DNA from: a virus
IMG/VR virus record: IMGVR_UViG_3300031705_000002
Location: 30,958-94,957 of that record
DNA: 64,000 nt
Direction: 5' to 3' (one strand)
The translations under genes were made by a program, and so were the position numbers. This document shows positions 1 through 64,000 of the stretch, one piece after another. The first letter of the stretch is position 1. The number at the start of each line of letters is the position of its first letter. A model generated the notes under the pieces. That model did not search any database. It was given only the letters and a program-made list of their open reading frames with translations, and was not told where the DNA came from.

Positions 1-3000
1 GGATACAGTACCCGCAGTACAATTCTGTACCGTGAATGTTAGAAGACGCCTATCGCCTATAGAAGATTGTGTATTTTGTGAGAAGTACCCATCAGATGTA
101 CCATCATTGGTAATCTTATAATCTCTTATACTCCAACCTGCATCTAACTCCCATACCGGGTGGGCAACCCTTTGTAGGGAAGTGCCTGATAAGTATAGAT
201 CAGAAGTTGATATAGAAGTTCCATGTATTCGTAATTCATATACCTTTGTCGTAGGAACACTGAAATTCTCGCTAACAGTTGTTAAGGTGCCTTCTACAGC
301 ATTAGTTGTAAGTATAGAGCCTACACCTACTACCTCTACTGTCACCCCATTTGTTCCTTTCCATGTTAATTCAAACGTGTGTAGAACGCCTGTTTCAAGG
401 GTAAAGTATTGATATATATACCCTTTAGTAGAGTAGTTAATCTTTAACTCGTTACTTGTCAAAGTACGTACAAGATCTGAAGATCCTAACCAGAAGAAAG
501 AACTTGGAAAATTATCGCCGGCTGTGAAATCAGTATGAATAAAAGATGTATTCTCTACAAGTTCATTACCGTGTGAGAAATCTCCATTAGAGATTAAATT
601 CATGGACGGCTTAAATAGTAAGCTGTACACATCTGTACTCTCATTATATACAATCCCCCCAGGAATATTCCTACCTCCCTTACGTCGTAAGAAAGTACCA
701 CGATCTGTGAAAAGTAAAGCTCGTTTAGTTAATAGAATTCTTTGGTATTTCTCATCCCATACACTTACAAAACCTTTCCCAACTATAGGACTATCTTTAT
801 ATGGAGAGGTTCTGAACCCCCACGCACTGATATACTGCTCGTCATCCACTAAGGTCTGAGCGTAATCAAATTCTAAAGTACTAAACGAATCCTTATCGTT
901 TGAAAGGTTATTGTAGAACCACTTTTCCATACCAAGATTACTGATCTCAGTCATCTTATCCGTAGTCATGAATATCTTTTTATTCCTCTCATCAACAGAG
1001 AAATAGCCATACTTAGTAACAAGTGTAGAATACTGTGATTGTGTACCTCCATACCCGTGCTCTGTCTGTACTAGTTCATCCGGATCTTGTTGGAATATAT
1101 CCCCACTACCAATGAACGCCTCTGACCCATCCTTCATAGCCATAGTCTGCTTACCTTTTGTAACCAGTAAACTATCTTCCATGTGGATATATAAAAGGTT
1201 ATTGAAAGTAGATAACTTCCATAACTCTCCTCTGTTCTTAGGCATGTCCATCTGTTCTCGGGATAGATATATTCTAAAGTTATCTATTAGAGATGTACGA
1301 CTAGCTTTTGTAGACCTTTGTATTCTAGTTGTGAATACAGAAGGAGCTGTAATTAAGTTAGGGAGTACAAATGCAGGACGCACATTATTTACTATCGAGT
1401 AGTCTGGATTGTATTTTATTTTGTCCTCCCCTGTAAAATCAAACAGGTTTAAAAGATCAAAGTTTTTTCCATCCCTATCAACCAGTGCAACCTTTTGCAT
1501 AGGCGATCCTGGGAAGTATGAAGTACTTACATCCTCTTCATGTCTAAAGTTTACATTATCTGTTGACTCAATTATAGAGTACAAAACACTAACTTGATCC
1601 GATGGAAGGTAGGTACTTATCCTAGGAGTAAGACTTTGTCTGAACCCATACTTACATATGAATGTATCACCACCAAGTATAACAGTAGCATCCCCTGTAG
1701 GGCTATCATCTATATAGTCGTCACAATCTATCTCCACTACCTCATACTCACAAGCACCATCATCTACCGTTGCGGTAGGATCATAGTTTAATGCACCAGA
1801 ATCTGTACACCCAAACACAGTGTCATCAACTGGGGGAACTAGAAAATGCTGTCGTATACCTTTTAGCCTAGCATATCTAGGTGCTATATAAAGTTCTGAA
1901 AGATTTCTATATGGGTACAAGACGCTACTACTAGGAGTTAGAGACATATCTCTAAAATTAGTATTCCCCGAAGTATCTCCAGGCTCTAAAATAGAATTAC
2001 ACACTGACGCCGCATTAGCCAACCCAGCGTTTTGATACCATCCGAATTGTGGGTGTACAGGGTGATTCTCTCCTCCTGACGAAGCATATTCAGTGTATCC
2101 TGTTAGGTTTATCGTTGGGTTATCCGGCCCATCCCCTGAAATCGCATGAGGGTGTGAATCATAAGTTGTCCCACATGATAGGGTAACACTAGACATAGGC
2201 CCCACCATACTAAAAGGTGTTATATATGCAACAGGACTTAAATGTCCTGATCGTGCAGTATATGCATACACACCGAAGGGTGTGCCCAAATCAAGCCAAG
2301 ACAGGTCTGTTAACCCGTCCCATATAGTTACTTGTTGTACTCCAATATAATTGTGATTTTTAATTGTAGATATACCAAGATTTACAGTATTAGCTACATA
2401 GGGAAATCCTGAGCCATCCCAATCAGGGACAACATCCATACTAAAGTAATCGGAAGCTACATCGTGAAAGTCAGAGCCCACTTGTAAGAATCCATCACTC
2501 CACCCACCTAGAGCAACCGAGTCAGGAACTACCCAATCCGTATGCCCTGTTAAGGATAACGCCGTCCCACTACTATTGAATGCAGTTATACCTAAAAGTG
2601 CTGACGCAGGACTGTAGAAGTATGTATAATCTAGAGTTCCTGGATCTCCTGAGACCTGTCCACTAGATAAGCCTTCTGAGTTATGTATATCTTCCTTTGT
2701 GAAAACCCAATAGGAAAATCCTTGATTCACAGGATCGTACTCATGAGCGTATACTATACCTCCAGCTTCCGCAGAGTATTCTCCTATCTCAGGCATAGTA
2801 GACCTAAACTTGCCTTTCCCTTTCCTTCCAGGTAAAGATCTACCACCAGACAGAGATCCTATCGCGTAGTCCCCTCCACCATCTTCGATGAAGTTCTCTA
2901 AGTTCTTTCCTTTTATTTCAAACCCTGTCCATATAAGATTTTGACTGTCTACTGTGTTGTAAACGTCTGTTTTAAATGCTTCTAAGTTTACTGTGTATGT

Positions 3001-5958
3001 AGAAGATTGTACTCCCAGATAATCACTAGGATTATCAACCATAGGAATTACGTTGTTATTATCTCCATCGTTTATTTTAGGTAAGAATCCTGAATTATCC
3101 TCATTACCTGCAAGCCCTAAAGCTATATGGGTTTCTCCTCCTTGATTGTAAAGTTTATATCCAAATCCATGTCCAGAGGCATCTAAAATAGAATCACCAT
3201 TAACATAAGTTTTACACCTTTCTTTTAATAGTTTATATCTATCTCTAAAGTTGAATGCATATGACTCTGCCACAAAGAATTTAGAGTTTATTATCTCTAC
3301 ATCACAAGGGTCATTACTATTCTCATGGTGAGCTCCAGGCCCTTTAAACGTGTGGTATGTTGTTACCCACTGTGTAGAGATATGTGTAGCCGGAGAAATA
3401 CTTTTTTGAGTTCTAAGGAGTTCAAAATTATAAAACGCAAGCATTTGATAGTCCCTCCCATTATCAGGAGAAGTTGCTGTTAGATAGGAATCATTATATG
3501 TGAGTGGAGTTTTTATCCAAAAGTTTTGTAGAATACCTTCAGTACCGTCCGCATTTACTAAACACCCACCAAGCTGTCCTCTTACTTTATCATAAGGAGT
3601 TACTACTCCCTGGCCTAAAATTCTTTTATCCTCATGCTGTCTGTCCGCATAGTATATTCTAAACCCTTGAACTTTTTTAGCTATACTAGCTGGTATTTTT
3701 ATATTATCTAATGTGAACCCTAAAATCCGAATAGAGTCTGAGGTAGTACCTCCAGAAACAATTGCCTCTGAAGCTCCTGCTGTAGGGCTACTATATATAG
3801 TACCCTCCATATTATCGTCATTGTAAAAATTTAAATCGTTTGGAAAATTTGAATCTGTTTGGTGATACCCATAATCAGTATGTGTACCACTAAACCCAGC
3901 TTCTCCTAGGAATCCCCCCATCTGGGATTGACTATGATCAAATAAAGCCCACCCAGAATCTACATCTATTGCAATACATTCCGCTAAATATGTCCCTCCA
4001 GGATCTCCAAGCCAATTGGGTATTAGTAATGCGTCTACTTCCCATGCAATTACATATGTAGACCCCACTACTAAACCTCCAACATTACTTACATGATATG
4101 CTTCATGTTCGTTGGAAAAATCATTGCTGTCAGGTCCTAATAATGTACCATCTGCTAATACCCATACTATCTCAGTGTCCTCAATATTATTATTATTTGA
4201 GGCACCTCCAGAAATCTCAAATTCTATTTCCGGAAGTAGTATAGTCGCCGTAGTTATAGTAGACGTAGTACTGCCAGAGATAACTCTAAACGCTTCATTA
4301 TCATTTTTAGGAAAACGGTGATGTCTTACCTGTGCGGCAGACCCATTTGGATTCTTGTATACATCAGAGCTGAATGCCTCTGTATTAGGGTAGGTCTCAT
4401 GGGAGTTTTCCCAGTATTCCATATCGTTACTTCCGTCCTCTTCACTGTAACTTTTAAAATGGTAACTTTTTACTTCTCCTAAATTATTTAAATTACCAGC
4501 ATTGTATAACCCCGAATTTTCTAAGGGCCCTAACTCGGTTGAAATACTTTCACGTCCGGGTATGTGATAGGCATATGACATGCTACCATCATTTAAAATA
4601 AAAGATATGTAAAAGGCATAAACCTCACCTCTTGTGTACCCTCTCTTTTTATATGCATTATACGGGTCTCTATATCCGTTTGATTTATCTGCTACAAGAG
4701 GAGGCATTTCTATAAAGCCATGCTCCAAGTTATCGGAGATTAATGAGAACTCATCAAAATTAGAAACATCAATAATTTTAGGTCTAAGCTTAATATTCCC
4801 CGCACTCCTCTGGTACCCTACATCTAGATTTCTTGTTAGGTTACCTAGGTATAAAACATTATCTAATTGTGTGATTGTCTTAACAGTGTCGTACGATACA
4901 GTATCTATCACAATCTCATCCACTGATGAACTTGTGTACCCCTCTGTACCAGAGAACGTTAGCTCAAAGTCTGGACCATTTAGTTCTATCTCTATATCAT
5001 GCAGTTGAAAAGCAAATCTATTACCATCTAAATGTTGAATGATAGCAGGTCTTATATAATCATAATCCGTATTGTAATCGGAGATATTCCAAACGATAGA
5101 CTTACCTGTTTGTGTTCCGGGAGGTGCTCCATCATACCTTTCTATTGGTAGTACACTTTCTATATCGTCAACGATAGATACAGGATTATCCACTACTACA
5201 TAGTTAGTGGCAACTAAATCTTTATCTACATACGCTAAAGCTAAAGCATACGATCCCGACACTAGTCCTCCCCCAGAGATTACTTTCTGTAAATCTATCG
5301 TAGGAACTGGGCCTGCGTGTGGGAATAAGTTAAGTCTATCTATAAAATTCTTATTAATAGAATTCGCAGGGTACTTACCATAAAGTTGTTCGTAAGAACC
5401 TGTATCTGCAACCGCCTCTTCCTGTCTAGTTATGTTTAACGATCTTGGAGGATTAAAATTATCCGTCCAGTACACAACTAAATTCTCATTAGCATCAATT
5501 TTATATGTCCCTGATATAGGGTTCTTAGGAAGGAATTTTAAACTTACATCTATGATTTTACAGTTCTGGCCTTCAATCTCTATTGTAGGAAAGTTTAATA
5601 GAGTTTTGTATAGTAGCTCCTGATTCTCTCCGCCTGAAGGGGATAGCACACCTACTTCAGATCTTCCGTACTCTAAGGATTGAGATTCTGCAGGGTTAGC
5701 GGCAACAGAGAATACTACGATTCTATCATCAGTAATCTCTATGGTCCCTATAACTTTATACCCCTTGATAAAAGTGCCCGGACCACCACCAATCCTTTTA
5801 GCAGTTCTTCCAATAGGAGGACCTGCCTTATTACCTTCTTCGTTTCCAACTGTGCCATCTACTCTATTAACGACAGCATTTCTAGCATATCTCCACGACC
5901 CTTCAGGTTGATCAGAAGGAGAAGTGTCTCTTATAAGCCCTTTTATATATCTACTCAT
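1..5958 (-). CDS. Giant tail nozzle/hub-like structural protein (3' end outside window)
   Basis: The frame is open from the ATG at 5958 to base 1 (1,986 codons, no stop), so the C-terminus lies beyond the window. The ATG overlaps the stop of the upstream gene by one base (TAATG). The protein begins MSRYIKGLIRD and soon has DQPEGSWRYARNA; around residues 1,585-1,680 it has LLYIHMEDSLLVT, GYFSVDERNKKIF and ISNLGMEKWF. From memory, these patterns recur in the large propeller-like nozzle (muzzle) proteins of crAss-like phages, so I infer a tail nozzle or hub role. Near residue 1,380 sits one copy of the Cys module 'GCTD...NYDP...DDGAC', shared with the adhesion proteins of this genome. Last gene of a tail operon that begins with the ring-like proteins. 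Confidence 0.75.
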   Translation of the reverse strand, partial: MSRYIKGLIRDTSPSDQPEGSWRYARNAVVNRVDGTVGNEEGNKAGPPIGRTAKRIGGGPGTFIKGYKVIGTIEITDDRIVVFSVAANPAESQSLEYGRSEVGVLSPSGGENQELLYKTLLNFPTIEIEGQNCKIIDVSLKFLPKNPISGTYKIDANENLVVYWTDNFNPPRSLNITRQEEAVADTGSYEQLYGKYPANSINKNFIDRLNLFPHAGPVPTIDLQKVISGGGLVSGSYALALAYVDKDLVATNYVVVDNPVSIVDDIESVLPIERYDGAPPGTQTGKSIVWNISDYNTDYDYIRPAIIQHLDGNRFAFQLHDIEIELNGPDFELTFSGTEGYTSSSVDEIVIDTVSYDTVKTITQLDNVLYLGNLTRNLDVGYQRSAGNIKLRPKIIDVSNFDEFSLISDNLEHGFIEMPPLVADKSNGYRDPYNAYKKRGYTRGEVYAFYISFILNDGSMSYAYHIPGRESISTELGPLENSGLYNAGNLNNLGEVKSYHFKSYSEEDGSNDMEYWENSHETYPNTEAFSSDVYKNPNGSAAQVRHHRFPKNDNEAFRVISGSTTSTITTATILLPEIEFEISGGASNNNNIEDTEIVWVLADGTLLGPDSNDFSNEHEAYHVSNVGGLVVGSTYVIAWEVDALLIPNWLGDPGGTYLAECIAIDVDSGWALFDHSQSQMGGFLGEAGFSGTHTDYGYHQTDSNFPNDLNFYNDDNMEGTIYSSPTAGASEAIVSGGTTSDSIRILGFTLDNIKIPASIAKKVQGFRIYYADRQHEDKRILGQGVVTPYDKVRGQLGGCLVNADGTEGILQNFWIKTPLTYNDSYLTATSPDNGRDYQMLAFYNFELLRTQKSISPATHISTQWVTTYHTFKGPGAHHENSNDPCDVEIINSKFFVAESYAFNFRDRYKLLKERCKTYVNGDSILDASGHGFGYKLYNQGGETHIALGLAGNEDNSGFLPKINDGDNNNVIPMVDNPSDYLGVQSSTYTVNLEAFKTDVYNTVDSQNLIWTGFEIKGKNLENFIEDGGGDYAIGSLSGGRSLPGRKGKGKFRSTMPEIGEYSAEAGGIVYAHEYDPVNQGFSYWVFTKEDIHNSEGLSSGQVSGDPGTLDYTYFYSPASALLGITAFNSSGTALSLTGHTDWVVPDSVALGGWSDGFLQVGSDFHDVASDYFSMDVVPDWDGSGFPYVANTVNLGISTIKNHNYIGVQQVTIWDGLTDLSWLDLGTPFGVYAYTARSGHLSPVAYITPFSMVGPMSSVTLSCGTTYDSHPHAISGDGPDNPTINLTGYTEYASSGGENHPVHPQFGWYQNAGLANAASVCNSILEPGDTSGNTNFRDMSLTPSSSVLYPYRNLSELYIAPRYARLKGIRQHFLVPPVDDTVFGCTDSGALNYDPTATVDDGACEYEVVEIDCDDYIDDSPTGDATVILGGDTFICKYGFRQSLTPRISTYLPSDQVSVLYSIIESTDNVNFRHEEDVSTSYFPGSPMQKVALVDRDGKNFDLLNLFDFTGEDKIKYNPDYSIVNNVRPAFVLPNLITAPSVFTTRIQRSTKASRTSLIDNFRIYLSREQMDMPKNRGELWKLSTFNNLLYIHMEDSLLVTKGKQTMAMKDGSEAFIGSGDIFQQDPDELVQTEHGYGGTQSQYSTLVTKYGYFSVDERNKKIFMTTDKMTEISNLGMEKWFYNNLSNDKDSFSTLEFDYAQTLVDDEQYISAWGFRTSPYKDSPIVGKGFVSVWDEKYQRILLTKRALLFTDRGTFLRRKGGRNIPGGIVYNESTDVYSLLFKPSMNLISNGDFSHGNELVENTSFIHTDFTAGDNFPSSFFWLGSSDLVRTLTSNELKINYSTKGYIYQYFTLETGVLHTFELTWKGTNGVTVEVVGVGSILTTNAVEGTLTTVSENFSVPTTKVYELRIHGTSISTSDLYLSGTSLQRVAHPVWELDAGWSIRDYKITNDGTSDGYFSQNTQSSIGDRRLLTFTVQNCTAGTVS

Positions 5959-6878
5959 TATGCTCTATCGTTTAAGTCCTCAAAGAATGATGCCCCACTG
6001 TCCATGTTTGGTATTAATCTCACCCATTGATTCATGAATGATTCATACTTAGCTATGTCTGGGTAGTTAGCTGCGTTCCTAGCTTGTGTACAATAGTACT
6101 GCCATTTTTGATCTGCAAAGCCGTAATCAATTTTGTTTGTCGGTTTATCAAATCCACCTAATAATAATTTTTTAAAGATGTACCAAAACATGGCTTCTTT
6201 AAAACTAATGTCATCCGGGATCATAGGATAGTTATCCTTATCCGTAGGGAATGCCATATAACTTAAACATACCTGACCAGAAGCGAAGGATGTTTTAAGG
6301 TATCCATCATCAATAATGTATGAAGCTATACTGCTTGCAAATTCATTACTGCACCCATCTGCATGCATACTCTTGTGAAAAGTACCTGAACCGTATTTTA
6401 AAGGTTTTAAAGCAGCAGAGTTTCCAAAGTATATATTTTCAAGTACTACTATTCTATTAGTAAGTTCTCGAAGTTCTAGTACATTGGATTTATATTGAGT
6501 ATCAAATTGATTTAAATCAGCAGTAACTAAGTTTGAAGATGTTAGAGCTTCTACGTTCTCATTGTACTCTACAATGTCCGCTTTTAAACTATTTACCTTC
6601 TCTAGAATATTACGAAGCTCGTTACTAGTTCCTGGAGAGGTTGACTCGTTTAAGGCTACTTGGTTTATGTAGTATAAATCTGCGGGTAGTACATACCTAT
6701 GATTCTCTATAATACACACTGTTTGTTTATTGACAAGTTGTGCAGAAGCCCCGATATGCTCCAGCGCTTCTCCTATCCATTCTACGGCGTCTATAACCCA
6801 GTCCGCATTATTAGGTTTAAGATCTCGCATGATCTTTCTAATAATGGGTTTACATGAAATATGCTTATATACTGCCAT
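5958..6878 (-). CDS. Tail/head-completion (ring-type) structural protein
   Basis: 306 residues. Features include an N-terminal helical part with WIGEALEHIG, a central probable coiled coil (about residues 85-150) and a C-terminal segment with LSYMAFPTDKDNYPMIPDD followed by FWYIFKKLLLGG and QKWQYYCTQARN. The 'LSYxAxPxDxxxxPxIPD' plus 'WQYYCxxAR' combination is, from memory, typical of a conserved connector protein of crAss-like phages that acts between portal and tail. It lies directly between a small conserved gene and the giant nozzle-like gene with a one-base overlap, which fits co-assembly. No enzymatic motif is visible. Function is inferred from family memory and position. Confidence 0.65.
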   Translation of the reverse strand: MAVYKHISCKPIIRKIMRDLKPNNADWVIDAVEWIGEALEHIGASAQLVNKQTVCIIENHRYVLPADLYYINQVALNESTSPGTSNELRNILEKVNSLKADIVEYNENVEALTSSNLVTADLNQFDTQYKSNVLELRELTNRIVVLENIYFGNSAALKPLKYGSGTFHKSMHADGCSNEFASSIASYIIDDGYLKTSFASGQVCLSYMAFPTDKDNYPMIPDDISFKEAMFWYIFKKLLLGGFDKPTNKIDYGFADQKWQYYCTQARNAANYPDIAKYESFMNQWVRLIPNMDSGASFFEDLNDRA

Positions 6879-6879
6879 A

Positions 6880-7353
6880 CTAATTTTTTTTAAATTTTAA
6901 ATACGCCAAATCATCTGTTCTTAAAAGATGAATCAATTTTTCTTTATTTCCCTTTATTCCTCGTGTTAGGTCAAACCTATACACGGACTTATTAGGTATT
7001 AAGCATTTTCCTTTTCTCCAATAATATCTACAGTACTCAGCATTAGTATGGTATATGTACCATTTTATTCCCTTACCTGTTTCGGAGTTATATAGGGCTA
7101 TACCCTTAGTTTCTAGCTCTTTTTTATACTTCAAGCTTTCCCCCCAATCTATTTTAGGGAACGAAGGATTTGTTTCTACTCTCACAATCGACAGTGAAGA
7201 TAGTTTATTTCCCATATTAAACGTGCCTCCATCTAAGATATAATCAATCATATCTATGTTGAACTCAGAGCATATAGCTGTAAAAGTTTTCTTATCCACA
7301 TATTCCTTCTCAGAAATATATTTTATATATATATCTTTTAAAGTGTATCCCAT
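6880..7353 (-). CDS. Conserved small phage protein, copy A
   Basis: 157 residues, paralogue of the gene at 13116-13580. Shared marks are an ILDG/MLDG segment, an 'IDWxxSxxxKK' segment (IDWGESLKYKK here) and an aromatic 'RYYWRKG' segment (YRFYWKKG in the other copy). It starts at the ATG at 7353, sharing one base with the end of the ring-like gene. No catalytic motif, signal peptide or membrane segment is visible. Position in the tail operon suggests a structural or assembly role. I do not recognise a defined function. Confidence 0.6.
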   Translation of the reverse strand: MGYTLKDIYIKYISEKEYVDKKTFTAICSEFNIDMIDYILDGGTFNMGNKLSSLSIVRVETNPSFPKIDWGESLKYKKELETKGIALYNSETGKGIKWYIYHTNAEYCRYYWRKGKCLIPNKSVYRFDLTRGIKGNKEKLIHLLRTDDLAYLKFKKN

Positions 7354-8051
7354 TATCTGGCAGGTCCTCTACTAGGTGAAGGCGGTGCTGAAACATCCTG
7401 TGCATTATCATTAGTGGTGTCACTTGGAGTGGTCGCCAACAACTGTAATTCCTTAGAAGCAATCCCTTCTGTAATAGCTTGTATCATATCCATAGGTATT
7501 GGGTAGTCATCAGTGCTATTATAACAATCGTTACCCTCACAGTCGAACGTAGCTAATGACTCAGGGTCTTCAAATATACCTCTTATATTTATATAGGATA
7601 GACCATTAGCGTTATAAATATAGATATGGTCCTCAATCATATACGCTCGCCTCTCATGATTAGTATACTTATCATAAGGAAGCCACTGTACAGTTATAGG
7701 GTCTACAATAGGAATAGTCTCTAGCCCTGTTATATCTCCTACATGTGTGATAGCGTCTTTAAAGTTTAACCTAACTGTTTTAGGGATAGGCTCTACAGAC
7801 TTGTATACAGAAGCTCTGGCAGGTAATCTACAGCATTTAGTAGCATCAACTTTCTCTACTTTAATACATTTTAAATCCTGCTCAAGGTGCCTAGTTATAT
7901 TACCATTTCTAGCATAGTCCCTACGTATCAGCATTGCTCGGTAATACTTAATGTTAAATTTAATTTGAGCCAGAGATATATGTTCACTCACATTAGATCT
8001 ACCTCCTCTAACTAAATTTAAAATGTTGTATGCTATTTCATCTAGTGTCAT
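7353..8051 (-). CDS. Tail ring/collar-like structural protein, copy A
   Basis: 232 residues. Begins MTLDEIAYNILNLVRGG, then ISLAQIKFNIKYYRAMLIRRD, a Cys-containing 'DLKCIKV...CCRLP' part, 'HVGDITG', 'YDKYTNHERRAYMIEDHIYI' and 'IRGIFEDPESL', ending in a Pro/Ser-rich tail. The same series of motifs is present in the paralogue at 13580-14275. From memory this is a conserved virion protein of crAss-like phages, probably one of the ring proteins between portal and tail. It sits in a four-gene block that occurs twice in this window. Role inferred. Confidence 0.6.
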   Translation of the reverse strand: MTLDEIAYNILNLVRGGRSNVSEHISLAQIKFNIKYYRAMLIRRDYARNGNITRHLEQDLKCIKVEKVDATKCCRLPARASVYKSVEPIPKTVRLNFKDAITHVGDITGLETIPIVDPITVQWLPYDKYTNHERRAYMIEDHIYIYNANGLSYINIRGIFEDPESLATFDCEGNDCYNSTDDYPIPMDMIQAITEGIASKELQLLATTPSDTTNDNAQDVSAPPSPSRGPAR

Positions 8052-8057
8052 ATCTTT

Positions 8058-9209
8058 CTACACATTAGTTTGTAAATATCCTTCGTATCCTCGTTGTTTG
8101 TTCCATATATGTGCCTGACCTGTTCTTTTAGCCTCATACCCCATCATCTTATGCCAATCATCATTCTTGCATATAGAAGGTATGAACCTAACTTTAATCC
8201 CTCTGTACTCATTTACCATTTCTTTGTGTACATGGCCACAGTGCGCTTCTCTTGAGGTCGTACGAGCAAACATAACAGGTTGCTCAGTAGCCATTATTAA
8301 TGGCATGTCAGCTGCCTTAACTTTGTCTCCGTGTGTAAACATAATCATGTTGATCCCGTACTCGTAGTACTTACGGTGCTCAAATGAATTATCTATTAAC
8401 ACTTGACCATCATTTGTGAAGTACGCATTTAAGTACTCACCGGCGTAGAACATACGTTCATAGTCGTGATTCCCCTGTATAACTACTACGTCAACTGGAG
8501 CATATTGAGATAGATACTGGATTGCTCTTACGATTAATGCGCAGTATCCTACAAATGTTTCTTTCCAATCTGCTGAATCAAATTGAGGTGTACCCTTAGT
8601 GGTAGCCCTACTTAACCCTTCAGAATTCATACCATCATTACCTATTGGTAAGAGTATTTTTTCAATATCTAAACCTTTAGATTTAATCATAAGGTCCTCA
8701 ATCACATTCATATACTCTTCCTCAGCTTGTTTTAAAGTTTGACCTGTATACTTTCCATAGTGAATATCAGGCAAAGATACCTCGTATGTAACGGGATCTT
8801 TTGCTTTGCTAGGTTCTACTCTTGCACGTATCGGGCTGTGGTTCTTAAGGATCTCAATGATTTCAGCCTTAGTGTTATCTATGACTTCATCTTCCCCCTT
8901 AACGACAACAGAGAATCTTTTTTCTCCTCCCATATTCTGCCAGAATTTAACTGACTGAATATCATTCTTATCTATATCGTTCTCTTGTACGAATCTATCA
9001 AAATCATTTAACTCGCTTTGGTCTATGTTTATGTTAGCGTTTGAGAGGACCATACTAGTAAAGCCTCCCATTGCTTCTATCCGCGCTTCCTTCAATGCTT
9101 CTTTACAAAGGTCTACATCGCATTCTAATTTTAAAGCTAATCTCCCTGAGCCCTCTTTAAGGTATCCAGGCTTGAGATGTAAAAACTCTTTAATTTCAGA
9201 CTTCGTCAT
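8058..9209 (-). CDS. Calcineurin-like metallophosphoesterase, copy A
   Basis: 383 residues. The metal-binding motifs are in order: D148-x-H150, G190-N-D192, G246-N-H-D249, H293-G-D295 and G325-H-V-H328, the layout of the calcineurin-like phosphoesterase superfamily (two-metal phosphoesterase or nuclease). The first 50 residues (KPGYLKEGSGRLALKLECD, then a helix with KEALKEARIEA) look like a small helix-turn-helix. Copy B at 14276-15454 has a different N-terminal domain. The start at 9209 overlaps the end of the holin-like gene by four bases (ATGA). Substrate unknown; DNA or RNA ends are plausible given the putative DNA-binding domain, but this is inference. Confidence 0.85.
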   Translation of the reverse strand: MTKSEIKEFLHLKPGYLKEGSGRLALKLECDVDLCKEALKEARIEAMGGFTSMVLSNANINIDQSELNDFDRFVQENDIDKNDIQSVKFWQNMGGEKRFSVVVKGEDEVIDNTKAEIIEILKNHSPIRARVEPSKAKDPVTYEVSLPDIHYGKYTGQTLKQAEEEYMNVIEDLMIKSKGLDIEKILLPIGNDGMNSEGLSRATTKGTPQFDSADWKETFVGYCALIVRAIQYLSQYAPVDVVVIQGNHDYERMFYAGEYLNAYFTNDGQVLIDNSFEHRKYYEYGINMIMFTHGDKVKAADMPLIMATEQPVMFARTTSREAHCGHVHKEMVNEYRGIKVRFIPSICKNDDWHKMMGYEAKRTGQAHIWNKQRGYEGYLQTNV

Positions 9210-9592
9210 GATTTTTTAATTTTCTCTATGGATCGTCCAGCGAAGTACGCTCCATAAACGGTTATCAATAAGGTTTGGTAAATTGGTTTGTACGCATCAT
9301 CCATTACAAATTCCCCCACATTACCGTCTACAAAAGACATCAGTACGAGAATTATAGTTAAAAAAGAAAGTATTAAAGGTCGTATATTTTTTGGTAGCCA
9401 TGCATCAGATTTCATATCTGCTTCCCATCGCTTGCTAACTTGTTCTTGAGCTTGTGCCTCAGCTCTCATGAAGACTTCTTCAATCTTCTGCTTTGCTTCC
9501 AGCTTCTCTTCTTTAGAAGTAGTTAAATTATCAAGTACATCGCCGACTTGCTTAATTAATCCTCCACCTAGTAAGTCTAATATCTTATTCAT
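9206..9592 (-). CDS. Holin-like membrane protein (3TM holin family), copy A
   Basis: 128 residues. N-terminal amphipathic part with LDLLGGGLIKQVGDVLDNLTT, a charged probable coiled coil (residues 28-60), then hydrophobic segments at about 70-90 (IRPLILSFLTIILVLMSFVD) and 103-118 (IYQTLLITVYGAYFAG), ending in a Lys-rich tail. The pattern 'SKxxLPKNIRPLxLxxLT' matches the gene-transfer-agent/phage 3TM holin family. A near-identical paralogue lies at 15451-15837 next to the endolysin. This copy is not beside an endolysin, so it may be a redundant or repurposed holin. The four-base overlap with the phosphoesterase gene is kept in both copies. Confidence 0.7.
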   Translation of the reverse strand: MNKILDLLGGGLIKQVGDVLDNLTTSKEEKLEAKQKIEEVFMRAEAQAQEQVSKRWEADMKSDAWLPKNIRPLILSFLTIILVLMSFVDGNVGEFVMDDAYKPIYQTLLITVYGAYFAGRSIEKIKKS

Positions 9593-9953
9593 AATTTACA
9601 ATTATATCTCCTGTCATAGTACTTGCACCATTAACTTGCACAACTAAATCATATTCAGAGCTATACGTGAAAGGGGTATCACCCAAAGGTAATAAACTAG
9701 CACTAACAGGAATGTTAACACTTTTTAAAAGATAATACTTTTTATGCTCAAGAATTTGATTTCTGTTACCTATAACTTTTCTAATGTATATATCACAAAG
9801 TAGGGTGACCGATGCTGAAGTATTAGATATTAAAACATGTGTTAAGTTTATATCTGTACTCCTACCTCCAACCTTCGCCACAACTTTACTAAGCATTGTA
9901 TATACATGATCGCTAGTAGAGTTACCTTTTATATTTTTATATATCTTTGCCAT
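9585..9953 (-). CDS. Small beta-rich structural protein
   Basis: 122 residues, no membrane segment. Alternating hydrophobic and polar stretches (VLISNTSASVTLLCDIYI, ASLLPLGDTPFTY, YDLVVQVNG) suggest a small beta-sandwich of the type found in phage decoration or fibre-associated proteins. It follows the fibre gene and a small gene in the leftward operon and overlaps the start of the holin-like gene by eight bases. I do not recognise the family; a virion role is inferred from context. Confidence 0.5.
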   Translation of the reverse strand: MAKIYKNIKGNSTSDHVYTMLSKVVAKVGGRSTDINLTHVLISNTSASVTLLCDIYIRKVIGNRNQILEHKKYYLLKSVNIPVSASLLPLGDTPFTYSSEYDLVVQVNGASTMTGDIIVNYE

Positions 9954-9954
9954 C

Positions 9955-10248
9955 CTATCCTATTGTTACTACTCCTCTATTATTCCAAAGCAATCCAGAA
10001 CCTCTAGTTGTAGCCCTTGTTGGTAAACTACCTCCTGTAGATACAACTAACAACTCTGCACTAACTATGTAGCGTCTAAGCTCATCTATATCTTCTTGCA
10101 TCTGTTGCATTTGATATAACATTGCTGCTTCAGGGGGGTATGCTTCTAACTCTGAGTGTTTAGTATTATCAAAACTTGATTTTAAAGCTGCTTTTTCACT
10201 TCCTGTTTTTCTGTGTACTGCTTCTGATTTTTTACTTGCTAGTGCCAT
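9955..10248 (-). CDS. Small tail-associated protein, coiled coil
   Basis: 97 residues. The first 35 residues are Lys/Ser-rich, the middle (AAMLYQMQQMQEDIDELRRYI) is a clear helical or coiled-coil segment, and the end is Gly/Thr-rich (GSLPTRATTRGSGLLWNNRG). It lies immediately after the fibre gene (3-base gap). It could be a fibre chaperone or a short structural protein. No family recognised. Confidence 0.5.
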   Translation of the reverse strand: MALASKKSEAVHRKTGSEKAALKSSFDNTKHSELEAYPPEAAMLYQMQQMQEDIDELRRYIVSAELLVVSTGGSLPTRATTRGSGLLWNNRGVVTIG

Positions 10249-10251
10249 ATC

Positions 10252-13116
10252 TTATACTGCTGCTATTGTCATTATTCCTCCGTTAACTTGATCTCCAGAC
10301 GCTTGAGCTAATTCTATCAGTATATAGTTGGTGGCATCTGCAGTCACGTCCGTTATATTTATACTGGCCCCTACGTTACCTGTACCTTTACTTGTTACAG
10401 CTCTAGCATCTACGTTAGCCTCATATACGGTTATTGCTGGAGATCCAGTACCATATATGTGCACATCAGTTGCTTTAAACCCTGCGGGAATCTCTGCAGA
10501 AGCAAACATAGTATTAGCACCGTGACTTTCTACCCACCTATCACTAGTTGTATCATCTATTGCTAGAGGTCTACCTCCGTCATCCGCTATAAAGTCACTT
10601 GGTAGGATTTTTATATATAACTCTTGAGTTTTTATCCTAGCTCCTTCTATTGTAACCTTACCTGCTGCAGTTCTTGCTATAGTAGTGTCTGAAGCGTCAC
10701 CTAATTCTATTGCTCCTTCTACAGTTAAAGACTTGTCTTGCCCTACAGTAAGAGCAAGAGCAATAGCACTAGTAGTATTAGGTGTAACATAGAACTCAAT
10801 CTTACTTCCACCATTAGCATCATCTGCATGATTTTCAGTTGCTACACCTCTCATTTGCAAGGTTGTACTTGTATCATCGTCATTTTGCCAAGCTATTACA
10901 CCTATATTATCTCCGTCAGCAACTGTAGTACTAGAGTCTTTTAAAATAAGGCCAGGTGTTGTTCCTTCTATAAAACAAGCATCAGCTAAATATATATAAT
11001 CTAAATTTCTTTTTATATACAGTTGTTTTAGATACGAATTGTTTTGTATAGTACCTAAACTAAATGTGTCATCATCTTCATTGTAAGCTATTTTAGCTCC
11101 ATATTGAGGAGTATCTACATCATAACTTCCTGTTTCAAAAAATGATATACCACCACCTGTAGTATCACTACCATTTCGACAATCTATAGAAATCCAATTG
11201 TTACTAGTACTAGTGTCTCCACCAATTCGCATGTTAGCAGTGTAAGTCTTTAAAGAGGTTACAGTTTGTGCAACGTTTAAGTGCATTGTATCTGCATCTA
11301 AGTTTGCGTTTGGTAACACTCCTGTAACTTCTGCAGTCAAATCTACACCACCGTCTTTTATTGTTACAGCACCTGAAGAAACTGCAAAGTTGTCAGAACT
11401 AAAACTAGCTTTACCTTTTGCAGATGTAGAAGCGTCTGTAACTATAGCTGTAGCATTACCTGTGTCAAGAGTACCTACAGTAGTTATAGCAAGTCCGTGT
11501 ATATCAGCCTGTGTTTGGTCAGCAGTAGCTCCATCTTCTACATTAATAATTGTACGAAGATTAGTTGCAGATATTTCTTCTACTACTCCTGCACCTGCAG
11601 AGTCTCTACCTAATACTACGTTAGTAGCTGATACGTTTTGCATCTTAGCATATGTAACTGCGTCTGCAGCTATTGTTGTAGCCCTATTACTAGAGGTTAC
11701 ATCTCCTGTTAAATTACCTATAGAAGCTACACCTGCCGCTAATGTAGCAGCGTCTGCAGTAGATGCATTACCTGTTGTATCTTCATTCTGTAAAGCTAAT
11801 GTTCCTGTAGACGCAGGTAAAGTTACTGTTATATCAGAGCCTGGATTACCTCCCGACAATGTTGCTTCGTGTACATCATCTGAAGTACCTTCAAATATAA
11901 TATCATTACCAAATACAGTTGCATCTCCTGTAGTAAAAATAGTACCAAGTATATTTAAGTTTCCACTTATAGTAGTGTCTCCGTCTGCGTCTACTTTAAG
12001 TCTAGGTAAAACCCCAAACCCATTAAGACTACTTCCTGAAGTTCCGTCAGCGGCTGTCCAAAATTCTATATCTCCACCATCTCCAGTTCCTGTACCTTGA
12101 CCTCCGTAGAACTTTAAAGATCCTCCTTGCTGGTCTGTACCTGTTCCATTAGCCCCCTCTAACTTAAGAGTTCCTCCTACACCTGCACCGTCTTGCCGCT
12201 TTATGCCTATGACTGTTGTGTTTGTTGGTCCTATTGTCAGCCTGTTTGACGCAAAGGATAACTGTGTCTCCGCTTGAATAGCAGATGCCCCATTACCTGT
12301 AAGAAGAGAGTTGGAAGTTAAACTAGTTGCCCCAGTACCTCCTTTACTAACTGGAACCGTGTCTGATAAAGTTGACCCTGCAGCCGTAACAGTTATGTCT
12401 GCGCTACCATCAAAATCTTCCCCGTTAATCGCCCTAGCTGTAGTGAGTATTGTAGCTGATGCGGAAGTGGTGGCGGTTATTGAGGCACTCCCAAGAGCTG
12501 CTAAGTTATTAGAGCTTGATGTCCACTTAAGGGCACTAGAAGAAGTGTCCCCAAATATATACATATCACTACCATTTCCATTAATACCGAAACTTAACGT
12601 ATTTGAGGAATGGGAGAGTATTGCGTCTCCATCTCCCCAACCTATAGAAGCTCCAGTGGCTAGATATAAATTAGCCCAACTTTTTGTGGGTGACCCTAAA
12701 CCTATTCCATCATTACTCGTAGGGGAAAGGTAGTTGGCATTTAAGCTTATCTCAGTAACATTGTTTATTTTAAAATCAATCTCATCGGCAGTACCAAAAT
12801 CTATACAAGTCTCAGCATCCTCACCAATGATTAAGTCAGTGACTAATATAGACGATGGATTTAAGGGCATAGCGGCTATATCAGAAATAACTTCTGCACC
12901 TGTTCTGTATTTTACTACATTACTAGCATCGATTGTAAGGAATTTATCAGGGTCAGTGGTATCGTTTTGTAAACCCTCTATCTTAATAGGGTCTAATTTA
13001 TCCTTCACATGAAATTTATGTGTAGGAACTTTAACTCCGATACCCACTCTAAACAGAGTAAACATATCGGAGGACTTTTCCTTAACCTGTTTCCAAAAAG
13101 ATACTAATTTTTTCAT
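10252..13116 (-). CDS. Phage tail fibre
   Basis: 954 residues. Begins with a short N-terminal anchor-like part (MKKLVSFWKQVKEKSS) followed by IGVKVPTHKFHVKDKL, then long Ser/Thr/Gly/Ala/Asp-rich repetitive beta stretches. The segment PVSKGGTGATSLTSNSLL near residue 260 is a hallmark of phage fibre shafts. Distal parts have jelly-roll-like spacing. No C-terminal chaperone or peptidase motif is obvious. The gene separates the two copies of the duplicated four-gene block. It probably mediates host recognition and may have been part of the segment that moved or duplicated. Starts with a one-base overlap with the preceding gene. Confidence 0.85.
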   Translation of the reverse strand: MKKLVSFWKQVKEKSSDMFTLFRVGIGVKVPTHKFHVKDKLDPIKIEGLQNDTTDPDKFLTIDASNVVKYRTGAEVISDIAAMPLNPSSILVTDLIIGEDAETCIDFGTADEIDFKINNVTEISLNANYLSPTSNDGIGLGSPTKSWANLYLATGASIGWGDGDAILSHSSNTLSFGINGNGSDMYIFGDTSSSALKWTSSSNNLAALGSASITATTSASATILTTARAINGEDFDGSADITVTAAGSTLSDTVPVSKGGTGATSLTSNSLLTGNGASAIQAETQLSFASNRLTIGPTNTTVIGIKRQDGAGVGGTLKLEGANGTGTDQQGGSLKFYGGQGTGTGDGGDIEFWTAADGTSGSSLNGFGVLPRLKVDADGDTTISGNLNILGTIFTTGDATVFGNDIIFEGTSDDVHEATLSGGNPGSDITVTLPASTGTLALQNEDTTGNASTADAATLAAGVASIGNLTGDVTSSNRATTIAADAVTYAKMQNVSATNVVLGRDSAGAGVVEEISATNLRTIINVEDGATADQTQADIHGLAITTVGTLDTGNATAIVTDASTSAKGKASFSSDNFAVSSGAVTIKDGGVDLTAEVTGVLPNANLDADTMHLNVAQTVTSLKTYTANMRIGGDTSTSNNWISIDCRNGSDTTGGGISFFETGSYDVDTPQYGAKIAYNEDDDTFSLGTIQNNSYLKQLYIKRNLDYIYLADACFIEGTTPGLILKDSSTTVADGDNIGVIAWQNDDDTSTTLQMRGVATENHADDANGGSKIEFYVTPNTTSAIALALTVGQDKSLTVEGAIELGDASDTTIARTAAGKVTIEGARIKTQELYIKILPSDFIADDGGRPLAIDDTTSDRWVESHGANTMFASAEIPAGFKATDVHIYGTGSPAITVYEANVDARAVTSKGTGNVGASINITDVTADATNYILIELAQASGDQVNGGIMTIAAV

Positions 13117-13580
13117 TACATAAAATAATCTAGTTCTCTATCTTCATCTTTTAATATACCCGCCAACCTTCTAGCGTTAGTTCTGGTTGGTATGAAAGCG
13201 TATGCAGTTATATTCTTAACTGCCCCCTTCTTCCAATAGAACCTGTATTTATATCCTCCTGTATGAGCGTTCATATGATAGATACGCTTCTTCAGTTCTT
13301 TAGATTTTTGCCAATCTATCCTGAGGGTATTCTTGTCTGCAAAATTCATCTTAGTCTTTTTGACTCTCATGAACCCTAGCCTAACAAGAAGTTTAATCTC
13401 AGCACTGCCGTCTAACATCTTGTCTACCAGTGCTTTATTATATTCATCACAAACCTTTCTGAATACTTTGTACTCTGCTTGCAATTCTTTTATTGTATTC
13501 TTCTTGTAGAACTTGTAAATATCTCTACATCCATTATCTATTTTGTAAACTCCGTCTCCTCGTTTGCTGTTTTCGTACAC
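13116..13580 (-). CDS. Conserved small phage protein, copy B
   Basis: 154 residues. Paralogue of the gene at 6880-7353, with MLDGSAEIKL, RIDWQKSKELKKR and YRFYWKKG at matching places. Basic overall. It follows the ring-like copy B gene with a one-base overlap, the same order and spacing as in block A. No enzymatic signature is seen and the function is unknown. Confidence 0.6.
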   Translation of the reverse strand: MYENSKRGDGVYKIDNGCRDIYKFYKKNTIKELQAEYKVFRKVCDEYNKALVDKMLDGSAEIKLLVRLGFMRVKKTKMNFADKNTLRIDWQKSKELKKRIYHMNAHTGGYKYRFYWKKGAVKNITAYAFIPTRTNARRLAGILKDEDRELDYFM

Positions 13581-14275
13581 TATTTCTGAGCGTTAGGTTG
13601 TAGGTCTGAGTTAGCATTATTTGATCTATCTGTCTGCATCTGAATCATAGGCTGCATATTCTGAGCCATCATAGCTTGCTTAATTAGATCTAGCATTGAA
13701 GTAGATAAAGGGTATTCATCAGTTTCTACATCGTAGCAAAGGCTATCATCTGATTTTGTGTACTCTCCTATCCTAGTAGGATCCTGCCAAACACCCTCTA
13801 CTTTAATCTCTTCTAATAACTCTGCTTCTGGGCCTAAGATATATACGAATCCGTCTAGCAAGAATGCAAATGTCATCCTCTGAGTATATCTATTATTTCC
13901 TGCCCAGGGAGCTCTGTTGTAAGGGATCATGTGGAAGTTGGCTGAGAGAATTCCTGTAGGCCCAATAGCTGTTACCAAATTTTGGTGAGCAGTTTCTACT
14001 GAACTAGGTATCTTCTTCTTAGATCTAACGATCATAACTTCATCTGAAAGACCACAAGTAGTCCCACTTACAGGCTCTACCTCTAGACAGTATATTAATT
14101 GTTTAATATTATCAGATATACTCCTACGCTTATTAATATCCTGACGGATATACTGCGCTCTTAGGGTGTGTATCTGAAACTCGATCTGACGATCTGATAT
14201 AATATCATCATCAGATTGAACCCCACCACGAATGATGTTCTTAATGTCGTAAACAATTTCTTTTAATAGTGCCAT
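13580..14275 (-). CDS. Tail ring/collar-like structural protein, copy B
   Basis: 231 residues. It shares with the copy at 7353-8051 the opening (EIVYDIKNIIRGG), the ISDRQIEFQIHTLRAQYIRQD helix, a Cys pair, 'LVTAIGPTG', 'RYTQRMTFAFLLDGFVYI' and 'VEGVWQDPTRI', and ends in an Asn/Gln-rich tail. This version is closer to the family pattern I remember from crAss-like phages than copy A. The start codon at 14275 directly abuts the end of the phosphoesterase gene. Likely a virion ring protein; having two versions suggests a layered connector. Confidence 0.6.
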   Translation of the reverse strand: MALLKEIVYDIKNIIRGGVQSDDDIISDRQIEFQIHTLRAQYIRQDINKRRSISDNIKQLIYCLEVEPVSGTTCGLSDEVMIVRSKKKIPSSVETAHQNLVTAIGPTGILSANFHMIPYNRAPWAGNNRYTQRMTFAFLLDGFVYILGPEAELLEEIKVEGVWQDPTRIGEYTKSDDSLCYDVETDEYPLSTSMLDLIKQAMMAQNMQPMIQMQTDRSNNANSDLQPNAQK

Positions 14276-15454
14276 CTAGTCTAAATTTACTTGTAAGTGC
14301 CCTTCACACCCTTTACTTTTATTCCATATATACGCCTGAGCTTCTCTCATGGCCCCGTAACCCATCACCTTATGCCAAGTATCGTTAGGGCAAATACTAG
14401 GCAGGAACCTTACTTTAATCCCTCCTGTGTACGTGTTAACAATCTCTCTATGTTGATGTCCACAGTGTATCTCTCTATATTTACATTTAGCAAATTTTAC
14501 AGGTTGCTCTGTAGCCATTATTATAGGCATGACTGCAGGTTTTTCTTTGTCTCCGTGGGTAAACATTATAAGGTTTGTTCCGTACACATAGTACTTCCTA
14601 GACTCATAACTATTATCCACTTCTACTACTGTAGAATCTCTATACCAAGATTCAATAACTTCACCTATGTAGAACATACGTTCGAAGTCATGATTACCTT
14701 GTATTACTATAACGTCTACTGGTGCGAATGCTGCTAAATAATCTATAGCTAACACTAACAACTTCCAATATCCTCTAAAGGTCTCCTGCCATTCCTCAGA
14801 ATCATGCTGAGGAGTTCCCTTAGTTGTTGCTCGGCTGTACCCTTCAGAGTTTAAACCATCATTACCAATAGGAAGGATAAACCTTTCTATGTTAAGTCCA
14901 GTTGCTTTTCGATGTAACTCCTTAATAGTATTAAGGTATATTCGATTAGCTTTCTCTTGGGATACTCCCGTTATCTTACCATAATGAAAATCAGGTAAAG
15001 ATATTTCGTATGCTACTGGATCCCCTATCTTAAAATCATAGGCTGGATCTGGATGCTCGGGTACGTATTCCTGCATCTCTTTAAAGAACTCTTCTTTAAA
15101 CTCAATTAAGTTTGCTGCCTGCGGTTTAGTTACCACAGAGAACCTAGAGTCTCCCTTAACTGTTTGCCAGTGTTTAACCGACGTTACCTCTTTTTGATTT
15201 ATACCTTTTTCCTTCAGGTGTATATCTAGTTCGGGAAGGTACGCATTCTCAGCTGAACTGTAGTCTTTCGTGTCATTTTCATTAGAGTTTTTATCTGACT
15301 CCTGCCCTGACCACTTAAATCCTCCTGCGGAATTCCTAGCTCCTAATAATACTTTTCTTATACTACTGTCGTTTACTCCCGACTCTCGCATAGCTTCCAT
15401 GATTGTTGCGTACTCCCCTACAATATTGCCTTGGCTATCAATTTGTAAAATCAT
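14276..15454 (-). CDS. Metallophosphoesterase copy B with NUMOD1-like N-terminal domain
   Basis: 392 residues. The catalytic domain carries D155-x-H157, G197-N-D199, G253-N-H-D256, H300-G-D302 and G332-H-Q-H335, all ligands of the calcineurin-like fold. The N-terminal 48 residues (QIDSQGNIVGEYATI, then AMRESGVNDSSIRKVLLGAR and SAGGFKW) look like a NUMOD1 domain, the small DNA-binding helix-turn-helix usually attached to homing endonucleases. Copy A has a different N-terminus here, so the two paralogues share core and order but not the targeting domain. Starts with a four-base overlap (ATGA) with the holin gene. Nuclease or phosphatase activity on DNA is inferred. Confidence 0.85.
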   Translation of the reverse strand: MILQIDSQGNIVGEYATIMEAMRESGVNDSSIRKVLLGARNSAGGFKWSGQESDKNSNENDTKDYSSAENAYLPELDIHLKEKGINQKEVTSVKHWQTVKGDSRFSVVTKPQAANLIEFKEEFFKEMQEYVPEHPDPAYDFKIGDPVAYEISLPDFHYGKITGVSQEKANRIYLNTIKELHRKATGLNIERFILPIGNDGLNSEGYSRATTKGTPQHDSEEWQETFRGYWKLLVLAIDYLAAFAPVDVIVIQGNHDFERMFYIGEVIESWYRDSTVVEVDNSYESRKYYVYGTNLIMFTHGDKEKPAVMPIIMATEQPVKFAKCKYREIHCGHQHREIVNTYTGGIKVRFLPSICPNDTWHKVMGYGAMREAQAYIWNKSKGCEGHLQVNLD

Positions 15455-15837
15455 TTCTTTTTTATTTTTTCAATACTCCTCCCTGCAAAATAAGCTCCGT
15501 ACACGGTGATTAGTAAAGTTTGGTAGATTGGTTTATAAGCTGCGTCCATTACGAATCCTCCTAGATTACCATCTAAGAAAGACAGTACGACTAGGATTAA
15601 AGTTAAAAAAGCGAGAGCCAAAGGTCTTATGTTCTTGGATAACCAGTTGTCAGACTTCATGTCTGCCTCCCATCTCCTAGAAACTTGTTCCTGGGCATTC
15701 GCTTCAGCTTGCATTAGCACTTCCTCTATCTTTTGACGGGCAGCTAACTTCTCTTCTTTAGAGGTGGTTAGATTATCAAGTACATCTCCTACTTGCTTAA
15801 TCACTCCACCTCCTAATAGGTCTAGTAGTTTACTCAT
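15451..15837 (-). CDS. Holin-like membrane protein (3TM holin family), copy B
   Basis: 128 residues, very similar to the copy at 9206-9592 along its whole length (LLGGGVIKQVGDVLDNLTT, then RPLALAFLTLILVVLSFLD and YQTLLITVYGAYFAGRS). Hydrophobic segments lie at about residues 70-90 and 103-118. It lies directly downstream of the M15 endolysin gene with a four-base overlap, so this is the better candidate for the lysis holin that lets the endolysin reach the wall. Confidence 0.75.
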   Translation of the reverse strand: MSKLLDLLGGGVIKQVGDVLDNLTTSKEEKLAARQKIEEVLMQAEANAQEQVSRRWEADMKSDNWLSKNIRPLALAFLTLILVVLSFLDGNLGGFVMDAAYKPIYQTLLITVYGAYFAGRSIEKIKKK

Positions 15838-16292
15838 GATAAGTCTGCATATTTATATTTAGTGTCATTGTCTTCATCCTTGTAGGCTTCCAACACTTGC
15901 TTTCTATTACCTTCCTTAATCAACGATATGTGTATCCAAGCGAAGTCGAATTCGTTAATCATTTGGTCGAACTCAATACCACTTTCTAATACCCAGTCGT
16001 AGATTTCTTTGTTCGATATTTTACCATCGTTCCAAAATTGCAAATCCAAAGCCTCACCTTTACAATGCTGGCTTTTGTTACTTCCACCGATAGCCCTGTT
16101 GAGGGCTGGGTTGCGATAACCACTACTGATCCTGATAGGACCAAGAGCTTCTCGCATAGGTTGAACAAGGTTAGTAATAATCCTTTGAATACTTCGTAGG
16201 TGTTCTTTGTTGGGGCCATTATCTATCCCCAACCGTTTAGCTGCATTGCTTCGAGTAATCTCAGACAATACAAAATTATCGCTTAATCTCAT
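15834..16292 (-). CDS. Endolysin, peptidase M15 (D-Ala-D-Ala-type carboxypeptidase/endopeptidase)
   Basis: 152 residues, single catalytic domain, no signal peptide. The motif SSGYRNPALNRAIGG followed by SQH76-xxGxAxD83 and WIH121 gives the three zinc ligands of the M15_3 family, which cuts peptidoglycan peptide cross-links. The length is normal for phage M15 endolysins without a binding domain. It is followed by the holin-like gene (four-base overlap) and preceded by a secreted-protein gene whose end overlaps its start by 17 bases. Part of the lysis cassette. Confidence 0.9.
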   Translation of the reverse strand: MRLSDNFVLSEITRSNAAKRLGIDNGPNKEHLRSIQRIITNLVQPMREALGPIRISSGYRNPALNRAIGGSNKSQHCKGEALDLQFWNDGKISNKEIYDWVLESGIEFDQMINEFDFAWIHISLIKEGNRKQVLEAYKDEDNDTKYKYADLS

Positions 16293-16785
16293 CTATGTAC
16301 ACCTTTCTAGTTAATATTCCGTTACTTGCTATATAGAAACCTCTTACAGGTTTTACTTCTCTGCCTAAAATATCGTAATAGTGAGTTGGGATGAAGGGTG
16401 TATTATCAACCTCTTCTATTCCTATAGTCAAGCATCCTACATCTACTAGTTGCTCTTTGAATTCTTGCGGCCAAGTACCAAGCGAATCGATCCAATCTAC
16501 ATCAGATAAGAAGTCATACTCTGTTTGACCTACATATAAGTATGCACCATTCCATCCGTCTCCGTAAGAGTCCATCATGTTTATCTGGTAATACTCTGGT
16601 AATACAACTGCACCTAAATAAGGAGCTATACCTTCTAATAATATACCACCATTACAGGTTAGAATCTGCCAAGTTATCTCATCAGGGTATTCTCCTGTTG
16701 TACACTCTACAAATACTTGTTGCTGCTGTGCTGAAGATGTTAACGACATCAATGTCACGAACACTAAAAATAATAGTTTTTTCAT
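16276..16785 (-). CDS. Secreted protein with DSYGDGWNG motif and T9SS-like C-terminal sorting domain
   Basis: 169 residues. N-terminal signal peptide (MKKLLFLVFVTLMSLTSSAQ). The middle has MMDSYGDGWNGAYLYV, a motif frequent in marine Bacteroidetes secreted proteins. The last 35 residues (YYDILGREVKPVRGFYIASN, then GILTRKVYI) look like a type A T9SS C-terminal domain: Tyr-Asp-xx-Gly-Arg, Gly-xx-Tyr-Ile, and a Lys-Val-x-Ile end. This suggests export across the inner membrane by Sec and then surface display or release by the host type IX system. It sits in a cassette of envelope-directed proteins next to the endolysin. Possible roles are blocking receptors after infection or assisting lysis; both are inference. 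Confidence 0.75.
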   Translation of the reverse strand: MKKLLFLVFVTLMSLTSSAQQQQVFVECTTGEYPDEITWQILTCNGGILLEGIAPYLGAVVLPEYYQINMMDSYGDGWNGAYLYVGQTEYDFLSDVDWIDSLGTWPQEFKEQLVDVGCLTIGIEEVDNTPFIPTHYYDILGREVKPVRGFYIASNGILTRKVYIDEIKR

Positions 16786-17153
16786 TATTGGAATTTGTTA
16801 AATGTTATTTCGTCTATAACAGACTGTACTTCTTTTTTGGTAGCATTCAACTCCATCATAATGTTGGGGTTAAATCTGTTCTGCTCCACACCATTATCGA
16901 AGACAATAATGGTGGGAACTGAGGTTACTTTGTATTTACTCTGAAGGTCGGAGCTCTTGATAATACACACTCTATACGAGGAACAATCTTTTAGAGCCTC
17001 TAGGAATTCAACTTCGTTTCCTTGATTCCATTCTACCCAGAATTCTACGACTACTATACCTTTAGCTGTCTTGGGTCCAAATGAGCTAGAAGTGACAAAC
17101 TCTTGAGCTACAATATTTGTAGTAAGGAGTAGTAATAATAATAAGTATTTCAT
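16785..17153 (-). CDS. Exported thioredoxin-fold protein lacking the CxxC active site
   Basis: 122 residues. Signal peptide MKYLLLLLLLTTNIVAQ. The body follows a thioredoxin fold: VVVEFWVEW (strand before the active site), then QGN where WCxxC would be, and YKVTSVPTIIVFDNG with the conserved cis-proline region. Both active-site cysteines are absent (WNQGN), so it cannot do dithiol exchange in the usual way. It starts with a four-base overlap with the DUF2279-like gene and ends one base into the T9SS-cargo gene. It may be a binding or chaperone protein in the periplasm; function unknown. Confidence 0.7.
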   Translation of the reverse strand: MKYLLLLLLLTTNIVAQEFVTSSSFGPKTAKGIVVVEFWVEWNQGNEVEFLEALKDCSSYRVCIIKSSDLQSKYKVTSVPTIIVFDNGVEQNRFNPNIMMELNATKKEVQSVIDEITFNKFQ

Positions 17154-17452
17154 ATTGCTATTCGTATTGTAACAACTCCTAGCACCGATCCCACTGCGTC
17201 TGCAGCTAAATCACTCCACTCAGGTTGTCCGTGTTTAATGTCATAAATTTCTTTAATACTTCCAGCTAAGACGGCTGCGCATAATCCTATCAGTATCGCT
17301 TTCTTCTTGTCGTTGGTTTTATTGTAAACTACAGCACTAATAGTAGAACTAATTACATAACTCCCACCAAGATGTAGAAGCTTGTCCTGTGGTACTAGTT
17401 GTGCACACACATTACTTGTAATCAATAACGCTATCAAAAGTAGTTTACTCAT
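17150..17452 (-). CDS. Small periplasmic/membrane protein, DUF2279 (YfiM)-like
   Basis: 100 residues. Signal-like N-terminus (MSKLLLIALLITSNVCAQ), then DKLLHLGGSYVISST, a hydrophobic helix (KAILIGLCAAVLAGSIKEIYD) and HGQPEWSDLAADAVGSVLGV. The 'DKxxHxxxS...KExxD...SxxDxxxxxxG' layout matches YfiM/DUF2279 proteins. In Bacteroidetes phages such genes occur near lysis genes and might contribute to outer-membrane disruption. It overlaps neighbours on both sides by four and eight bases, so it is co-translated with the envelope cassette. Confidence 0.6.
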   Translation of the reverse strand: MSKLLLIALLITSNVCAQLVPQDKLLHLGGSYVISSTISAVVYNKTNDKKKAILIGLCAAVLAGSIKEIYDIKHGQPEWSDLAADAVGSVLGVVTIRIAI

Positions 17453-17723
17453 AAAGCTTTTGTTTAATAAGCTTCATGTCTTCTTTCATCTCAGAAACAT
17501 CTTCCTGAGTATTCATGATAGTCTGACGTATCAGCTTATCTTTCATATCGAACTCCATTCGAGTAATAACAGGGTCTATCGGTTCAGGTAACTCCCTAGC
17601 TTCTGCTATATCGTTCTGTAGTGTAAACCACATCCCCACCAATGTTGCTATTAAGAATGCTATACCTCCTAAAGTCTTGAGACTTATCTGTACTGCACTG
17701 TCTTCACTTAATTCTTTAGCCAT
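17445..17723 (-). CDS. Single-pass membrane protein with periplasmic or cytoplasmic coiled coil
   Basis: 92 residues. One transmembrane segment (GGIAFLIATLVGMWFTLQ, about residues 19-36), followed by a Pro-rich linker and a charged coiled coil (TQEDVSEMKEDMKLIKQKL) to the end. The topology resembles inner-membrane spanin or Rz-like subunits, and the position in the lysis/envelope cassette fits that, but no spanin signature can be proved. Overlaps the next gene by eight bases. Confidence 0.55.
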   Translation of the reverse strand: MAKELSEDSAVQISLKTLGGIAFLIATLVGMWFTLQNDIAEARELPEPIDPVITRMEFDMKDKLIRQTIMNTQEDVSEMKEDMKLIKQKLYE

Positions 17724-17726
17724 CTA

Positions 17727-18755
17727 TTAAAATATTAAATAATTTATTCCCGTTTGCATATTATAAGATCTTATATCCCAGTACTTAAGGTGTCTTCCTT
17801 CTACGAAGATACTAAAATGTTTGTTAAATTTAACACCAAACACCACACCAATATCCCATTCCGTCGTTACCCCAGGGTATGAGTAGGAATATTCACTCAA
17901 ACCTTTATGTGCAGGATACACAGAACCCCATGCATGCATCCAAGACTTGCTTGAATAATGATAATAATCGGCTCCTACAACCATAGAAACTTCTTGTTGA
18001 AGACCCAAATCATTAAGTTGCTGATTGTTGTATTCGTTTACAGCATCCCCAAAATGATACGAGTAAAACTCAGGGTCTGACTCAGCGATAACTTCCCCTT
18101 CATGAGACCACACATGATTGTCATCATCAGTGTATCCAAACTCATTAGCTAGCTGCCACCAGTGTTTGTTCTCAGGCTTAGAGAACCATTCCTCTATTGG
18201 AGAGTATCCGTACACAGGGTGAGAACGATGGGCTACGCCTAAAGTAAGGTCGATATTACCAAAACTTTTACGTAGCCTAACCTCGCCCAGAGTATATTTA
18301 AGATTAATTAATCCGTCATCCACATACGAAGCTTTCGATGTTAGGTGATCAGATATGTATCTAACCTTATATTCTTGCTGTTTAAATTTCATCCCTCTAT
18401 TACGAATGGATGAGTACTTAAACAAGTACTCTAAACCAGGTGCGTTAGATATTGTAGCGTAATCGCTACTCTCGTCTTCTGAACCCGTGTAAAAATTACC
18501 CTGTTTTACCTGGTAATCAAAACGTGCTATCTTTCTAAGCCCTATTGTTATGTTATAATTAGGAGCGCTGACCTCAGTCATCTCAACAAGCTGTCCAGAG
18601 CCTGCAATCCCATCAACTATAAAAGCTTGATTCTCTGAGAAGGGTGCTGCCGTAGACATACTTGCATAGAATGTAGCAAACCTAAATAGGGAGAACCCCA
18701 TCTGAGCATTAGCAACCGTGCTAACAAACAGTAATATGTATAATAACTTCTTCAT
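17727..18755 (-). CDS. Outer-membrane beta-barrel-like protein encoded by the phage
   Basis: 342 residues. Signal peptide MKKLLYILLFVSTVANAQ; the mature part has many amphipathic beta strands with aromatic girdles (YNITIGLRKIARFDYQV, YKVRYISDHL, EVRLRKSFGNIDLTLGVAHR, WDIGVVFGVKFNKHFSIFVEG) and ends in Phe (GINYLIF), as outer-membrane barrels often do. A large hydrophilic insertion (residues 185-245) could be an extracellular loop. Overlaps the upstream small membrane-protein gene by four bases. A phage outer-membrane protein could block superinfection or weaken the envelope; this is inference. Confidence 0.65.
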   Translation of the reverse strand: MKKLLYILLFVSTVANAQMGFSLFRFATFYASMSTAAPFSENQAFIVDGIAGSGQLVEMTEVSAPNYNITIGLRKIARFDYQVKQGNFYTGSEDESSDYATISNAPGLEYLFKYSSIRNRGMKFKQQEYKVRYISDHLTSKASYVDDGLINLKYTLGEVRLRKSFGNIDLTLGVAHRSHPVYGYSPIEEWFSKPENKHWWQLANEFGYTDDDNHVWSHEGEVIAESDPEFYSYHFGDAVNEYNNQQLNDLGLQQEVSMVVGADYYHYSSKSWMHAWGSVYPAHKGLSEYSYSYPGVTTEWDIGVVFGVKFNKHFSIFVEGRHLKYWDIRSYNMQTGINYLIF

Positions 18756-18964
18756 TTCTTAGCAAATTTCTCTACCCCTGAAATACCAAAGCATCCTAAG
18801 ACAACCCAAACAAAGGCTTCGTAAACAAATTCGTTTACTACTAGTTCAGCTCCAAGCCACCCCGTAACAAGATCAGCTACCATGATAAGACACATTATAG
18901 CAAATGCTATAAAACCTACAATAGCTTTCTCGTTCCAATTATTATCGTTCTTAAATATTTCCAT
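18752..18964 (-). CDS. Small two-helix membrane protein (possible holin)
   Basis: 70 residues with two hydrophobic segments (AIVGFIAFAIMCLIMVADLV at 14-33 and VYEAFVWVVLGCFGISGV at 47-64) and a short Lys-rich tail (EKFAKK). Size, topology and location at the head of the envelope/lysis cassette make it a candidate second holin or antiholin. No sequence family is recognised. Confidence 0.55.
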   Translation of the reverse strand: MEIFKNDNNWNEKAIVGFIAFAIMCLIMVADLVTGWLGAELVVNEFVYEAFVWVVLGCFGISGVEKFAKK

Positions 18965-18978
18965 TTTAGTCTTTTTTA

Positions 18979-19284
18979 TTATGCACTAAACGTTAATAAG
19001 TGAGCTCCCCTAGAAACGCTCTGACTGGTGATGTACGGAAGCTTAAATCTAATTACAGTTCTACCGTCATCGGATGTAAACACTGCATAAGGGCTTCCAA
19101 TTCTATAAGTCATTACACCGTCTGCAGCTCTTAACCTCCTTGGTGCGCAGGTAACTTTACAGTTACCTCTAGTCGAAAGAACGTTGGCAGCAAAAACTTT
19201 GAATTGCTTCTTATACCTCCCTATTCTTTTAGCGGGTTTTAAGCCAAGTTGCTTTCCCCCGCCCGATCCATTTCCGTACCCCAT
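18979..19284 (-). CDS. Small basic Gly-rich protein, unknown
   Basis: 101 residues. Starts with a Gly-rich stretch (MGYGNGSGGGKQLG), then basic segments (KPAKRIGRYKKQFKV), two Cys (NCKVTCAPRRLR) and a beta-rich C-terminal half (MTYRIGSPYAVFTSDDGRTV). Not recognised. Position between the adhesion module and the envelope cassette suggests a minor virion protein. Confidence 0.5.
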   Translation of the reverse strand: MGYGNGSGGGKQLGLKPAKRIGRYKKQFKVFAANVLSTRGNCKVTCAPRRLRAADGVMTYRIGSPYAVFTSDDGRTVIRFKLPYITSQSVSRGAHLLTFSA

Positions 19285-19287
19285 AAC

Positions 19288-19647
19288 TTATACAACTGTT
19301 ACTTCAAAAGTTGCTCCATGTCCTTTTTTATGTAAAAGTATAGCATTACCACTACCTCCTGTAGCTAAAAGAATAGAAGTTATGTTTCCATAAAACACAT
19401 CTCCAGCGGTTAACGTTAAGTCGGTTGCTATAACTGTACCGTCTACAGTTATAGACGCTATTATAACCCCCGCATCATCAAGCCCATCAGCTTTTACAGC
19501 ATAGAAGCTACCTGTTACTGCTGTAGAAGTTGCTTTACCCTCAGGTACTATAGTTACTCCGTGGCGAGCATAATCTAAATCCATCTGTTCGTCAAGTCTT
19601 TTCTGTACGTTTACTAGCTGGTTAGCTAAATCTCTATTTCTGTCCAT
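19288..19647 (-). CDS. Small structural protein with N-terminal coiled coil
   Basis: 119 residues. A helical N-terminus (DLANQLVNVQKRLDEQMDLD) is followed by a beta-rich domain (GSFYAVKADGLDDAGVIIAS, VTLTAGDVFYGNITSI-type strands, ILLATGGSGNAILLHK). This architecture is common for phage head or tail decoration proteins. It directly follows the giant Cys-rich gene (11-base gap). No family recognised. Confidence 0.5.
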   Translation of the reverse strand: MDRNRDLANQLVNVQKRLDEQMDLDYARHGVTIVPEGKATSTAVTGSFYAVKADGLDDAGVIIASITVDGTVIATDLTLTAGDVFYGNITSILLATGGSGNAILLHKKGHGATFEVTVV

Positions 19648-19658
19648 TTTGTTTTATT

Positions 19659-22600
19659 TTAACATGTTTTACAATTACAAAGATCAGCTAACTTCTCTTT
19701 GTACATTTCTATTTTAATTTGATTACCTTCTTTTAAGGACGCTACATACGCCTGGTATATGGCATATACTTTAAGAGCCTTCAATTGACTCTCTGTGTCT
19801 TCCTTTAAAAGATTAACAGCTGTCATAGAGTTCTCTATACAGTTATGTAACTCCGTTGAAACACAAGACCCATCATCATAAAGAGCATCAATATCATAAT
19901 TGAAAGACCCTATAGTAGTACATCCAGGTTTAATTAGATTTAAAGTGAATGGCTCAAAGTAAGTTGAGTTGTACACAGTCTTAGTTTGTAGTGTATTTCC
20001 ATACTCATCCTTTAGTACATACACAACCATATTATCAGATAAAACCTTAACCCCTATAGGAGTGGATTCTGCTAAAGTAAAGCCCTCACTTACAGAGGCT
20101 CCCTCCGTAAGCGCCCCCGAAAGATCCACTAACTTCTCTCCTGTAGCTACATTGTAGATAACAAAAGCAGTGTCAGAGTAATCCGATACTGGAGACTCCT
20201 CAGTTATTACCTCTACAGTAAAACTAGTGAATTCTCCTTCATCCTCCTTAACATCTCTAGAACACCCTAGGGTATTTATAGCTAATGGAGAGCACCCTAT
20301 AGAGCAGCTTCCTGGTCCAGTTTTTAAAACTATACTACCATCTGCAGTTGTAGACGATCCATGATCTAATACATGTAAAACATTCTCCCCTTTTCTTAAA
20401 GTTAAAGTTAAATCAACCCAAGAATTTAAATAGTTAAACCCTATAGGCATAAACCCTACACAATCAGGAGAGTTTAAAATAGTAGTTATCCCTGAAGCAG
20501 TAACAGTGTTAAGGATAGTCCCTGATATAGTATACAGTATGTAGTCTATATTAGCTTCCGCCCCTTCAGGTTCTACAGTAATAGTGTAAACACCTGATAA
20601 ATCCTCAGTACCTTCAACGTCTTCAAGCTCTATTAGGGTTTGACATAACGACATATCAGGAGTCCAGTAAGTAGGATCCGAAGTTGCCTCAGGGTTAAAC
20701 TCCAAGTAGTCAGTGTTAGGACAGTATGATGTAGGCACTATGTACTCACATACACTGTTATCAGATATTTCACAATCCCCAAGTATCTCTGAAAAGGAAA
20801 CAGCTACTGTATCAGTACACACTGATAAATATCCCCCACTAGTTATACAAGGATCTACACAGGCTCCACACACCCCTGCATCAGGAATGTATAAAGTGCT
20901 TGTAGGAGCAGTAGTAAGATTCCCTACACTAGTAACAATACTTACTACGCCTCCCGTAGACAGTGTTTGAGCTTGACTTTGACTTATAGCTCCTGAGGTT
21001 AGTAAGAACATTACGTTATTACTTTCCGTACCCCAATCCTCATACTGACAAACTCCTGTACATACATATACCGTAGTCACATTAGAGTCTAAGTCTGGGA
21101 AATAAGGAGCAAACGAGATGCCCTGAGTAAGTTCCGCTATAGTTCCGTCAGGATCTAAAGCCATTAAAACTCTATATACATGGTAATTAGTTTCATAAAA
21201 GTTTTGAGGTGTAGCGGTTGTTTCGTCCTGATACACAGCTAAGTGCACAAACCCCTCTATAGTTCCGTGCTCTATAACGTCTGTGTCTACATCTAGTTTA
21301 GTTACAGATATTATATTAGAACCAATATAAGAACCAAATACATCTTCAATATAAACATTATCTATTAGTTCATCCGTCACTCGGAAGTAGAAGGAAACCG
21401 CCTTACCTATAACTGTTGATACAGTGTTTGAGTCTATAGAGCTTACACTTCCTAACACCCCCGTAATAGTATTAACGGAAGGATTAGTTATAGAGTATGA
21501 GAACGTAACCTCCGCATTTTCATCAGCTCCTGCTAAAGTAAGGGTAGGGTTAAGTCTAGTTATATTTTGACATCTTTTAGTTATATACGGATTATCCCTC
21601 GTATAAACTACCTCCCCAGGTATAGGTAGGAGTTCAGATATTACATCGTTAAGTCCTACCTCTAAATCATAATAACCTATAGTATAAGTATCTTCCCCGT
21701 TAACATTAGAGTAGGTACCTGTATGATGAGTAATTATTGGATTACCACTAAAGTATACAGCGTCTACAGAAGAATCTAGAACAGTAAAGTCCTCAGGGTT
21801 TGTGATACCGAAGTATTCACAATTACCCCCCTCCACTAAAGCGGTAGGGTCATGATTGTACGCCTGTGGGTCTGTACATCCCGTACAAGTACTGTTGTTC
21901 CCGTCACACACTCCACACAGATCTACTGTAGAACCTTGACAATCACATACATCGCCAGGAGTAGTAGTGCCTATTACAAACGTAGTCGCATTGTTACACT
22001 CACATTGAGGCACAACCTCATTAGGGCCATTACAAATGAGACAAGCATCAAGCGTTGAAGTACCTCCCTGAACGCCTGCACAGTCCGTATCCGTCTCTGT
22101 TCCTAAAAGAACACAAGCACCAACAAATTCGTCATACACATACCCTGAGCAACACTCGCCGAAAGCAAGTGGGGCTAAACTGGCATAACTCGAGCACCCA
22201 CCTGGAGCACAGTATTGGTTGCCAGCTAAAGTGTATATAGTAGTAGCTTCATCATAAACTGCTCCTACCACAAATTCTGTTGTAGACACCATGCAGTCAT
22301 CAAATGTAACAGTGTTGTCACAGGAATTAGAGATCCCTCCAGGGGAGTATTCTACGGTATATGAGGGAGCTGCAGCTCCGTCAACGCACCCACAGTTAGG
22401 TGAAGCGAAAGGGATATTCCCCTCACAGTCGCAGTAACCTTCAGGTATATCAGCACACGCACATTCATATTCTGTAGCCTCAACTGTAGGGTCGAAGCAT
22501 CCGCACTCTCCCATCTCGAAAGGTGTGGAAGTAAGAACGCCCTCCACGCCATGCGGAATACATTCATTACACTCGTCACTAAAACCTTCGCAGCCATCCA

Positions 22601-25600
22601 CCCCTAAAGACTCAGTTAAAGGTATCCACATCGGAGTCCCTGCATAATTTAATTCTTGCAGGGTAGGGTCTCCAGGGCATATCGCAGAGCTTGAATATGA
22701 TGCATGATACCCGTCGCCGTCTATGTCTAACACATATAGAGACGTCGTATCACTACATATTATCGCCCCTTCAGCATCGTAGCACTGTTGGTTGAAGTCC
22801 GCTATATTACTCTCTCCAGCGCAATCGCAATACTGTCCATGTACCTCTGTAGAGTTTTGTCCCGCACAGTTACATAAAGAATTGTCTATAAAGTTTCCAC
22901 CACAATCACAGTTAACATCCAGTTGGCCTGTACCGCCATCACAGTCACATACACCGTATGCCTGTAAGTATGTTATGGTATTTTGATCTAAATTCCCCGC
23001 TAAGTGGTCTGTGTACTGATCACAATTGCAGTACCCGTTACTATCAGAAATAACAGTGTCAGGGTTGTTAGTACAATCCGTACAATTAGATATACCTGCC
23101 CCTAAATAAGAGGGAGTCAAACCTCCTGCACCATCACAGTTGCAAGCATTCGTAGGATTTACACAAAGACTCTCTAAGTGTTCAGAAGGATAAAGGTCGT
23201 CACCAGAGTTTAGAAGTAAACCATCCTCCACAAAAGATCCTGAAGTTCCGTATCCGTTACAGTTAGTAGTATCTGTTAATAAATCTGAGCATCCATAGAA
23301 GGTGCATGCAGATAAATCTTCTACACAATCAGTGACGCCTTGGCACCCTGCTGCAGAAGTGTTATTTCCTAGGTTTGTCCCCTGAGGACATTCATAGCAT
23401 GCGGTTGTTTGGGTTCCTGTGCCTTCTAGGTATACAGCGCCAGACCCTGCACCAGTTACATCGCCATTGGTATGGCAAACCCCACACTGATCCACGTGAG
23501 TAACTCTGTAATCTCCCATACATACATCACAGGCATCCCCAAAGGTGCCTTCATCAAACGGGGGAGTCGTACAGCTACCATCATTGACGTTAGCTAGGGG
23601 ATTAAAATTACAACACCAGTCATACGTACATCCAAATATAGGAAGAATGTAACCTAGATCCTCTCCTATATCAGTTACAATTCCCCCAAACTCTCCTTTA
23701 GCGGGTAGTAATGGGTAGGCTCCAAGGGAATCCCCCTTATAGAGATCTATACCAAACGCAATGCGAACCGCGTCAAAGTCTTCAGGGTTAACTAATCTAG
23801 ATATTCTAGAGTGGAAGTTAGTACCTATATATATATGCCCATTAGGCAACTTTAAAATATTGTTTATAAGTCCTGCAGCGTTTACATCCTCTACATCAAG
23901 AAGATTCCGTTTTATGTCGTTCGCCGAAATAACAGTACCAGCAGGTAGGTGGGTAAGGGGTGAAAAACCAACCTGCCCTCGTTTATATTTTCTTATACCT
24001 CGAATATCCCCCGCTCCATCCGCAACAGTAACATATACGATGTCTACTGCCAGTTCCATAGAAGCTATAGAACCATATACTGAATCAAATAGCTCTGATA
24101 AAGACATAGTTATTACAGTCGTCGACCCACTAGTTGGAAGTGTAGCCAAAGAGGGAGCGCCGTTGTTGCTTGTATAACTAAGTGCATACAAGGCTTCAGA
24201 TACTTTTAGTATCCCCCCATCAAACGTACCTGACGTACCTGATAAATCTGTAGACAAATGCTCTGTTAAAGTAGATGTAGAAATATCGTTAACAATAGGA
24301 AACGATTGTAGTTTCATTGTAACACCTATATGGGTATAAACATATATAACAGTTCTGTTACCTAGACCTGTATTTATAACACAAGTATCTACTATTACTT
24401 CTGATTCAGGTATAGTTAATATCTCTCCCTCCAAAACTACTGTACCTAAACACATACCCCAAGGAGCTGTGAAGGAGGTACATCCTATACCAAAAGTCAA
24501 CTTATAACTTTTAAATACATTGCCATCTAAGGTTATTATTTTATAGTGAAAATCATCTAATCCTGTGTAAGTTTCCACAGAAATAACCTCTCCCTCTATA
24601 ACGCTTAGTGTGTCTCCTATTCTATTCAGCACAGTGTATGCCTCCTCGCCGTTTATTTTCGCTACAACTGCAACTAAAACTCCGTTAGATGACACTATCC
24701 TAGCTCCCTCTACGGATAAGTCAATATTTTTATTATTTATATAATATTCAAAAGAAGAAACGTCAGCAGGTAAAGATAAATCTTTAAGATTTACTGCTTC
24801 TCTCCCTACATTTGTAGCTACATACATATATTCCTCACTATCCCCTATAGGTAAAAAAGCTCCTGGAGGTGTAGGGGTTATTATATTTAATTGCCTGTGG
24901 TTGTTCGGGTCTCTCCATTCGAGGGAGTGCGTTAGCAAAAATTCTTCATAAGAATTAAAACTTACAGCTACTCCTAGACCTGTTTCTAAGCTAATTTTTG
25001 CAGTATCTATGACTAGCGAATTGTTGTGACCCTCTAATGGGAGAGGCAACTCCTTGATAAGTATGTCAGGCAAATTAATCAAAGTGTCTACAGATGTCTG
25101 AAGGTCAGGGGTAGGTATAACTATATACTCTGTACTACCTTTGGCGTACACATGTATAGCTCCATCCTTACTTAATGAAATATCTGTTATAGTACTAGAT
25201 AAAGGATTGCTTATAGATACGATACTAGACCTTATTTCTCCGTGTATTTCATTCTCAAAGAATTCCTCGGAATTAAGTCTGGTTAAATTGTATACTGTTA
25301 TATACTGATCTCCGCTACTAGCGTCTTCCGATATAGTATATAGAAAATTATCATGAGGAGATAGAACTGCTTTTTTAAATAAAACGCCATAATCTCCTTC
25401 AGTAAGATTGTGATCTGTGTTTGGTGCTGCAGCGTACATATGTATTTCTAATCCGTCCACTTCGGTGGGGGCTAGTAACGCTCCACTTATATTATCTACA
25501 TACGTAAGTATAAACCCAAACTTCCCGCCTATAACTACCAGTTTTTTACCTATCCCTAAGTCTGTTGCACCAGAGTTAAGTAGTGTCGTTACCTGGGATG

Positions 25601-27527
25601 ACACTAGATGCCCTGAGCGTAATCTACTAGATATAATAAAAGGAATATCATTAAGTTTAGCACTATCGTAATCTCCGCTCCCATAATCCACCCCCGTGTA
25701 AACCTCAGTTTCTAAGTCTAAGATAGCATCTAAACCGTCTCCATCCGTTATACCTAGTGTACTAAAATCTAAATATCCCTCCTCGTCTGTAAGGAATTTT
25801 ACTCCAGGTATGTTATACATCCTAGATAAACTTTTTGAAAGACCTCTAGAATCAAGTCCGTCGGACTCGAAGAAACTGTACCCTTTGAAGGTTATTGTAT
25901 AGGCTTTAGCGTCCCCCATACCATCAGTCATCAGTCTTGCAGACATTCCAGTTCCCCCTCCCACTATGTCACCACCCTGCTCTACATATTGGTTTCTAGC
26001 ACTTCTAATATTTACTACATCACTCTGCTGTATACTAACATCTAACAACTCTAAATCTCTATATACCGTATAACTGTCTTGTACAGGAGATAATGCCAAT
26101 GTGAGTGTTCTAGGAAGAGTCATCCCTATAAATGAGGTACCAGCATCCTGTGTACGCGATGAGAGTATTGAGGCAACCCTACCATGAAAAGCTTTAGATT
26201 TACCTACAGAATTCTCTGCATAGTATATAGTACTTTCGTCTTCAAAAAGACCTGAACTCTCTATAATACCCCCTACAAACTCTCCTCCTATAACAATACC
26301 TGGAGTATCTATATGGAAAGTATTTACAATCTCCCCTAATTCTACGTCAGGGTTGTCGCAGTCTATCCCTGGGTAATCCGCAGGGGTTCTATCTAAAATA
26401 GTCTTAACAGATAGGTACGCGCCAGAGGTAAAAAATATATTGGTATATTCCTCCCCTACATCTGTAACACTTCGAACAGAGAGAAACTTCTCCTTAGCCA
26501 CAAACTCTGAGGGCTCTAAATCTGTGTGAAGACCTGTACCATGGTAAAAGTTCGCCATAGAGGTTCCAAGCCTATCTGAAATGGATGCCACCCATTTACC
26601 ATCTAAAATACCAATAAATATATAGTTTAAAACTATAGAGTTTTCTTCTAATATTGAAGAGGATGTTACGTAGTCTAGGGTATCACTCTTAACGGGGGAA
26701 ACATAAGAAGCCCCACTCATCAAATCAACATAATTAAACATATCCTCAAACGCCCCTAAGAGTATATAGTTGTGGGTAGGTACCACAAACCTTGAAGCAT
26801 CTATATCATGGAAGGTTTTTGTTTTAACAACTTTGGCGCAAGATCCATCATCTACGTTAGCATTAGAATTAAAGTTAGAAGATAAAGAATTAGTACACCC
26901 ATAAACCCAAGGGTTAGTGCTATTTGTACCTCCGTATAGTTTAAAAATATGTGACTTTAAAATCTTATATCTATTCAGCACATAAGTAGTAATATCTCCT
27001 TCGGGAGATGTTCTGATGCCGTGTTTACTATGAAACACGTTCCCGTGGTATGAAACGTTAACTACTGTATCTCCCTTCTGATCTCCTAACCCTAAAAGGT
27101 TACCTATGTAATGTAAGGTAGCGGGCATCATGTTTACCCTCTTAGGTAATAGTGTAGTACCCCAAGAAGTGGAATTACTGTATGTGATTGAAGTCTTAGT
27201 AACTTTTGTATCAGTAATTGCAGAAGAAAAGTCAAACAAAATGTCTGCCTCCTTTTTGCTTACCTCCTTAAACTTAACAAGTAGATTCCCGTCCAGGTGC
27301 ATATTATTACTATACAAGTCTGTCAATAGGGACTCCCATTGAAATAATGCATTATGTATATCTATGACAATACCTCCTATATCACTAGGAACTTTAGACG
27401 AATCCTGGAAATAGTTTGTATCTATATGGTAACCCAACTCTAATATATCAGAACTTCCCGCTTTAACATTGTTAATAGCAGTAAGTAACGGTTGGAATAT
27501 CTTTAATGAGTTTAATTTATAAGCCAT
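19659..27527 (-). CDS. Giant Cys-rich adhesin/tail protein (2,622 residues)
   Basis: The largest complete gene in the window. The N-terminal half (about residues 1-1,290) is beta-rich with propeller-like repeats. It holds one early Cys module near residue 210 (GCTNSLSSNF...DDGSC). Residues about 1,295-1,900 are very rich in Cys, with many 'CDCxG' and 'CGVCxG' units, a calcium-site-like LDIDGDGY and full modules such as CTGCTDPQAYNHDP. Another module (GCTTIGSFNYDID, then DDGSC) lies near 2,535, and the C-terminus ends LADLCNCKTC. Such modules are typical of cell-surface proteins of marine Bacteroidetes. No signal peptide is seen, so it is probably a virion adhesin rather than a secreted protein. 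Confidence 0.75.
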   Translation of the reverse strand: MAYKLNSLKIFQPLLTAINNVKAGSSDILELGYHIDTNYFQDSSKVPSDIGGIVIDIHNALFQWESLLTDLYSNNMHLDGNLLVKFKEVSKKEADILFDFSSAITDTKVTKTSITYSNSTSWGTTLLPKRVNMMPATLHYIGNLLGLGDQKGDTVVNVSYHGNVFHSKHGIRTSPEGDITTYVLNRYKILKSHIFKLYGGTNSTNPWVYGCTNSLSSNFNSNANVDDGSCAKVVKTKTFHDIDASRFVVPTHNYILLGAFEDMFNYVDLMSGASYVSPVKSDTLDYVTSSSILEENSIVLNYIFIGILDGKWVASISDRLGTSMANFYHGTGLHTDLEPSEFVAKEKFLSVRSVTDVGEEYTNIFFTSGAYLSVKTILDRTPADYPGIDCDNPDVELGEIVNTFHIDTPGIVIGGEFVGGIIESSGLFEDESTIYYAENSVGKSKAFHGRVASILSSRTQDAGTSFIGMTLPRTLTLALSPVQDSYTVYRDLELLDVSIQQSDVVNIRSARNQYVEQGGDIVGGGTGMSARLMTDGMGDAKAYTITFKGYSFFESDGLDSRGLSKSLSRMYNIPGVKFLTDEEGYLDFSTLGITDGDGLDAILDLETEVYTGVDYGSGDYDSAKLNDIPFIISSRLRSGHLVSSQVTTLLNSGATDLGIGKKLVVIGGKFGFILTYVDNISGALLAPTEVDGLEIHMYAAAPNTDHNLTEGDYGVLFKKAVLSPHDNFLYTISEDASSGDQYITVYNLTRLNSEEFFENEIHGEIRSSIVSISNPLSSTITDISLSKDGAIHVYAKGSTEYIVIPTPDLQTSVDTLINLPDILIKELPLPLEGHNNSLVIDTAKISLETGLGVAVSFNSYEEFLLTHSLEWRDPNNHRQLNIITPTPPGAFLPIGDSEEYMYVATNVGREAVNLKDLSLPADVSSFEYYINNKNIDLSVEGARIVSSNGVLVAVVAKINGEEAYTVLNRIGDTLSVIEGEVISVETYTGLDDFHYKIITLDGNVFKSYKLTFGIGCTSFTAPWGMCLGTVVLEGEILTIPESEVIVDTCVINTGLGNRTVIYVYTHIGVTMKLQSFPIVNDISTSTLTEHLSTDLSGTSGTFDGGILKVSEALYALSYTSNNGAPSLATLPTSGSTTVITMSLSELFDSVYGSIASMELAVDIVYVTVADGAGDIRGIRKYKRGQVGFSPLTHLPAGTVISANDIKRNLLDVEDVNAAGLINNILKLPNGHIYIGTNFHSRISRLVNPEDFDAVRIAFGIDLYKGDSLGAYPLLPAKGEFGGIVTDIGEDLGYILPIFGCTYDWCCNFNPLANVNDGSCTTPPFDEGTFGDACDVCMGDYRVTHVDQCGVCHTNGDVTGAGSGAVYLEGTGTQTTACYECPQGTNLGNNTSAAGCQGVTDCVEDLSACTFYGCSDLLTDTTNCNGYGTSGSFVEDGLLLNSGDDLYPSEHLESLCVNPTNACNCDGAGGLTPSYLGAGISNCTDCTNNPDTVISDSNGYCNCDQYTDHLAGNLDQNTITYLQAYGVCDCDGGTGQLDVNCDCGGNFIDNSLCNCAGQNSTEVHGQYCDCAGESNIADFNQQCYDAEGAIICSDTTSLYVLDIDGDGYHASYSSSAICPGDPTLQELNYAGTPMWIPLTESLGVDGCEGFSDECNECIPHGVEGVLTSTPFEMGECGCFDPTVEATEYECACADIPEGYCDCEGNIPFASPNCGCVDGAAAPSYTVEYSPGGISNSCDNTVTFDDCMVSTTEFVVGAVYDEATTIYTLAGNQYCAPGGCSSYASLAPLAFGECCSGYVYDEFVGACVLLGTETDTDCAGVQGGTSTLDACLICNGPNEVVPQCECNNATTFVIGTTTPGDVCDCQGSTVDLCGVCDGNNSTCTGCTDPQAYNHDPTALVEGGNCEYFGITNPEDFTVLDSSVDAVYFSGNPIITHHTGTYSNVNGEDTYTIGYYDLEVGLNDVISELLPIPGEVVYTRDNPYITKRCQNITRLNPTLTLAGADENAEVTFSYSITNPSVNTITGVLGSVSSIDSNTVSTVIGKAVSFYFRVTDELIDNVYIEDVFGSYIGSNIISVTKLDVDTDVIEHGTIEGFVHLAVYQDETTATPQNFYETNYHVYRVLMALDPDGTIAELTQGISFAPYFPDLDSNVTTVYVCTGVCQYEDWGTESNNVMFLLTSGAISQSQAQTLSTGGVVSIVTSVGNLTTAPTSTLYIPDAGVCGACVDPCITSGGYLSVCTDTVAVSFSEILGDCEISDNSVCEYIVPTSYCPNTDYLEFNPEATSDPTYWTPDMSLCQTLIELEDVEGTEDLSGVYTITVEPEGAEANIDYILYTISGTILNTVTASGITTILNSPDCVGFMPIGFNYLNSWVDLTLTLRKGENVLHVLDHGSSTTADGSIVLKTGPGSCSIGCSPLAINTLGCSRDVKEDEGEFTSFTVEVITEESPVSDYSDTAFVIYNVATGEKLVDLSGALTEGASVSEGFTLAESTPIGVKVLSDNMVVYVLKDEYGNTLQTKTVYNSTYFEPFTLNLIKPGCTTIGSFNYDIDALYDDGSCVSTELHNCIENSMTAVNLLKEDTESQLKALKVYAIYQAYVASLKEGNQIKIEMYKEKLADLCNCKTC

Positions 27528-27538
27528 CTGTATTTATC

Positions 27539-29050
27539 TTATTTTAAAGGTTTTACTATAAACATATGACCTAGGGCGTCATTTAAAGCTGTCGCGCACT
27601 TTAGAGTCCCCTGCACAGAAAAAGTACTAAGCCAGTTATCTAAATCTACACTTGCAAAATTATTATTAACAACTACCCCGTCTACTGCAATAGAAGATAC
27701 AATATACGCCCGAAGATCAGAAGACTTAAGAACAGTAGCAGTTAATTTAAAAGTTCCTACGGCTGATATAGTCCCAGTAGTAGCTATTGACACACTATTA
27801 ATCATAATGTCTGCTGAATTATTAGTAGTATCACTGAAGCTGCCATAGTATTCTATCTCAAACCCTTCATTTACATCGTACTCTGATAGATCTATATCAA
27901 AAGAATATATAGGATCATCAGCATTTAAAACTAAAGCGTACTTTTTGGCCGCACTTTTTAAAATACCTGAACCTGAACCTGAAGATATGTTCTCTCTTTT
28001 ATTATGAGTATTACTTTCTATATAATAATCCTTTCCATCGTTATAGATAGAAACAGCTTGATACTTTTGGTTTAAAGTTAATGTAGGAGCAGACTCTATA
28101 GTATCCTGAGAACTAGTGCTCACAACTATATTATTTATATCTGCATATCCATACTCGTCTTTTATTACAAACTTAGTAAGCTTGGGATTTTGTAAAGACT
28201 TTACACTAGGTAATGTAATAGATACAGACCCTCTTCTGGAATCCGCAGCTATAATACCTCTATCGCTTTCCTTAGCTATGAATGCATTAAAATCAACTAA
28301 CCTTCTATTAAACATACTACTACCTTCTAAAACCTCTCTAATACTTCTAGGAGACATAGCGGATAAAGAGCTGGTTAGGTTTTGAGAGTCCTCCGATGAG
28401 GATAACTTTAATATACCTGCCACCTCTTCTGTGGCGAATACTACGTTAGTATTTATAATAGCAAACTGAGTCCCCACCTCTCCATGCGTTCCTCCAGCAC
28501 TTCCTGCTGTACATATTATAATATCCCCTTTCTGCACGCTAGGACCATTAAGGGCGAACTTAGGGTACTCTTTCATGGAGATATAAGTATCTCCTGCTGC
28601 AGACCTAGGGTAGACACTCCCATCAAGTTCTTTTATTGTCTTTAAAGATGCAACCAAGAGAGAGTCTGCATACCTTTTGTTAATTAAATCGTCATTGCTA
28701 AACATCGTCACCTTATCATACGTTAAGGGGGCAGATATTTTAGAAGATCCATCTACCTTAATTAGGTGAGCAACCTTAGTGTCTACATAAGATTTATTTG
28801 AAGCATCTCCTCCTACCTTAGGTGAGGGTACCTTTAAAGGTTTAACTAATACTGGGTTGTTTTTATTTAAAGTGTTCTTTTGTATATCCTTCTTTAGCGT
28901 CCTTAACTCTGCAGCCAGCTTATCGCCACTCAGAGTCAGGACCTTAGTAAGATCACTCACACTTATATTCTTAACTTTGCCTCCCTGTACTATAGTTAAA
29001 AGATCAGAACTGGTAGGTTTGGTCGTTTTAGGTAAATTCGATATTTTCAT
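27539..29050 (-). CDS. Tail fibre/spike-type protein
   Basis: 503 residues. N-terminal MKISNLPKTTKPTSSDLLTI is a typical tail-fibre opening; KVGGDASNKSYVDTKV and NDDLINKRYADSLL are the 'NKxYVD/NKRYAD' repeats of phage fibre shafts; SLSAMSPRSIREVL also fits. The C-terminal 150 residues are beta-rich with YSFDIDLSEYDVNEGFEIEY. It lies inside the adhesion module between the 238-residue protein and the giant Cys-rich protein, so it probably belongs to the same host-contact structure. Confidence 0.7.
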   Translation of the reverse strand: MKISNLPKTTKPTSSDLLTIVQGGKVKNISVSDLTKVLTLSGDKLAAELRTLKKDIQKNTLNKNNPVLVKPLKVPSPKVGGDASNKSYVDTKVAHLIKVDGSSKISAPLTYDKVTMFSNDDLINKRYADSLLVASLKTIKELDGSVYPRSAAGDTYISMKEYPKFALNGPSVQKGDIIICTAGSAGGTHGEVGTQFAIINTNVVFATEEVAGILKLSSSEDSQNLTSSLSAMSPRSIREVLEGSSMFNRRLVDFNAFIAKESDRGIIAADSRRGSVSITLPSVKSLQNPKLTKFVIKDEYGYADINNIVVSTSSQDTIESAPTLTLNQKYQAVSIYNDGKDYYIESNTHNKRENISSGSGSGILKSAAKKYALVLNADDPIYSFDIDLSEYDVNEGFEIEYYGSFSDTTNNSADIMINSVSIATTGTISAVGTFKLTATVLKSSDLRAYIVSSIAVDGVVVNNNFASVDLDNWLSTFSVQGTLKCATALNDALGHMFIVKPLK

Positions 29051-29060
29051 TATTCGTTAT

Positions 29061-29777
29061 TTATACATCTAATGGACGACCATCTTCAGTAGTTAGTGAC
29101 TTATTATCATTTAATCTTAGAACCTCTCTCTCTTGAGGCGTTTTCTTGAACTCTGCCTTCACCTCTAAGTACTTATTATTAGAGTATGAGATACCCATCT
29201 CTACCGCCACCTTATCTAGAAGAGCATCCCAGTGTTTAATAGCGTTGACACTTAGTGGTTGAGTAGGGGATACGTAATAATCAACCCCACCCGACACTCT
29301 AGGGTGCGCAGACACAGAGGCATTAGAGATAGTTACACTACCTCCATTATATTTAGACCCCTTAGGGAAGGTAAACGACAGAGAATTATTTTGCACGTCT
29401 AATGTAGCCCCTATTGTAGGGTGAAATACATCTATATTTAGTAAAGATTGATTTTCTTCTATATTAAGTTTTCCTATTAACTCCCTAAAACCCTCTAATG
29501 TGGTTATAAATACATTAACGGTTGCAGGGTAGGTTACCATAGACGACGAGGACACCACAACCGATATAGGGTTAGGTGTGCGGGATGTTATATTTATAGG
29601 CTCCTTTATTGTGTCCCCTAAAAGATCTAACCATGAGGCCAATACATTATATGTAGACTCCATCTTCCTGTTACTTCTTCCTGAGGACAGCTTAGATATT
29701 ATTTTAAAGGAGTATTCCCTAAAGGAATACCTAGCCTGTATATATTTCTTATATATAGATAGTTGTGTAGCAGTCAT
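29061..29777 (-). CDS. Adhesion-module structural protein, unknown
   Basis: 238 residues. A helical N-terminus (QLSIYKKYIQARYSFREYSF) is followed by a beta-rich part (PISVVVSSSSMVTYPATVNV, NNSLSFTFPKG) and a polar C-terminus. No enzyme motif or signal peptide. It starts six bases after the end of the larger metalloprotease cluster and is co-oriented with it. I do not recognise the family; probably a virion protein. Confidence 0.5.
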   Translation of the reverse strand: MTATQLSIYKKYIQARYSFREYSFKIISKLSSGRSNRKMESTYNVLASWLDLLGDTIKEPINITSRTPNPISVVVSSSSMVTYPATVNVFITTLEGFRELIGKLNIEENQSLLNIDVFHPTIGATLDVQNNSLSFTFPKGSKYNGGSVTISNASVSAHPRVSGGVDYYVSPTQPLSVNAIKHWDALLDKVAVEMGISYSNNKYLEVKAEFKKTPQEREVLRLNDNKSLTTEDGRPLDV

Positions 29778-29783
29778 GTTATA

Positions 29784-32700
29784 TTATAATTTTACAAATT
29801 TACAAATATTTTCTATATTTTCTTTGATTTTAAAGAACTTTTTCGCATATTCAAGCGCGATAGGTGTTTTTATATTCACAGCCTTTAACTGTTCTGAGGT
29901 ATACAGTCTGAATAAGATACTCCCGAGAGTGCCTGCCCAAACCATCTCCCCTAACCTACGTACGTAAGGTCCCGAATAAGACTCCCCAGAAGCTGAGTAG
30001 TATACTCCTCCCAAGGTAAATAACTTAGAAGTTAGTGTGAAGTTTAAGGAATCTCTTGGGAGAGGTTCTTCGACATACTCCCCGCAGTCTACTTCATATT
30101 CCACGCCAGAATCTAGGATTATCTGATTAATCGTCTCATCGGAGGCTCCGCCCCCTATAAAGCACCCCTCCGATGTAAGAACACCCGAAAGACATGCATC
30201 GTCACTAAGTACGTACTGGTAACCCCCACCCGCACATTCTTGGCCTTCAGTGTCATACAAAGGGTATTCATCGTTATATAGTACAGGGCTCTCTGTAGCT
30301 CCCTCCTCAAAGTATTCAAGGTATTCCTCTAAGTATAGGGCGTCTCCGCAATCTGTAGGTGAGACAACTTCACATATCTCTATTATATGTGTAGGGACTA
30401 CACAGCCTTCTTCCCCTAAAAATATACAGTGTCTCCAGTCATATATAGATGCATCAGGGTTGTAATTAAGAGCCTCTATATCCATACACCCTACAAGTGA
30501 GGTGGTATCTATAGCCTCTATGTACTCTACAATTTCCGTAAAAATAGGAGTAAAAAGATCCACAGTAGATACATATGTTTTTAAGTCTAATAAGTCTGCA
30601 AACACCTTCATGGGAGCGAAGGTTCCTGCGCCTGAATCCAGAACCTCCTCAATAATAGCTATCTGAGAAGGGCTATAGGCCTGCCTAGTTCCTGAATATA
30701 TTACATTGTCTAGGGTCTTATACCCCTCTCCGTACCCGTAAGACCTAACACCAGTACCAAGACTGTAATTCATAGGATCCGCTAGTGTATTGAATGTATA
30801 GGTGTACCCGTTAAACGTCATTCCGTGTAGATACAACTCCGTACTTTCTCCCTTAAGATAGCTCTTATAGCTATCTATATCTAAGTCTACTATTTTATAA
30901 GGATTGTAGTATTCAGAGTACATTTCAGTGCTTCCCGTAATAACTCTATTTAACATCGTCCCTGCACTTCGACGTGAATAGTCCATAGGCATTACATCAG
31001 GGTACGAGTATATATCCGAGATGTCTACGTATGTACCCCCTCCTACCGCAAAAGTTTGGTACGTAAGGGTTTGACCTAAGGCAAGCTCGTAGGGCAACTT
31101 ACTCTCAGGCCCTGCTATACCATAATAACCAAAAGTAGGTAAATGCCCATTATATGTGCTGAAAGCCGCAACATTCCCTTTAAAATATTTTGTAGCCAGA
31201 AGTGAGTTAAACACAAGTAAATTCCTCAAAGTTTGACTGTGTTCATTTACGGCGCCGTCAAAGACGCTCCTCATAACTCTTGCGTAAAGCTCTTGAGCCT
31301 CCCCAATAACGTATCCTACAAAATCACCATCAATATCTCTGTACGTTTGGGGGGTATGTAGACAGGGACAAAACTCTGCATTGTATAAATCATCTGTAGG
31401 AGTATTGTCAGGATAAGGAGGGTAGGCAGTGTTAGCCCAATTACCGTTAACTTCCCAAAACTCATCGTATATATCTGTAGGGGCACCGTCCCCGTCCAAC
31501 TTACAGAAGGACGCCCTTGTAATAAAATCTATAGGAGAAATCCGCGTATAATTAGTGGCAGTAGTAGTAGTTATTACTATATTAGAAAAAACCCCTCCAG
31601 ACGTTGAATCAATAGTTAGGTCAAAGTTTTCGGGGGATGTACTCCACGGAGATATAGTAATGCTTGCTCCGACACTCCCGTTATCTACAATAGTACTCCC
31701 AAACATACCTCCCTCGTGGTGCAGGTTTACATAACCTCCCCCAAATTGCGAAGAAAGGGTTACAGTAAAGCTTATAGATTCAAACCTCCCCTCTATGGGG
31801 ATAATTATAGGCGAACCCCCCATAGTAGTTACACTTCCAGTGGTCTCATTTATATATATAGAGCCATCCATAGATGTATGTATCTTAGCAAAAATTGGAG
31901 TGTAACTTCCCGTAACACCCGAAGTTACATCTTCGTAGTGAGACTTATTAACAACAAATTTAGGGAACCCTTCCTCCGTGACAGCAGTGTCAGACAAGTG
32001 CCCTCCCCAAGGGGCCCCGTGATCTACTGCTGCGGTAGAATATTTAACCTGTAATTTTAGGGCTGAAATCTCCTCGGACGAGAGGTCGAAAGGAGAGCCT
32101 GCTATAGTTTCAGGTATTATTTTTATAGTTACCCCATCTTCCACAACAGTATCATACCCTAAAGTAGGTTTGTTAGGGGAAGAGTGCATGTCCTTTAGGT
32201 GCCTAAACAGCCCACTTAAATACTGACTATCTGTAGTACTTAAGCCTCCAGCACTTTCTGCAGTAAACGTAAATATAGGCTTATATGAATCTACAAGCCC
32301 TCCCTCAAAAGAATGCTTCAAAGCGAAGGTATGCCCAAGCTCATGTGTAAGTATACTCACAAAAGTGTTAAACTTAAACTCAGAAAAAGCACCTATAGGG
32401 GTAGCCATCATAAGCTCCCCGTGCCCCATAAAAGAGTTATTACTCGAGTAACGCGACGTAGGCATAGAGGCTCTACCTGAAAAGTCAACTCTACGGCCAA
32501 ACTTCCCTGAGGGACCCGACAACACTATTATATTTAAAAAAGGATAGCCAGCTTTCCCCGTGTTTTTGTAATATTGGTAAGCTTCGTTTTCAGAGTAATC
32601 AGCTAAGCGCCCATAACGGACATTAATATCCCCGATATTAAATCTAGGGGTTTCGCTAAGAGTTTGGTGCCTATACTTAGCGGACAGTCCTGGGGCCCCA

Positions 32701-33491
32701 AAACCTTCTAAGGTAGAGGCAGCAAGCATTTCAGACCCTTTCAATTTACTCTGGTCTTGAATAAATATAGCCCCCTCAGGTCCGCAATCTATAAATCCTC
32801 CTAAATCTGCTATATGTCTAAGCCGTACTAAGTTTATGTATTCTGGGGTTAACTCCAAAGCAGCCCCCACGCCCCCTGGATCTCCCACCCACTCGCTCTC
32901 AAAGGTAGATGAAAATATAAGAAACTCCTCCTCTGCTGCCTCTCGCTGAGCAAGTGCTTCGTCACTTATAGTGTTTAGGGTGTCAGATGCTGTGTATGAA
33001 AAATAAGGGGAATCAGAGTCTGCCGCAACTTTAAAATCCACTACCGCCCTATCCGAGGCCGCTGAACTTCTGTTAAACTCCTTTAGCATGTTAACTGGGA
33101 GTTTATTGGGTAGCTTTAGTCTTATCTTAGATTCCACTCCGTGGTCTACATTATCTATAGCTGCACCTATCAATACCCCAGGAGGTACATATGTGCCTGC
33201 ATACACCTCATTAAGTTTCTCTAGAGCGTCTATATAAAACTGTTTTCCGTAATGAAAAACCTCCCCTGTCTCTGAATTCTCAAGGAGTGTAAATACCACT
33301 GGCAAGTAAACCAACTCCGCTTCCGTGTAGGGTATGGTCCGTGTAGTTTCTAAGTCTGTGGATCGACCTGCAGCCCTCTTAAGTGTACGGGCTATGTTAG
33401 GTATATCATTAAACTCAGAGTCATCAACTGTGCATTCCTCTACGAATCCCTGTATCTTTTTAGGGTTTTTATTTATAAACTTCTTTGCCAT
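29784..33491 (-). CDS. Virion-associated M43-like (pappalysin/cytophagalysin) metalloprotease, paralogue 1
   Basis: 1,235 residues. N-terminal tag MAKKFINKNPKK, then LVYLPVVFTLLEN, an M43-type lead-in strand. The zinc motif H383-E-L-G-H387-TFALK-H393 is followed by SF and a region with DNVIYSGTRQAYSPSQIAII that resembles the Met-turn segment of M43 enzymes, although the usual Met is not obvious. Near residue 1,000 there is a degenerate Cys module (GCMDIEALNYNPDAS). The C-terminus ends KENIENICKFVKL. It is paralogous to the next gene upstream. No signal peptide, so most likely carried on the virion to cut host surface protein during adsorption; substrate unknown. Confidence 0.8.
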   Translation of the reverse strand: MAKKFINKNPKKIQGFVEECTVDDSEFNDIPNIARTLKRAAGRSTDLETTRTIPYTEAELVYLPVVFTLLENSETGEVFHYGKQFYIDALEKLNEVYAGTYVPPGVLIGAAIDNVDHGVESKIRLKLPNKLPVNMLKEFNRSSAASDRAVVDFKVAADSDSPYFSYTASDTLNTISDEALAQREAAEEEFLIFSSTFESEWVGDPGGVGAALELTPEYINLVRLRHIADLGGFIDCGPEGAIFIQDQSKLKGSEMLAASTLEGFGAPGLSAKYRHQTLSETPRFNIGDINVRYGRLADYSENEAYQYYKNTGKAGYPFLNIIVLSGPSGKFGRRVDFSGRASMPTSRYSSNNSFMGHGELMMATPIGAFSEFKFNTFVSILTHELGHTFALKHSFEGGLVDSYKPIFTFTAESAGGLSTTDSQYLSGLFRHLKDMHSSPNKPTLGYDTVVEDGVTIKIIPETIAGSPFDLSSEEISALKLQVKYSTAAVDHGAPWGGHLSDTAVTEEGFPKFVVNKSHYEDVTSGVTGSYTPIFAKIHTSMDGSIYINETTGSVTTMGGSPIIIPIEGRFESISFTVTLSSQFGGGYVNLHHEGGMFGSTIVDNGSVGASITISPWSTSPENFDLTIDSTSGGVFSNIVITTTTATNYTRISPIDFITRASFCKLDGDGAPTDIYDEFWEVNGNWANTAYPPYPDNTPTDDLYNAEFCPCLHTPQTYRDIDGDFVGYVIGEAQELYARVMRSVFDGAVNEHSQTLRNLLVFNSLLATKYFKGNVAAFSTYNGHLPTFGYYGIAGPESKLPYELALGQTLTYQTFAVGGGTYVDISDIYSYPDVMPMDYSRRSAGTMLNRVITGSTEMYSEYYNPYKIVDLDIDSYKSYLKGESTELYLHGMTFNGYTYTFNTLADPMNYSLGTGVRSYGYGEGYKTLDNVIYSGTRQAYSPSQIAIIEEVLDSGAGTFAPMKVFADLLDLKTYVSTVDLFTPIFTEIVEYIEAIDTTSLVGCMDIEALNYNPDASIYDWRHCIFLGEEGCVVPTHIIEICEVVSPTDCGDALYLEEYLEYFEEGATESPVLYNDEYPLYDTEGQECAGGGYQYVLSDDACLSGVLTSEGCFIGGGASDETINQIILDSGVEYEVDCGEYVEEPLPRDSLNFTLTSKLFTLGGVYYSASGESYSGPYVRRLGEMVWAGTLGSILFRLYTSEQLKAVNIKTPIALEYAKKFFKIKENIENICKFVKL

Positions 33492-36400
33492 TATTTCACG
33501 AATTTACAGATATTTTCTATACTCTCTTTAACTTTAAAGAATTTTTCAGCAGCAACTAGAGTGGGGGTGGTTTTTAAGTTTAGAGCGCTTAGTTGTTCCG
33601 AGGTATACAACCTAAAGGATGTATTACCTATACTACCTGCCCATACGATACCTCCAGTTCTGTACACATAAGGCCCTGAGTAATACTCTCCCTTTGAGGA
33701 GAAATACATTCCTCCAGATGTAAATAGGTTAGGATATATCAAATCTCTAGTGTCTGCAGATTCCCCGCAATTTAAGGTATACTCCGAACTATTAGTGGTT
33801 AGTAATTCTACTAACTCCTCTTCTGAGGTATTCCCCACAAAACAATCCGTGTCTATTGTTCCGTACACACACCCATTATTATCTAATACATATTTAAACC
33901 CTCCACCCCCATCTCCCTCTTCGCAGTCGGGGTCGCCAGGATACTCCTCACTATACAACACAACACTCTCTGTATTCGTACCGTCAAAATATTCTAAAAA
34001 ATCAGCAGGGGGAAGTAGAAACCCACAAATTAATGGAGAGTCTTCTAAGCATACATTTATAATATGTGGGAGTTTGTCACAAATAGGCACTGGGTATATA
34101 CATACTCTATCGTCCCCTATATAACCGTTAGCACTACTAGCTGAGGCAATGTCGTAGTTTAGACCGTTAGTGTCGTTGCACACTATATATTGATCTAAGG
34201 ATGGGTCCGCTATAAGAGTTACTATATCCTCATATATAGGAGTAAATAAATCTGTAGTAGATTCATATGTTCCCAACTCTATAAGATCCCCAAACCTCTT
34301 AGCCCTCTTATACATACCTAGCTCTAAGTCAACCGCTGCTTCCGCAATAGCTATTTGTGCGGGAGAGAAACTAACTCTGCATGTACCGATCTGACCGCTA
34401 CCTCTCGAGAATCCCCCAGACGTAGGGTCTGTATCTAGTAGGGAGCTTGTCAGATATGAAGAGATCGTCCTCCTGTATTGCATACATTCATATATTGACG
34501 TATAATTAAGATTAAACCCTAAAAGATCTTTGTTGTAAAAAACGTTATCTGCCTGTGTAGTTAATCCTGAGAGGGAGTCAGACCAATTCGAAAGTAGATA
34601 GGGGTTGTAATATCGGGAATTTATATTTGAGTTTCCCGTCATAAAACGCTGTTGTATGGGGTACGTCACTTTAAATTCCGCGTGCGCAGTCATTTGAGGG
34701 GCTGTATCCGAAACCCTAGAAGTAGAGGGATCCTCCTTAATATAAGTATTCCCCGAATATAGAGTACTAGGAGTCCCTAAAAGGGCATGCACTTTCCCTA
34801 TAGGGGGCATACCACAAAACCCTATGATAGGTAAAACTCCGTTAGGGCACGGGAGTACATACCCTCTAGTAGCATTTAGAGGGAAGAAATAACTCACCCC
34901 CATCTGCATCGCATTTACAACAGAACTCTTTGAGCTTTTTGCATTAGAAGACGATATATCGGTAACTACATCATCCATTAAGTTATACATATCTCGCATC
35001 CCCTGCGAATCGCTTATAGGGGTAAAAGAACTTATTACTCCATCTGCATCCCTATACAACTGAGGGGTATGTAGACAAGGGCAGTATGTCGCGTCATACA
35101 TAAAATCTGTAGGCATATTATCAGGGTAAGGAGGAAAATCTTCATTAACCCAATTCCCATTTAAAGCCCAAAATTCATCATAAATATTAGTTATAGCACC
35201 ATTACTATCTAGCTTACAGAAGGGTATTCTTGTTACATGATCTACTGCTCTCAGTGTCTCATTTGATACTACCGCCGTAGTATTAACTACTATAGAATGT
35301 ATATAAATAGACGCGGTTGAGGTAGTAGACCTACCTATAACTATATCTGTAACCCCATCCAACTCTGCTGCGGTAAAGGATATTGTAAAAATTTGGTCAG
35401 GATATAGATCCCCCAATATAGCACTACCATATAGTACATTGAAGAGTTGGTCATGCACTTTAACAACAACGTTAGCATTTACCTTAAAAGAAATTACACA
35501 GGAATTAATAATCCCTGCATTCTCAATATTGAATCCTACTCCTCCTCCCAATGCATATGTAGCATTAGTAAACTCTACATACGCCCCGTGATTAATGGGC
35601 GTATTACTATAAGAAGAGGGAGTGAGAAGATCTAAATATATATCCCCACTTATACCATAGGTAACCTGCCCATAAGAAGCTTTATTAATTATAAGTCTCG
35701 GAAACCCCTCTGAAGTAAATTCTGTTTCCGACAGACTGCCTCCCCAAACCACAGTAGTGTTCATTGCGTACTCTAATATTCTCGATTTGTATGTAATCGT
35801 ATTACTGTCGTATAGGTTAAAAAATCCTAAGGAGTCTGCAGTAGGTAGGATCTTTATAGTAACCCCATCCTCCACAACAGTATCCATGTGCATAAAAATG
35901 TTCCCAGGTAAATCTGAAGCAACTAAATCTGCGGCTAGGTTTATTCTACCTTCAACGAAAAGCTTGTCATCATTTGAAAGCGTATTCAGAACTGCTGCAT
36001 CCCCCGTAAAAGGTAGCGAGGTAACATTGTATATATCCGTAAACATATCAGTTGTACGTCCTCCCGTAAAGGTGTGGGATAAAGTAAAGGAGTGCCCTAA
36101 TTCATGTAATAATACATGACAGTACTGTACCATATCCTTGAGTGTGTACATCTCAACTATACCATGTGGTTGCATAGCGAAAGCAGTAGCATCTAATGCT
36201 GTAGGGAAGGGGGATTTACCTGAAAACCCCATACTATTAGCCCAACGAGTTCTCTCATCCCCAGTTCCTCTATAATTAAATACATGTATAGCAGGGATAC
36301 GTAACTGTCTCTGATACTTAGTCCAATACTTCGATGGGCCCAGTGAGGGCTCCATTTTTGTACCATTGTTATTGGCGGGCATCACAAAATCTTTACTGTT

Positions 36401-37309
36401 CCCTCTATCAACACTGGCTGGAGGCGGGTATATCTCTGAGTACTGATTTACGGCTAACGAGTAACCATGTTGATACCCATAGGCAGTCATCCTAGACCCT
36501 TTAAGGTCATTTACATCTCTTATAAATATAGCCCCTGTAGGGCCGCAGTCTATAAAACCTCCCAATTGGTTTATATGGTCAGTACGTTCATACTCAATAA
36601 ACTCAGGAGAAGTAGCCAACAGATTGGTAGCTTCCGTCTCTGAATTACCTACAGATACAGTGTAATTAAATAGAGTGTTATATGCTGCTTCCGCAACAGT
36701 AAAGTCAGCTAAGGCGTCTGCTTGAGCGGTATTCAATACAGAAGAATCATTGTATTTAAAAATACCGTATAAAGACAGATGTGACGAACTTGCCTCTACC
36801 ACATGGTCATGATACCCAAAATCCATAACAGACATAGCATTCGTACTAACAGGGTAGTTGAAATTTTTAAGGACACCTGCGGGAAGTTGCTGAGGTAGTT
36901 TATACCTTATCTTACATTCAACTCCGTGGTCTGTGTGATACTTAGCCGCCCCCATAGTAACTTCGTCAGGGACAACAAAAGTCCCCTCAAGCATAGAGTT
37001 GATTGTATCTATAACATCTATATAAAACTGCATCCCGTTATGGTAAACCGCCTCCTTCTCCCTATCCTCGAATAGATGAAAAACTATTGGAATATAAACA
37101 AGTTCACTTGCAGTGTATTCTGTATAAGGAGCGGCTCGAGAGTTTCTTAGTTCTTTTAGTTTTTCACCCCGCTCTGCGGCTATTTTAGTGACCTCTTTAT
37201 GTCCTGGAATATCTTCATACTTAACCTCCTCCGTGCCGCACGATTCTTCACCGTCTTCTATATCCCTTAAATCTACTTTAGGGCTCTTATTTATAAACTT
37301 TTTTGCCAT
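33491..37309 (-). CDS. Virion-associated M43-like metalloprotease, paralogue 2
   Basis: 1,272 residues. It shares with its neighbour the tag MAKKFINKSPK, the LVYIPIVFHLFED strand, HTDHGVECKIRYKLP, GGFIDCGPTGAIFI, and the zinc motif H402-E-L-G-H406-SFTLS-H412. It also shares the FCKLDxxGxxxxIYDEFW segment and the C-terminal KESIENICKFVK. The segment VSFSPAQIAIAEAAV matches the end of the catalytic region. A divergent Cys module (CNDTNGLNYD) lies near residue 1,050. The gene starts with a one-base overlap with the pseudoprotease gene upstream and ends one base into the next. Probably a tandem duplicate that has diverged to a different substrate. Confidence 0.8.
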   Translation of the reverse strand: MAKKFINKSPKVDLRDIEDGEESCGTEEVKYEDIPGHKEVTKIAAERGEKLKELRNSRAAPYTEYTASELVYIPIVFHLFEDREKEAVYHNGMQFYIDVIDTINSMLEGTFVVPDEVTMGAAKYHTDHGVECKIRYKLPQQLPAGVLKNFNYPVSTNAMSVMDFGYHDHVVEASSSHLSLYGIFKYNDSSVLNTAQADALADFTVAEAAYNTLFNYTVSVGNSETEATNLLATSPEFIEYERTDHINQLGGFIDCGPTGAIFIRDVNDLKGSRMTAYGYQHGYSLAVNQYSEIYPPPASVDRGNSKDFVMPANNNGTKMEPSLGPSKYWTKYQRQLRIPAIHVFNYRGTGDERTRWANSMGFSGKSPFPTALDATAFAMQPHGIVEMYTLKDMVQYCHVLLHELGHSFTLSHTFTGGRTTDMFTDIYNVTSLPFTGDAAVLNTLSNDDKLFVEGRINLAADLVASDLPGNIFMHMDTVVEDGVTIKILPTADSLGFFNLYDSNTITYKSRILEYAMNTTVVWGGSLSETEFTSEGFPRLIINKASYGQVTYGISGDIYLDLLTPSSYSNTPINHGAYVEFTNATYALGGGVGFNIENAGIINSCVISFKVNANVVVKVHDQLFNVLYGSAILGDLYPDQIFTISFTAAELDGVTDIVIGRSTTSTASIYIHSIVVNTTAVVSNETLRAVDHVTRIPFCKLDSNGAITNIYDEFWALNGNWVNEDFPPYPDNMPTDFMYDATYCPCLHTPQLYRDADGVISSFTPISDSQGMRDMYNLMDDVVTDISSSNAKSSKSSVVNAMQMGVSYFFPLNATRGYVLPCPNGVLPIIGFCGMPPIGKVHALLGTPSTLYSGNTYIKEDPSTSRVSDTAPQMTAHAEFKVTYPIQQRFMTGNSNINSRYYNPYLLSNWSDSLSGLTTQADNVFYNKDLLGFNLNYTSIYECMQYRRTISSYLTSSLLDTDPTSGGFSRGSGQIGTCRVSFSPAQIAIAEAAVDLELGMYKRAKRFGDLIELGTYESTTDLFTPIYEDIVTLIADPSLDQYIVCNDTNGLNYDIASASSANGYIGDDRVCIYPVPICDKLPHIINVCLEDSPLICGFLLPPADFLEYFDGTNTESVVLYSEEYPGDPDCEEGDGGGGFKYVLDNNGCVYGTIDTDCFVGNTSEEELVELLTTNSSEYTLNCGESADTRDLIYPNLFTSGGMYFSSKGEYYSGPYVYRTGGIVWAGSIGNTSFRLYTSEQLSALNLKTTPTLVAAEKFFKVKESIENICKFVK

Positions 37310-38613
37310 TACCTATTTAATATGTTATTACATAATAACTGTATCTTCTTAATAATAGCTAAGATACTAGAAGCTTCTAGGGACATATCTTGAGTTTTCT
37401 CTGTGTATATCCTTACAACTGAAGCCCGTACCACCTCTGCACAAGGGTCTACCTCTTCTATAACAGGTATAGTAGTGTACTCTAGGGCAGTAGATGCAAA
37501 CGAATTCCAAGGGCTACCCGTGGTAGCTAAAGATCCTCTTATAAAACTTATCTGGGCAGGAGACCAAATAGATCTTCTCATATCCACCCTTAAAGACATT
37601 ACGTTATCCCCTGATACATAGTGGCCTGTAAGTGTCGGATGAGCGGTGTCTCCACAAGTAGATGCATGACTTTCTGCATTATCTAGAAGCAATGTGCTCC
37701 ATAAAGTTGTCTCTCCTACATAAGGGGTTATATCTGACATACAATCCCCAGCCCCTCCAGTTGACACACACCCAGTATCGTTGCACTCAGCAAGCCCAGT
37801 GTCTCCCTTTAAACTTGCATAATCACTTACGTAAGTAGGCAGCAACCCTAACATACTTCCTATAAGATTTACATAAATCATATGCCTATGCCCCGCCCCG
37901 CCTTCATACGTAGGGACGGTTATATTAGAGTTCTCATAATTTATACCTAAAATACTTTGATTTCCATCTGTTAAAGAATAGAAAGGCAGGAAACCTACAG
38001 ATGGACGATCTGTCCCTGGGTAAGGTCCTTGACTTAATGGGAAAATAGGTGTCCCTCCAAGATGTGTATTATTTAACGCACTAACAAGAACAATAGTTAA
38101 TATACTATTAATATCTACGGTGTTTTTTAGGAGATCTAAGAAGTCTTCCTGATGAACCCCTATGGTTGGTTTTCTATTTCCATTTTCCGTTGAAGCTCTA
38201 AACCCCTCTGTAGCTACAGAGTAGTGTATAGGTAGACCCATAGGGTTAGGTAACGAATCTACAAATGGGGTTGTGTCTATACCAATAACTCCCCCACTAT
38301 CGGTTGAAGTAGCTGATATTTTATTGGTGAGTACGAATTTAAGATTGGCCGTCTTATATGCCCTATTAAGGTTAAAAACTATATCCTTAGCTACCTCTAC
38401 ACTGAAACTATGTTTATACTCGATAACACTATCGGGCCCCATATCATTAGCCACAACAAACAATATAGGTATAATTACCTCTGTTGTTGTGTCGTTGGAC
38501 CCCTGTAAACACGCTAAAGTATAACTCTTAATGCTTTCGAAACTAGCTGGTACGCCTAAGTCGTTTATTAAAACGTCTATGGAAGCGGTTATATTCCCCT
38601 TTTTAAAAATCAT
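37309..38613 (-). CDS. M43-like pseudoprotease with degenerate zinc motif
   Basis: 434 residues. The scaffold follows M43: VIIPILFVVANDMG, FNLNRAYKTANLKFVL, a central region, then 'GDCMSDITP' (equivalent to GDxxxDTP) and NVMSLRVDMRRS plus IWSPAQISFIRG (equivalent to NxMxY...FxxxQ). At the position of HExGHxxGLxH the sequence is N249-L-I-G252-S253-MLGLL-P259: the three His and the Glu are gone, while Gly and the LGL core remain. Hence catalytically dead, if the alignment is right. It may be a binding or assembly partner of the two active paralogues that follow directly. It ends with KIQLLCNNILNR, similar to the C-terminal tails of its neighbours. Confidence 0.75.
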   Translation of the reverse strand: MIFKKGNITASIDVLINDLGVPASFESIKSYTLACLQGSNDTTTEVIIPILFVVANDMGPDSVIEYKHSFSVEVAKDIVFNLNRAYKTANLKFVLTNKISATSTDSGGVIGIDTTPFVDSLPNPMGLPIHYSVATEGFRASTENGNRKPTIGVHQEDFLDLLKNTVDINSILTIVLVSALNNTHLGGTPIFPLSQGPYPGTDRPSVGFLPFYSLTDGNQSILGINYENSNITVPTYEGGAGHRHMIYVNLIGSMLGLLPTYVSDYASLKGDTGLAECNDTGCVSTGGAGDCMSDITPYVGETTLWSTLLLDNAESHASTCGDTAHPTLTGHYVSGDNVMSLRVDMRRSIWSPAQISFIRGSLATTGSPWNSFASTALEYTTIPVIEEVDPCAEVVRASVVRIYTEKTQDMSLEASSILAIIKKIQLLCNNILNR

Positions 38614-38615
38614 AT

Positions 38616-39170
38616 TTAATTTTCTAAACTCTCTAGTAGACTCTTAGCTAACAATGCTTTCTCCAGCGCATCTTCCTCGCAATCATCTGCAAGTAGGTTT
38701 ATAGACGAAAGTGTCTTAGACACCAAGGCAGAGGTCATGCAGGTATTTTTGAAGGGCATTGTGTACTCTCCGTGCATATCTGTTAAATCATTCAAGGCAT
38801 ATACCCTTATGTTGACCTGATATAAAGTATCGTCTAAGGTACTTAATTCTGACGATATTCCCAACTCCTGGTTAAATGTTTCTGCAGGTATTGAAAGTTT
38901 AAATCCTTTAAAACTTTCCTCACTTGGAGTAAACATAAATCCCTGGAAGGTGTCTAAGGAGAAAGTGCCTTCATGTATGGTTATATTCTCAGATGTACCC
39001 ATATAAGCTTGAACACTTATATCAATAGATATATCTTCTTTGTAGGGGTAAATATTGATAGTCCCCCACCCACCTAAATTGTCTTCAGAATAATTTCCTG
39101 TTACATCTTCTATAACAAGATTTCTACAATCATCTGTAGTATGTACTTCTAATCTTAAATCTAAAGCCAT
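38616..39170 (-). CDS. Adhesion-module protein, unknown
   Basis: 184 residues. Beta-rich first part (LRLEVHTTDDCRNLVIEDVTG, cut here; GTINIYPYKEDISIDISV), then a helical C-terminus (SSINLLADDCEEDALEKALL) resembling the terminal helices of the metalloprotease proteins downstream. First gene after the terminator at 39183-39212. Not recognised; a virion role is inferred from the module. Confidence 0.5.
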   Translation of the reverse strand: MALDLRLEVHTTDDCRNLVIEDVTGNYSEDNLGGWGTINIYPYKEDISIDISVQAYMGTSENITIHEGTFSLDTFQGFMFTPSEESFKGFKLSIPAETFNQELGISSELSTLDDTLYQVNIRVYALNDLTDMHGEYTMPFKNTCMTSALVSKTLSSINLLADDCEEDALEKALLAKSLLESLEN

Positions 39171-39182
39171 TTTTTGGGTATT

Positions 39183-39212
39183 AAAAAAGGGCAGACAATA
39201 TGCCTGCCCTTT
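39183..39212 (-). terminator. Rho-independent-type terminator after the head genes
   Basis: Nine-base-pair inverted repeat AAAGGGCAG (39186-39194) and CTGCCCTTT (39204-39212) with a nine-base loop. Read leftward, the stem ends in a run of T (39183-39188). It lies just after the 307-residue structural gene and before the adhesion module, so it should limit read-through from head to adhesion genes. Confidence 0.8.
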
Positions 39213-39234
39213 GGTTATATAAGTAAGTTAGTTA

Positions 39235-40158
39235 CTATGAAGAGAATATGTTAGCTGCATCAGCAAAGCCTAAAACTTTATCAAGCTCTACACCGCCTGT
39301 TGCTTTAGGCATTGCAATAATAATCTGACATCTTCCTACACCTGCTCCTGCAACTGCATGAGAAGGTCCTGGAATAACACAATCTAAAGACGCTACATCA
39401 TAATCACTACCAGCTAATGCGTTTAAAACTACTAAATCCCCATTATTAGGAACTGTACCGTGACGGTAAGGAGCTCCTGAAGAACCTACACCAAACCACT
39501 CTAGCTCTGCAACCTCTCTCCCGTGACCACTTCCGCGATCAGCACCAGAAACAACGTTTGTTGCTGCTGCTACAAATCCAGTAATGGTTACATCAAACAA
39601 AACCATAGTGTCTGCGTGAAGACCTAAAGACCATGTTTGAGGTTGTCCTACGATAGTCATACCATCATTACCCGCCGTGTGTGCTGCAGATACCTTATCT
39701 TTAGTACCTCCTGCAAGGTTAATCTGAGTCTCAAAATTCTCTAAAACCTCTCCAGCTGTAACTGTATTACCAGTTGTATACTCAAAGAAGTATTGATCTG
39801 ATTGATTTGAAAACAACTCTACATTATGCTTAAAGTTGATTCTTAAAGTATAACGAGTATTTGGAGTGTCATCACATAAATCTAACGTAGTTGTTTGCTC
39901 TACTCTAAGTACATACGCCTTACCTGTAACATTAGCTGCTTTAAATTCTACTAAAGGAGAGAAACGAGCGTTACCGTCTGCATCTTTCATACCAAATTGA
40001 ACAAGTGTTCCGTCAACAATAGCTGCGCCAGTAGGAACTACTGCGCCGTTTTTGTCTAAAATAACTAGCTCGCCAACCTCACTGGCTGCCAAGTTTTCGC
40101 TTATATCTGGATCTACCGTAGATACAAATACGTGCATTGAATTATCTGCTTTATACAT
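39235..40158 (-). CDS. Head-module structural protein, abundant-type
   Basis: 307 residues. A beta-rich protein with no membrane segment: ADNSMHVFVSTVDPD, GELVILDKNGAVVPTG, YTLRINFKHNVELFSNQ, DQYFFEYTTGNTVTAGEVLE, and CQIIIAMPKATGG near the end. It follows the capsid and connector genes and is the last gene before a strong terminator, which fits a highly expressed virion protein such as a capsid auxiliary or tail component. Family not recognised. Confidence 0.6.
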   Translation of the reverse strand: MYKADNSMHVFVSTVDPDISENLAASEVGELVILDKNGAVVPTGAAIVDGTLVQFGMKDADGNARFSPLVEFKAANVTGKAYVLRVEQTTTLDLCDDTPNTRYTLRINFKHNVELFSNQSDQYFFEYTTGNTVTAGEVLENFETQINLAGGTKDKVSAAHTAGNDGMTIVGQPQTWSLGLHADTMVLFDVTITGFVAAATNVVSGADRGSGHGREVAELEWFGVGSSGAPYRHGTVPNNGDLVVLNALAGSDYDVASLDCVIPGPSHAVAGAGVGRCQIIIAMPKATGGVELDKVLGFADAANIFSS

Positions 40159-40189
40159 TTTTTTCTATTTAAAAATTAATTAATTGTTG

Positions 40190-40837
40190 TTAAGATAAAC
40201 GGTATGTAACACATGATCCGTCTACATTTGTTAGTCTGGTCATGAACATAGCACTTGAAGATCCCCCTGCAGTTGCAGTTTCATTGTCAGCAGCATTTGC
40301 TGCAACAGCCCCACTACCGAACAGCGAACAGTCCGCAGTTCCTGTAACTACAGAATTATGATTAACTGTTGTTGCGATATTTATTACATACCACACAAAG
40401 CTATCTCCTATTGCTTTATTTGCACCAAACAAACCAGCTATAACTGCCTTTGCAGGCATTGTTATAGTATCAGTAGAAGCGTGGTTAGGAGTAGCAACTA
40501 CTATTCCATTTGCAAGCATTGCTGCTGTTAATACAAAAGCTGCATTACCATTAGTACCTAAAGGGGCAGGCGATGTAATTACAGTTGCGTGATTTAAAAT
40601 ACCCGTATCAACTTTTGATGTAAGTACTCCTGCTGCCTGCGCTTTATCTCCTAAACTTAATGCACTAGTAATTGCTATCGCACCTGTGATTGATTGAGCT
40701 ACCGAGTCAGTTTTACTGACATAATCTCCCACAAGACTATTATAGTCTTGAGCTCTAACGAGAGTGTTACCAACCGATCCTCCTTTATTACTAAGAGGGC
40801 CAACGTTAGCATTTGTTATTTTTAATATTCTTGCCAT
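40190..40837 (-). CDS. Small-residue-rich structural protein (head fibre/auxiliary type)
   Basis: 215 residues, very rich in Ala, Gly, Thr, Ser and Val (GSVGNTLVRAQDYNSLVGDY, ALSLGDKAQAAGVLTS, GNAAFVLTAAMLANGIVVAT). Such composition is usual in phage head fibres and auxiliary capsid proteins. It lies between the connector gene and the 307-residue gene. No further motif recognised. Confidence 0.55.
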   Translation of the reverse strand: MARILKITNANVGPLSNKGGSVGNTLVRAQDYNSLVGDYVSKTDSVAQSITGAIAITSALSLGDKAQAAGVLTSKVDTGILNHATVITSPAPLGTNGNAAFVLTAAMLANGIVVATPNHASTDTITMPAKAVIAGLFGANKAIGDSFVWYVINIATTVNHNSVVTGTADCSLFGSGAVAANAADNETATAGGSSSAMFMTRLTNVDGSCVTYRLS

Positions 40838-40843
40838 TTTATT

Positions 40844-41512
40844 TTATTCTATTTCGTTAAGTTCAGTTTTACTTGACTGGTATCTTGGGTCTTCTATATT
40901 TTCCAAAGCCTCAAGAACAGCCATCCTTACAATCTCTCTATGTGTGTATTCTGCTAAAGAGCAATCTACAGACACTCCGTCTCCTGTGTTTAAAATAACA
41001 GAGGTAGGAGTTGAGACGTATCTTAAGTGGTACTTGTGTACAGTCCCTAAAGCGATTATCTCAAACGTATCCCCTGAATAATCCAACCTATAGGCTATTT
41101 TATTAGAGATCCGTTTAAAAGGATCATCCATAACTTTAGTGTATCTATCGTAAGTCAAAGGTTGTACAGGAATTCTGGGGTCTCCATAATTTAATGTACA
41201 CTCCTCACTTAAGGCATGCCTATAATCATCGGGGAGTCCTATAAATTGGCCTCCGTCTTTGTTGTCAGAGGTAGCAACGTTAGGTGTTTCCGCGTAGTCT
41301 TTTATAAGATTACGCAAATCATCCCTCCGCTTCTGATCCTCTTCAAATCCTGTCTTACGAACATTATTACCAAACATACGTTTAGTGATAAATCTATCGA
41401 TAGCAGCATTTAAAAACAAATCTACTTCAGCTGAAAGAAAGGCTGGGGCGGACCCAGAGTCCGCCTTATCCATTAACACCCTAAATTCTCTATGCATTTC
41501 TCCTATAGTCAT
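40844..41512 (-). CDS. Head-tail connector (ring) protein
   Basis: 222 residues. Opening MTIGEMHREFRVLMDKADSG, then FLSAEVDLFLNAAIDRFITK, FEEDQKRRDDLRNLI, FIGLPDDYRHALSEECTL, YHLRYVSTPTSVIL and THREIVRMAVLEALENIEDP. This series matches, from memory, a conserved connector protein of crAss-like phages that has the helical fold of gp6/gp4-type connectors. Position right after capsid genes agrees. It starts one base after the 296-residue gene ends. Confidence 0.7.
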   Translation of the reverse strand: MTIGEMHREFRVLMDKADSGSAPAFLSAEVDLFLNAAIDRFITKRMFGNNVRKTGFEEDQKRRDDLRNLIKDYAETPNVATSDNKDGGQFIGLPDDYRHALSEECTLNYGDPRIPVQPLTYDRYTKVMDDPFKRISNKIAYRLDYSGDTFEIIALGTVHKYHLRYVSTPTSVILNTGDGVSVDCSLAEYTHREIVRMAVLEALENIEDPRYQSSKTELNEIE

Positions 41513-41513
41513 A

Positions 41514-42404
41514 CTACTTACTTATAGAAAGTTTACCTTTTAAGTCAATATACACTTCCTGATTGTCAGGATTTTGTAAGTATTCTACAGTCTGTTCTCT
41601 AGTAAATCCTACAACATCCCCACCTGGTAAGGTGAATTTAGTACCACTTTTAACCAAAATTCTTTCTGTTAAGCAGTCATCAATGAATGCTCTCATTTCG
41701 AATGTTGGGTCTTCAATAGTATCTAAGAAGTCTTTAGGATTCTCGGTTACGATTCTATCAAGCTGTGCTTCAATAAAATCTACAGATGCAGCATCTCCTG
41801 CACGTTTACCCATTACCTTAAGAACATTAGACATCTCTGTTGTAGACATGTTACTAAATCGTTTGTAAGCCTTACGTTTAAGTTTAGACTTCTTATTTTC
41901 TACCTTGGCTTCTTGCTCGACCGAAGTCATTATGTATTCCGCGAATGGAGAGTCGAATCGCTCTAATTCCGAGTTCGCAACGCGCTGATGCGCTTTAAGC
42001 ACTAAGTAGACTAACTCATCATCTGGGTTTGCCATTATAAGTTGCTTTCCATCTTTAGGGACGTCTATGAAAAATTTATTCCAATAGTCACCATTGTATC
42101 TAGAAAGTGTTCCCGAAGACATATTCATCTTCTTTTCAAGGCGACGTTCGTCTACCTCTGTAAGCCCAGTATTCAGAATTCCAGTTCCACGCTGAGATTG
42201 AACTGTCAATCTCTCAAAACATCTAGAGTAACGAATACTCCCGTCGTGATCGTCGGGAAGCCATCCGTGCTTCTTGATTGGTTTTAACGTTACTTTATCT
42301 AAAACTGCATTAGAAACACCATCTCCCTCCATCGCTATAGTGGTAGAGGTGTTACCCTCTACCGCTGAAGCATTCTTTGCTTTCGCCATCTTTTGTGTTT
42401 TCAA
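41514..42404 (-). CDS. Conserved head-module protein, unknown
   Basis: 296 residues. Contains LPDDHDGSIRYSRCFERLTV, GLTEVDERRLEKKMNM, GDYWNKFFIDVPKDG, a Lys-rich middle (KKSKLKRKAYKRFSNMS) and a C-terminus ending NQEVYIDLKGKLSISK. The order capsid, this gene, connector is conserved in related phages as I recall, which suggests a capsid-assembly role. The start could also be the second Met (residue 6, 42389). Confidence 0.6.
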   Translation of the reverse strand: MKTQKMAKAKNASAVEGNTSTTIAMEGDGVSNAVLDKVTLKPIKKHGWLPDDHDGSIRYSRCFERLTVQSQRGTGILNTGLTEVDERRLEKKMNMSSGTLSRYNGDYWNKFFIDVPKDGKQLIMANPDDELVYLVLKAHQRVANSELERFDSPFAEYIMTSVEQEAKVENKKSKLKRKAYKRFSNMSTTEMSNVLKVMGKRAGDAASVDFIEAQLDRIVTENPKDFLDTIEDPTFEMRAFIDDCLTERILVKSGTKFTLPGGDVVGFTREQTVEYLQNPDNQEVYIDLKGKLSISK

Positions 42405-42419
42405 ATTAGTTCTTTATTT

Positions 42420-43853
42420 TTAAATTGTAGAGTTGTAGATTAATTCACAACACGACATAGGGTTTGCGATAAGTACACCTTGTTGCGCTTGTGCGAACAA
42501 TTGGTAACCATCTACCGAAGACGCTGATCCTTTTGAGAACGACGTGTTAGGTCCTAGTGGTGATGTAGATCCAGCTACGTGCCACATAAGTTCCTTACGG
42601 CCCTTAGGATATACTCTTTTGATGTTCTTCTCTCCACCTGACGTACCCATGTTAAGGATAGTGTAACGGTAAGATTCAGTATAACCACCTTTTGGGTGAG
42701 CAATACGGTTACGAACTTCATTATCATATAATGGTAAATGTACTAAAGTAAATCGGATACCTTGTGGTCCCATGTACTCTTTATATTGACCTTGGAATGA
42801 TAAGTTTTGACCAGAACCTCCTACACGCTTAGAATCCAATGGTTGGAAACGAGCTGCATGATTTTCTAATGCTCTGTGGAATTGTACCATACCACGCTCT
42901 CCTGTAAAGGCAACGAAGTGACGTTGGTCTTCTGGAAGAATGTTGATAGATAAATTCAATAATACATCTTCTAAGAAGTCAATTGTAAACTCGTTATAAT
43001 TGAATTTGTAAGAAGGTGAAATTTGCTCACGGATACCTGCACCCTCGATGATTGGAGTACCAGACTCACCCATCATGTTGTAAGTACCATTCGCTTGTTT
43101 GTTAGATTTAGAGAACCATAACATACGTTCTTTCTCCTTAGCCCATTGACAAATGAATTCCCATTCAGCATATTGAGTCCAAATCTTAGAAGTCTTGTTA
43201 GACTTAGGATCTAGCATTTCAATAACTAACGGACGTTGGTGCATGTTTCCAGGCACTGTATAAGTCTTAGACATGAAAGATAGAGAGTTTCTCATTTTGA
43301 ACGGAGAAGTATAGCTTGTTTCACCATAAGTTCTGTTTAATGTTCTTTCCTGTGGAGAGTACTCTTTACTTACTTTAGCTCCTGCAACCATCAAAGCGGG
43401 CGCAATATCACTAGTAGTAAATACCATTGGTTGACAAGGGTATATCCAGTGAGTTCCTGACATATAAGGTTCTTGCATTACACGTAAAGCTGTCTCACCA
43501 TCATCTAAGATAAGTTTATCAGTTTTAGCGAAATACTTTTCCCCTAAAGTTAAAAGGATTATTGTACCGCTAGCACCCCCTGTAGAATCAACTATAATAG
43601 GTAAAGCTTTCTCATCATCCCCTTTCAATAACCACTCGAAGTCGTTATCATCTGGAAGTTCTTGTTCACCACCACCTATTGAAAGGAAGTAGTCCATACC
43701 AGCGTACTGGTTTAGCCCGAACACTCTACTAATGATATTGGATACCAATGTAGGTTCTTGAGCGAATACACTTCCTAAGTGGTTTTCAGTTGTTAAACCA
43801 GACCAACTCTTCGGAGCGTACAATTGTAAATTACTAATTGCGTTTGTTGCCAT
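42420..43853 (-). CDS. Major capsid protein (HK97-type, crAss-like)
   Basis: 477 residues. Begins MATNAISNLQLYAPKSWSGL, has DYFLSIGGGEQELPDDNDFE, SLSFMSKTYTVPGNM, WEFICQWAKEKERMLWFSKS, NILPEDQRHFVAFTGERGM, then VQFHRALENHAARF and FTLVHLPLYDNEVRNR. The 'FTGExGMxQFHxAL' and 'PLYDNE' patterns are those of crAss-like capsid proteins as I remember them. It directly follows the scaffold gene, as usual. The start has an A/T-rich upstream (TTAATTAAAAATGG) without a Shine-Dalgarno site, normal for Bacteroidota. Confidence 0.85.
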   Translation of the reverse strand: MATNAISNLQLYAPKSWSGLTTENHLGSVFAQEPTLVSNIISRVFGLNQYAGMDYFLSIGGGEQELPDDNDFEWLLKGDDEKALPIIVDSTGGASGTIILLTLGEKYFAKTDKLILDDGETALRVMQEPYMSGTHWIYPCQPMVFTTSDIAPALMVAGAKVSKEYSPQERTLNRTYGETSYTSPFKMRNSLSFMSKTYTVPGNMHQRPLVIEMLDPKSNKTSKIWTQYAEWEFICQWAKEKERMLWFSKSNKQANGTYNMMGESGTPIIEGAGIREQISPSYKFNYNEFTIDFLEDVLLNLSINILPEDQRHFVAFTGERGMVQFHRALENHAARFQPLDSKRVGGSGQNLSFQGQYKEYMGPQGIRFTLVHLPLYDNEVRNRIAHPKGGYTESYRYTILNMGTSGGEKNIKRVYPKGRKELMWHVAGSTSPLGPNTSFSKGSASSVDGYQLFAQAQQGVLIANPMSCCELIYNSTI

Positions 43854-43903
43854 TTTTAATTAATTTTAATTAATCGATTGTTTATATAAATATTAAGCAT
43901 TTC

Positions 43904-45055
43904 CTAGGTAATAGATTTTCTCATTGTGCCAAAGTCGACATTTTTTGAGGTTCCTCTACTTGGTCTGGATCCCGCTTTCTTGGTACTCTTAATTGCGTCT
44001 GATAACTTTTTAGTTGCCTTAGTCGTTGACTGGCGTTCAAAAGCTGAAAAGTCCCACTTAAGTATTGTTGCTAAATAAGCTATCTTTAGATCGAACTCAG
44101 GATCAGTTTCCCTAGCTCGCATTATTTCATTTTTACCATTTCTGTCTAGCTTGGTAATACCCTTATACAGCTCTTCCTTATCTTTAACGGATAATTCAAA
44201 TCCAGGGATTATTTCCTCTTTAACAGATATATGCTCTTTAAGGTCACCCAACCATTGGGTATGTGCCTCTGCTTTTTGCTTTTGAGCATTCTTCTGAGTA
44301 ACTATCAGATTCTCTTTCTCTACTGCTTGCATCTCCTTCAAAGAATCTAAAGCGTCTTCAGCTTCTTCTAATAAAACACCTGTATCTTCATATCGGTTAA
44401 GCTTCTTAGCTATACGGTCCTCAGACCATCCGCTTCTAGATAATAAATCCTTAACAAGCATTTTCTGCATGTTAACGTTTTCTTCTAAGCCTTCTCTAGA
44501 CACATTACCATAAGACTGCTCGTTAGCGCTTAGGTTTATAAGATCGTGCATCGAAACTCCAGCCTCGTAGTTGTCTAATAAATACTTAACTTCCTCTGGA
44601 AGGGAGTCTTTATATTCAACCACTTTATTATCTATTGTTTCCTGTACTTTATTAAGAACCCATTCCTCAGAGTCTTCGAAGTCTTCATCCTTGAAGTCTA
44701 TAAGACCGCTTTCTCTTTGCAATTCAGCAAAGACTTTTAAAACATTAACATCTTCTTCAGCGTCTTCTGTTTCTTTAGCTGCCTCAGGAGCTTCCTCCTC
44801 AGGGTCTTCTTTTTCTTCTTCCTTCTCTGCTTTAGGCTCTTCCTCTTCTTTACCCTCTTCAATAGGGTCTTCTAAGGGAAGTTCGTCCACTTCTTTGATT
44901 GCAAGGCCAGGCTGAAATATCCCTGGTTCTACCTCTACTTCTAAAGCGTCGGTACCTTCTTCTTTTTTAGCAGCAGCTCCTTCTGGGGCAGTAGCTATAC
45001 CTTCCAGTACGCTTAAATCTAACCCTCCTAAAATATCATCCTCTCCAAATGCCAT
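43904..45055 (-). CDS. Capsid scaffold protein
   Basis: 383 residues. The first 110 residues are extremely acidic (runs such as EEGKEEEEPKAEKEEEKEDP), followed by a helical part with coiled-coil character (LLEEAEDALDSLKEMQAVEK) and a Lys/Arg/Ser-rich basic tail (KKLSDAIKSTKKAGSRPSRG). Acidic, helical proteins with a basic capsid-binding tail immediately before the capsid gene are typical scaffolds. A promoter matching the Bacteroidota consensus lies just upstream at 45078-45108. Confidence 0.8.
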   Translation of the reverse strand: MAFGEDDILGGLDLSVLEGIATAPEGAAAKKEEGTDALEVEVEPGIFQPGLAIKEVDELPLEDPIEEGKEEEEPKAEKEEEKEDPEEEAPEAAKETEDAEEDVNVLKVFAELQRESGLIDFKDEDFEDSEEWVLNKVQETIDNKVVEYKDSLPEEVKYLLDNYEAGVSMHDLINLSANEQSYGNVSREGLEENVNMQKMLVKDLLSRSGWSEDRIAKKLNRYEDTGVLLEEAEDALDSLKEMQAVEKENLIVTQKNAQKQKAEAHTQWLGDLKEHISVKEEIIPGFELSVKDKEELYKGITKLDRNGKNEIMRARETDPEFDLKIAYLATILKWDFSAFERQSTTKATKKLSDAIKSTKKAGSRPSRGTSKNVDFGTMRKSIT

Positions 45056-45077
45056 ACTAATTTATTTAATGGTTTAA

Positions 45078-45108
45078 CAAAAATATACATACATTCCCAC
45101 ATACACAA
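45078..45108 (-). promoter_or_regulatory. Promoter for scaffold-capsid genes (TTG-N20-TAnnTTTG)
   Basis: Read leftward: TTG (45106-45108), 20 bases, then TATTTTTG (45078-45085). This matches the Bacteroidota vegetative promoter form (-33 TTG, -7 TAnnTTTG). It lies 23 bases before the scaffold start. Highly expressed capsid genes would benefit from this extra promoter. A hairpin (45104-45130) overlaps the -33 element. Confidence 0.7.
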
Positions 45109-45155
45109 CCCTTTTTACTAGGGTTTGTGGAATATTGTCTGAGTTTTATAGCTAA

Positions 45156-45180
45156 AACATAATCTTATAGATTATGTTTT
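45156..45180 (-). terminator. Hairpin at the end of the portal gene
   Basis: Perfect ten-base inverted repeat AAACATAATC (45156-45165) and GATTATGTTT (45171-45180) with a five-base loop, overlapping the portal stop codon (45172-45174). The T tail on the leftward strand is short, so termination may be partial. It separates the portal transcript from the scaffold-capsid promoter. Confidence 0.5.
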
Positions 45181-47625
45181 GCTACCACCCTTTCTTATCT
45201 TCTCTCTTTCTATAGTCTCTTTAGACTTTAGCTTTTCTCTCTCTAAGTCGCGCTTAGCCTTGTTTTCTTCTCGAGCGTTGTCAACCTTTACCCTGTCTAA
45301 AGATAATTTAGCCAAATCAATACTATCTCTAATTCCGTTGTCATTAACGTCATTATCCACAGCTTTAGCCATGATATTCATCTGAGCTATCTCTAGCTTC
45401 GTACGATTATCTTCAGAATTTCTAGCATCTTCTCTACCTTCTTTCTCTTGCTCTAATTGGAGCTTAGCGTGTTCAAGGTCTAGTTTAGCTTGCTCAGACT
45501 GCTGCTGCATTTGAACTGCCTCTTGCTGCTGTTGCATTTGCATTTGCTGCATCTGTTGTGCTCTTTGTTCTGCTTCGGCCTCAGCTTGTTTAAGACCTTG
45601 TCTAAGATCCGCAAGAGAGGTTGCGTTATATACTTGTGCAACATCTGATAAAGTCATTTTGTCGTTCTGAAGAGCCGCATGCGTAAGCTGCTTGAGCGCT
45701 TCGATTGCCATATTATCTTTAGCGGAGTTAGATACAAATAATCCATACTCTGAATTACTGAAGTCTGTTCCGTTAATCTTAAAGAATATGTTAGCCATAT
45801 CGTCAGTCATATACTGAAGACGTTTAGTCTTCCCTTTATAAACATCCTTAGCTACGTTAAGTAAAGTTTCCATAACTCTAACCTTAGTCTGGTTATGAAC
45901 CTCGAACCATTTCTCTGTAATGTGAGAAGACTGTACAACAGCTCTCTCTACGTTACCTACTAACTCGCTAGTAGATACTGCACCCATACGCTGAGGTGTT
46001 ACCCCTGCAAGATTACCTATCTTCTGTTCTACAAAATCTAGTAACCCTATGTGTTGTTGTATGAAATTACCAGTCTCCATATCAATAACCTTATTCTGGT
46101 TAGATATGTTACCTGCAAGTTTCCCTGCGGACTGTCCTTTCTTACCTTCGTTGAATGAATCAACAAAACCAAACTTCATAGACTGCGCGTAGTACATCCA
46201 CTTCTCTATCTCCCATCCGTCAGGAATAAGTGATAAATCTATTAAAGCTATTTTACCTTGGTTGGCTGCCATAGCTAACTCTAGTCTATACCATAAAGTA
46301 ATGTATAGATAAATCCAAGGGACTAATCTATCCATCAATGATACCGACTGAGTGTTGTTGGCGTTATATATAGTACCTACATAACCAGAACTACATGTAG
46401 ATAAATTATCCATGTGTCTGAATTGCTGCGGGCGTACACGTATGTTTATGTACGTGCTTTCTCCAATTTTAGTTCCTTCCCAGTACTCACTAACCCAAAG
46501 CCATTTAATTGACTCTCCAGCAGAACCGTCTAGTTTGTAAGCTTCAGAAACAACTGCTTCCTGAGGCATCCCTAACTCATCCATGTAAGTTAGATTTCCG
46601 ATCTTACGCATAGATTTCCAAACAACCTTAGTTACCCTGATGTTTCCATCTCTATCGTAGTAATTATTCATAGCATCTCCATTCTCTTCGGAGCTGTCTT
46701 GAATCATTAACTTTTCTGCGGGGTAGTTTAATAGACTCTTACTTTCGATAGAAGAACGGTTTCCGTTCTCTTTTTCTAGGTCGTCTATTTGTTTTGCGGT
46801 AAGGTCCTCATAGAAATTATCTAAAACAGAGTTAACCGACATATAAGTGTCTTCCACTATTACGTCAGCCTTATCTACATAATCTTCGTTGTGAGGTAAA
46901 AGACAATAAAACTCCAAAGGGTTTATTCTCCTTACAGTGGGTTCGTTAGATATTTCTTCTACACAGTAGATCTCCTCTCCTGCGATAAGAGCATCTTCCC
47001 ACCCTTTAGCAAACTTAATCTTTAGAGATTGTTCTCTCTCTAAGTAGTTAAGAAGCTTATTTGCTACGGACTCATTAATATCCTGAAAATCGTAGCTAAA
47101 ATACTTTTGTATGCGCTTAAGTTCTTCAGGGATATTCTCCTGAGCTTCTTGAAACATTTTTTGAGCTTCTTCCTCACTCTCAGGTTTACCAGCACCCTGA
47201 AGCATTTGCTCAGTAGATTGCTTGATTAACCCTTGAAAATAAGAAGTTACTGCTTGCTTTTTTTCGCTTTCTTTAGAAGATATAGCACCTTCATTTATAG
47301 AGCGCACCATAACAGTGAATGCTCTTTTTGCTTCCTCTCCAAATAATAAATTAAATATAGGGGATACAACGTCATAGTATTGTAATGACGCAGGCATCTC
47401 TACAGTATCTCCCAAACCTAAAGGGTCTGTTACATACTCTAAATCTTCTTTATTAAATTTACCATTATACAAGTCATAGTTCCTCTTCTTTTTACTCCGA
47501 GGGCTACGTCTTGTATTATCGTATATACCTATAAGGGAAAGGCCTGATTCAATACAGTCCTCTCCCCATTTGGTAGTTTTTTTTAGAAAGCTTAATTTTT
47601 GTCTAGGAAACTCTTTAAGCGCCAT
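45172..47625 (-). CDS. Portal protein
   Basis: 817 residues. N-terminal part with TRRSPRSKKKRNYDLYNGKF, LQYYDVVSPIFNLLFGEEAK and FTVMVRS, which matches crAss-like portals (YYDxVSPxxNxLxGEExKR) from memory. It has a central wing/stem region (NLTYMDELGMPQE, VGNVERAVVQSSHITEKWFE), then a long Gln/Glu/Lys-rich coiled coil from about residue 660 with DNDVNDNGIRDSIDLAKL. It follows the terminase and decoration genes and precedes the scaffold, the usual packaging-to-head order. It forms the dodecameric DNA channel at one capsid vertex. Confidence 0.85.
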   Translation of the reverse strand: MALKEFPRQKLSFLKKTTKWGEDCIESGLSLIGIYDNTRRSPRSKKKRNYDLYNGKFNKEDLEYVTDPLGLGDTVEMPASLQYYDVVSPIFNLLFGEEAKRAFTVMVRSINEGAISSKESEKKQAVTSYFQGLIKQSTEQMLQGAGKPESEEEAQKMFQEAQENIPEELKRIQKYFSYDFQDINESVANKLLNYLEREQSLKIKFAKGWEDALIAGEEIYCVEEISNEPTVRRINPLEFYCLLPHNEDYVDKADVIVEDTYMSVNSVLDNFYEDLTAKQIDDLEKENGNRSSIESKSLLNYPAEKLMIQDSSEENGDAMNNYYDRDGNIRVTKVVWKSMRKIGNLTYMDELGMPQEAVVSEAYKLDGSAGESIKWLWVSEYWEGTKIGESTYINIRVRPQQFRHMDNLSTCSSGYVGTIYNANNTQSVSLMDRLVPWIYLYITLWYRLELAMAANQGKIALIDLSLIPDGWEIEKWMYYAQSMKFGFVDSFNEGKKGQSAGKLAGNISNQNKVIDMETGNFIQQHIGLLDFVEQKIGNLAGVTPQRMGAVSTSELVGNVERAVVQSSHITEKWFEVHNQTKVRVMETLLNVAKDVYKGKTKRLQYMTDDMANIFFKINGTDFSNSEYGLFVSNSAKDNMAIEALKQLTHAALQNDKMTLSDVAQVYNATSLADLRQGLKQAEAEAEQRAQQMQQMQMQQQQEAVQMQQQSEQAKLDLEHAKLQLEQEKEGREDARNSEDNRTKLEIAQMNIMAKAVDNDVNDNGIRDSIDLAKLSLDRVKVDNAREENKAKRDLEREKLKSKETIEREKIRKGGSKT

Positions 47626-47637
47626 ATGAAAGTTGTA

Positions 47638-48018
47638 TTATGCTACCTCAAGTATCAAATATTCTAAAAGTGGGGTGTTAGCAGATGATTTTACTTTAAT
47701 AGTCGTGTTGTCTGCGCTTGGGTAGAATAAAAATTCTTCTGGCCCTAACATTGCAAACTCTTGACCACCATCATCAAAAAAGATGATGTCATCTACTAGG
47801 TCTAAGTTTTTAGCGTATACATACGCTTTTTCATCAACTGCTCCAGATAAAGCTTCCACAGTTAATTCTAAGAATGCTCCTGCAGCAGTTTTAACCACTG
47901 TTAACCCTTGACGGTTATCCCCGTCTATAGTTAAAGAGTCAGTTACCGTCTTGGATATATTTACAGTATCGAACAAGTCTGTACTTGAGATACTAAAGGT
48001 TGTTTTTAAAGTTGCCAT
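47638..48018 (-). CDS. Decoration/head-fibre-like protein, paralogue 1
   Basis: 126 residues, beta-rich. It shares with the next gene upstream SISSTDLF near the N-terminus, LGPEEFLFYP in the middle and a PLLEYLILE end, so the two arose by tandem duplication. The fold is probably a small beta-sandwich. Location between terminase and portal and high Thr/Val/Asp content suggest a capsid decoration role. Confidence 0.6.
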   Translation of the reverse strand: MATLKTTFSISSTDLFDTVNISKTVTDSLTIDGDNRQGLTVVKTAAGAFLELTVEALSGAVDEKAYVYAKNLDLVDDIIFFDDGGQEFAMLGPEEFLFYPSADNTTIKVKSSANTPLLEYLILEVA

Positions 48019-48035
48019 GTTTTATGTATTAAAGA

Positions 48036-48470
48036 TTATGCTCCTAAAGCTTTTTCCATTAAAATAAATTCCACTACAGGGTTTCCTGTTTTAGGTTCAA
48101 GATCCACCGTCTGCATGTGAGCTATAGGAATAAATAAGAATTCCCCTGGCCCTAGTTGAGCAAAGTAGTCACCTGTAGTACCAATACTACCAACAGCTTC
48201 TCTTAATCTAATCATTAATATCTCTCCTGAGACAGAACTTAGGTTGTGTAAAAATAAGTAAGCCCTATCTAAAGTACCTGCTAAAGGTCTGATAGCTGTT
48301 CCTGTACCTAAAGTTAAGCAGTCTACAGTACCATTACCTGATGTTATTATTCGTCCCATTACCTGGGTGTCTCCCGCAGGAGATAGTACGTCTGTCTCTG
48401 TAAAACTAAGCGCTTGCTTTGCAAACAGGTCAGTACTAGAAAGAGACAAAGTTACGTTTACTTTTGCCAT
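48036..48470 (-). CDS. Decoration/head-fibre-like protein, paralogue 2
   Basis: 144 residues. Matches the downstream paralogue at SLSSTDLF, LGPGEFLFIP and PVVEFILME. It has its own consensus promoter at 48505-48534, about 35 bases upstream of the ATG, implying high expression. That agrees with an abundant capsid-surface protein. Exact role unproven. Confidence 0.6.
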   Translation of the reverse strand: MAKVNVTLSLSSTDLFAKQALSFTETDVLSPAGDTQVMGRIITSGNGTVDCLTLGTGTAIRPLAGTLDRAYLFLHNLSSVSGEILMIRLREAVGSIGTTGDYFAQLGPGEFLFIPIAHMQTVDLEPKTGNPVVEFILMEKALGA

Positions 48471-48504
48471 GTTATTGTTTTTTTTAAATTCGCGAATTAA
48501 AGTA

Positions 48505-48534
48505 CAAAAATATACAATTATTTAGACTACACAA
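48505..48534 (-). promoter_or_regulatory. Promoter upstream of the decoration-portal genes (TTG-N19-TAnnTTTG)
   Basis: Read leftward: TTG (48532-48534), 19 bases, TATTTTTG (48505-48512). Perfect match to the Bacteroidota consensus and spacing, in the 107-base gap between terminase and the decoration gene. Confidence 0.8.
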
Positions 48535-48577
48535 CATCTAACCTAACTACTTAGTAATTAAGTTTAATATTTTATAG

Positions 48578-50713
48578 CTAAAAGGACTTTCTTTTTTTTC
48601 TTTTAAAGATAGTCTTATTCCAGAAATCCTGGTCATGTATAGTAGTTATTTTCTTTTCTTTCTCTACGGTATGCTTCTTAACCTCCTCTAAATGGTACAT
48701 AACCATCATGAATGCCATAACCCTATCAAAGTTATCGTTATCATTATAGGCTATCAATTCCTTTAGAAGTCCTTGGCTCCGTATCTTATGGAGATTCATA
48801 AGACTTTCGTCTTGTCCGTAGTTATCTAATAACCACATCTTTATGAGTTCCTCTCCGTAATTCTTTAAGGGTTTAGACATATGCATACCCTTACCTCTAC
48901 TCACTTTACTGTTCTGAACAATATCCTTTATTATCTCAGGTTGGTCCAGAAGTAAGTGGGTTTCATGCTTGTGTTCTAAGTATTGATACAAACCCTTTCG
49001 CTCGTTCTCGTAGAGACACTTAGCGTTGTAAAACTTTAACAGTCGTCTTACTACCTCGTAGTACTTGTTAGCTGTCTCTGGTCTACCAGTATATTCAGCC
49101 ACAATCCTATTGGTGAGCTTATTTAATACTATTAATGAACCTAAAGAAGCTGTAGTAGCTTCGTCATGATCATAAGGGTCACACCCTGCAACATACATGC
49201 CATAAGGAATTTCCTCTTCTCCGTTCTCGTAAGGCATCTCATGTATAATAACACACCCCTCGATCTCATCGCTTATTCTTAAAGGGTAGTCATATATGGG
49301 GCTCAACTTAGCATCGGGCTTCCATTCTATCTTACCTTCCGTGGTTACAAATAACTTTCCTATGTAATCTAAATTAGCGCTAGCATTCTCTACTTCAAGA
49401 TTAGCTAACGTATCCATAAGATCAGCAGTAGGGAAATGGTTCCCAGTCTTCGTTAGGAAGACTTCTGACGGCTTTAAAGGCCTGTTCTGGAGCTCTGCAT
49501 TCAATGCGCTTCTAGAGTTCTTCCCAGAGCGTAATTTGTCTCTAAATTTATCTAGGTATGCTTTAGCTGGAGCTTCGTCTGTAAATCCATTCTTATCCTT
49601 ATACTGATTCAATCCCATGTACGCGGGAACGAAGTAGGAGATCTTTCCTTTATCTTCCCAAGTATCGTCAAATGATATTAAGTCATATACATCAGGATTG
49701 TAGAACATATCTCTTGCATCTACGGTACCTCCACCTTCCATATCACCACCAGTACCTAAGTACATACAGCTACCGAATTTGTAAGAACCATTCTTCATAC
49801 ACTCCACCGAAGCTTCGTGTGCTGCTTTAAGATTAGAGAACATACCAATCTCCTCCATCACCATTACAGCGGGACGCGTACCATTGGCAGCGAATGCGTT
49901 ATCTCTAAATGTTCTGTGCTTGATCTTGGACCCACTACCTCTAGTTTGCCAAGTACCCCCAAGTTTCTTTTTGTATTCAGCTCTAATCTCTTTACCTGAC
50001 ATCCAAGAGCCTGCGTACTGCTTAGCAAAAGGAGAGGGGTAGAATTTATCTTCTAACTCAACATACCCAGGAAGATTATCTAAACCAAACTTAGTTTTAG
50101 CTAGAATATCTGCAGAGAATTTAGCATCACCTGCAGCAGCTACGATTTCTGTAGATGGTGGTTTTGCTATATATGCTGGGTCGTACTCTTTCATTCCGTC
50201 GAACAAGAACTCATGACCAATAACCCCACCAGCAACCCCATAGGACTTACCAAAACCACGACTACCCATCATCATCATATTCTTAGCCTCATTCTCAAAC
50301 AAAGGCTTACCCATGTTCTTAGAAAAGGTTTTACGCATATACTCACGCGCAGGTACATATATTTTACCGTCCTTATCTACTCCAGCTTCTTCAAACTCTC
50401 TATCACAAGTAAAAGTCTTGTCCTCAGAGAACCCAGAGAAACCCCTAGCCTCAGTCCAGTTATAAAAGAAATCCCACTCCAAGTCACGAAGAAACGGCTT
50501 TCCAGGTTCCTTGGTCTTAGAATGGGCTGACTTATTCAGTAGTATAGTCCAAAAATTAACATAGAAGTATAGGGAACCTGGCATCCAAACACCACCAACC
50601 CAACACCCCTCTATACTCCTCTGCTTCTGTTCTCGCCAAAATAGCAAGTACTGTTCACTAGCAGGGTGGTACTGAGGGATTTCCTCTAAGATAAAATTTA
50701 ATCTATTTATCAT
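48578..50713 (-). CDS. terL: Terminase large subunit
   Basis: 711 residues. ATPase domain with Walker A G150-SRGFGKSY158 and Walker B VMVMEEIG (283-290). The nuclease domain follows with YVAGCDPYDHDEA (first acidic ligand), CLYENERKG and a late acidic FDRVMAFMMVM. The GSRGFGKSY form is that of crAss-like and related terminases. It packages DNA into the prohead through the portal. The start overlaps the preceding gene by four bases. Complete, with no intron or frameshift seen. Confidence 0.95.
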   Translation of the reverse strand: MINRLNFILEEIPQYHPASEQYLLFWREQKQRSIEGCWVGGVWMPGSLYFYVNFWTILLNKSAHSKTKEPGKPFLRDLEWDFFYNWTEARGFSGFSEDKTFTCDREFEEAGVDKDGKIYVPAREYMRKTFSKNMGKPLFENEAKNMMMMGSRGFGKSYGVAGGVIGHEFLFDGMKEYDPAYIAKPPSTEIVAAAGDAKFSADILAKTKFGLDNLPGYVELEDKFYPSPFAKQYAGSWMSGKEIRAEYKKKLGGTWQTRGSGSKIKHRTFRDNAFAANGTRPAVMVMEEIGMFSNLKAAHEASVECMKNGSYKFGSCMYLGTGGDMEGGGTVDARDMFYNPDVYDLISFDDTWEDKGKISYFVPAYMGLNQYKDKNGFTDEAPAKAYLDKFRDKLRSGKNSRSALNAELQNRPLKPSEVFLTKTGNHFPTADLMDTLANLEVENASANLDYIGKLFVTTEGKIEWKPDAKLSPIYDYPLRISDEIEGCVIIHEMPYENGEEEIPYGMYVAGCDPYDHDEATTASLGSLIVLNKLTNRIVAEYTGRPETANKYYEVVRRLLKFYNAKCLYENERKGLYQYLEHKHETHLLLDQPEIIKDIVQNSKVSRGKGMHMSKPLKNYGEELIKMWLLDNYGQDESLMNLHKIRSQGLLKELIAYNDNDNFDRVMAFMMVMYHLEEVKKHTVEKEKKITTIHDQDFWNKTIFKRKKRKSF

Positions 50714-51231
50714 ATAAGTCCAGTCTCCGAGGCAGACTCTACTGCACCACCTTTAGTGGCACCTTCGTCTTTCTCTTTTTCCACCATTCTCAATAGTCTT
50801 TCGTAATCTTCGAACAACTTGATGTTGGTGGAGAGTAATTTTTCAATTGTTGTAGAATCCTCTTCGTAGGTAAGCTCCGCTAAGTAGATAGACTTCTCAT
50901 CCATCTTCTGTTTCCAGACAGACAGTTGTCGTTTAGTAGGAGTGATCAGCATACTTTCGTAATACTGACATGCTGCCTTGACGTCTGCCCATTTAAACTT
51001 AGCGTCCTTAAGGTAATCCTCTGCTATCATCCTCTTCCTATTCCCAAGGGATATATTAGAAAACTTAGAGTCAGGATCCACTAAAAGCGCAATAGCCCAC
51101 ATTATCTGTGAGCTTTTGCTTTTACCTTTACTTTTATCCTTATTCAGAATATCAGCAAAGGGCTGGGGTACCTTCAATTGCGGGTTAGCTCTCCAGAAGT
51201 TAACCTCTACGTCAAACCCGTTTAATATCAT
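50710..51231 (-). CDS. Possible terminase small subunit or packaging-associated protein
   Basis: 173 residues, helical and charged: FADILNKDKSKGKSKSSQIM, YLKDAKFKWADVKAACQYYE, LYKQKM-like helices and an acidic end. Immediately upstream of the large terminase with a four-base overlap, which is the usual place of the small subunit, but no typical helix-turn-helix is evident. The assignment is from position only. Confidence 0.45.
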   Translation of the reverse strand: MILNGFDVEVNFWRANPQLKVPQPFADILNKDKSKGKSKSSQIMWAIALLVDPDSKFSNISLGNRKRMIAEDYLKDAKFKWADVKAACQYYESMLITPTKRQLSVWKQKMDEKSIYLAELTYEEDSTTIEKLLSTNIKLFEDYERLLRMVEKEKDEGATKGGAVESASETGLI

Positions 51232-51509
51232 CCTACTATACCTAGTACGTTATACATATCCATTTGGAAATATTCAACGTCGCCTATCTTAACCATAAAG
51301 CCTTGACCCTTAGGTATAACGGTGTCTCCTACTTTAATCTCCGTCACCTCAGTTCCAACAGCAACAACTAAAGCTTCTCCGCTTTTGTTCTCTTGCTCTT
51401 CCTTGACCATGGATTCAGATTTAATAATTCCAGAGGTTGTCTCAACTTCTGTTGCGGGGATCTCTACTACAATAGTTCTCCCGATTGGTGTGTACTTAAG
51501 TGCTTTCAT
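51228..51509 (-). CDS. GroES-like co-chaperonin
   Basis: 93 residues following the Cpn10 pattern: YTPIGRTIVVEIPATEVETT, SGIIKSES, EEQENKSGEALVVAVGTEV, EIKVGDTVIPKGQGFMVKIG, EYFQMDMYNVLGIV. The mobile loop (ETTSGIIKSES) and the roof/base strands are recognisable. Phage co-chaperonins such as T4 gp31 adapt host GroEL to fold the capsid protein; location just ahead of packaging and head genes fits that role. The partner would be host GroEL. Confidence 0.85.
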   Translation of the reverse strand: MKALKYTPIGRTIVVEIPATEVETTSGIIKSESMVKEEQENKSGEALVVAVGTEVTEIKVGDTVIPKGQGFMVKIGDVEYFQMDMYNVLGIVG

Positions 51510-51518
51510 AATTTTTGT

Positions 51519-51734
51519 TTACATTCCTAATGAGATTGTGTCATCTCTCCTTCTAGCCATTTCTGAGCTATAGTGTTTACTAATATTCTCTCCTTGAGAT
51601 AGTTCATACATCAATACACTGTCCGCCATTGAGTTTCCTGCGATATTGACTTCTGTTACTATCCTTCGTAACTGTTCTGTGTCTGTCCTTAAGTAAACGG
51701 TCTCGCCCAACTTAAACTCCACATTTATTACCAT
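51519..51734 (-). CDS. Small beta-barrel-like protein, unknown
   Basis: 71 residues. VEFKLGETVYLRTDTEQLRR and IVTEVNIAGNSMADSVLMYE suggest a short KOW/SH3-like barrel that handles RNA or protein. Overlaps the zinc-ribbon gene by seven bases. Function not recognised. Confidence 0.5.
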   Translation of the reverse strand: MVINVEFKLGETVYLRTDTEQLRRIVTEVNIAGNSMADSVLMYELSQGENISKHYSSEMARRRDDTISLGM

Positions 51735-51955
51735 TTCTTAATAGGACAGTGTGATTGCATTGACCTAGTCTTTGCGACTAGTGGACATCCACACTTCTTG
51801 CACCTACTCTTTATGTTGAACTCACATCCTGCGCATATATTTGCTCTAGCTTCTGCTATCTTTTCTACATGCTCATTAGGGAATACTACATTCTTCCATC
51901 CGTCAAGGATTTCAGACATCTTCGCTTTCGCTCCCTTCTTCTCTTCTTCCGCCAT
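51728..51955 (-). CDS. Small zinc-ribbon-like Cys protein
   Basis: 75 residues with six Cys (C41, C44, C52, C55, C57, C70) in the pattern CAGCEFNIKSRCKKCGC... HCPIKKW, enough for one or two zinc sites. The N-terminus is charged. A second possible start is Met13, which would reduce the 44-base overlap with the HU-like gene. Phage proteins of this type often bind DNA or RNA polymerase, but that is inference. Confidence 0.6.
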   Translation of the reverse strand: MAEEEKKGAKAKMSEILDGWKNVVFPNEHVEKIAEARANICAGCEFNIKSRCKKCGCPLVAKTRSMQSHCPIKKW

Positions 51956-52139
51956 CTTTATAGTATTTTAAACGATTCTTCTTTACAGTAAATAACCCCA
52001 AATGTTTTAATCTCACAGATTTGAAATCTCCATCCTCTATAACATTCTTTATAAAGCTGAATTGAGACTTAACTATCTGCTCAACTTCAAATACGGTGAG
52101 TTTATATTTCTTTGCAAGTTCTTTTACTATTTTGTCCAT
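51912..52139 (-). CDS. HU/IHF-like DNA-binding protein, short
   Basis: 75 residues. IVKELAKKYKLTVFEVEQIV, SQFSFIKNVIEDGDF, KSVRLKHLGLFTVKKNRLKY give the helix-helix-beta layout of the N-terminal HU/IHF domain, with 'LGxFTVKxxR' at the strand turn. It lacks the long DNA-wrapping arm of full HU, so it may only dimerise. crAss-like phages encode IHF-like subunits, as I recall. Confidence 0.6.
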   Translation of the reverse strand: MDKIVKELAKKYKLTVFEVEQIVKSQFSFIKNVIEDGDFKSVRLKHLGLFTVKKNRLKYYKDGGRREEGSESEDV

Positions 52140-52474
52140 GACAATTTATAGGTGACCTCTACATCTTCTTCCCTCAAGTGGGTTAGTATAGAAGGATTAA
52201 TAAGTCTACCTTGAATTATCTTCTTCTTACGAAGGGACGTGATGTGATTATTAAACGAAGCTTCTGAGATACCTACAGACTTACGTACCATCTTTCTCAC
52301 CTTAGTGGAGAACAGTAGAGTCTCTATATCTTCTCGATCCTTATTAGGATACCAAACCATTAAGAATGCAGCTAATACTTCCACTTCCTTATCCTTCAGC
52401 TTTAACACTGGGTTAAGTACGGTGAGGTATCCGCTAAGAAATCCTCTCAGGGTTGATTGTATAGGTATTATCAT
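52127..52474 (-). CDS. Winged-helix-like phage protein
   Basis: 115 residues. VLAAFLMVWYPNKDREDIET, then KMVRKSVGISEASFNNHITS and LRKKKIIQGRLINPSILTHL resemble a winged helix (helix-turn-helix plus a wing). Similar small proteins near terminase genes of Bacteroidetes phages are thought to regulate or recognise DNA. Overlaps both neighbours by four and thirteen bases. Confidence 0.55.
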   Translation of the reverse strand: MIIPIQSTLRGFLSGYLTVLNPVLKLKDKEVEVLAAFLMVWYPNKDREDIETLLFSTKVRKMVRKSVGISEASFNNHITSLRKKKIIQGRLINPSILTHLREEDVEVTYKLSWTK

Positions 52475-52776
52475 AGTTTCTCTCCTAAATACGCTGCGGG
52501 AGGTAACGAGTTTAAGTCTATTTCTGGGAAGGTTGACTCAGCAAACTTTATATCTATGTTCGCTATAGCTTCTTTAGCATGTCTAGCTACATAGTAGGCT
52601 GCTGCCCTATCCTCAGAGTTTGACTCTGTACCTATCTTAGCCTGAGCGATAGCATTCATCTCTAAGGCCTTATTGATAAGCATCTTGTTTGTGAACTTCC
52701 GTATACACGCGTCGCACAACTTACCCTCTTCGGGTAGGTCGAACATCTTTCTTAAGTCTCTTTCATATTCACTCAT
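52471..52776 (-). CDS. Small conserved helical protein, unknown
   Basis: 101 residues, mostly helical (INKALEMNAIAQAKIGTESN, RAAAYYVARHAKEAIANIDI), with one Cys pair (LCDAC) near residue 22. No signal or membrane segment. It lies between the nuclease and winged-helix genes in the leftward operon. Not recognised. Confidence 0.5.
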   Translation of the reverse strand: MSEYERDLRKMFDLPEEGKLCDACIRKFTNKMLINKALEMNAIAQAKIGTESNSEDRAAAYYVARHAKEAIANIDIKFAESTFPEIDLNSLPPAAYLGEKL

Positions 52777-52794
52777 ACTGCAAATATAATAAAA

Positions 52795-53532
52795 TTAATT
52801 ATAACTTAGCATTTCTTTTACTAAATTTCTATAATCTTCGCAGGGTACAAGTTCATATGAGTCATTCTTCTCATTAAACCATACTATATAGGTTGAATGA
52901 AACTTAAGATTGGTTACGTATTCTATTATGTATCTGTATGTGGATAATTGTAGGGAGTATGTAGACATTTCACATTCATCTAAGTGAGAACATGGTCCTA
53001 GCATCTTATTCTTGAATCTACTCTTCTTATTAAGTGCTTTGTTTGTCTTCCAGTCAAATATTACTAGGGAGTCTAGTTTGGTGGAGTAGTATAGTTGATC
53101 AACCATACCACATAGCCCAAGCTCAGGGGATCCAACAACCAATTCTGATATGATTGGTATAAGTGTATCCTTTGTGTCTTCGTAGAACTTTAAAAAATGG
53201 GACTCGATCTTGTCATAAGCCTTAGTATCTATAGGCTCATATATAACATTATCGATTATCTTATTGTTGATGTAATTTTCAGCAAAGTTATGCAACTTGC
53301 TTCCTTTATTAGTCGCGTACAACGCGATCGACTCCCACTTAGCTAATATCTCTTCCTGTGATACCCCTTCCTTCTGTGCGGTCTTATACGACCAGAACTC
53401 CTTCTCAAAGGGTTTCTTAAACTTACCTATAAAGGTAGTTACAGAGGTTAGGCTTTCACCATTCAATTTATAAGTGTGGTCACTGTCTTTAAAAACAATG
53501 TTGTTAAACTTGTTTAGCTCTTGAAATATCAT
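52795..53532 (-). CDS. PD-(D/E)XK nuclease (RecB/Cas4-like)
   Basis: 245 residues. Pattern of the RecB-like nuclease family: GSKLHNFAE (H81, E85), ISELVVG with E130, GLCGMVDQL with D145, IFDWKTNK with D160 and K162, then a YSLQLSTYRYIIE stretch as the QxxxY motif. Single-stranded DNA exonuclease or recombination role is likely. It lies beside the PhoH gene in the first genes of the leftward operon, apart from the polymerase-helicase group on the other strand. Confidence 0.85.
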   Translation of the reverse strand: MIFQELNKFNNIVFKDSDHTYKLNGESLTSVTTFIGKFKKPFEKEFWSYKTAQKEGVSQEEILAKWESIALYATNKGSKLHNFAENYINNKIIDNVIYEPIDTKAYDKIESHFLKFYEDTKDTLIPIISELVVGSPELGLCGMVDQLYYSTKLDSLVIFDWKTNKALNKKSRFKNKMLGPCSHLDECEMSTYSLQLSTYRYIIEYVTNLKFHSTYIVWFNEKNDSYELVPCEDYRNLVKEMLSYN

Positions 53533-53562
53533 GCGGTAGTTTTTGGTAAACTGGGTACTCTA

Positions 53563-54219
53563 TCAATATCCTGTAAGTCTCTTAAGGACATCATCGATAG
53601 CTTCATGTCTGTGGTTATCCTCTAGGATTACCTTATGTACAAAGTTACTGTCTTTTATCTTAGATACCTCATGTATAGCGGAGTAATTTGGATCCTTTAG
53701 GTCAATCTGCTGATTATCTCCGCAGAATATCATTATAGAGTTCTTTCCTAACCTACCTAAGGCCATTCTGAACTGAGCTCTAGTTAGATTCTGGAATTCA
53801 TCTATGATCACCACTGCATTCTCAAAGGTTCTTCCACGGAAGTGCCCTAGGGATACAAGTTCAATCTCCTCCTCGTCCACCATCTTCTGGATCTTGTCAG
53901 GCTTATTATATACCTTACGCATATTAGACATAATAGGTACAAGCCAAGGCTCCATCTTTTCCTTCTCATCTCCTGGAAGGAATCCATTGTCTTCAGTGGC
54001 TACTGTAGGGCGTGTAATAATAACCTTATTATATTCCCTCTTAAAGAACATATCTAAAGCCACCTGCACTGCTAGTAATGTTTTACCACTACCTGCTTGT
54101 CCTACTATAAAATTGAAGGGGTGTCTAATTATATTAGCTTTAGCTAGCTTCTGTTCTTCTGATAAGGTGATGTTGAACTTAACATTCCCCTTAGGTGGTT
54201 TCTTTTCTCGGTTCTCCAT
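53563..54219 (-). CDS. phoH: PhoH-like ATPase
   Basis: 218 residues, close to normal PhoH length. Walker A GQAGSGKT (40-47), the RPTVA segment, 'NGFLPGDEKEKMEPWL' signature, VVIIDEFQNL (Walker B) and GDNQQID. PhoH proteins are RNA-helicase-like ATPases found widely in marine phages; function in infection is unsettled. Preceded by the small 54-residue gene at the start of the leftward operon. Confidence 0.9.
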   Translation of the reverse strand: MENREKKPPKGNVKFNITLSEEQKLAKANIIRHPFNFIVGQAGSGKTLLAVQVALDMFFKREYNKVIITRPTVATEDNGFLPGDEKEKMEPWLVPIMSNMRKVYNKPDKIQKMVDEEEIELVSLGHFRGRTFENAVVIIDEFQNLTRAQFRMALGRLGKNSIMIFCGDNQQIDLKDPNYSAIHEVSKIKDSNFVHKVILEDNHRHEAIDDVLKRLTGY

Positions 54220-54240
54220 ATACCAAAGATAGTTAATTAT

Positions 54241-54405
54241 TTAACTTCCGCAATTCTCACAGTCTGGATTATCAATACTACATGCTTGAGGTTGTTCTTT
54301 CTCTTCCAATTCATCAAGCCATCCAGAGAACGTATCTTCAGCTATGGTCTTGGCTACTTTATCACTTTCTTTTTCAGTCATTAGGTACTCTATGTTTTTG
54401 TTCAT
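54241..54405 (-). CDS. Small Cys-tailed protein, first leftward gene
   Basis: 54 residues (MNKNIEYLMTEKES, then SGWLDELEEKEQPQAC and DNPDCENCGS). Helical, acidic, with a C-terminal CxxxxxxCxxC cluster that could bind a metal. It is the first gene after the leader of the main leftward promoter. Too short to be certain; supported by position and by a clean ATG to TAA frame. Confidence 0.5.
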   Translation of the reverse strand: MNKNIEYLMTEKESDKVAKTIAEDTFSGWLDELEEKEQPQACSIDNPDCENCGS

Positions 54406-54527
54406 TATGTATTATTTAAAAATAAATGCGCATTAAATTAAAGAAAAAGTGGGCAAAAAGAAACTAAACGAAATTCCACTAATTTTTCGAATAGGAGAGT
54501 CATTGGAAGTAAACTCTCAAACATAAG

Positions 54528-54611
54528 CTACGAAATACAAGGTATCTGTTCCAACAGTCGTCCTCTATTTATTTATCCTTTCGGTGGGTGACTGAAGTTT
54601 GTATTTCGTAG
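54528..54611 (-). promoter_or_regulatory. Structured leader of the leftward transcript (13-base inverted repeat)
   Basis: CTACGAAATACAA (54528-54540) pairs with TTGTATTTCGTAG (54599-54611). The 58-base loop contains further small stems, for example CAGTC with GACTG. Transcription from the promoter at 54617 would start near 54610, so this stem is at the very 5' end of the RNA. Downstream small stems (GAGAGT with ACTCTC, 54496-54519) continue the structured leader of about 200 bases. Confidence 0.6.
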
Positions 54612-54616
54612 TGGGG

Positions 54617-54646
54617 CAAATGTAACTAATATTTTCTTACTCACAA
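54617..54646 (-). promoter_or_regulatory. Main leftward promoter (TTG-N19-TACATTTG)
   Basis: Read leftward: TTG (54644-54646), 19 bases, TACATTTG (54617-54624), a perfect Bacteroidota-type promoter. It faces the whole leftward gene array starting with the 54-residue gene. Two overlapping inverted repeats (54649-54688) lie right behind the -33 element and may be operators. Confidence 0.8.
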
Positions 54647-54648
54647 AA

Positions 54649-54688
54649 AAATCCCCTCACTAAATTATAGATGTTGGGGATTTAGTGA
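54649..54688. promoter_or_regulatory. Two overlapping inverted repeats next to the leftward promoter
   Basis: AAATCCCC (54649-54656) pairs with GGGGATTT (54676-54683), while TCACTAAAT (54657-54665) pairs with ATTTAGTGA (54680-54688). The pairs share 54680-54683, so they are alternatives. They may be operator sites or a conformational switch. Confidence 0.5.
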
Positions 54689-54739
54689 CACCTGATAAGC
54701 GTCATTCCTTTCGTAGTAAAGGTACATATTAAAATCAGA

Positions 54740-54768
54740 AAAGTCCCCATGAAGGGGACCTTTCTTTT
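54740..54768. terminator. Bidirectional terminator-like hairpin
   Basis: GTCCCC (54743-54748) pairs with GGGGAC (54754-54759), loop ATGAA, with T-rich DNA on both sides (TTTCTTTT at 54761-54768 and TTTTCTGATTTT when read leftward). It could insulate the leftward promoter from rightward transcription. Confidence 0.5.
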
Positions 54769-54929
54769 AACCAAAAACCAAAAAACTATGAATTCACAAG
54801 AGTAGTGAAACACACAGCCGTAAGTATACAACTATTTTTTACATATACAAGGGGTTTTCAAAAAAAAAATAAAAAAAATTTATGTGCAGATGTATGAGTA
54901 GACCACTTATTAAACAGGCACCCCTACTA

Positions 54930-54955
54930 AATCGTGGGCGAAGGCCCCCCCGATT
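54930..54955. other. GC-rich hairpin upstream of the rightward gene 55002-55301
   Basis: AATCG (54930-54934) with CGATT (54951-54955) and GGGC (54936-54939) with GCCC (54944-54947). It stands out in an A/T-rich gap and is followed by a short T-rich stretch; terminator or leader structure. Confidence 0.4.
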
Positions 54956-55001
54956 GATTTTAACAATCGCTCATTTGCAATTCAAACTTAAAAAAGTTCT
55001 C

Positions 55002-55301
55002 ATGGCTACACTCACGATAGTAAAAATCAAGATTACCGAGAAATCCAACACAGTCATCGTCTTAGCAGACGATTCCCGCGCTGAATTCTGCGGTATCCAA
55101 GCACGCTTGTATGGATCGCCTAAAAGCGACAATACAAGCTGTTGGATGTGCCTCGATGGCGACCATCTCAAGCACTTCGAGTCCATAAAGGACTCTCATG
55201 CTTTCGAGGTCAACCCTCGTGACATCTCTAAGCCCGACGAAGAGTCGGGACATAGAGGTGGATTCATCCACCCTGATGACATAAAGGTCATCAAGCTGTA
55301 A
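55002..55301 (+). CDS. Unknown 99-residue protein with foreign base composition
   Basis: I take the ATG at 55002 (MATLTIVKIKITEKS) rather than the longer frame beginning at 54882, because the extra 40 codons run through the GC-rich hairpin and have no protein-like pattern. 99 residues, with ADDSRAEFCGIQARLYG, a CWMCLDGDH segment and HPDDIKVIKL at the end. The bases are visibly richer in G and C (about half) than neighbouring rightward genes, and codons such as CGC, GTC and GAC are used, suggesting recent acquisition. No family recognised. Confidence 0.6.
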   Translation: MATLTIVKIKITEKSNTVIVLADDSRAEFCGIQARLYGSPKSDNTSCWMCLDGDHLKHFESIKDSHAFEVNPRDISKPDEESGHRGGFIHPDDIKVIKL

Positions 55302-55313
55302 GAACCACAGGAC

Positions 55314-55352
55314 TAAGAGAGCGTAGCTCTCTTACTCCTTCATCAGATGAAG
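55314..55352 (+). terminator. Hairpin pair after the GC-rich gene
   Basis: TAAGAGAGC (55314-55322) and GCTCTCTTA (55326-55334), loop GTA, nine base pairs, followed at once by a second dyad CTTCATC-A-GATGAAG (55338-55352). There is no T run, so it may be a processing site or operator rather than a true terminator. Confidence 0.45.
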
Positions 55353-55401
55353 CATAATCTACGACACGATAATTAGTCTTTATTAACATAACATAGCTAA
55401 A

Positions 55402-55617
55402 ATGAAAACATCTATAACTGAAACAGAATTGTTCTACGTAACAGTATCTATAATGAATCTAGAGGCTAAGCTAAGCAGAAAGCTATGCACTGAGCATCCG
55501 TACTATAAGAAAAAGATAGAAATGATTACTGAATTAGGTAATCAAGGCTTAGACCTTGGAGACTTCATAGCTCTTGACAAGAAAGCTATTGAATACATTG
55601 CAAGACATAGTGATTAA
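55402..55617 (+). CDS. Small early-type protein, unknown
   Basis: 71 residues, helical (VTVSIMNLEAKLSRKLCTEH, YYKKKIEMITELGNQGLDLG). Starts at ATG 55402, soon after the two dyads. It belongs to the cluster of short rightward genes that usually encode host-takeover functions in phages. Not recognised. Confidence 0.55.
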   Translation: MKTSITETELFYVTVSIMNLEAKLSRKLCTEHPYYKKKIEMITELGNQGLDLGDFIALDKKAIEYIARHSD

Positions 55618-55684
55618 CATAAGATGCTCCGATGATAGCTCAGGCTTAGGAGTTAGTCTTATTAACTTAAATAACTTAGAACAT

Positions 55685-55843
55685 ATGAGTAGATTTACTC
55701 TTACAATCATAGTAATATTAGCCATAATACTAACAGTTATGGTGTACACAATGTCTCATAGCGTAGAGATTAAGGCTTTAATAACCTTAATGGATTTACC
55801 TATCATAGTATTAATTGCACATCACTTAGCAACTGAAGAATAA
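55685..55843 (+). CDS. Small membrane protein, two hydrophobic helices
   Basis: 52 residues from the ATG at 55685 (MSRFTLTIIVILAIILTVMV, then ALITLMDLPIIVLIAHHLA). The frame extends upstream to a TTG at 55574, but that part overlaps the preceding gene and reads poorly, so the internal ATG is preferred. Probably an inner-membrane peptide of the early region; function unknown. Confidence 0.5.
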   Translation: MSRFTLTIIVILAIILTVMVYTMSHSVEIKALITLMDLPIIVLIAHHLATEE

Positions 55844-55846
55844 GAT

Positions 55847-56041
55847 ATGGAAGTTACACTAGACAACTTCGTGGAAAACCTATCAACAATGGAGCTATTC
55901 TCATTCCACAAAGAATGTACAGATAGAATAGACTCAGCCAAAGAAGAAATCAAGATGGTCTCTTTACTACTACCTGCTTTAACAGCAGAGATAGAAACTC
56001 GTAAGAATGAATACGAGAAGGTTATGGATAGAGATTTATAA
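55847..56041 (+). CDS. Small coiled-coil protein, unknown
   Basis: 64 residues: VENLSTMELFSFHKECTDRI, then AKEEIKMVSLLLPALTAEIE and a charged end. Helical throughout. Starts three bases after the previous gene stops, so probably co-translated. It ends immediately before the hairpin-rich non-coding stretch. Confidence 0.5.
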   Translation: MEVTLDNFVENLSTMELFSFHKECTDRIDSAKEEIKMVSLLLPALTAEIETRKNEYEKVMDRDL

Positions 56042-56644
56042 CAATACTGCTTACATCGGAACGCGCTTGGACTTTAATTAGGTTAAGAGAGTTAAAAAAC
56101 TGAGTTCGATGTAGGTATCTTATTAATGGGAAGCAGAGTTAGTAGGATAAAGCCCCAGAAAGCTCTGCCAACCATTTGATTTACTCTTGTCCAATCAGTG
56201 GGAAAGATATTACCGTTTGTAAAATGGCTCACTGTTAACCTCAAGAGGAACTGATCTAGAAATAGTTCAACCAGAGATAACATGCCCTTAAGGTTAATTA
56301 AAGTTAGAGTTGACTCTAACAGCCGCGATATACCATATCAAGGATCACAACCTTGCAAGAGTTTTTAGCTTAACTTTCTCGTGATATAGTTAACATGGGT
56401 ACATCCCTATCATCCACCGAGTTGAAAATATTCTATATCAGTACAAATGCTAAGTGCAAGAGTCATAACACGGTTGATCTCGTGAAATGACTGATAGAGA
56501 GAGTTTTATTATTATTCACTGTCTAATCTGCCCTTGAGGTGAAGTAGACTTAAGCGTGCAAGTCGTAGGTGATTATTAATTTAGAGGTATGGGTATATTC
56601 CCCATTAAGACATCTAGCGCACCTCTTAACATTAAACACACACC
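56042..56644 (+). ncRNA. Candidate large structured non-coding RNA (about 600 bases)
   Basis: No credible gene in 603 bases, yet it is packed with inverted repeats. Examples: TACATCGGA/TTCGATGTA (56052-56060 with 56105-56113); GCAGAG/CTCTGC (56133-56138 with 56163-56168); CCATTT/AAATGG (56172-56177 with 56222-56227); GTTAGAG-TTGA-CTCTAAC (56303-56320); CAAGG/CCTTG (56339-56343 with 56351-56355). Further: AGTCATaaCACG with CGTGaaATGACT (56461-56492, symmetric internal loop); GACTT/AAGTC (56547-56551 with 56560-56564); AGAGGT/ACCTCT (56583-56588 with 56621-56626) enclosing ATGGG/CCCAT. Size and the nearby tRNA-like element recall the large phage RNAs ROOL and GOLLD, but I see no proven match. 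Confidence 0.5.
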
Positions 56645-56806
56645 ATGAAACAAGAAGCATACTTATCAGTAAAGAAAGCAATTAGAGAGTATAAACTAAG
56701 AACTAAACTAAACCCCTTCAATGGTAACAATATCAAAGGAAGTAGCGGAGTTTCAACAGCTTCAGATAAAAGCACTGCAACAAGCAATAACAGACTTAAA
56801 AGATAA
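56645..56806 (+). CDS. Small basic protein, uncertain
   Basis: 53 residues (MKQEAYLSVKKAIREYKLRT, then KLNPFNG and a Ser/Asn-rich tail). The first 26 residues look protein-like; the rest overlaps the next gene in another frame, so it may be a truncated or chance frame. Clean ATG after an A/C-rich spacer. Confidence 0.35.
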   Translation: MKQEAYLSVKKAIREYKLRTKLNPFNGNNIKGSSGVSTASDKSTATSNNRLKR

Positions 56807-56927
56807 ATTAGAAGAGCTTCACAAATATGGTGAACAGCTAATTTATGATGCAGATGGTGACAGTATGTATAATACAGGAGTAGGTATTATAAACATAATA
56901 GACAAAACCAAAGAGATAAACAAATAA
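56721..56927 (+). CDS. Small coiled-coil protein, unknown
   Basis: 68 residues: EVAEFQQLQIKALQQAITDL, KDKLEELHKYGEQLIYDADG, then GVGIINIIDKTKEINK. A clear helical heptad pattern in the first half. Ends eight bases before the next gene. Function not recognised. Confidence 0.5.
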   Translation: MVTISKEVAEFQQLQIKALQQAITDLKDKLEELHKYGEQLIYDADGDSMYNTGVGIINIIDKTKEINK

Positions 56928-56935
56928 CAAAAGAT

Positions 56936-57109
56936 ATGGCACTTACTAAATCAGATTTAAAGAAAGAGTTGGTGGCTTATAAAAGACACCTAGCACACGA
57001 AATCACTCAAAACAGAGGAGGATTATTAAAGCTAAAACTACACGATGAGGTAGAGGCTACATTCAAAGAAATACAAAACTCATTAAGTAGATTAATACTT
57101 AAACTTTAA
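56936..57109 (+). CDS. Small helical protein, unknown
   Basis: 57 residues (MALTKSDLKKELVAYKRHLA, then HEITQNRGGLLKLKLHDEVE). The ATG at 56936 follows the previous stop closely; the TAA at 57107-57109 is directly followed by the tRNA-like minihelix. Basic, helical; function unknown. Confidence 0.5.
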   Translation: MALTKSDLKKELVAYKRHLAHEITQNRGGLLKLKLHDEVEATFKEIQNSLSRLILKL

Positions 57110-57152
57110 GAAACAGATGGTCAATAGAGAGGTTCGATTCCTCTCTGTTTCA
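57110..57152 (+). ncRNA. tRNA-like minihelix: acceptor stem plus T-arm, no D or anticodon arm
   Basis: GAAACAG (57110-57116) pairs perfectly with CTGTTTC (57145-57151). The canonical T-arm AGAGG-TTCGATT-CCTCT (57128-57144) stacks directly on it, and A57152 is a normal discriminator. Only 11 bases (57117-57127) replace the D and anticodon arms; CCA is not encoded. It cannot be a decoding tRNA. Such a minihelix is the minimal substrate of RNase P, so it may be a processing signal between two mRNAs. Alternatives are a decayed tRNA or an old attachment site. Confidence 0.65.
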
Positions 57153-57189
57153 CTAACAATCAATCAATTAATAAACTAAAGTAAATCAA

Positions 57190-57789
57190 ATGAACACAAC
57201 TGCACAATCAACAGCAATCATCACTGAAACTCCAAGAGTAGTAAGTGTAATGCCAACAAAGAACACTAAAGTATTCCAATTAGTGGTACGCTCAGAACGT
57301 GAGAAACCAATGAAGGAAGGTAACGATGGTGACTTTAACATATTTATGGCAGGATTCGCTGTAAATGAACCTGAAAGATTAATTGCTTACAGAACAGTAT
57401 CAGATCAATACTTAGACGCCTACGGCATATCATATGACGCAGTAACAGGAGATATACTTTCACCAGAAGGATATACTACTCTTCAAGGTCTAAAACGTCA
57501 AAACACTGACGAAACATTTCCAGATGTACACCCAGAGTGTAAGATTTCGGTAAATGAAACATTTGAGGCTAGAACTTGGGTAGGGAATGACGGTAGTAAA
57601 AAGAGTCAAAACCCTAAGATTAACCCTAAAACAAAGGAAACACTCTACAATAAAGGTAGAGCTATCTATTTGAACAGAACACTAACGTTTGATACCACTA
57701 AAGAGGATGTATACATCACTCATGATGGTTCAACACCTACTCAAGCAGTAGAAATAGTAGGTTCTGAGTTCGGAATACTTAACGCATAG
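57190..57789 (+). CDS. Abundant early-region protein, possibly single-strand-binding, unknown
   Basis: 199 residues. The N-terminus has TEVTPR-like beta segments (VVSVMPTKNTKVFQLVVRSE), then FNIFMAGFAVNEPERLIAYR, RTWVGNDGSKKSQNPKINPK and IYLNRTLTFDTTKEDVYITH. The beta-rich pattern with aromatic and basic residues could fit an OB-like single-strand-binding protein, as expected next to the polymerase, but no signature is decisive. It is flanked by the minihelix upstream and a good hairpin downstream, so it may be a separate, stable transcript. Confidence 0.5.
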   Translation: MNTTAQSTAIITETPRVVSVMPTKNTKVFQLVVRSEREKPMKEGNDGDFNIFMAGFAVNEPERLIAYRTVSDQYLDAYGISYDAVTGDILSPEGYTTLQGLKRQNTDETFPDVHPECKISVNETFEARTWVGNDGSKKSQNPKINPKTKETLYNKGRAIYLNRTLTFDTTKEDVYITHDGSTPTQAVEIVGSEFGILNA

Positions 57790-57818
57790 TAATTAGTTTG
57801 AATGGCTAATGATAAGAA

Positions 57819-57846
57819 TGGGGAGGAATATGAGAACTCCTCCTCA
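57819..57846 (+). terminator. Hairpin after the 199-residue gene
   Basis: TGGGGAGGA (57819-57827) pairs with TCCTCCTCA (57838-57846), one G-T pair, ten-base loop, followed by CTCTTATATT. Probable terminator or 3' stability element. Confidence 0.6.
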
Positions 57847-57889
57847 CTCTTATATTAATAGCTAAAAACAACACCTAAACAAAAAACCA

Positions 57890-58147
57890 ATGGCAACTTC
57901 TACAATTGCATTAATAACGATACTAATATGTATCGTAATAATAGCTTATTTATCAGTTATAGTATCTAGCAGAATAACAAGGCTAGAAACAGAACTAAAC
58001 CAAGCAGTTTGGGCATTAAATCAGAAGATGCTTAAGAATCTAGGCTCAATACATAGACTTGAGTTCATACTTGAGCCTAAGCCTAAATTAGATAAGCCTA
58101 AAGCTAAAAGAGGTAGACCAAGAAAGAAACAACCTCTTGGAGAGTAA
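57890..58147 (+). CDS. Membrane-anchored protein with AT-hook-like tail
   Basis: 85 residues. One transmembrane segment (IALITILICIVIIAYLSVIV, residues 4-23), a coiled coil (TRLETELNQAVWALNQKML), then a basic Pro/Lys tail KAKRGRPRKKQP. RGRP flanked by Lys/Arg is the core of an AT-hook, which binds the minor groove of A/T-rich DNA. This could tie the phage DNA or replication complex to the inner membrane. It lies just before the polymerase gene; the role is inferred. Confidence 0.6.
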   Translation: MATSTIALITILICIVIIAYLSVIVSSRITRLETELNQAVWALNQKMLKNLGSIHRLEFILEPKPKLDKPKAKRGRPRKKQPLGE

Positions 58148-58475
58148 TAAAGAGTTTGTAACTCGTATGTATTTACTTACACAGGAGTTACCAAAGGATA
58201 AGATTGAGGACTATGAAAATACCCTCTCTCTTCTTTCTTTTCAACTCAAGTTAAGAGAGATGGACATAGTTAAAGAGGCTGCTGATAATTTAAGTAGACT
58301 TATATCACTATCTACCATCTATTCTAAATCTAAAAAGTACTTGTTAAATGAAATCGAATTCTTTAAAGGACAGAGTAAATATTCTATCCAGATTCCAGAC
58401 AATAACCCAAACGAGGTGGAAGAAATATTGGGCAGCACGAGAGATAAAGAAGTTGATGAAACTATTAAATCTTAA
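58137..58475 (+). CDS. Small charged protein before the polymerase, unknown
   Basis: 112 residues if started at the TTG at 58137 (overlapping the AT-hook gene by 11 bases) or 102 from the ATG at 58167. Helical and charged: DKIEDYENTLSLLSFQLKLR, EMDIVKEAADNLSRLISLST, ILGSTRDKEVDETIK. Ends five bases before the polymerase start. Not recognised; possibly an accessory replication protein. Confidence 0.5.
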   Translation: MESNKEFVTRMYLLTQELPKDKIEDYENTLSLLSFQLKLREMDIVKEAADNLSRLISLSTIYSKSKKYLLNEIEFFKGQSKYSIQIPDNNPNEVEEILGSTRDKEVDETIKS

Positions 58476-58480
58476 ACTAA

Positions 58481-60379
58481 ATGATCAAGTTCGTAGGAAA
58501 TCCAAGGTTAGTTGATTGTTGTGAAGTAAGCACAATCGATGAAGCAGTGGCATACTGTGAATCTAAATCAATACTAGGAGTAGACACAGAGACAACAGGT
58601 CTTAACTTCATGGAATCAGAGATGACCATGCTACAAATAGGTGATGAAGATACACAGTTTGTTATTGACACACGAGCTGTAAATATTATCCCCCTGAAGA
58701 AGGTACTTGAGAACAAGCATATTACAAAAGTATTGCACAATGTTAAGTTTGACTACAAATTCTTATTAAAGAATGGTATAAGACTGAACAATGTATGGGA
58801 TACTATGCTTGCCTCTCAAGTATTAAATTGTGGGAAACAAGTATCACACAGCTTAAGCAACTTAGTCTCTTCTCATCTACATATTGAAATGAGTAAAGAG
58901 ATAAGAACTACATTTATAGGTTATACTGGGGAATTCACAGAGTCTCAAATAGTATATGGAGCTAAAGATGTAGAGTATCTATTAAATTTGCAAGCGTTGC
59001 AGATTAAATACATTGAAGATTTGGACATGGTAATGCTGATGCAGTTAGAGAACGACGCATCATTAGCTTATGGTGACATAGAATTCAATGGTATTGCATT
59101 AGATATACCACGATGGAATGAGTTAGCACTAGATGCAGAGAAATCTAGAGTTGAGATGGAACACACATTAGATGACTTCGTCAAAACTAAAGAATCTCTA
59201 TCTCAATTTAATGCTACACACTTCCAAACAGACATGTTCATGGAAGACACAGACATCCGTAAGATTGATGTGAAATGGACATCACCTAAACAAGTGTTGA
59301 ATGTATTTAACACTTATGGCATTGATGTAGAAGATGTGAATGCAAATACACTACTTCCATTTAGAAAGGATGAGTTTATTGACATTTATATTAAATACAA
59401 AGAACAAGCAAAGCTATCCACAAGCTATGGAGATAAGTTCCTACAAAATGTAGACTCAGATAACAGAGTTAGAACAAACTTCAAGCAAATACTTAACACA
59501 GGTAGGATAGCTTCATCATCACCTAATATGCAACAGATACCAGCTAACAACAAGTATCGTAATTGTTTTATATCAGGTAATAGTGATTGGGTATTTGTAT
59601 CAAGTGATTATTCTTCACAAGAATTAGCAATTATAGCAACAGGTAGTAAAGATCCTGTATGGCTTAAAGCGTTAGAAGAAGGTAAGGATCTTCACAGTGT
59701 ATGTGCAGCATTAGTATATGGTGACAAATGGAGGGATGCAGCTGAAGTTGGTTGCTCTTATTATGCGTATGCTAATTTAGGTGGAGGCACAGAGCGTGCG
59801 CAACTTAAATGCAAGTGCAAGGAACACAAGAAACTCAGAACAAATGTTAAATCAATTAACTTTGGTTTAGCTTATGGTATGGGTCCAATGAAACTTGCAG
59901 ATACACTACTCATTTCAGAGAAAGCAGCAGAGAGGTTAATCAAAGACTATTTCAAAGCATTTCCCTCAATTGAGAACTTCCTTAAAAACTTAGGTACCTA
60001 CGGACTACAAACAGGACATATCAAAACATATGCTCCTTATCGTAGAATGAGATGGTTCCCAGAGTGGAGGGGTTATGAAACTCCTCAAAAGGATAAAGGT
60101 AAAATTGAACGTGCAAGTAAGAACACACCAATTCAAGGTAGTGGAGCTGATATGTGTAAATCAGCATTAGTATTAGTGCGTGATTACATATATGAGAACG
60201 ACTACCCTGCTAAAATAGTAATGACTGTACACGATCAAATTGATACTATAGTTAGAACTGATAAAGCAGAGGAGTGGTGTAGCATATTTCAAGGATTAAT
60301 GGAACAGTCTACTCTAGAGATAATACCTTCGGGTTTATTGAAAGCAGACACAAACATAAGCCAGACATGGGAAAAATAG
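58481..60379 (+). CDS. DNA polymerase, family A, with 3'-5' exonuclease
   Basis: 632 residues. Exonuclease domain: VDTETTGL (34-41, motif Exo I), HNVKFDYKFLL (86-96, Exo II) and YGAKDVEYL (159-167, Exo III). Polymerase domain: NTGRIASSSPNMQQIP, motif A SSDYSSQEL (D about 376), motif B NVKSINFGLAYG, and motif C H584-D585-Q586. The last normally reads HDE, so the second carboxylate is changed to Gln; the catalytic Asp is kept. A Cys-rich insertion (CSYYAYANLGGGTERAQLKC, then CKEHK) precedes motif B. It replicates the phage genome with the helicase downstream. Confidence 0.95.
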   Translation: MIKFVGNPRLVDCCEVSTIDEAVAYCESKSILGVDTETTGLNFMESEMTMLQIGDEDTQFVIDTRAVNIIPLKKVLENKHITKVLHNVKFDYKFLLKNGIRLNNVWDTMLASQVLNCGKQVSHSLSNLVSSHLHIEMSKEIRTTFIGYTGEFTESQIVYGAKDVEYLLNLQALQIKYIEDLDMVMLMQLENDASLAYGDIEFNGIALDIPRWNELALDAEKSRVEMEHTLDDFVKTKESLSQFNATHFQTDMFMEDTDIRKIDVKWTSPKQVLNVFNTYGIDVEDVNANTLLPFRKDEFIDIYIKYKEQAKLSTSYGDKFLQNVDSDNRVRTNFKQILNTGRIASSSPNMQQIPANNKYRNCFISGNSDWVFVSSDYSSQELAIIATGSKDPVWLKALEEGKDLHSVCAALVYGDKWRDAAEVGCSYYAYANLGGGTERAQLKCKCKEHKKLRTNVKSINFGLAYGMGPMKLADTLLISEKAAERLIKDYFKAFPSIENFLKNLGTYGLQTGHIKTYAPYRRMRWFPEWRGYETPQKDKGKIERASKNTPIQGSGADMCKSALVLVRDYIYENDYPAKIVMTVHDQIDTIVRTDKAEEWCSIFQGLMEQSTLEIIPSGLLKADTNISQTWEK

Positions 60380-60654
60380 AAGACGTGACAGGAGCAGAGC
60401 TACGCCCAGGAGATTATGTAGCAGTACAGGGGTGGCAAGGGCTAGAGATAGCGAAGGTTAGAAGGTTTTCATCCTCTTGTATGTTGTGTGATTATACACA
60501 CGTTAGAATAGATGGAACTAAATGGGATGGTAGATTACAACCCTACTTACCTAACCATCCTCACACAGCAAGCAATGAAAAATACCCTAACAGAATGCTT
60601 AAAGTATTAAAAGTAGAAAAAGAGCAATATGACAGATACTACCAGAACCTCTAA
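60367..60654 (+). CDS. Small protein between polymerase and helicase, unknown
   Basis: 95 residues. LRPGDYVAVQGWQGLEIAKV is KOW/SH3-like; two Cys (SCMLC) follow, then RIDGTKWDGRLQPYLPN. It overlaps the polymerase end by 13 bases and the helicase start by 26, so the three are translationally coupled and it may be an accessory replication factor. Not recognised. Confidence 0.55.
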   Translation: MGKIEDVTGAELRPGDYVAVQGWQGLEIAKVRRFSSSCMLCDYTHVRIDGTKWDGRLQPYLPNHPHTASNEKYPNRMLKVLKVEKEQYDRYYQNL

Positions 60655-61801
60655 GCAATTAGAGATAGTAGATACCTGGAAAGATGCTCATGGAATAGGG
60701 ACACTAGTTGGAGCTACAGGTTTTGGAAAGACACGTGTTGGAATGGTTACAATACAGAGAATGCGAGAGGTTAACCCTCAAGTCTCTGTTATTGTAATAG
60801 TACCAACACTAAATCTTAAAGACCAATGGATGGTAGAGTTAACATCTCGCAAGTTAAACAAGAACTGTGAGGTAGTAGTAATAAACACAGCATACAAGAA
60901 CAAGTACAAGTGTGATTTACTAATTCTAGATGAAATCCATTGCTATGGTGCACCATTATTTAAAAAGATATTCGAAACTATCGGATATGACTATATCTTA
61001 GGACTAACAGCTACAATTGAGAGAGCTGATGGGAAACATGATATACTTTTAGAGAGGTGCCCAATAATAGCTGAAGTGACAATAGAAGAATGCCATAAAA
61101 ATGGATGGGTTAGCCCATACACGGTATATAATCTAGCTGTCCCAATGTTACCCGAAGAAACTGCAAGTTATGCCCAAGCTAACAACAAATTTAGGTGGGC
61201 TGCGCAAGTTCTTGGAGGTAGTGGTGGCGATACATTTCGTAGAGCGCAAGCTCTTTTGAAAGGGAGTAGAGGCTCTGACAAAGAAATGGGCGCTGCTGCT
61301 ACTTATTTCTCCTCAATTAAGAAGAGAGGTGACATTTGTAAGAACTCTAAGGCTAAATTTAGTATAATCGAACAGATTATAAGTAAATATAGTGATAGAA
61401 AAGCCATTATTTTCAGTGATTCGACTGCATTTGCAGATGAATTGCAAGAAATATTAGGCGAAACGTGTTTAAGTTTCCACAGCAAGCAATCAAAAAAGGT
61501 AAGAACAGAGGTACTAAAGAAATTCAAAGACGGTAGAACTAAACAACGTGTAATAAGCGCAGTGAAGGCTCTAAATGCAGGCTTTGATGTACCAGACTGC
61601 TCATTAGGAATTGTCGCAGCAGGGAACTCCCGTAAGCTTGACAATATACAGCGAACAGGTCGTATCATTAGGTATGTACCTGGGAAGAAAGCTGTAATCA
61701 TTAACCTATACGCACCCGACACACAAGAGGTGACTTGGCTAACAAATAGACAAGAGGGACAAGAGGTAATCTGGATAGAGAGTGTAGAAGAAATCAATTA
61801 A
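60629..61801 (+). CDS. SF2 helicase (DEAD/DEAH type, UvsW/type III restriction-like)
   Basis: 390 residues. Walker A GATGFGKT (28-35), motif II D101-E-I-H104, motif III LTATIER, then KAIIFSDSTAF and motif VI QRTGRIIRY. The compact form resembles phage recombination-repair helicases such as UvsW. It probably unwinds branched DNA during replication. Overlaps the upstream gene by 26 bases. Confidence 0.9.
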   Translation: MTDTTRTSKQLEIVDTWKDAHGIGTLVGATGFGKTRVGMVTIQRMREVNPQVSVIVIVPTLNLKDQWMVELTSRKLNKNCEVVVINTAYKNKYKCDLLILDEIHCYGAPLFKKIFETIGYDYILGLTATIERADGKHDILLERCPIIAEVTIEECHKNGWVSPYTVYNLAVPMLPEETASYAQANNKFRWAAQVLGGSGGDTFRRAQALLKGSRGSDKEMGAAATYFSSIKKRGDICKNSKAKFSIIEQIISKYSDRKAIIFSDSTAFADELQEILGETCLSFHSKQSKKVRTEVLKKFKDGRTKQRVISAVKALNAGFDVPDCSLGIVAAGNSRKLDNIQRTGRIIRYVPGKKAVIINLYAPDTQEVTWLTNRQEGQEVIWIESVEEIN

Positions 61802-61811
61802 AAACAAAGAG

Positions 61812-62570
61812 ATGGGAATATTAGTAAATTTTCAAGAGTTAGGTAACTATACAGTACCTGAACAAACAGATACTTACGTACCAGTGAGTCATCAGCAGTT
61901 AGTACAAACAGTTAAAAGAATAGGTAGCGATCATTTCAATCAAGAACCTATTGACGGTAGCTTTGAAGTAAACAGAACAGGAGATCAGTTCTTCGGTTCT
62001 CTCTCTTGGCAAGGAGATGGTGAGTCTAACCTATCAATAGGATTTAGAAACTCATACAACAAGAGCCTATCAGTGGGCTTATGCGTAGGAGCAGAGATTG
62101 TAGTATGCTCTAACTTAATGTTCGCTGGAGATGTAGTAAAGATGCGTAAGCATACAGGGAATGTAATCGATGACCTTGAAACGTTAGTAACAGACCTAGT
62201 GCAACACGCAGATGGTAGTTACCACGAGATCATACAGGATACAATCTTAATGCAGAACTTTGAACTGTCTGATACAATGGTTGGAGACTTCCTTGGACAA
62301 ATGTTTGTTAATGAACAGATACTCAATGGCTCTCAAATCAAGAAAGCTAAAGACGAATGGTTCCATTCACACACATTTAAGGAAAGAACTCTTTGGTCAG
62401 CATACAATGCGTGTACAGAAGCTTTAAAGTCTGCACACACATCACATGCATTGAACAAGCATACAGACCTGCACAAGTTTACAGAGAAGTATTACTTGAA
62501 AGACTATAGAAACCATCTTGATGAGCAATATTTAGACCTTATCGAGACAGAGAACTCTCTATCTTTATAG
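61812..62570 (+). CDS. DUF932 family protein
   Basis: 252 residues. The central NLSIGFRNSYNKSLSVGLCV and VVCSNLMFAGD match the DUF932 pattern (rNSxdxSxxxxxG...VCsNlxfxGd). This family is common on phages and plasmids and lies close to replication genes; function is not established. It converges with the minus-strand membrane gene, overlapping its end by six bases. Confidence 0.8.
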   Translation: MGILVNFQELGNYTVPEQTDTYVPVSHQQLVQTVKRIGSDHFNQEPIDGSFEVNRTGDQFFGSLSWQGDGESNLSIGFRNSYNKSLSVGLCVGAEIVVCSNLMFAGDVVKMRKHTGNVIDDLETLVTDLVQHADGSYHEIIQDTILMQNFELSDTMVGDFLGQMFVNEQILNGSQIKKAKDEWFHSHTFKERTLWSAYNACTEALKSAHTSHALNKHTDLHKFTEKYYLKDYRNHLDEQYLDLIETENSLSL

Positions 62571-63041
62571 AAATAGTATAAGTAGAGCGTAGGATACTAG
62601 CTCAAATATGGGTATTGGAAGAAGTCCTGAAAGGAGTAACACCACTAGTAGAAGAAGAATAGCTCCCTTTGTTAATTCATAGGGATCTTTCTTCTTACTA
62701 TACTCTAAAAAGAATAGTGTGGGTTGACACAAGAAGAACAGCGCTGCAAACATATTATGAAATGAACTAAAATTCTTCATATCATAAATACTTACAAGCA
62801 TAAGAGAGGCTAAACCTACAAATACCAAGAAAGGTTTAACGTTTCTTCGTTTGTATAGTACAGCAAGTATGGTTGTTTGTAACACTATGAAGTAAGAGAA
62901 ATACTTCTTAGTTGCAGGGTGAGCACCCATCACAGAGAAAGGGGTGCTATAAAAACTCCACCCATCGATGGCAAGTGCCATATTCAAAAGTAAGATGATT
63001 GTGATAAGGAGTACGCCTCCCTTGGCTACTTTTACTCCCAT
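62565..63041 (-). CDS. Multi-pass membrane protein, the only leftward gene of the right arm
   Basis: 158 residues with about five hydrophobic segments: VLLITIILLLNMALAIDGW, FSYFIVLQTTILAVLY, PFLVFVGLASLMLVSIYD, FHNMFAALFFLCQPTLFFLE and GAILLLLVVLLLSGLLPIPI, plus GAHPATKKY between the first two. The pattern resembles DUF998/Frag1-type proteins, but I cannot assign it. Its opposite orientation to all neighbours suggests a separately acquired gene with its own regulation. Confidence 0.6.
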   Translation of the reverse strand: MGVKVAKGGVLLITIILLLNMALAIDGWSFYSTPFSVMGAHPATKKYFSYFIVLQTTILAVLYKRRNVKPFLVFVGLASLMLVSIYDMKNFSSFHNMFAALFFLCQPTLFFLEYSKKKDPYELTKGAILLLLVVLLLSGLLPIPIFELVSYALLILFL

Positions 63042-63100
63042 TATTAAGTATTATATGATTGTATCATATAAAGGTAGGGAATTAAGAACAAGAAATTCAG

Positions 63101-63115
63101 TACATTTGTACAAAT
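63101..63115. promoter_or_regulatory. Promoter-like -7 element overlapping a 12-base palindrome
   Basis: TACATTTG (63101-63108) matches the -7 consensus on the plus strand, but no TTG stands 19-20 bases upstream. It overlaps the perfect palindrome ATTTGTACAAAT (63104-63115), a possible operator between the divergent genes at 63041 and 63139. Confidence 0.4.
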
Positions 63116-63138
63116 ATTAACTAGTAAAAAGCTATAAA

Positions 63139-63417
63139 ATGAGCGAAAAAACAGAAGAGATTGCAGAAGTAGGTGGAATATCAATACACTTGCTTGACGA
63201 GGAAATAACCATAATTGAAGGGCTTATTAAGGAGACTAAGTATCCTCATGATTTTATTACGAATCTGGATGCTATGAGTATTCCTACAGACCGTAAATTA
63301 GTTATCATGTATCATTTTGCTCAAGGGCATATGTATAGTGCTATCGGTTCATTTATGGGAGAAGCATTACCTAAAATGATGGGGTTAGCTCCTTCAGAAG
63401 AGGGATTAAAAGAATAA
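63139..63417 (+). CDS. Small protein, unknown
   Basis: 92 residues. VGGISIHLLDEEITIIEGLI, DRKLVIMYHFAQGHMYSAIG, SFMGEALPKMMGLAPSEEG. Helical with no membrane segment. It follows the promoter-like palindrome by 24 bases. Not recognised. Confidence 0.5.
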   Translation: MSEKTEEIAEVGGISIHLLDEEITIIEGLIKETKYPHDFITNLDAMSIPTDRKLVIMYHFAQGHMYSAIGSFMGEALPKMMGLAPSEEGLKE

Positions 63418-63550
63418 GAGAGCAAGCTACTTGAACGCTGCACCCAAGTCCTCGTCATTTATACATTGTTTTTGTGAATAATTACATACCTATAATTCAT
63501 CTAGACGGGGCACACCTAAAGTAAAGGACATACTTATTAAAAACCAAACT

Positions 63551-63781
63551 ATGGAAAAGAGCAGACTAAAGCATAAAAAGATTGTACGTAGAATGTATAA
63601 GGATACCCGAGAGGAAGAGAGAGCGACAGTAAGAGCGCATCTAAAAAGTATAAACGCAGTGTACAAAGGTTCGTATGAGTTAGTGATGGGATACGAAATG
63701 CCACGCTCTTATGGAAGCATAAGTAGAGAAGGTCCTAATTACAGAATGCAAGGCGCTACCCTGAACGGGCAGAAACTTTAA
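63551..63781 (+). CDS. Small basic protein, unknown
   Basis: 76 residues, rich in Arg/Lys (RLKHKKIVRRMYKDTREEER) with a Gly/Tyr-rich end (EMPRSYGSISREGPNYRMQG). Could bind nucleic acid. The 133-base gap before it contains no gene and no clear promoter. Confidence 0.45.
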   Translation: MEKSRLKHKKIVRRMYKDTREEERATVRAHLKSINAVYKGSYELVMGYEMPRSYGSISREGPNYRMQGATLNGQKL

Positions 63782-63839
63782 CGAGAGGTGACTGCGTGAG
63801 TGTTACTAAAGGAATCTTGAAATGGATTTAAAAGTCAGC

Positions 63840-63865
63840 GTGGGGACGATGGGGATTGTCCTCAC
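63840..63865 (+). other. Hairpin before the last gene
   Basis: GTGGGGAC (63840-63847) pairs with GTCCTCAC (63858-63865), one G-T pair, loop GATGGGGATT. Located in the 110-base gap before the partial gene at 63892. Confidence 0.4.
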
Positions 63866-63891
63866 CATGGACTAACTAAAACAAGACTAAG

Positions 63892-64000
63892 ATGGAACAA
63901 CCAAAAAAAGAAGGAAGCTATGTGTGTAGAATGGATAATGGTTATATAAAGATGTGCTACTACACAGGCACAGAATGGTTAGATATGTGGGAAACTACAT
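63892..64000 (+). CDS. Start of an unknown gene, cut by the window edge
   Basis: Open frame from ATG 63892 to the window end (36 codons): MEQPKKEGSYVCRMDNGYIK, then CYYTGTEWLDMWETT. Aromatic-rich; the rest is outside the window, so no function can be given. Confidence 0.4.
   Translation, partial: MEQPKKEGSYVCRMDNGYIKMCYYTGTEWLDMWETT

Follow-up and report, generated by a model that had tools for sequence, protein, structure and literature searches.

What could a phage gain from a tRNA-like element that cannot decode, set between two genes? The question is raised by a 43-nt stretch in the window that we analysed, a DNA segment of 64,000 nt comprising bases 30958-94957 of a 94,957-bp virus record. 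The original prediction held that a free-standing tRNA minihelix starts there exactly after a stop codon, that it has the form of a minimal RNase P substrate, and that it might cut the transcript ahead of the following gene. After comparison with relatives, the locus reads as follows:

57110-57152, + strand: minihelix, GAAACA GATGGTC AATA GAGAGG TTCGATT CCTCTC TGTTTC A, 43 nt
56936-57109, + strand: upstream 57-aa open reading frame (ORF call only), whose TAA (57107-57109) abuts the minihelix
57110-57115, + strand: acceptor 5′ strand GAAACA, pairing with 57146-57151 (covariation in relatives)
57116-57122, + strand: micro D-hairpin G-A-[TGG]-T-C (7:13 and 8:12 pairs in relatives)
57123-57126, + strand: 4-nt linker AATA, the slot of the tRNA anticodon arm (by comparison with orthologous elements)
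57127-57145, + strand: 6-bp T-stem GAGAGG/CCTCTC with the canonical T-loop TTCGATT (57133-57139)
57146-57151, + strand: acceptor 3′ strand TGTTTC (covariation in relatives)
57152-57155, + strand: discriminator A and CTA tail at the place of CCA (the window reads ACTA)
57190-57789, + strand: downstream 199-aa gene of unknown function, whose orthologues (~28-37% identity) keep the element upstream

The element and its family

As predicted, the minihelix follows the TAA without a gap; 37 nt separate its end from the ATG of the 199-aa ORF. It was also expected to be unable to decode, and this holds: the anticodon arm is absent from its sequence, ARAGORN finds no tRNA at 57110-57152, and the Rfam tRNA model (RF00005) gives 18.5 bits, which does not meet the cut-off of 29, so that it cannot be counted as a tRNA. 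It is the sole tRNA-like place that this model detects in the 94,957-bp record, where the element occurs as a single copy. No Rfam family reaches its gathering cut-off on the window stretch or on the elements of its relatives. For instance, the tmRNA model gives only a 17-nt T-arm match in the window (11.7 bits vs a cut-off of 84), and tmRNA was ruled out here by the mere 11 nt between the acceptor strand and the T-stem, when these are drawn with 7 bases and 5 bp. The tRNA-like domain of tmRNA resembles the element in having an acceptor, a T-arm and a D-loop without a proper D-stem, and no anticodon, but the phage element has neither a tag reading frame nor pseudoknots, and its acceptor and T-stem are only ~11 nt apart.

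An exact search with the 3′ half brought up three further viral contigs, and a search with the downstream protein one only, in which the layout recurs but the stems differ. Many more copies came from a pattern based on the shared parts; the element totals given here, which rest on simple ORF calls and incomplete contigs, are lower bounds. A stricter pattern including the CTA tail matched at least 54 stretches in viral contigs, at least 50 of which were counted with the fold, and a structural scan of 1.41 Mb found at least 104 places, corresponding to at least 82 unique elements at no fewer than 57 loci. The same scan came up empty on reversed and on Markov-resampled sequence. A covariance model built from the relatives scores the window copy at 59.9 bits (E 1e-14), although this copy was itself among the 47 training sequences. 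Because of this score and the empty controls, the window minihelix is not a product of chance. The original prediction was correct that the element is real, but it is not a lone oddity: the search in related phages that had been suggested places 57110-57152 in an RNA family that had no previous Rfam entry and of which a contig can carry as many as 13 copies.

The copies come almost all from viral contigs. Among 84,980 bacterial and archaeal species genomes, the strict pattern matched one stretch only (L125), which does not show the fold and is due to chance. In a scan of 395 Bacteroidota genomes, of each of which only the top candidates were scored, the covariance model detected a single copy, lying between two ORFs that resemble phage structural genes. 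The element is absent from nearly all bacterial genomes.

The window record is assigned to a crAss-like phage because of two protein comparisons: its portal protein is up to 34.6% identical to Crassvirales portals, over 99% of its length, and several crAss-like phages are among the best matches of its DNA polymerase. Kin of several other carriers infect Bacteroidota (Flavobacterium, Chryseobacterium and Maribacter phages, and Bacteroides-type crAss-like phages). The carriers mostly resemble viruses of Bacteroidota, but the hosts of the contigs themselves are unknown and, since their GC content ranges from 0.31 to 0.59, other hosts are possible. The 199-aa gene region gave no match to named phages in nucleotide or protein BLAST; when an element was compared with these phages by BLAST, ordinary tRNAs were among the matches listed. 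When 18 named phages were searched with the model, only cr130_1 and cr125_1 gave convincing matches. Those inspected in Maribacter phage Panino were T-arms of ordinary tRNAs, and the one in MW202828 lay in a tRNA-like stretch that is not a minihelix. The original prediction knew of no described use of such an element in phage operons, and we found none in open-access papers, subscription journals and most preprints being outside the search.

Fold and invariant parts

The fold was assessed in an alignment of 47 sequences. Pairing was observed in 98.3% of cells, vs 44-52% when the partner was slid by 1-3 columns. Twelve of the 14 pairs have changed on both sides with pairing kept; cells changed on both sides number 280 against 72 expected, and none of 500 shuffles reached the observed pairing percentage or covariation score. 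In the acceptor (1-6 with 37-42), 98.9% of cells are paired and all six pairs change on both sides. Complementarity in the acceptor and T-stem was, however, partly used in collecting the sequences, so the unbiased evidence for the fold comes from pairs 7:13 and 18:36, neither of which served in selection. Bases 7 and 13 are paired in 46 of the 47 sequences (four pair types), bases 18 and 36 in 42; pair 8:12 is A-U or U-A.

The layout first drawn, with a perfect 7-bp acceptor, a canonical T-arm with a 5-bp stem, and neither D-arm nor anticodon arm, had to be replaced by 6 + 6 bp and a D-hairpin. A seventh acceptor pair is possible in the window copy (G7:C36), but the family has six, pair 7:36 being broken in 30 of the 47 sequences. 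The canonical T-loop is present as described, on a T-stem that gains the pair 18:36. The anticodon arm is indeed missing, but the D-arm is not wholly so, as a vestigial hairpin (W-UGG-W) is kept at its place. These comparisons give an architecture of three helices: an acceptor of 6 bp, a micro D-hairpin of 2 bp that carries a (U)GG loop, and a T-stem of 6 bp. Minimal elements measure ~41-46 nt. The acceptor stacked on the T-stem retains the 12 bp of tRNA, with the anticodon arm lost. The minimum-free-energy fold of the window copy alone lacks the acceptor stem, which consequently rests on comparative evidence.

The GG at the start of the linker is found in all 77 unique elements gathered by a search in which it was no condition; 21 of these do not contain the search word ATGGT. 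This GG (57119-57120 in the window) likely docks on the T-loop in the manner of tRNA G18 and G19, a tertiary contact that we infer. Across the family the invariant parts are the T-loop and this elbow GG, while stem sequences vary freely. Such a pattern would also suit a decoy, that is, a released minihelix that titrates host proteins binding the elbow, for example EF-Tu, T-arm modification enzymes, RNase P or nucleases of tRNA-directed defence. A decoy, though, could sit anywhere and be transcribed alone, yet the position at the stop codon and the gene order are conserved, and the window record has one copy only; we regard this role as very unlikely.

At the CCA position there is a tail of the form C-(U/A/C)-A, with CTA, CAA or CCA in relatives. 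C74 is present in 51 and A76 in 49 of 67 elements, complete CCA occurs mainly in L100 (as NCCA), and most copies lack it. The true tRNA genes of Maribacter phage Panino also have CTA-type tails.

The 199-aa protein has no PHROG match. A protein search collected its orthologues, and a model match was observed just upstream in 14 of 15 orthologue loci, all in crAss-like relatives; the fifteenth (L187) has a T-arm match only. Some of these loci are near-identical contigs, and they cannot be taken as 15 independent cases. In several orthologous elements the anticodon-arm slot contains an insert of variable length, up to ~60 nt, which often forms a hairpin but has no regular anticodon loop; the inserts are mutually unrelated. 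Because they differ in this way, the elbow and the stack are deduced to be the conserved part, the anticodon domain being free to vary or vanish. In L181 (1547-1944), three tRNA-like elements stand in tandem before the 199-aa orthologue, the inserts in their anticodon slots being unrelated, and three near-identical contigs also have three elements in a row.

A prophage attachment site or the remnant of a tRNA gene was another candidate, and a host tRNA with the same 3′ half together with a phage integrase had been named as its signature. Although tRNA 3′ halves are common in phage attachment sites, here both acceptor strands are present and covary, and phages carry several different copies. 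No tyrosine integrase, the only type searched for, was found in the 94,957-bp record, and the 3′ half has no match with up to two mismatches in the 395 Bacteroidota genomes (the true host is unknown). On these grounds an attachment site was ruled out, and almost no credence is left for this explanation as a whole. Debris of a decayed tRNA or tRNA cluster was likewise rejected, given the covarying acceptor strands and the absence of tRNAs above cut-off from most of the array phages tested.

Placement between genes

The elements occupy a particular place. For 62% of them there is a stop codon upstream at -8 to +15 nt, vs 6.2% for random places in the same contigs, the commonest arrangements being a one-base overlap, direct abutment or a distance of 7-8 nt. 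By contrast, only 9.8% fall inside a same-strand ORF of at least 100 aa, against 46% of random places. Co-directional ORFs flank the element in the sense orientation in 57 of the 82 unique copies listed and in the antisense orientation in five, and because of this difference the element most likely acts as RNA.

Arrays were observed as well, with at least 13 matches in one record and at least eight in another. In L052 and L100, most small genes have their own copy behind them. Within one phage the stems differ and the fold is the same, so the copies are not simple sequence duplicates. In L052 the next start codon is usually 13-15 nt away. The gene-element-gene spacings in arrays include, for example, a stop, the element 7 nt on, and an ATG 14 nt after it. 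A structural spacer, blocking read-through or re-initiation between adjacent genes without any cleavage, would fit this next-start distance in L052 and the tight distance to the stop codon. Any hairpin would serve for that purpose, however, without an invariant T-loop or GG elbow, which makes a mere spacer highly improbable.

The distance to the upstream stop (0-8 nt) is far tighter than that to the downstream start, an asymmetry that would also suit a 3′-end cap. In such a scheme only the 3′ side would be processed, by RNase Z or trimming followed by CCA addition, and the upstream mRNA would be protected by its tRNA-like end, much as in plant viruses or MALAT1; the CCA that some phages encode outright (NCCA in L100) agrees with it. 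Still, the acceptor/T stack is itself an RNase P substrate, from which a stable uncut cap would need protection, and several phages have extra hairpins just upstream that a cap does not require. We consider a cap unlikely.

In several phages hairpins flank the element. One of at least 5 bp starts within 9 nt after the discriminator in 39 of 81 cases (18% in shuffles), and one of at least 6 bp ends just before the element in 15 of 82 (4% expected), as expected if these sites become mRNA ends. In the related phages L135 (2619-2635), L141 and L067, the same hairpin, GTGTCTTTGAAGACAC, lies between the stop codon and the element, as if to protect a 3′ end made by the cut. In L100:2943-6965, a second small hairpin comes after several elements that encode CCA, as does a shared leader like GTTGTAAACCAAT.

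Cleavage by host RNase P as the proposed explanation

The reading that we favour, with a probability of roughly 0.68, is intergenic tRNA punctuation by host RNase P, probably aided by RNase Z or 3′ trimming. In a polycistronic phage transcript, the minihelix would be seen by host RNase P as a precursor tRNA and cut just 5′ of the element, directly behind the upstream stop (between 57109 and 57110 in the window), while RNase Z or 3′ trimming would probably cut behind the discriminator base. The operon would, thus, be divided into separate mRNAs and the 43-nt minihelix discarded; in the window, the 57-aa ORF would be parted from the 199-aa gene. The benefit could be independent stability or translation of each gene's mRNA. 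As there are no RNA data, transcription across the site, cleavage by RNase P, cleavage at the second end and the benefit are all inferred.

RNase P punctuation is preferred because acceptor/T hairpins are RNase P substrates and the elements are placed serially between genes. Hairpins made of an acceptor and a T-stem-loop are established substrates in vitro (PMC11143913), and the family has the 12-bp stack and T-loop that such a substrate requires, in keeping with the minimal form originally claimed for the window copy. The suggestion that the transcript is cut here is also supported comparatively, by covariation, the invariant T-loop and GG, the strand and stop-codon placement, and the synteny with the 199-aa gene, although no cleavage has been demonstrated. 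As the window record has a single copy, the dicing of an operon rests on the relatives.

Two observations count against the RNase P reading. Firstly, most copies lack a complete CCA. The 3′ RCCA pairs with a GGU of RNase P RNA, an interaction that is helpful, not essential. It is also known that 3′ CCA helps RNase P, a phage T4 tRNA dimer being processed efficiently with CCA rather than UAA (PMC11143913). Secondly, 15 of the 82 unique copies overlap the stop codon by one base (gap -1), its last base serving as base 1 of the acceptor, and a cut at the usual place would remove that base. It is possible, though untested, that base -1 pairs with base 73 in some of these copies and so displaces the cut; otherwise, cleavage would follow translation or the messages would be used once.

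A bolder version supposes a dedicated and repeatedly deployed phage punctuation that is tied to translation. As the element abuts or overlaps the stop codon, the terminating ribosome would have to leave before the element folds, and in gap -1 copies RNase P would take the last base of the stop, leaving a single-use upstream message. This version is speculative, and we give it little weight.

Punctuation by tRNAs is known from mitochondria and apicoplasts, for instance in Plasmodium, where tRNAs are excised from polycistronic transcripts (PMC4995348). The phage case is similar in having tRNA-shaped elements on the sense strand between co-directional genes, where cuts by RNase P and RNase Z are expected to part the messages. 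By contrast, the cuts would not release a functional tRNA: there is no anticodon arm, the inserts of orthologues are unrelated, the minimal form has ~41-46 nt, and host enzymes would be needed. Synthetic RNase P substrates made of an acceptor stem and T-stem-loop (McClain, Altman; PMC11143913) share the minimal hairpin, the 12-bp stack and the T-loop, but the phage element is natural and evolutionarily conserved, and has a micro D-hairpin with GG and a CTA-type tail in addition. Host RNase P is also known to act on other phage RNAs, namely M3 RNA and the C4 antisense RNA of P1 and P7 (PMC11143913), but these are single loci with other structures and not a recurring intergenic mark.

Tails of messages offer a further parallel. 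Plant mitochondrial t-elements and the tRNA-like 3′ structures of viruses and MALAT1 are non-decoding elements that direct end formation, as we propose for the phage element, although their settings are eukaryotic or RNA-viral and they are not arranged serially between genes. If cleavage were confirmed, natural minimal RNase P substrates with no decoding left would act as serial gene separators in DNA phages, which would be using an essential host ribozyme to set their operon structure. There would also be a rule, readable from sequence, for the starts and ends of phage mRNAs, and a large natural series of variants for testing the requirements of RNase P and RNase Z.

Such elements can be mistaken for pieces of tRNA or tmRNA by annotation pipelines. 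In both cr130_1 (NC_055901; L162:4032-4300) and cr125_1 (NC_055900; L163:2414-2863), an annotated tmRNA overlaps the minihelix, which has its own complete acceptor despite the overlap. In cr130_1, Rfam detects a permuted tmRNA immediately 5′ of the element. In cr125_1, the start of the annotated tmRNA coincides in part with a RAGATH-9 RNA, and ~1.4 kb upstream of this tmRNA there is a Hatchet ribozyme.

Two further observations concern the window. A near-perfect long hairpin (57802-57867) lies directly 3′ of the 199-aa gene and is possibly the 3′-end structure of its message; an Rfam match of this hairpin to a plant miRNA is below threshold and surely due to chance. Additionally, ~250 nt without a listed ORF (56400-56640), upstream of the region of short ORFs, may hold another structured RNA.
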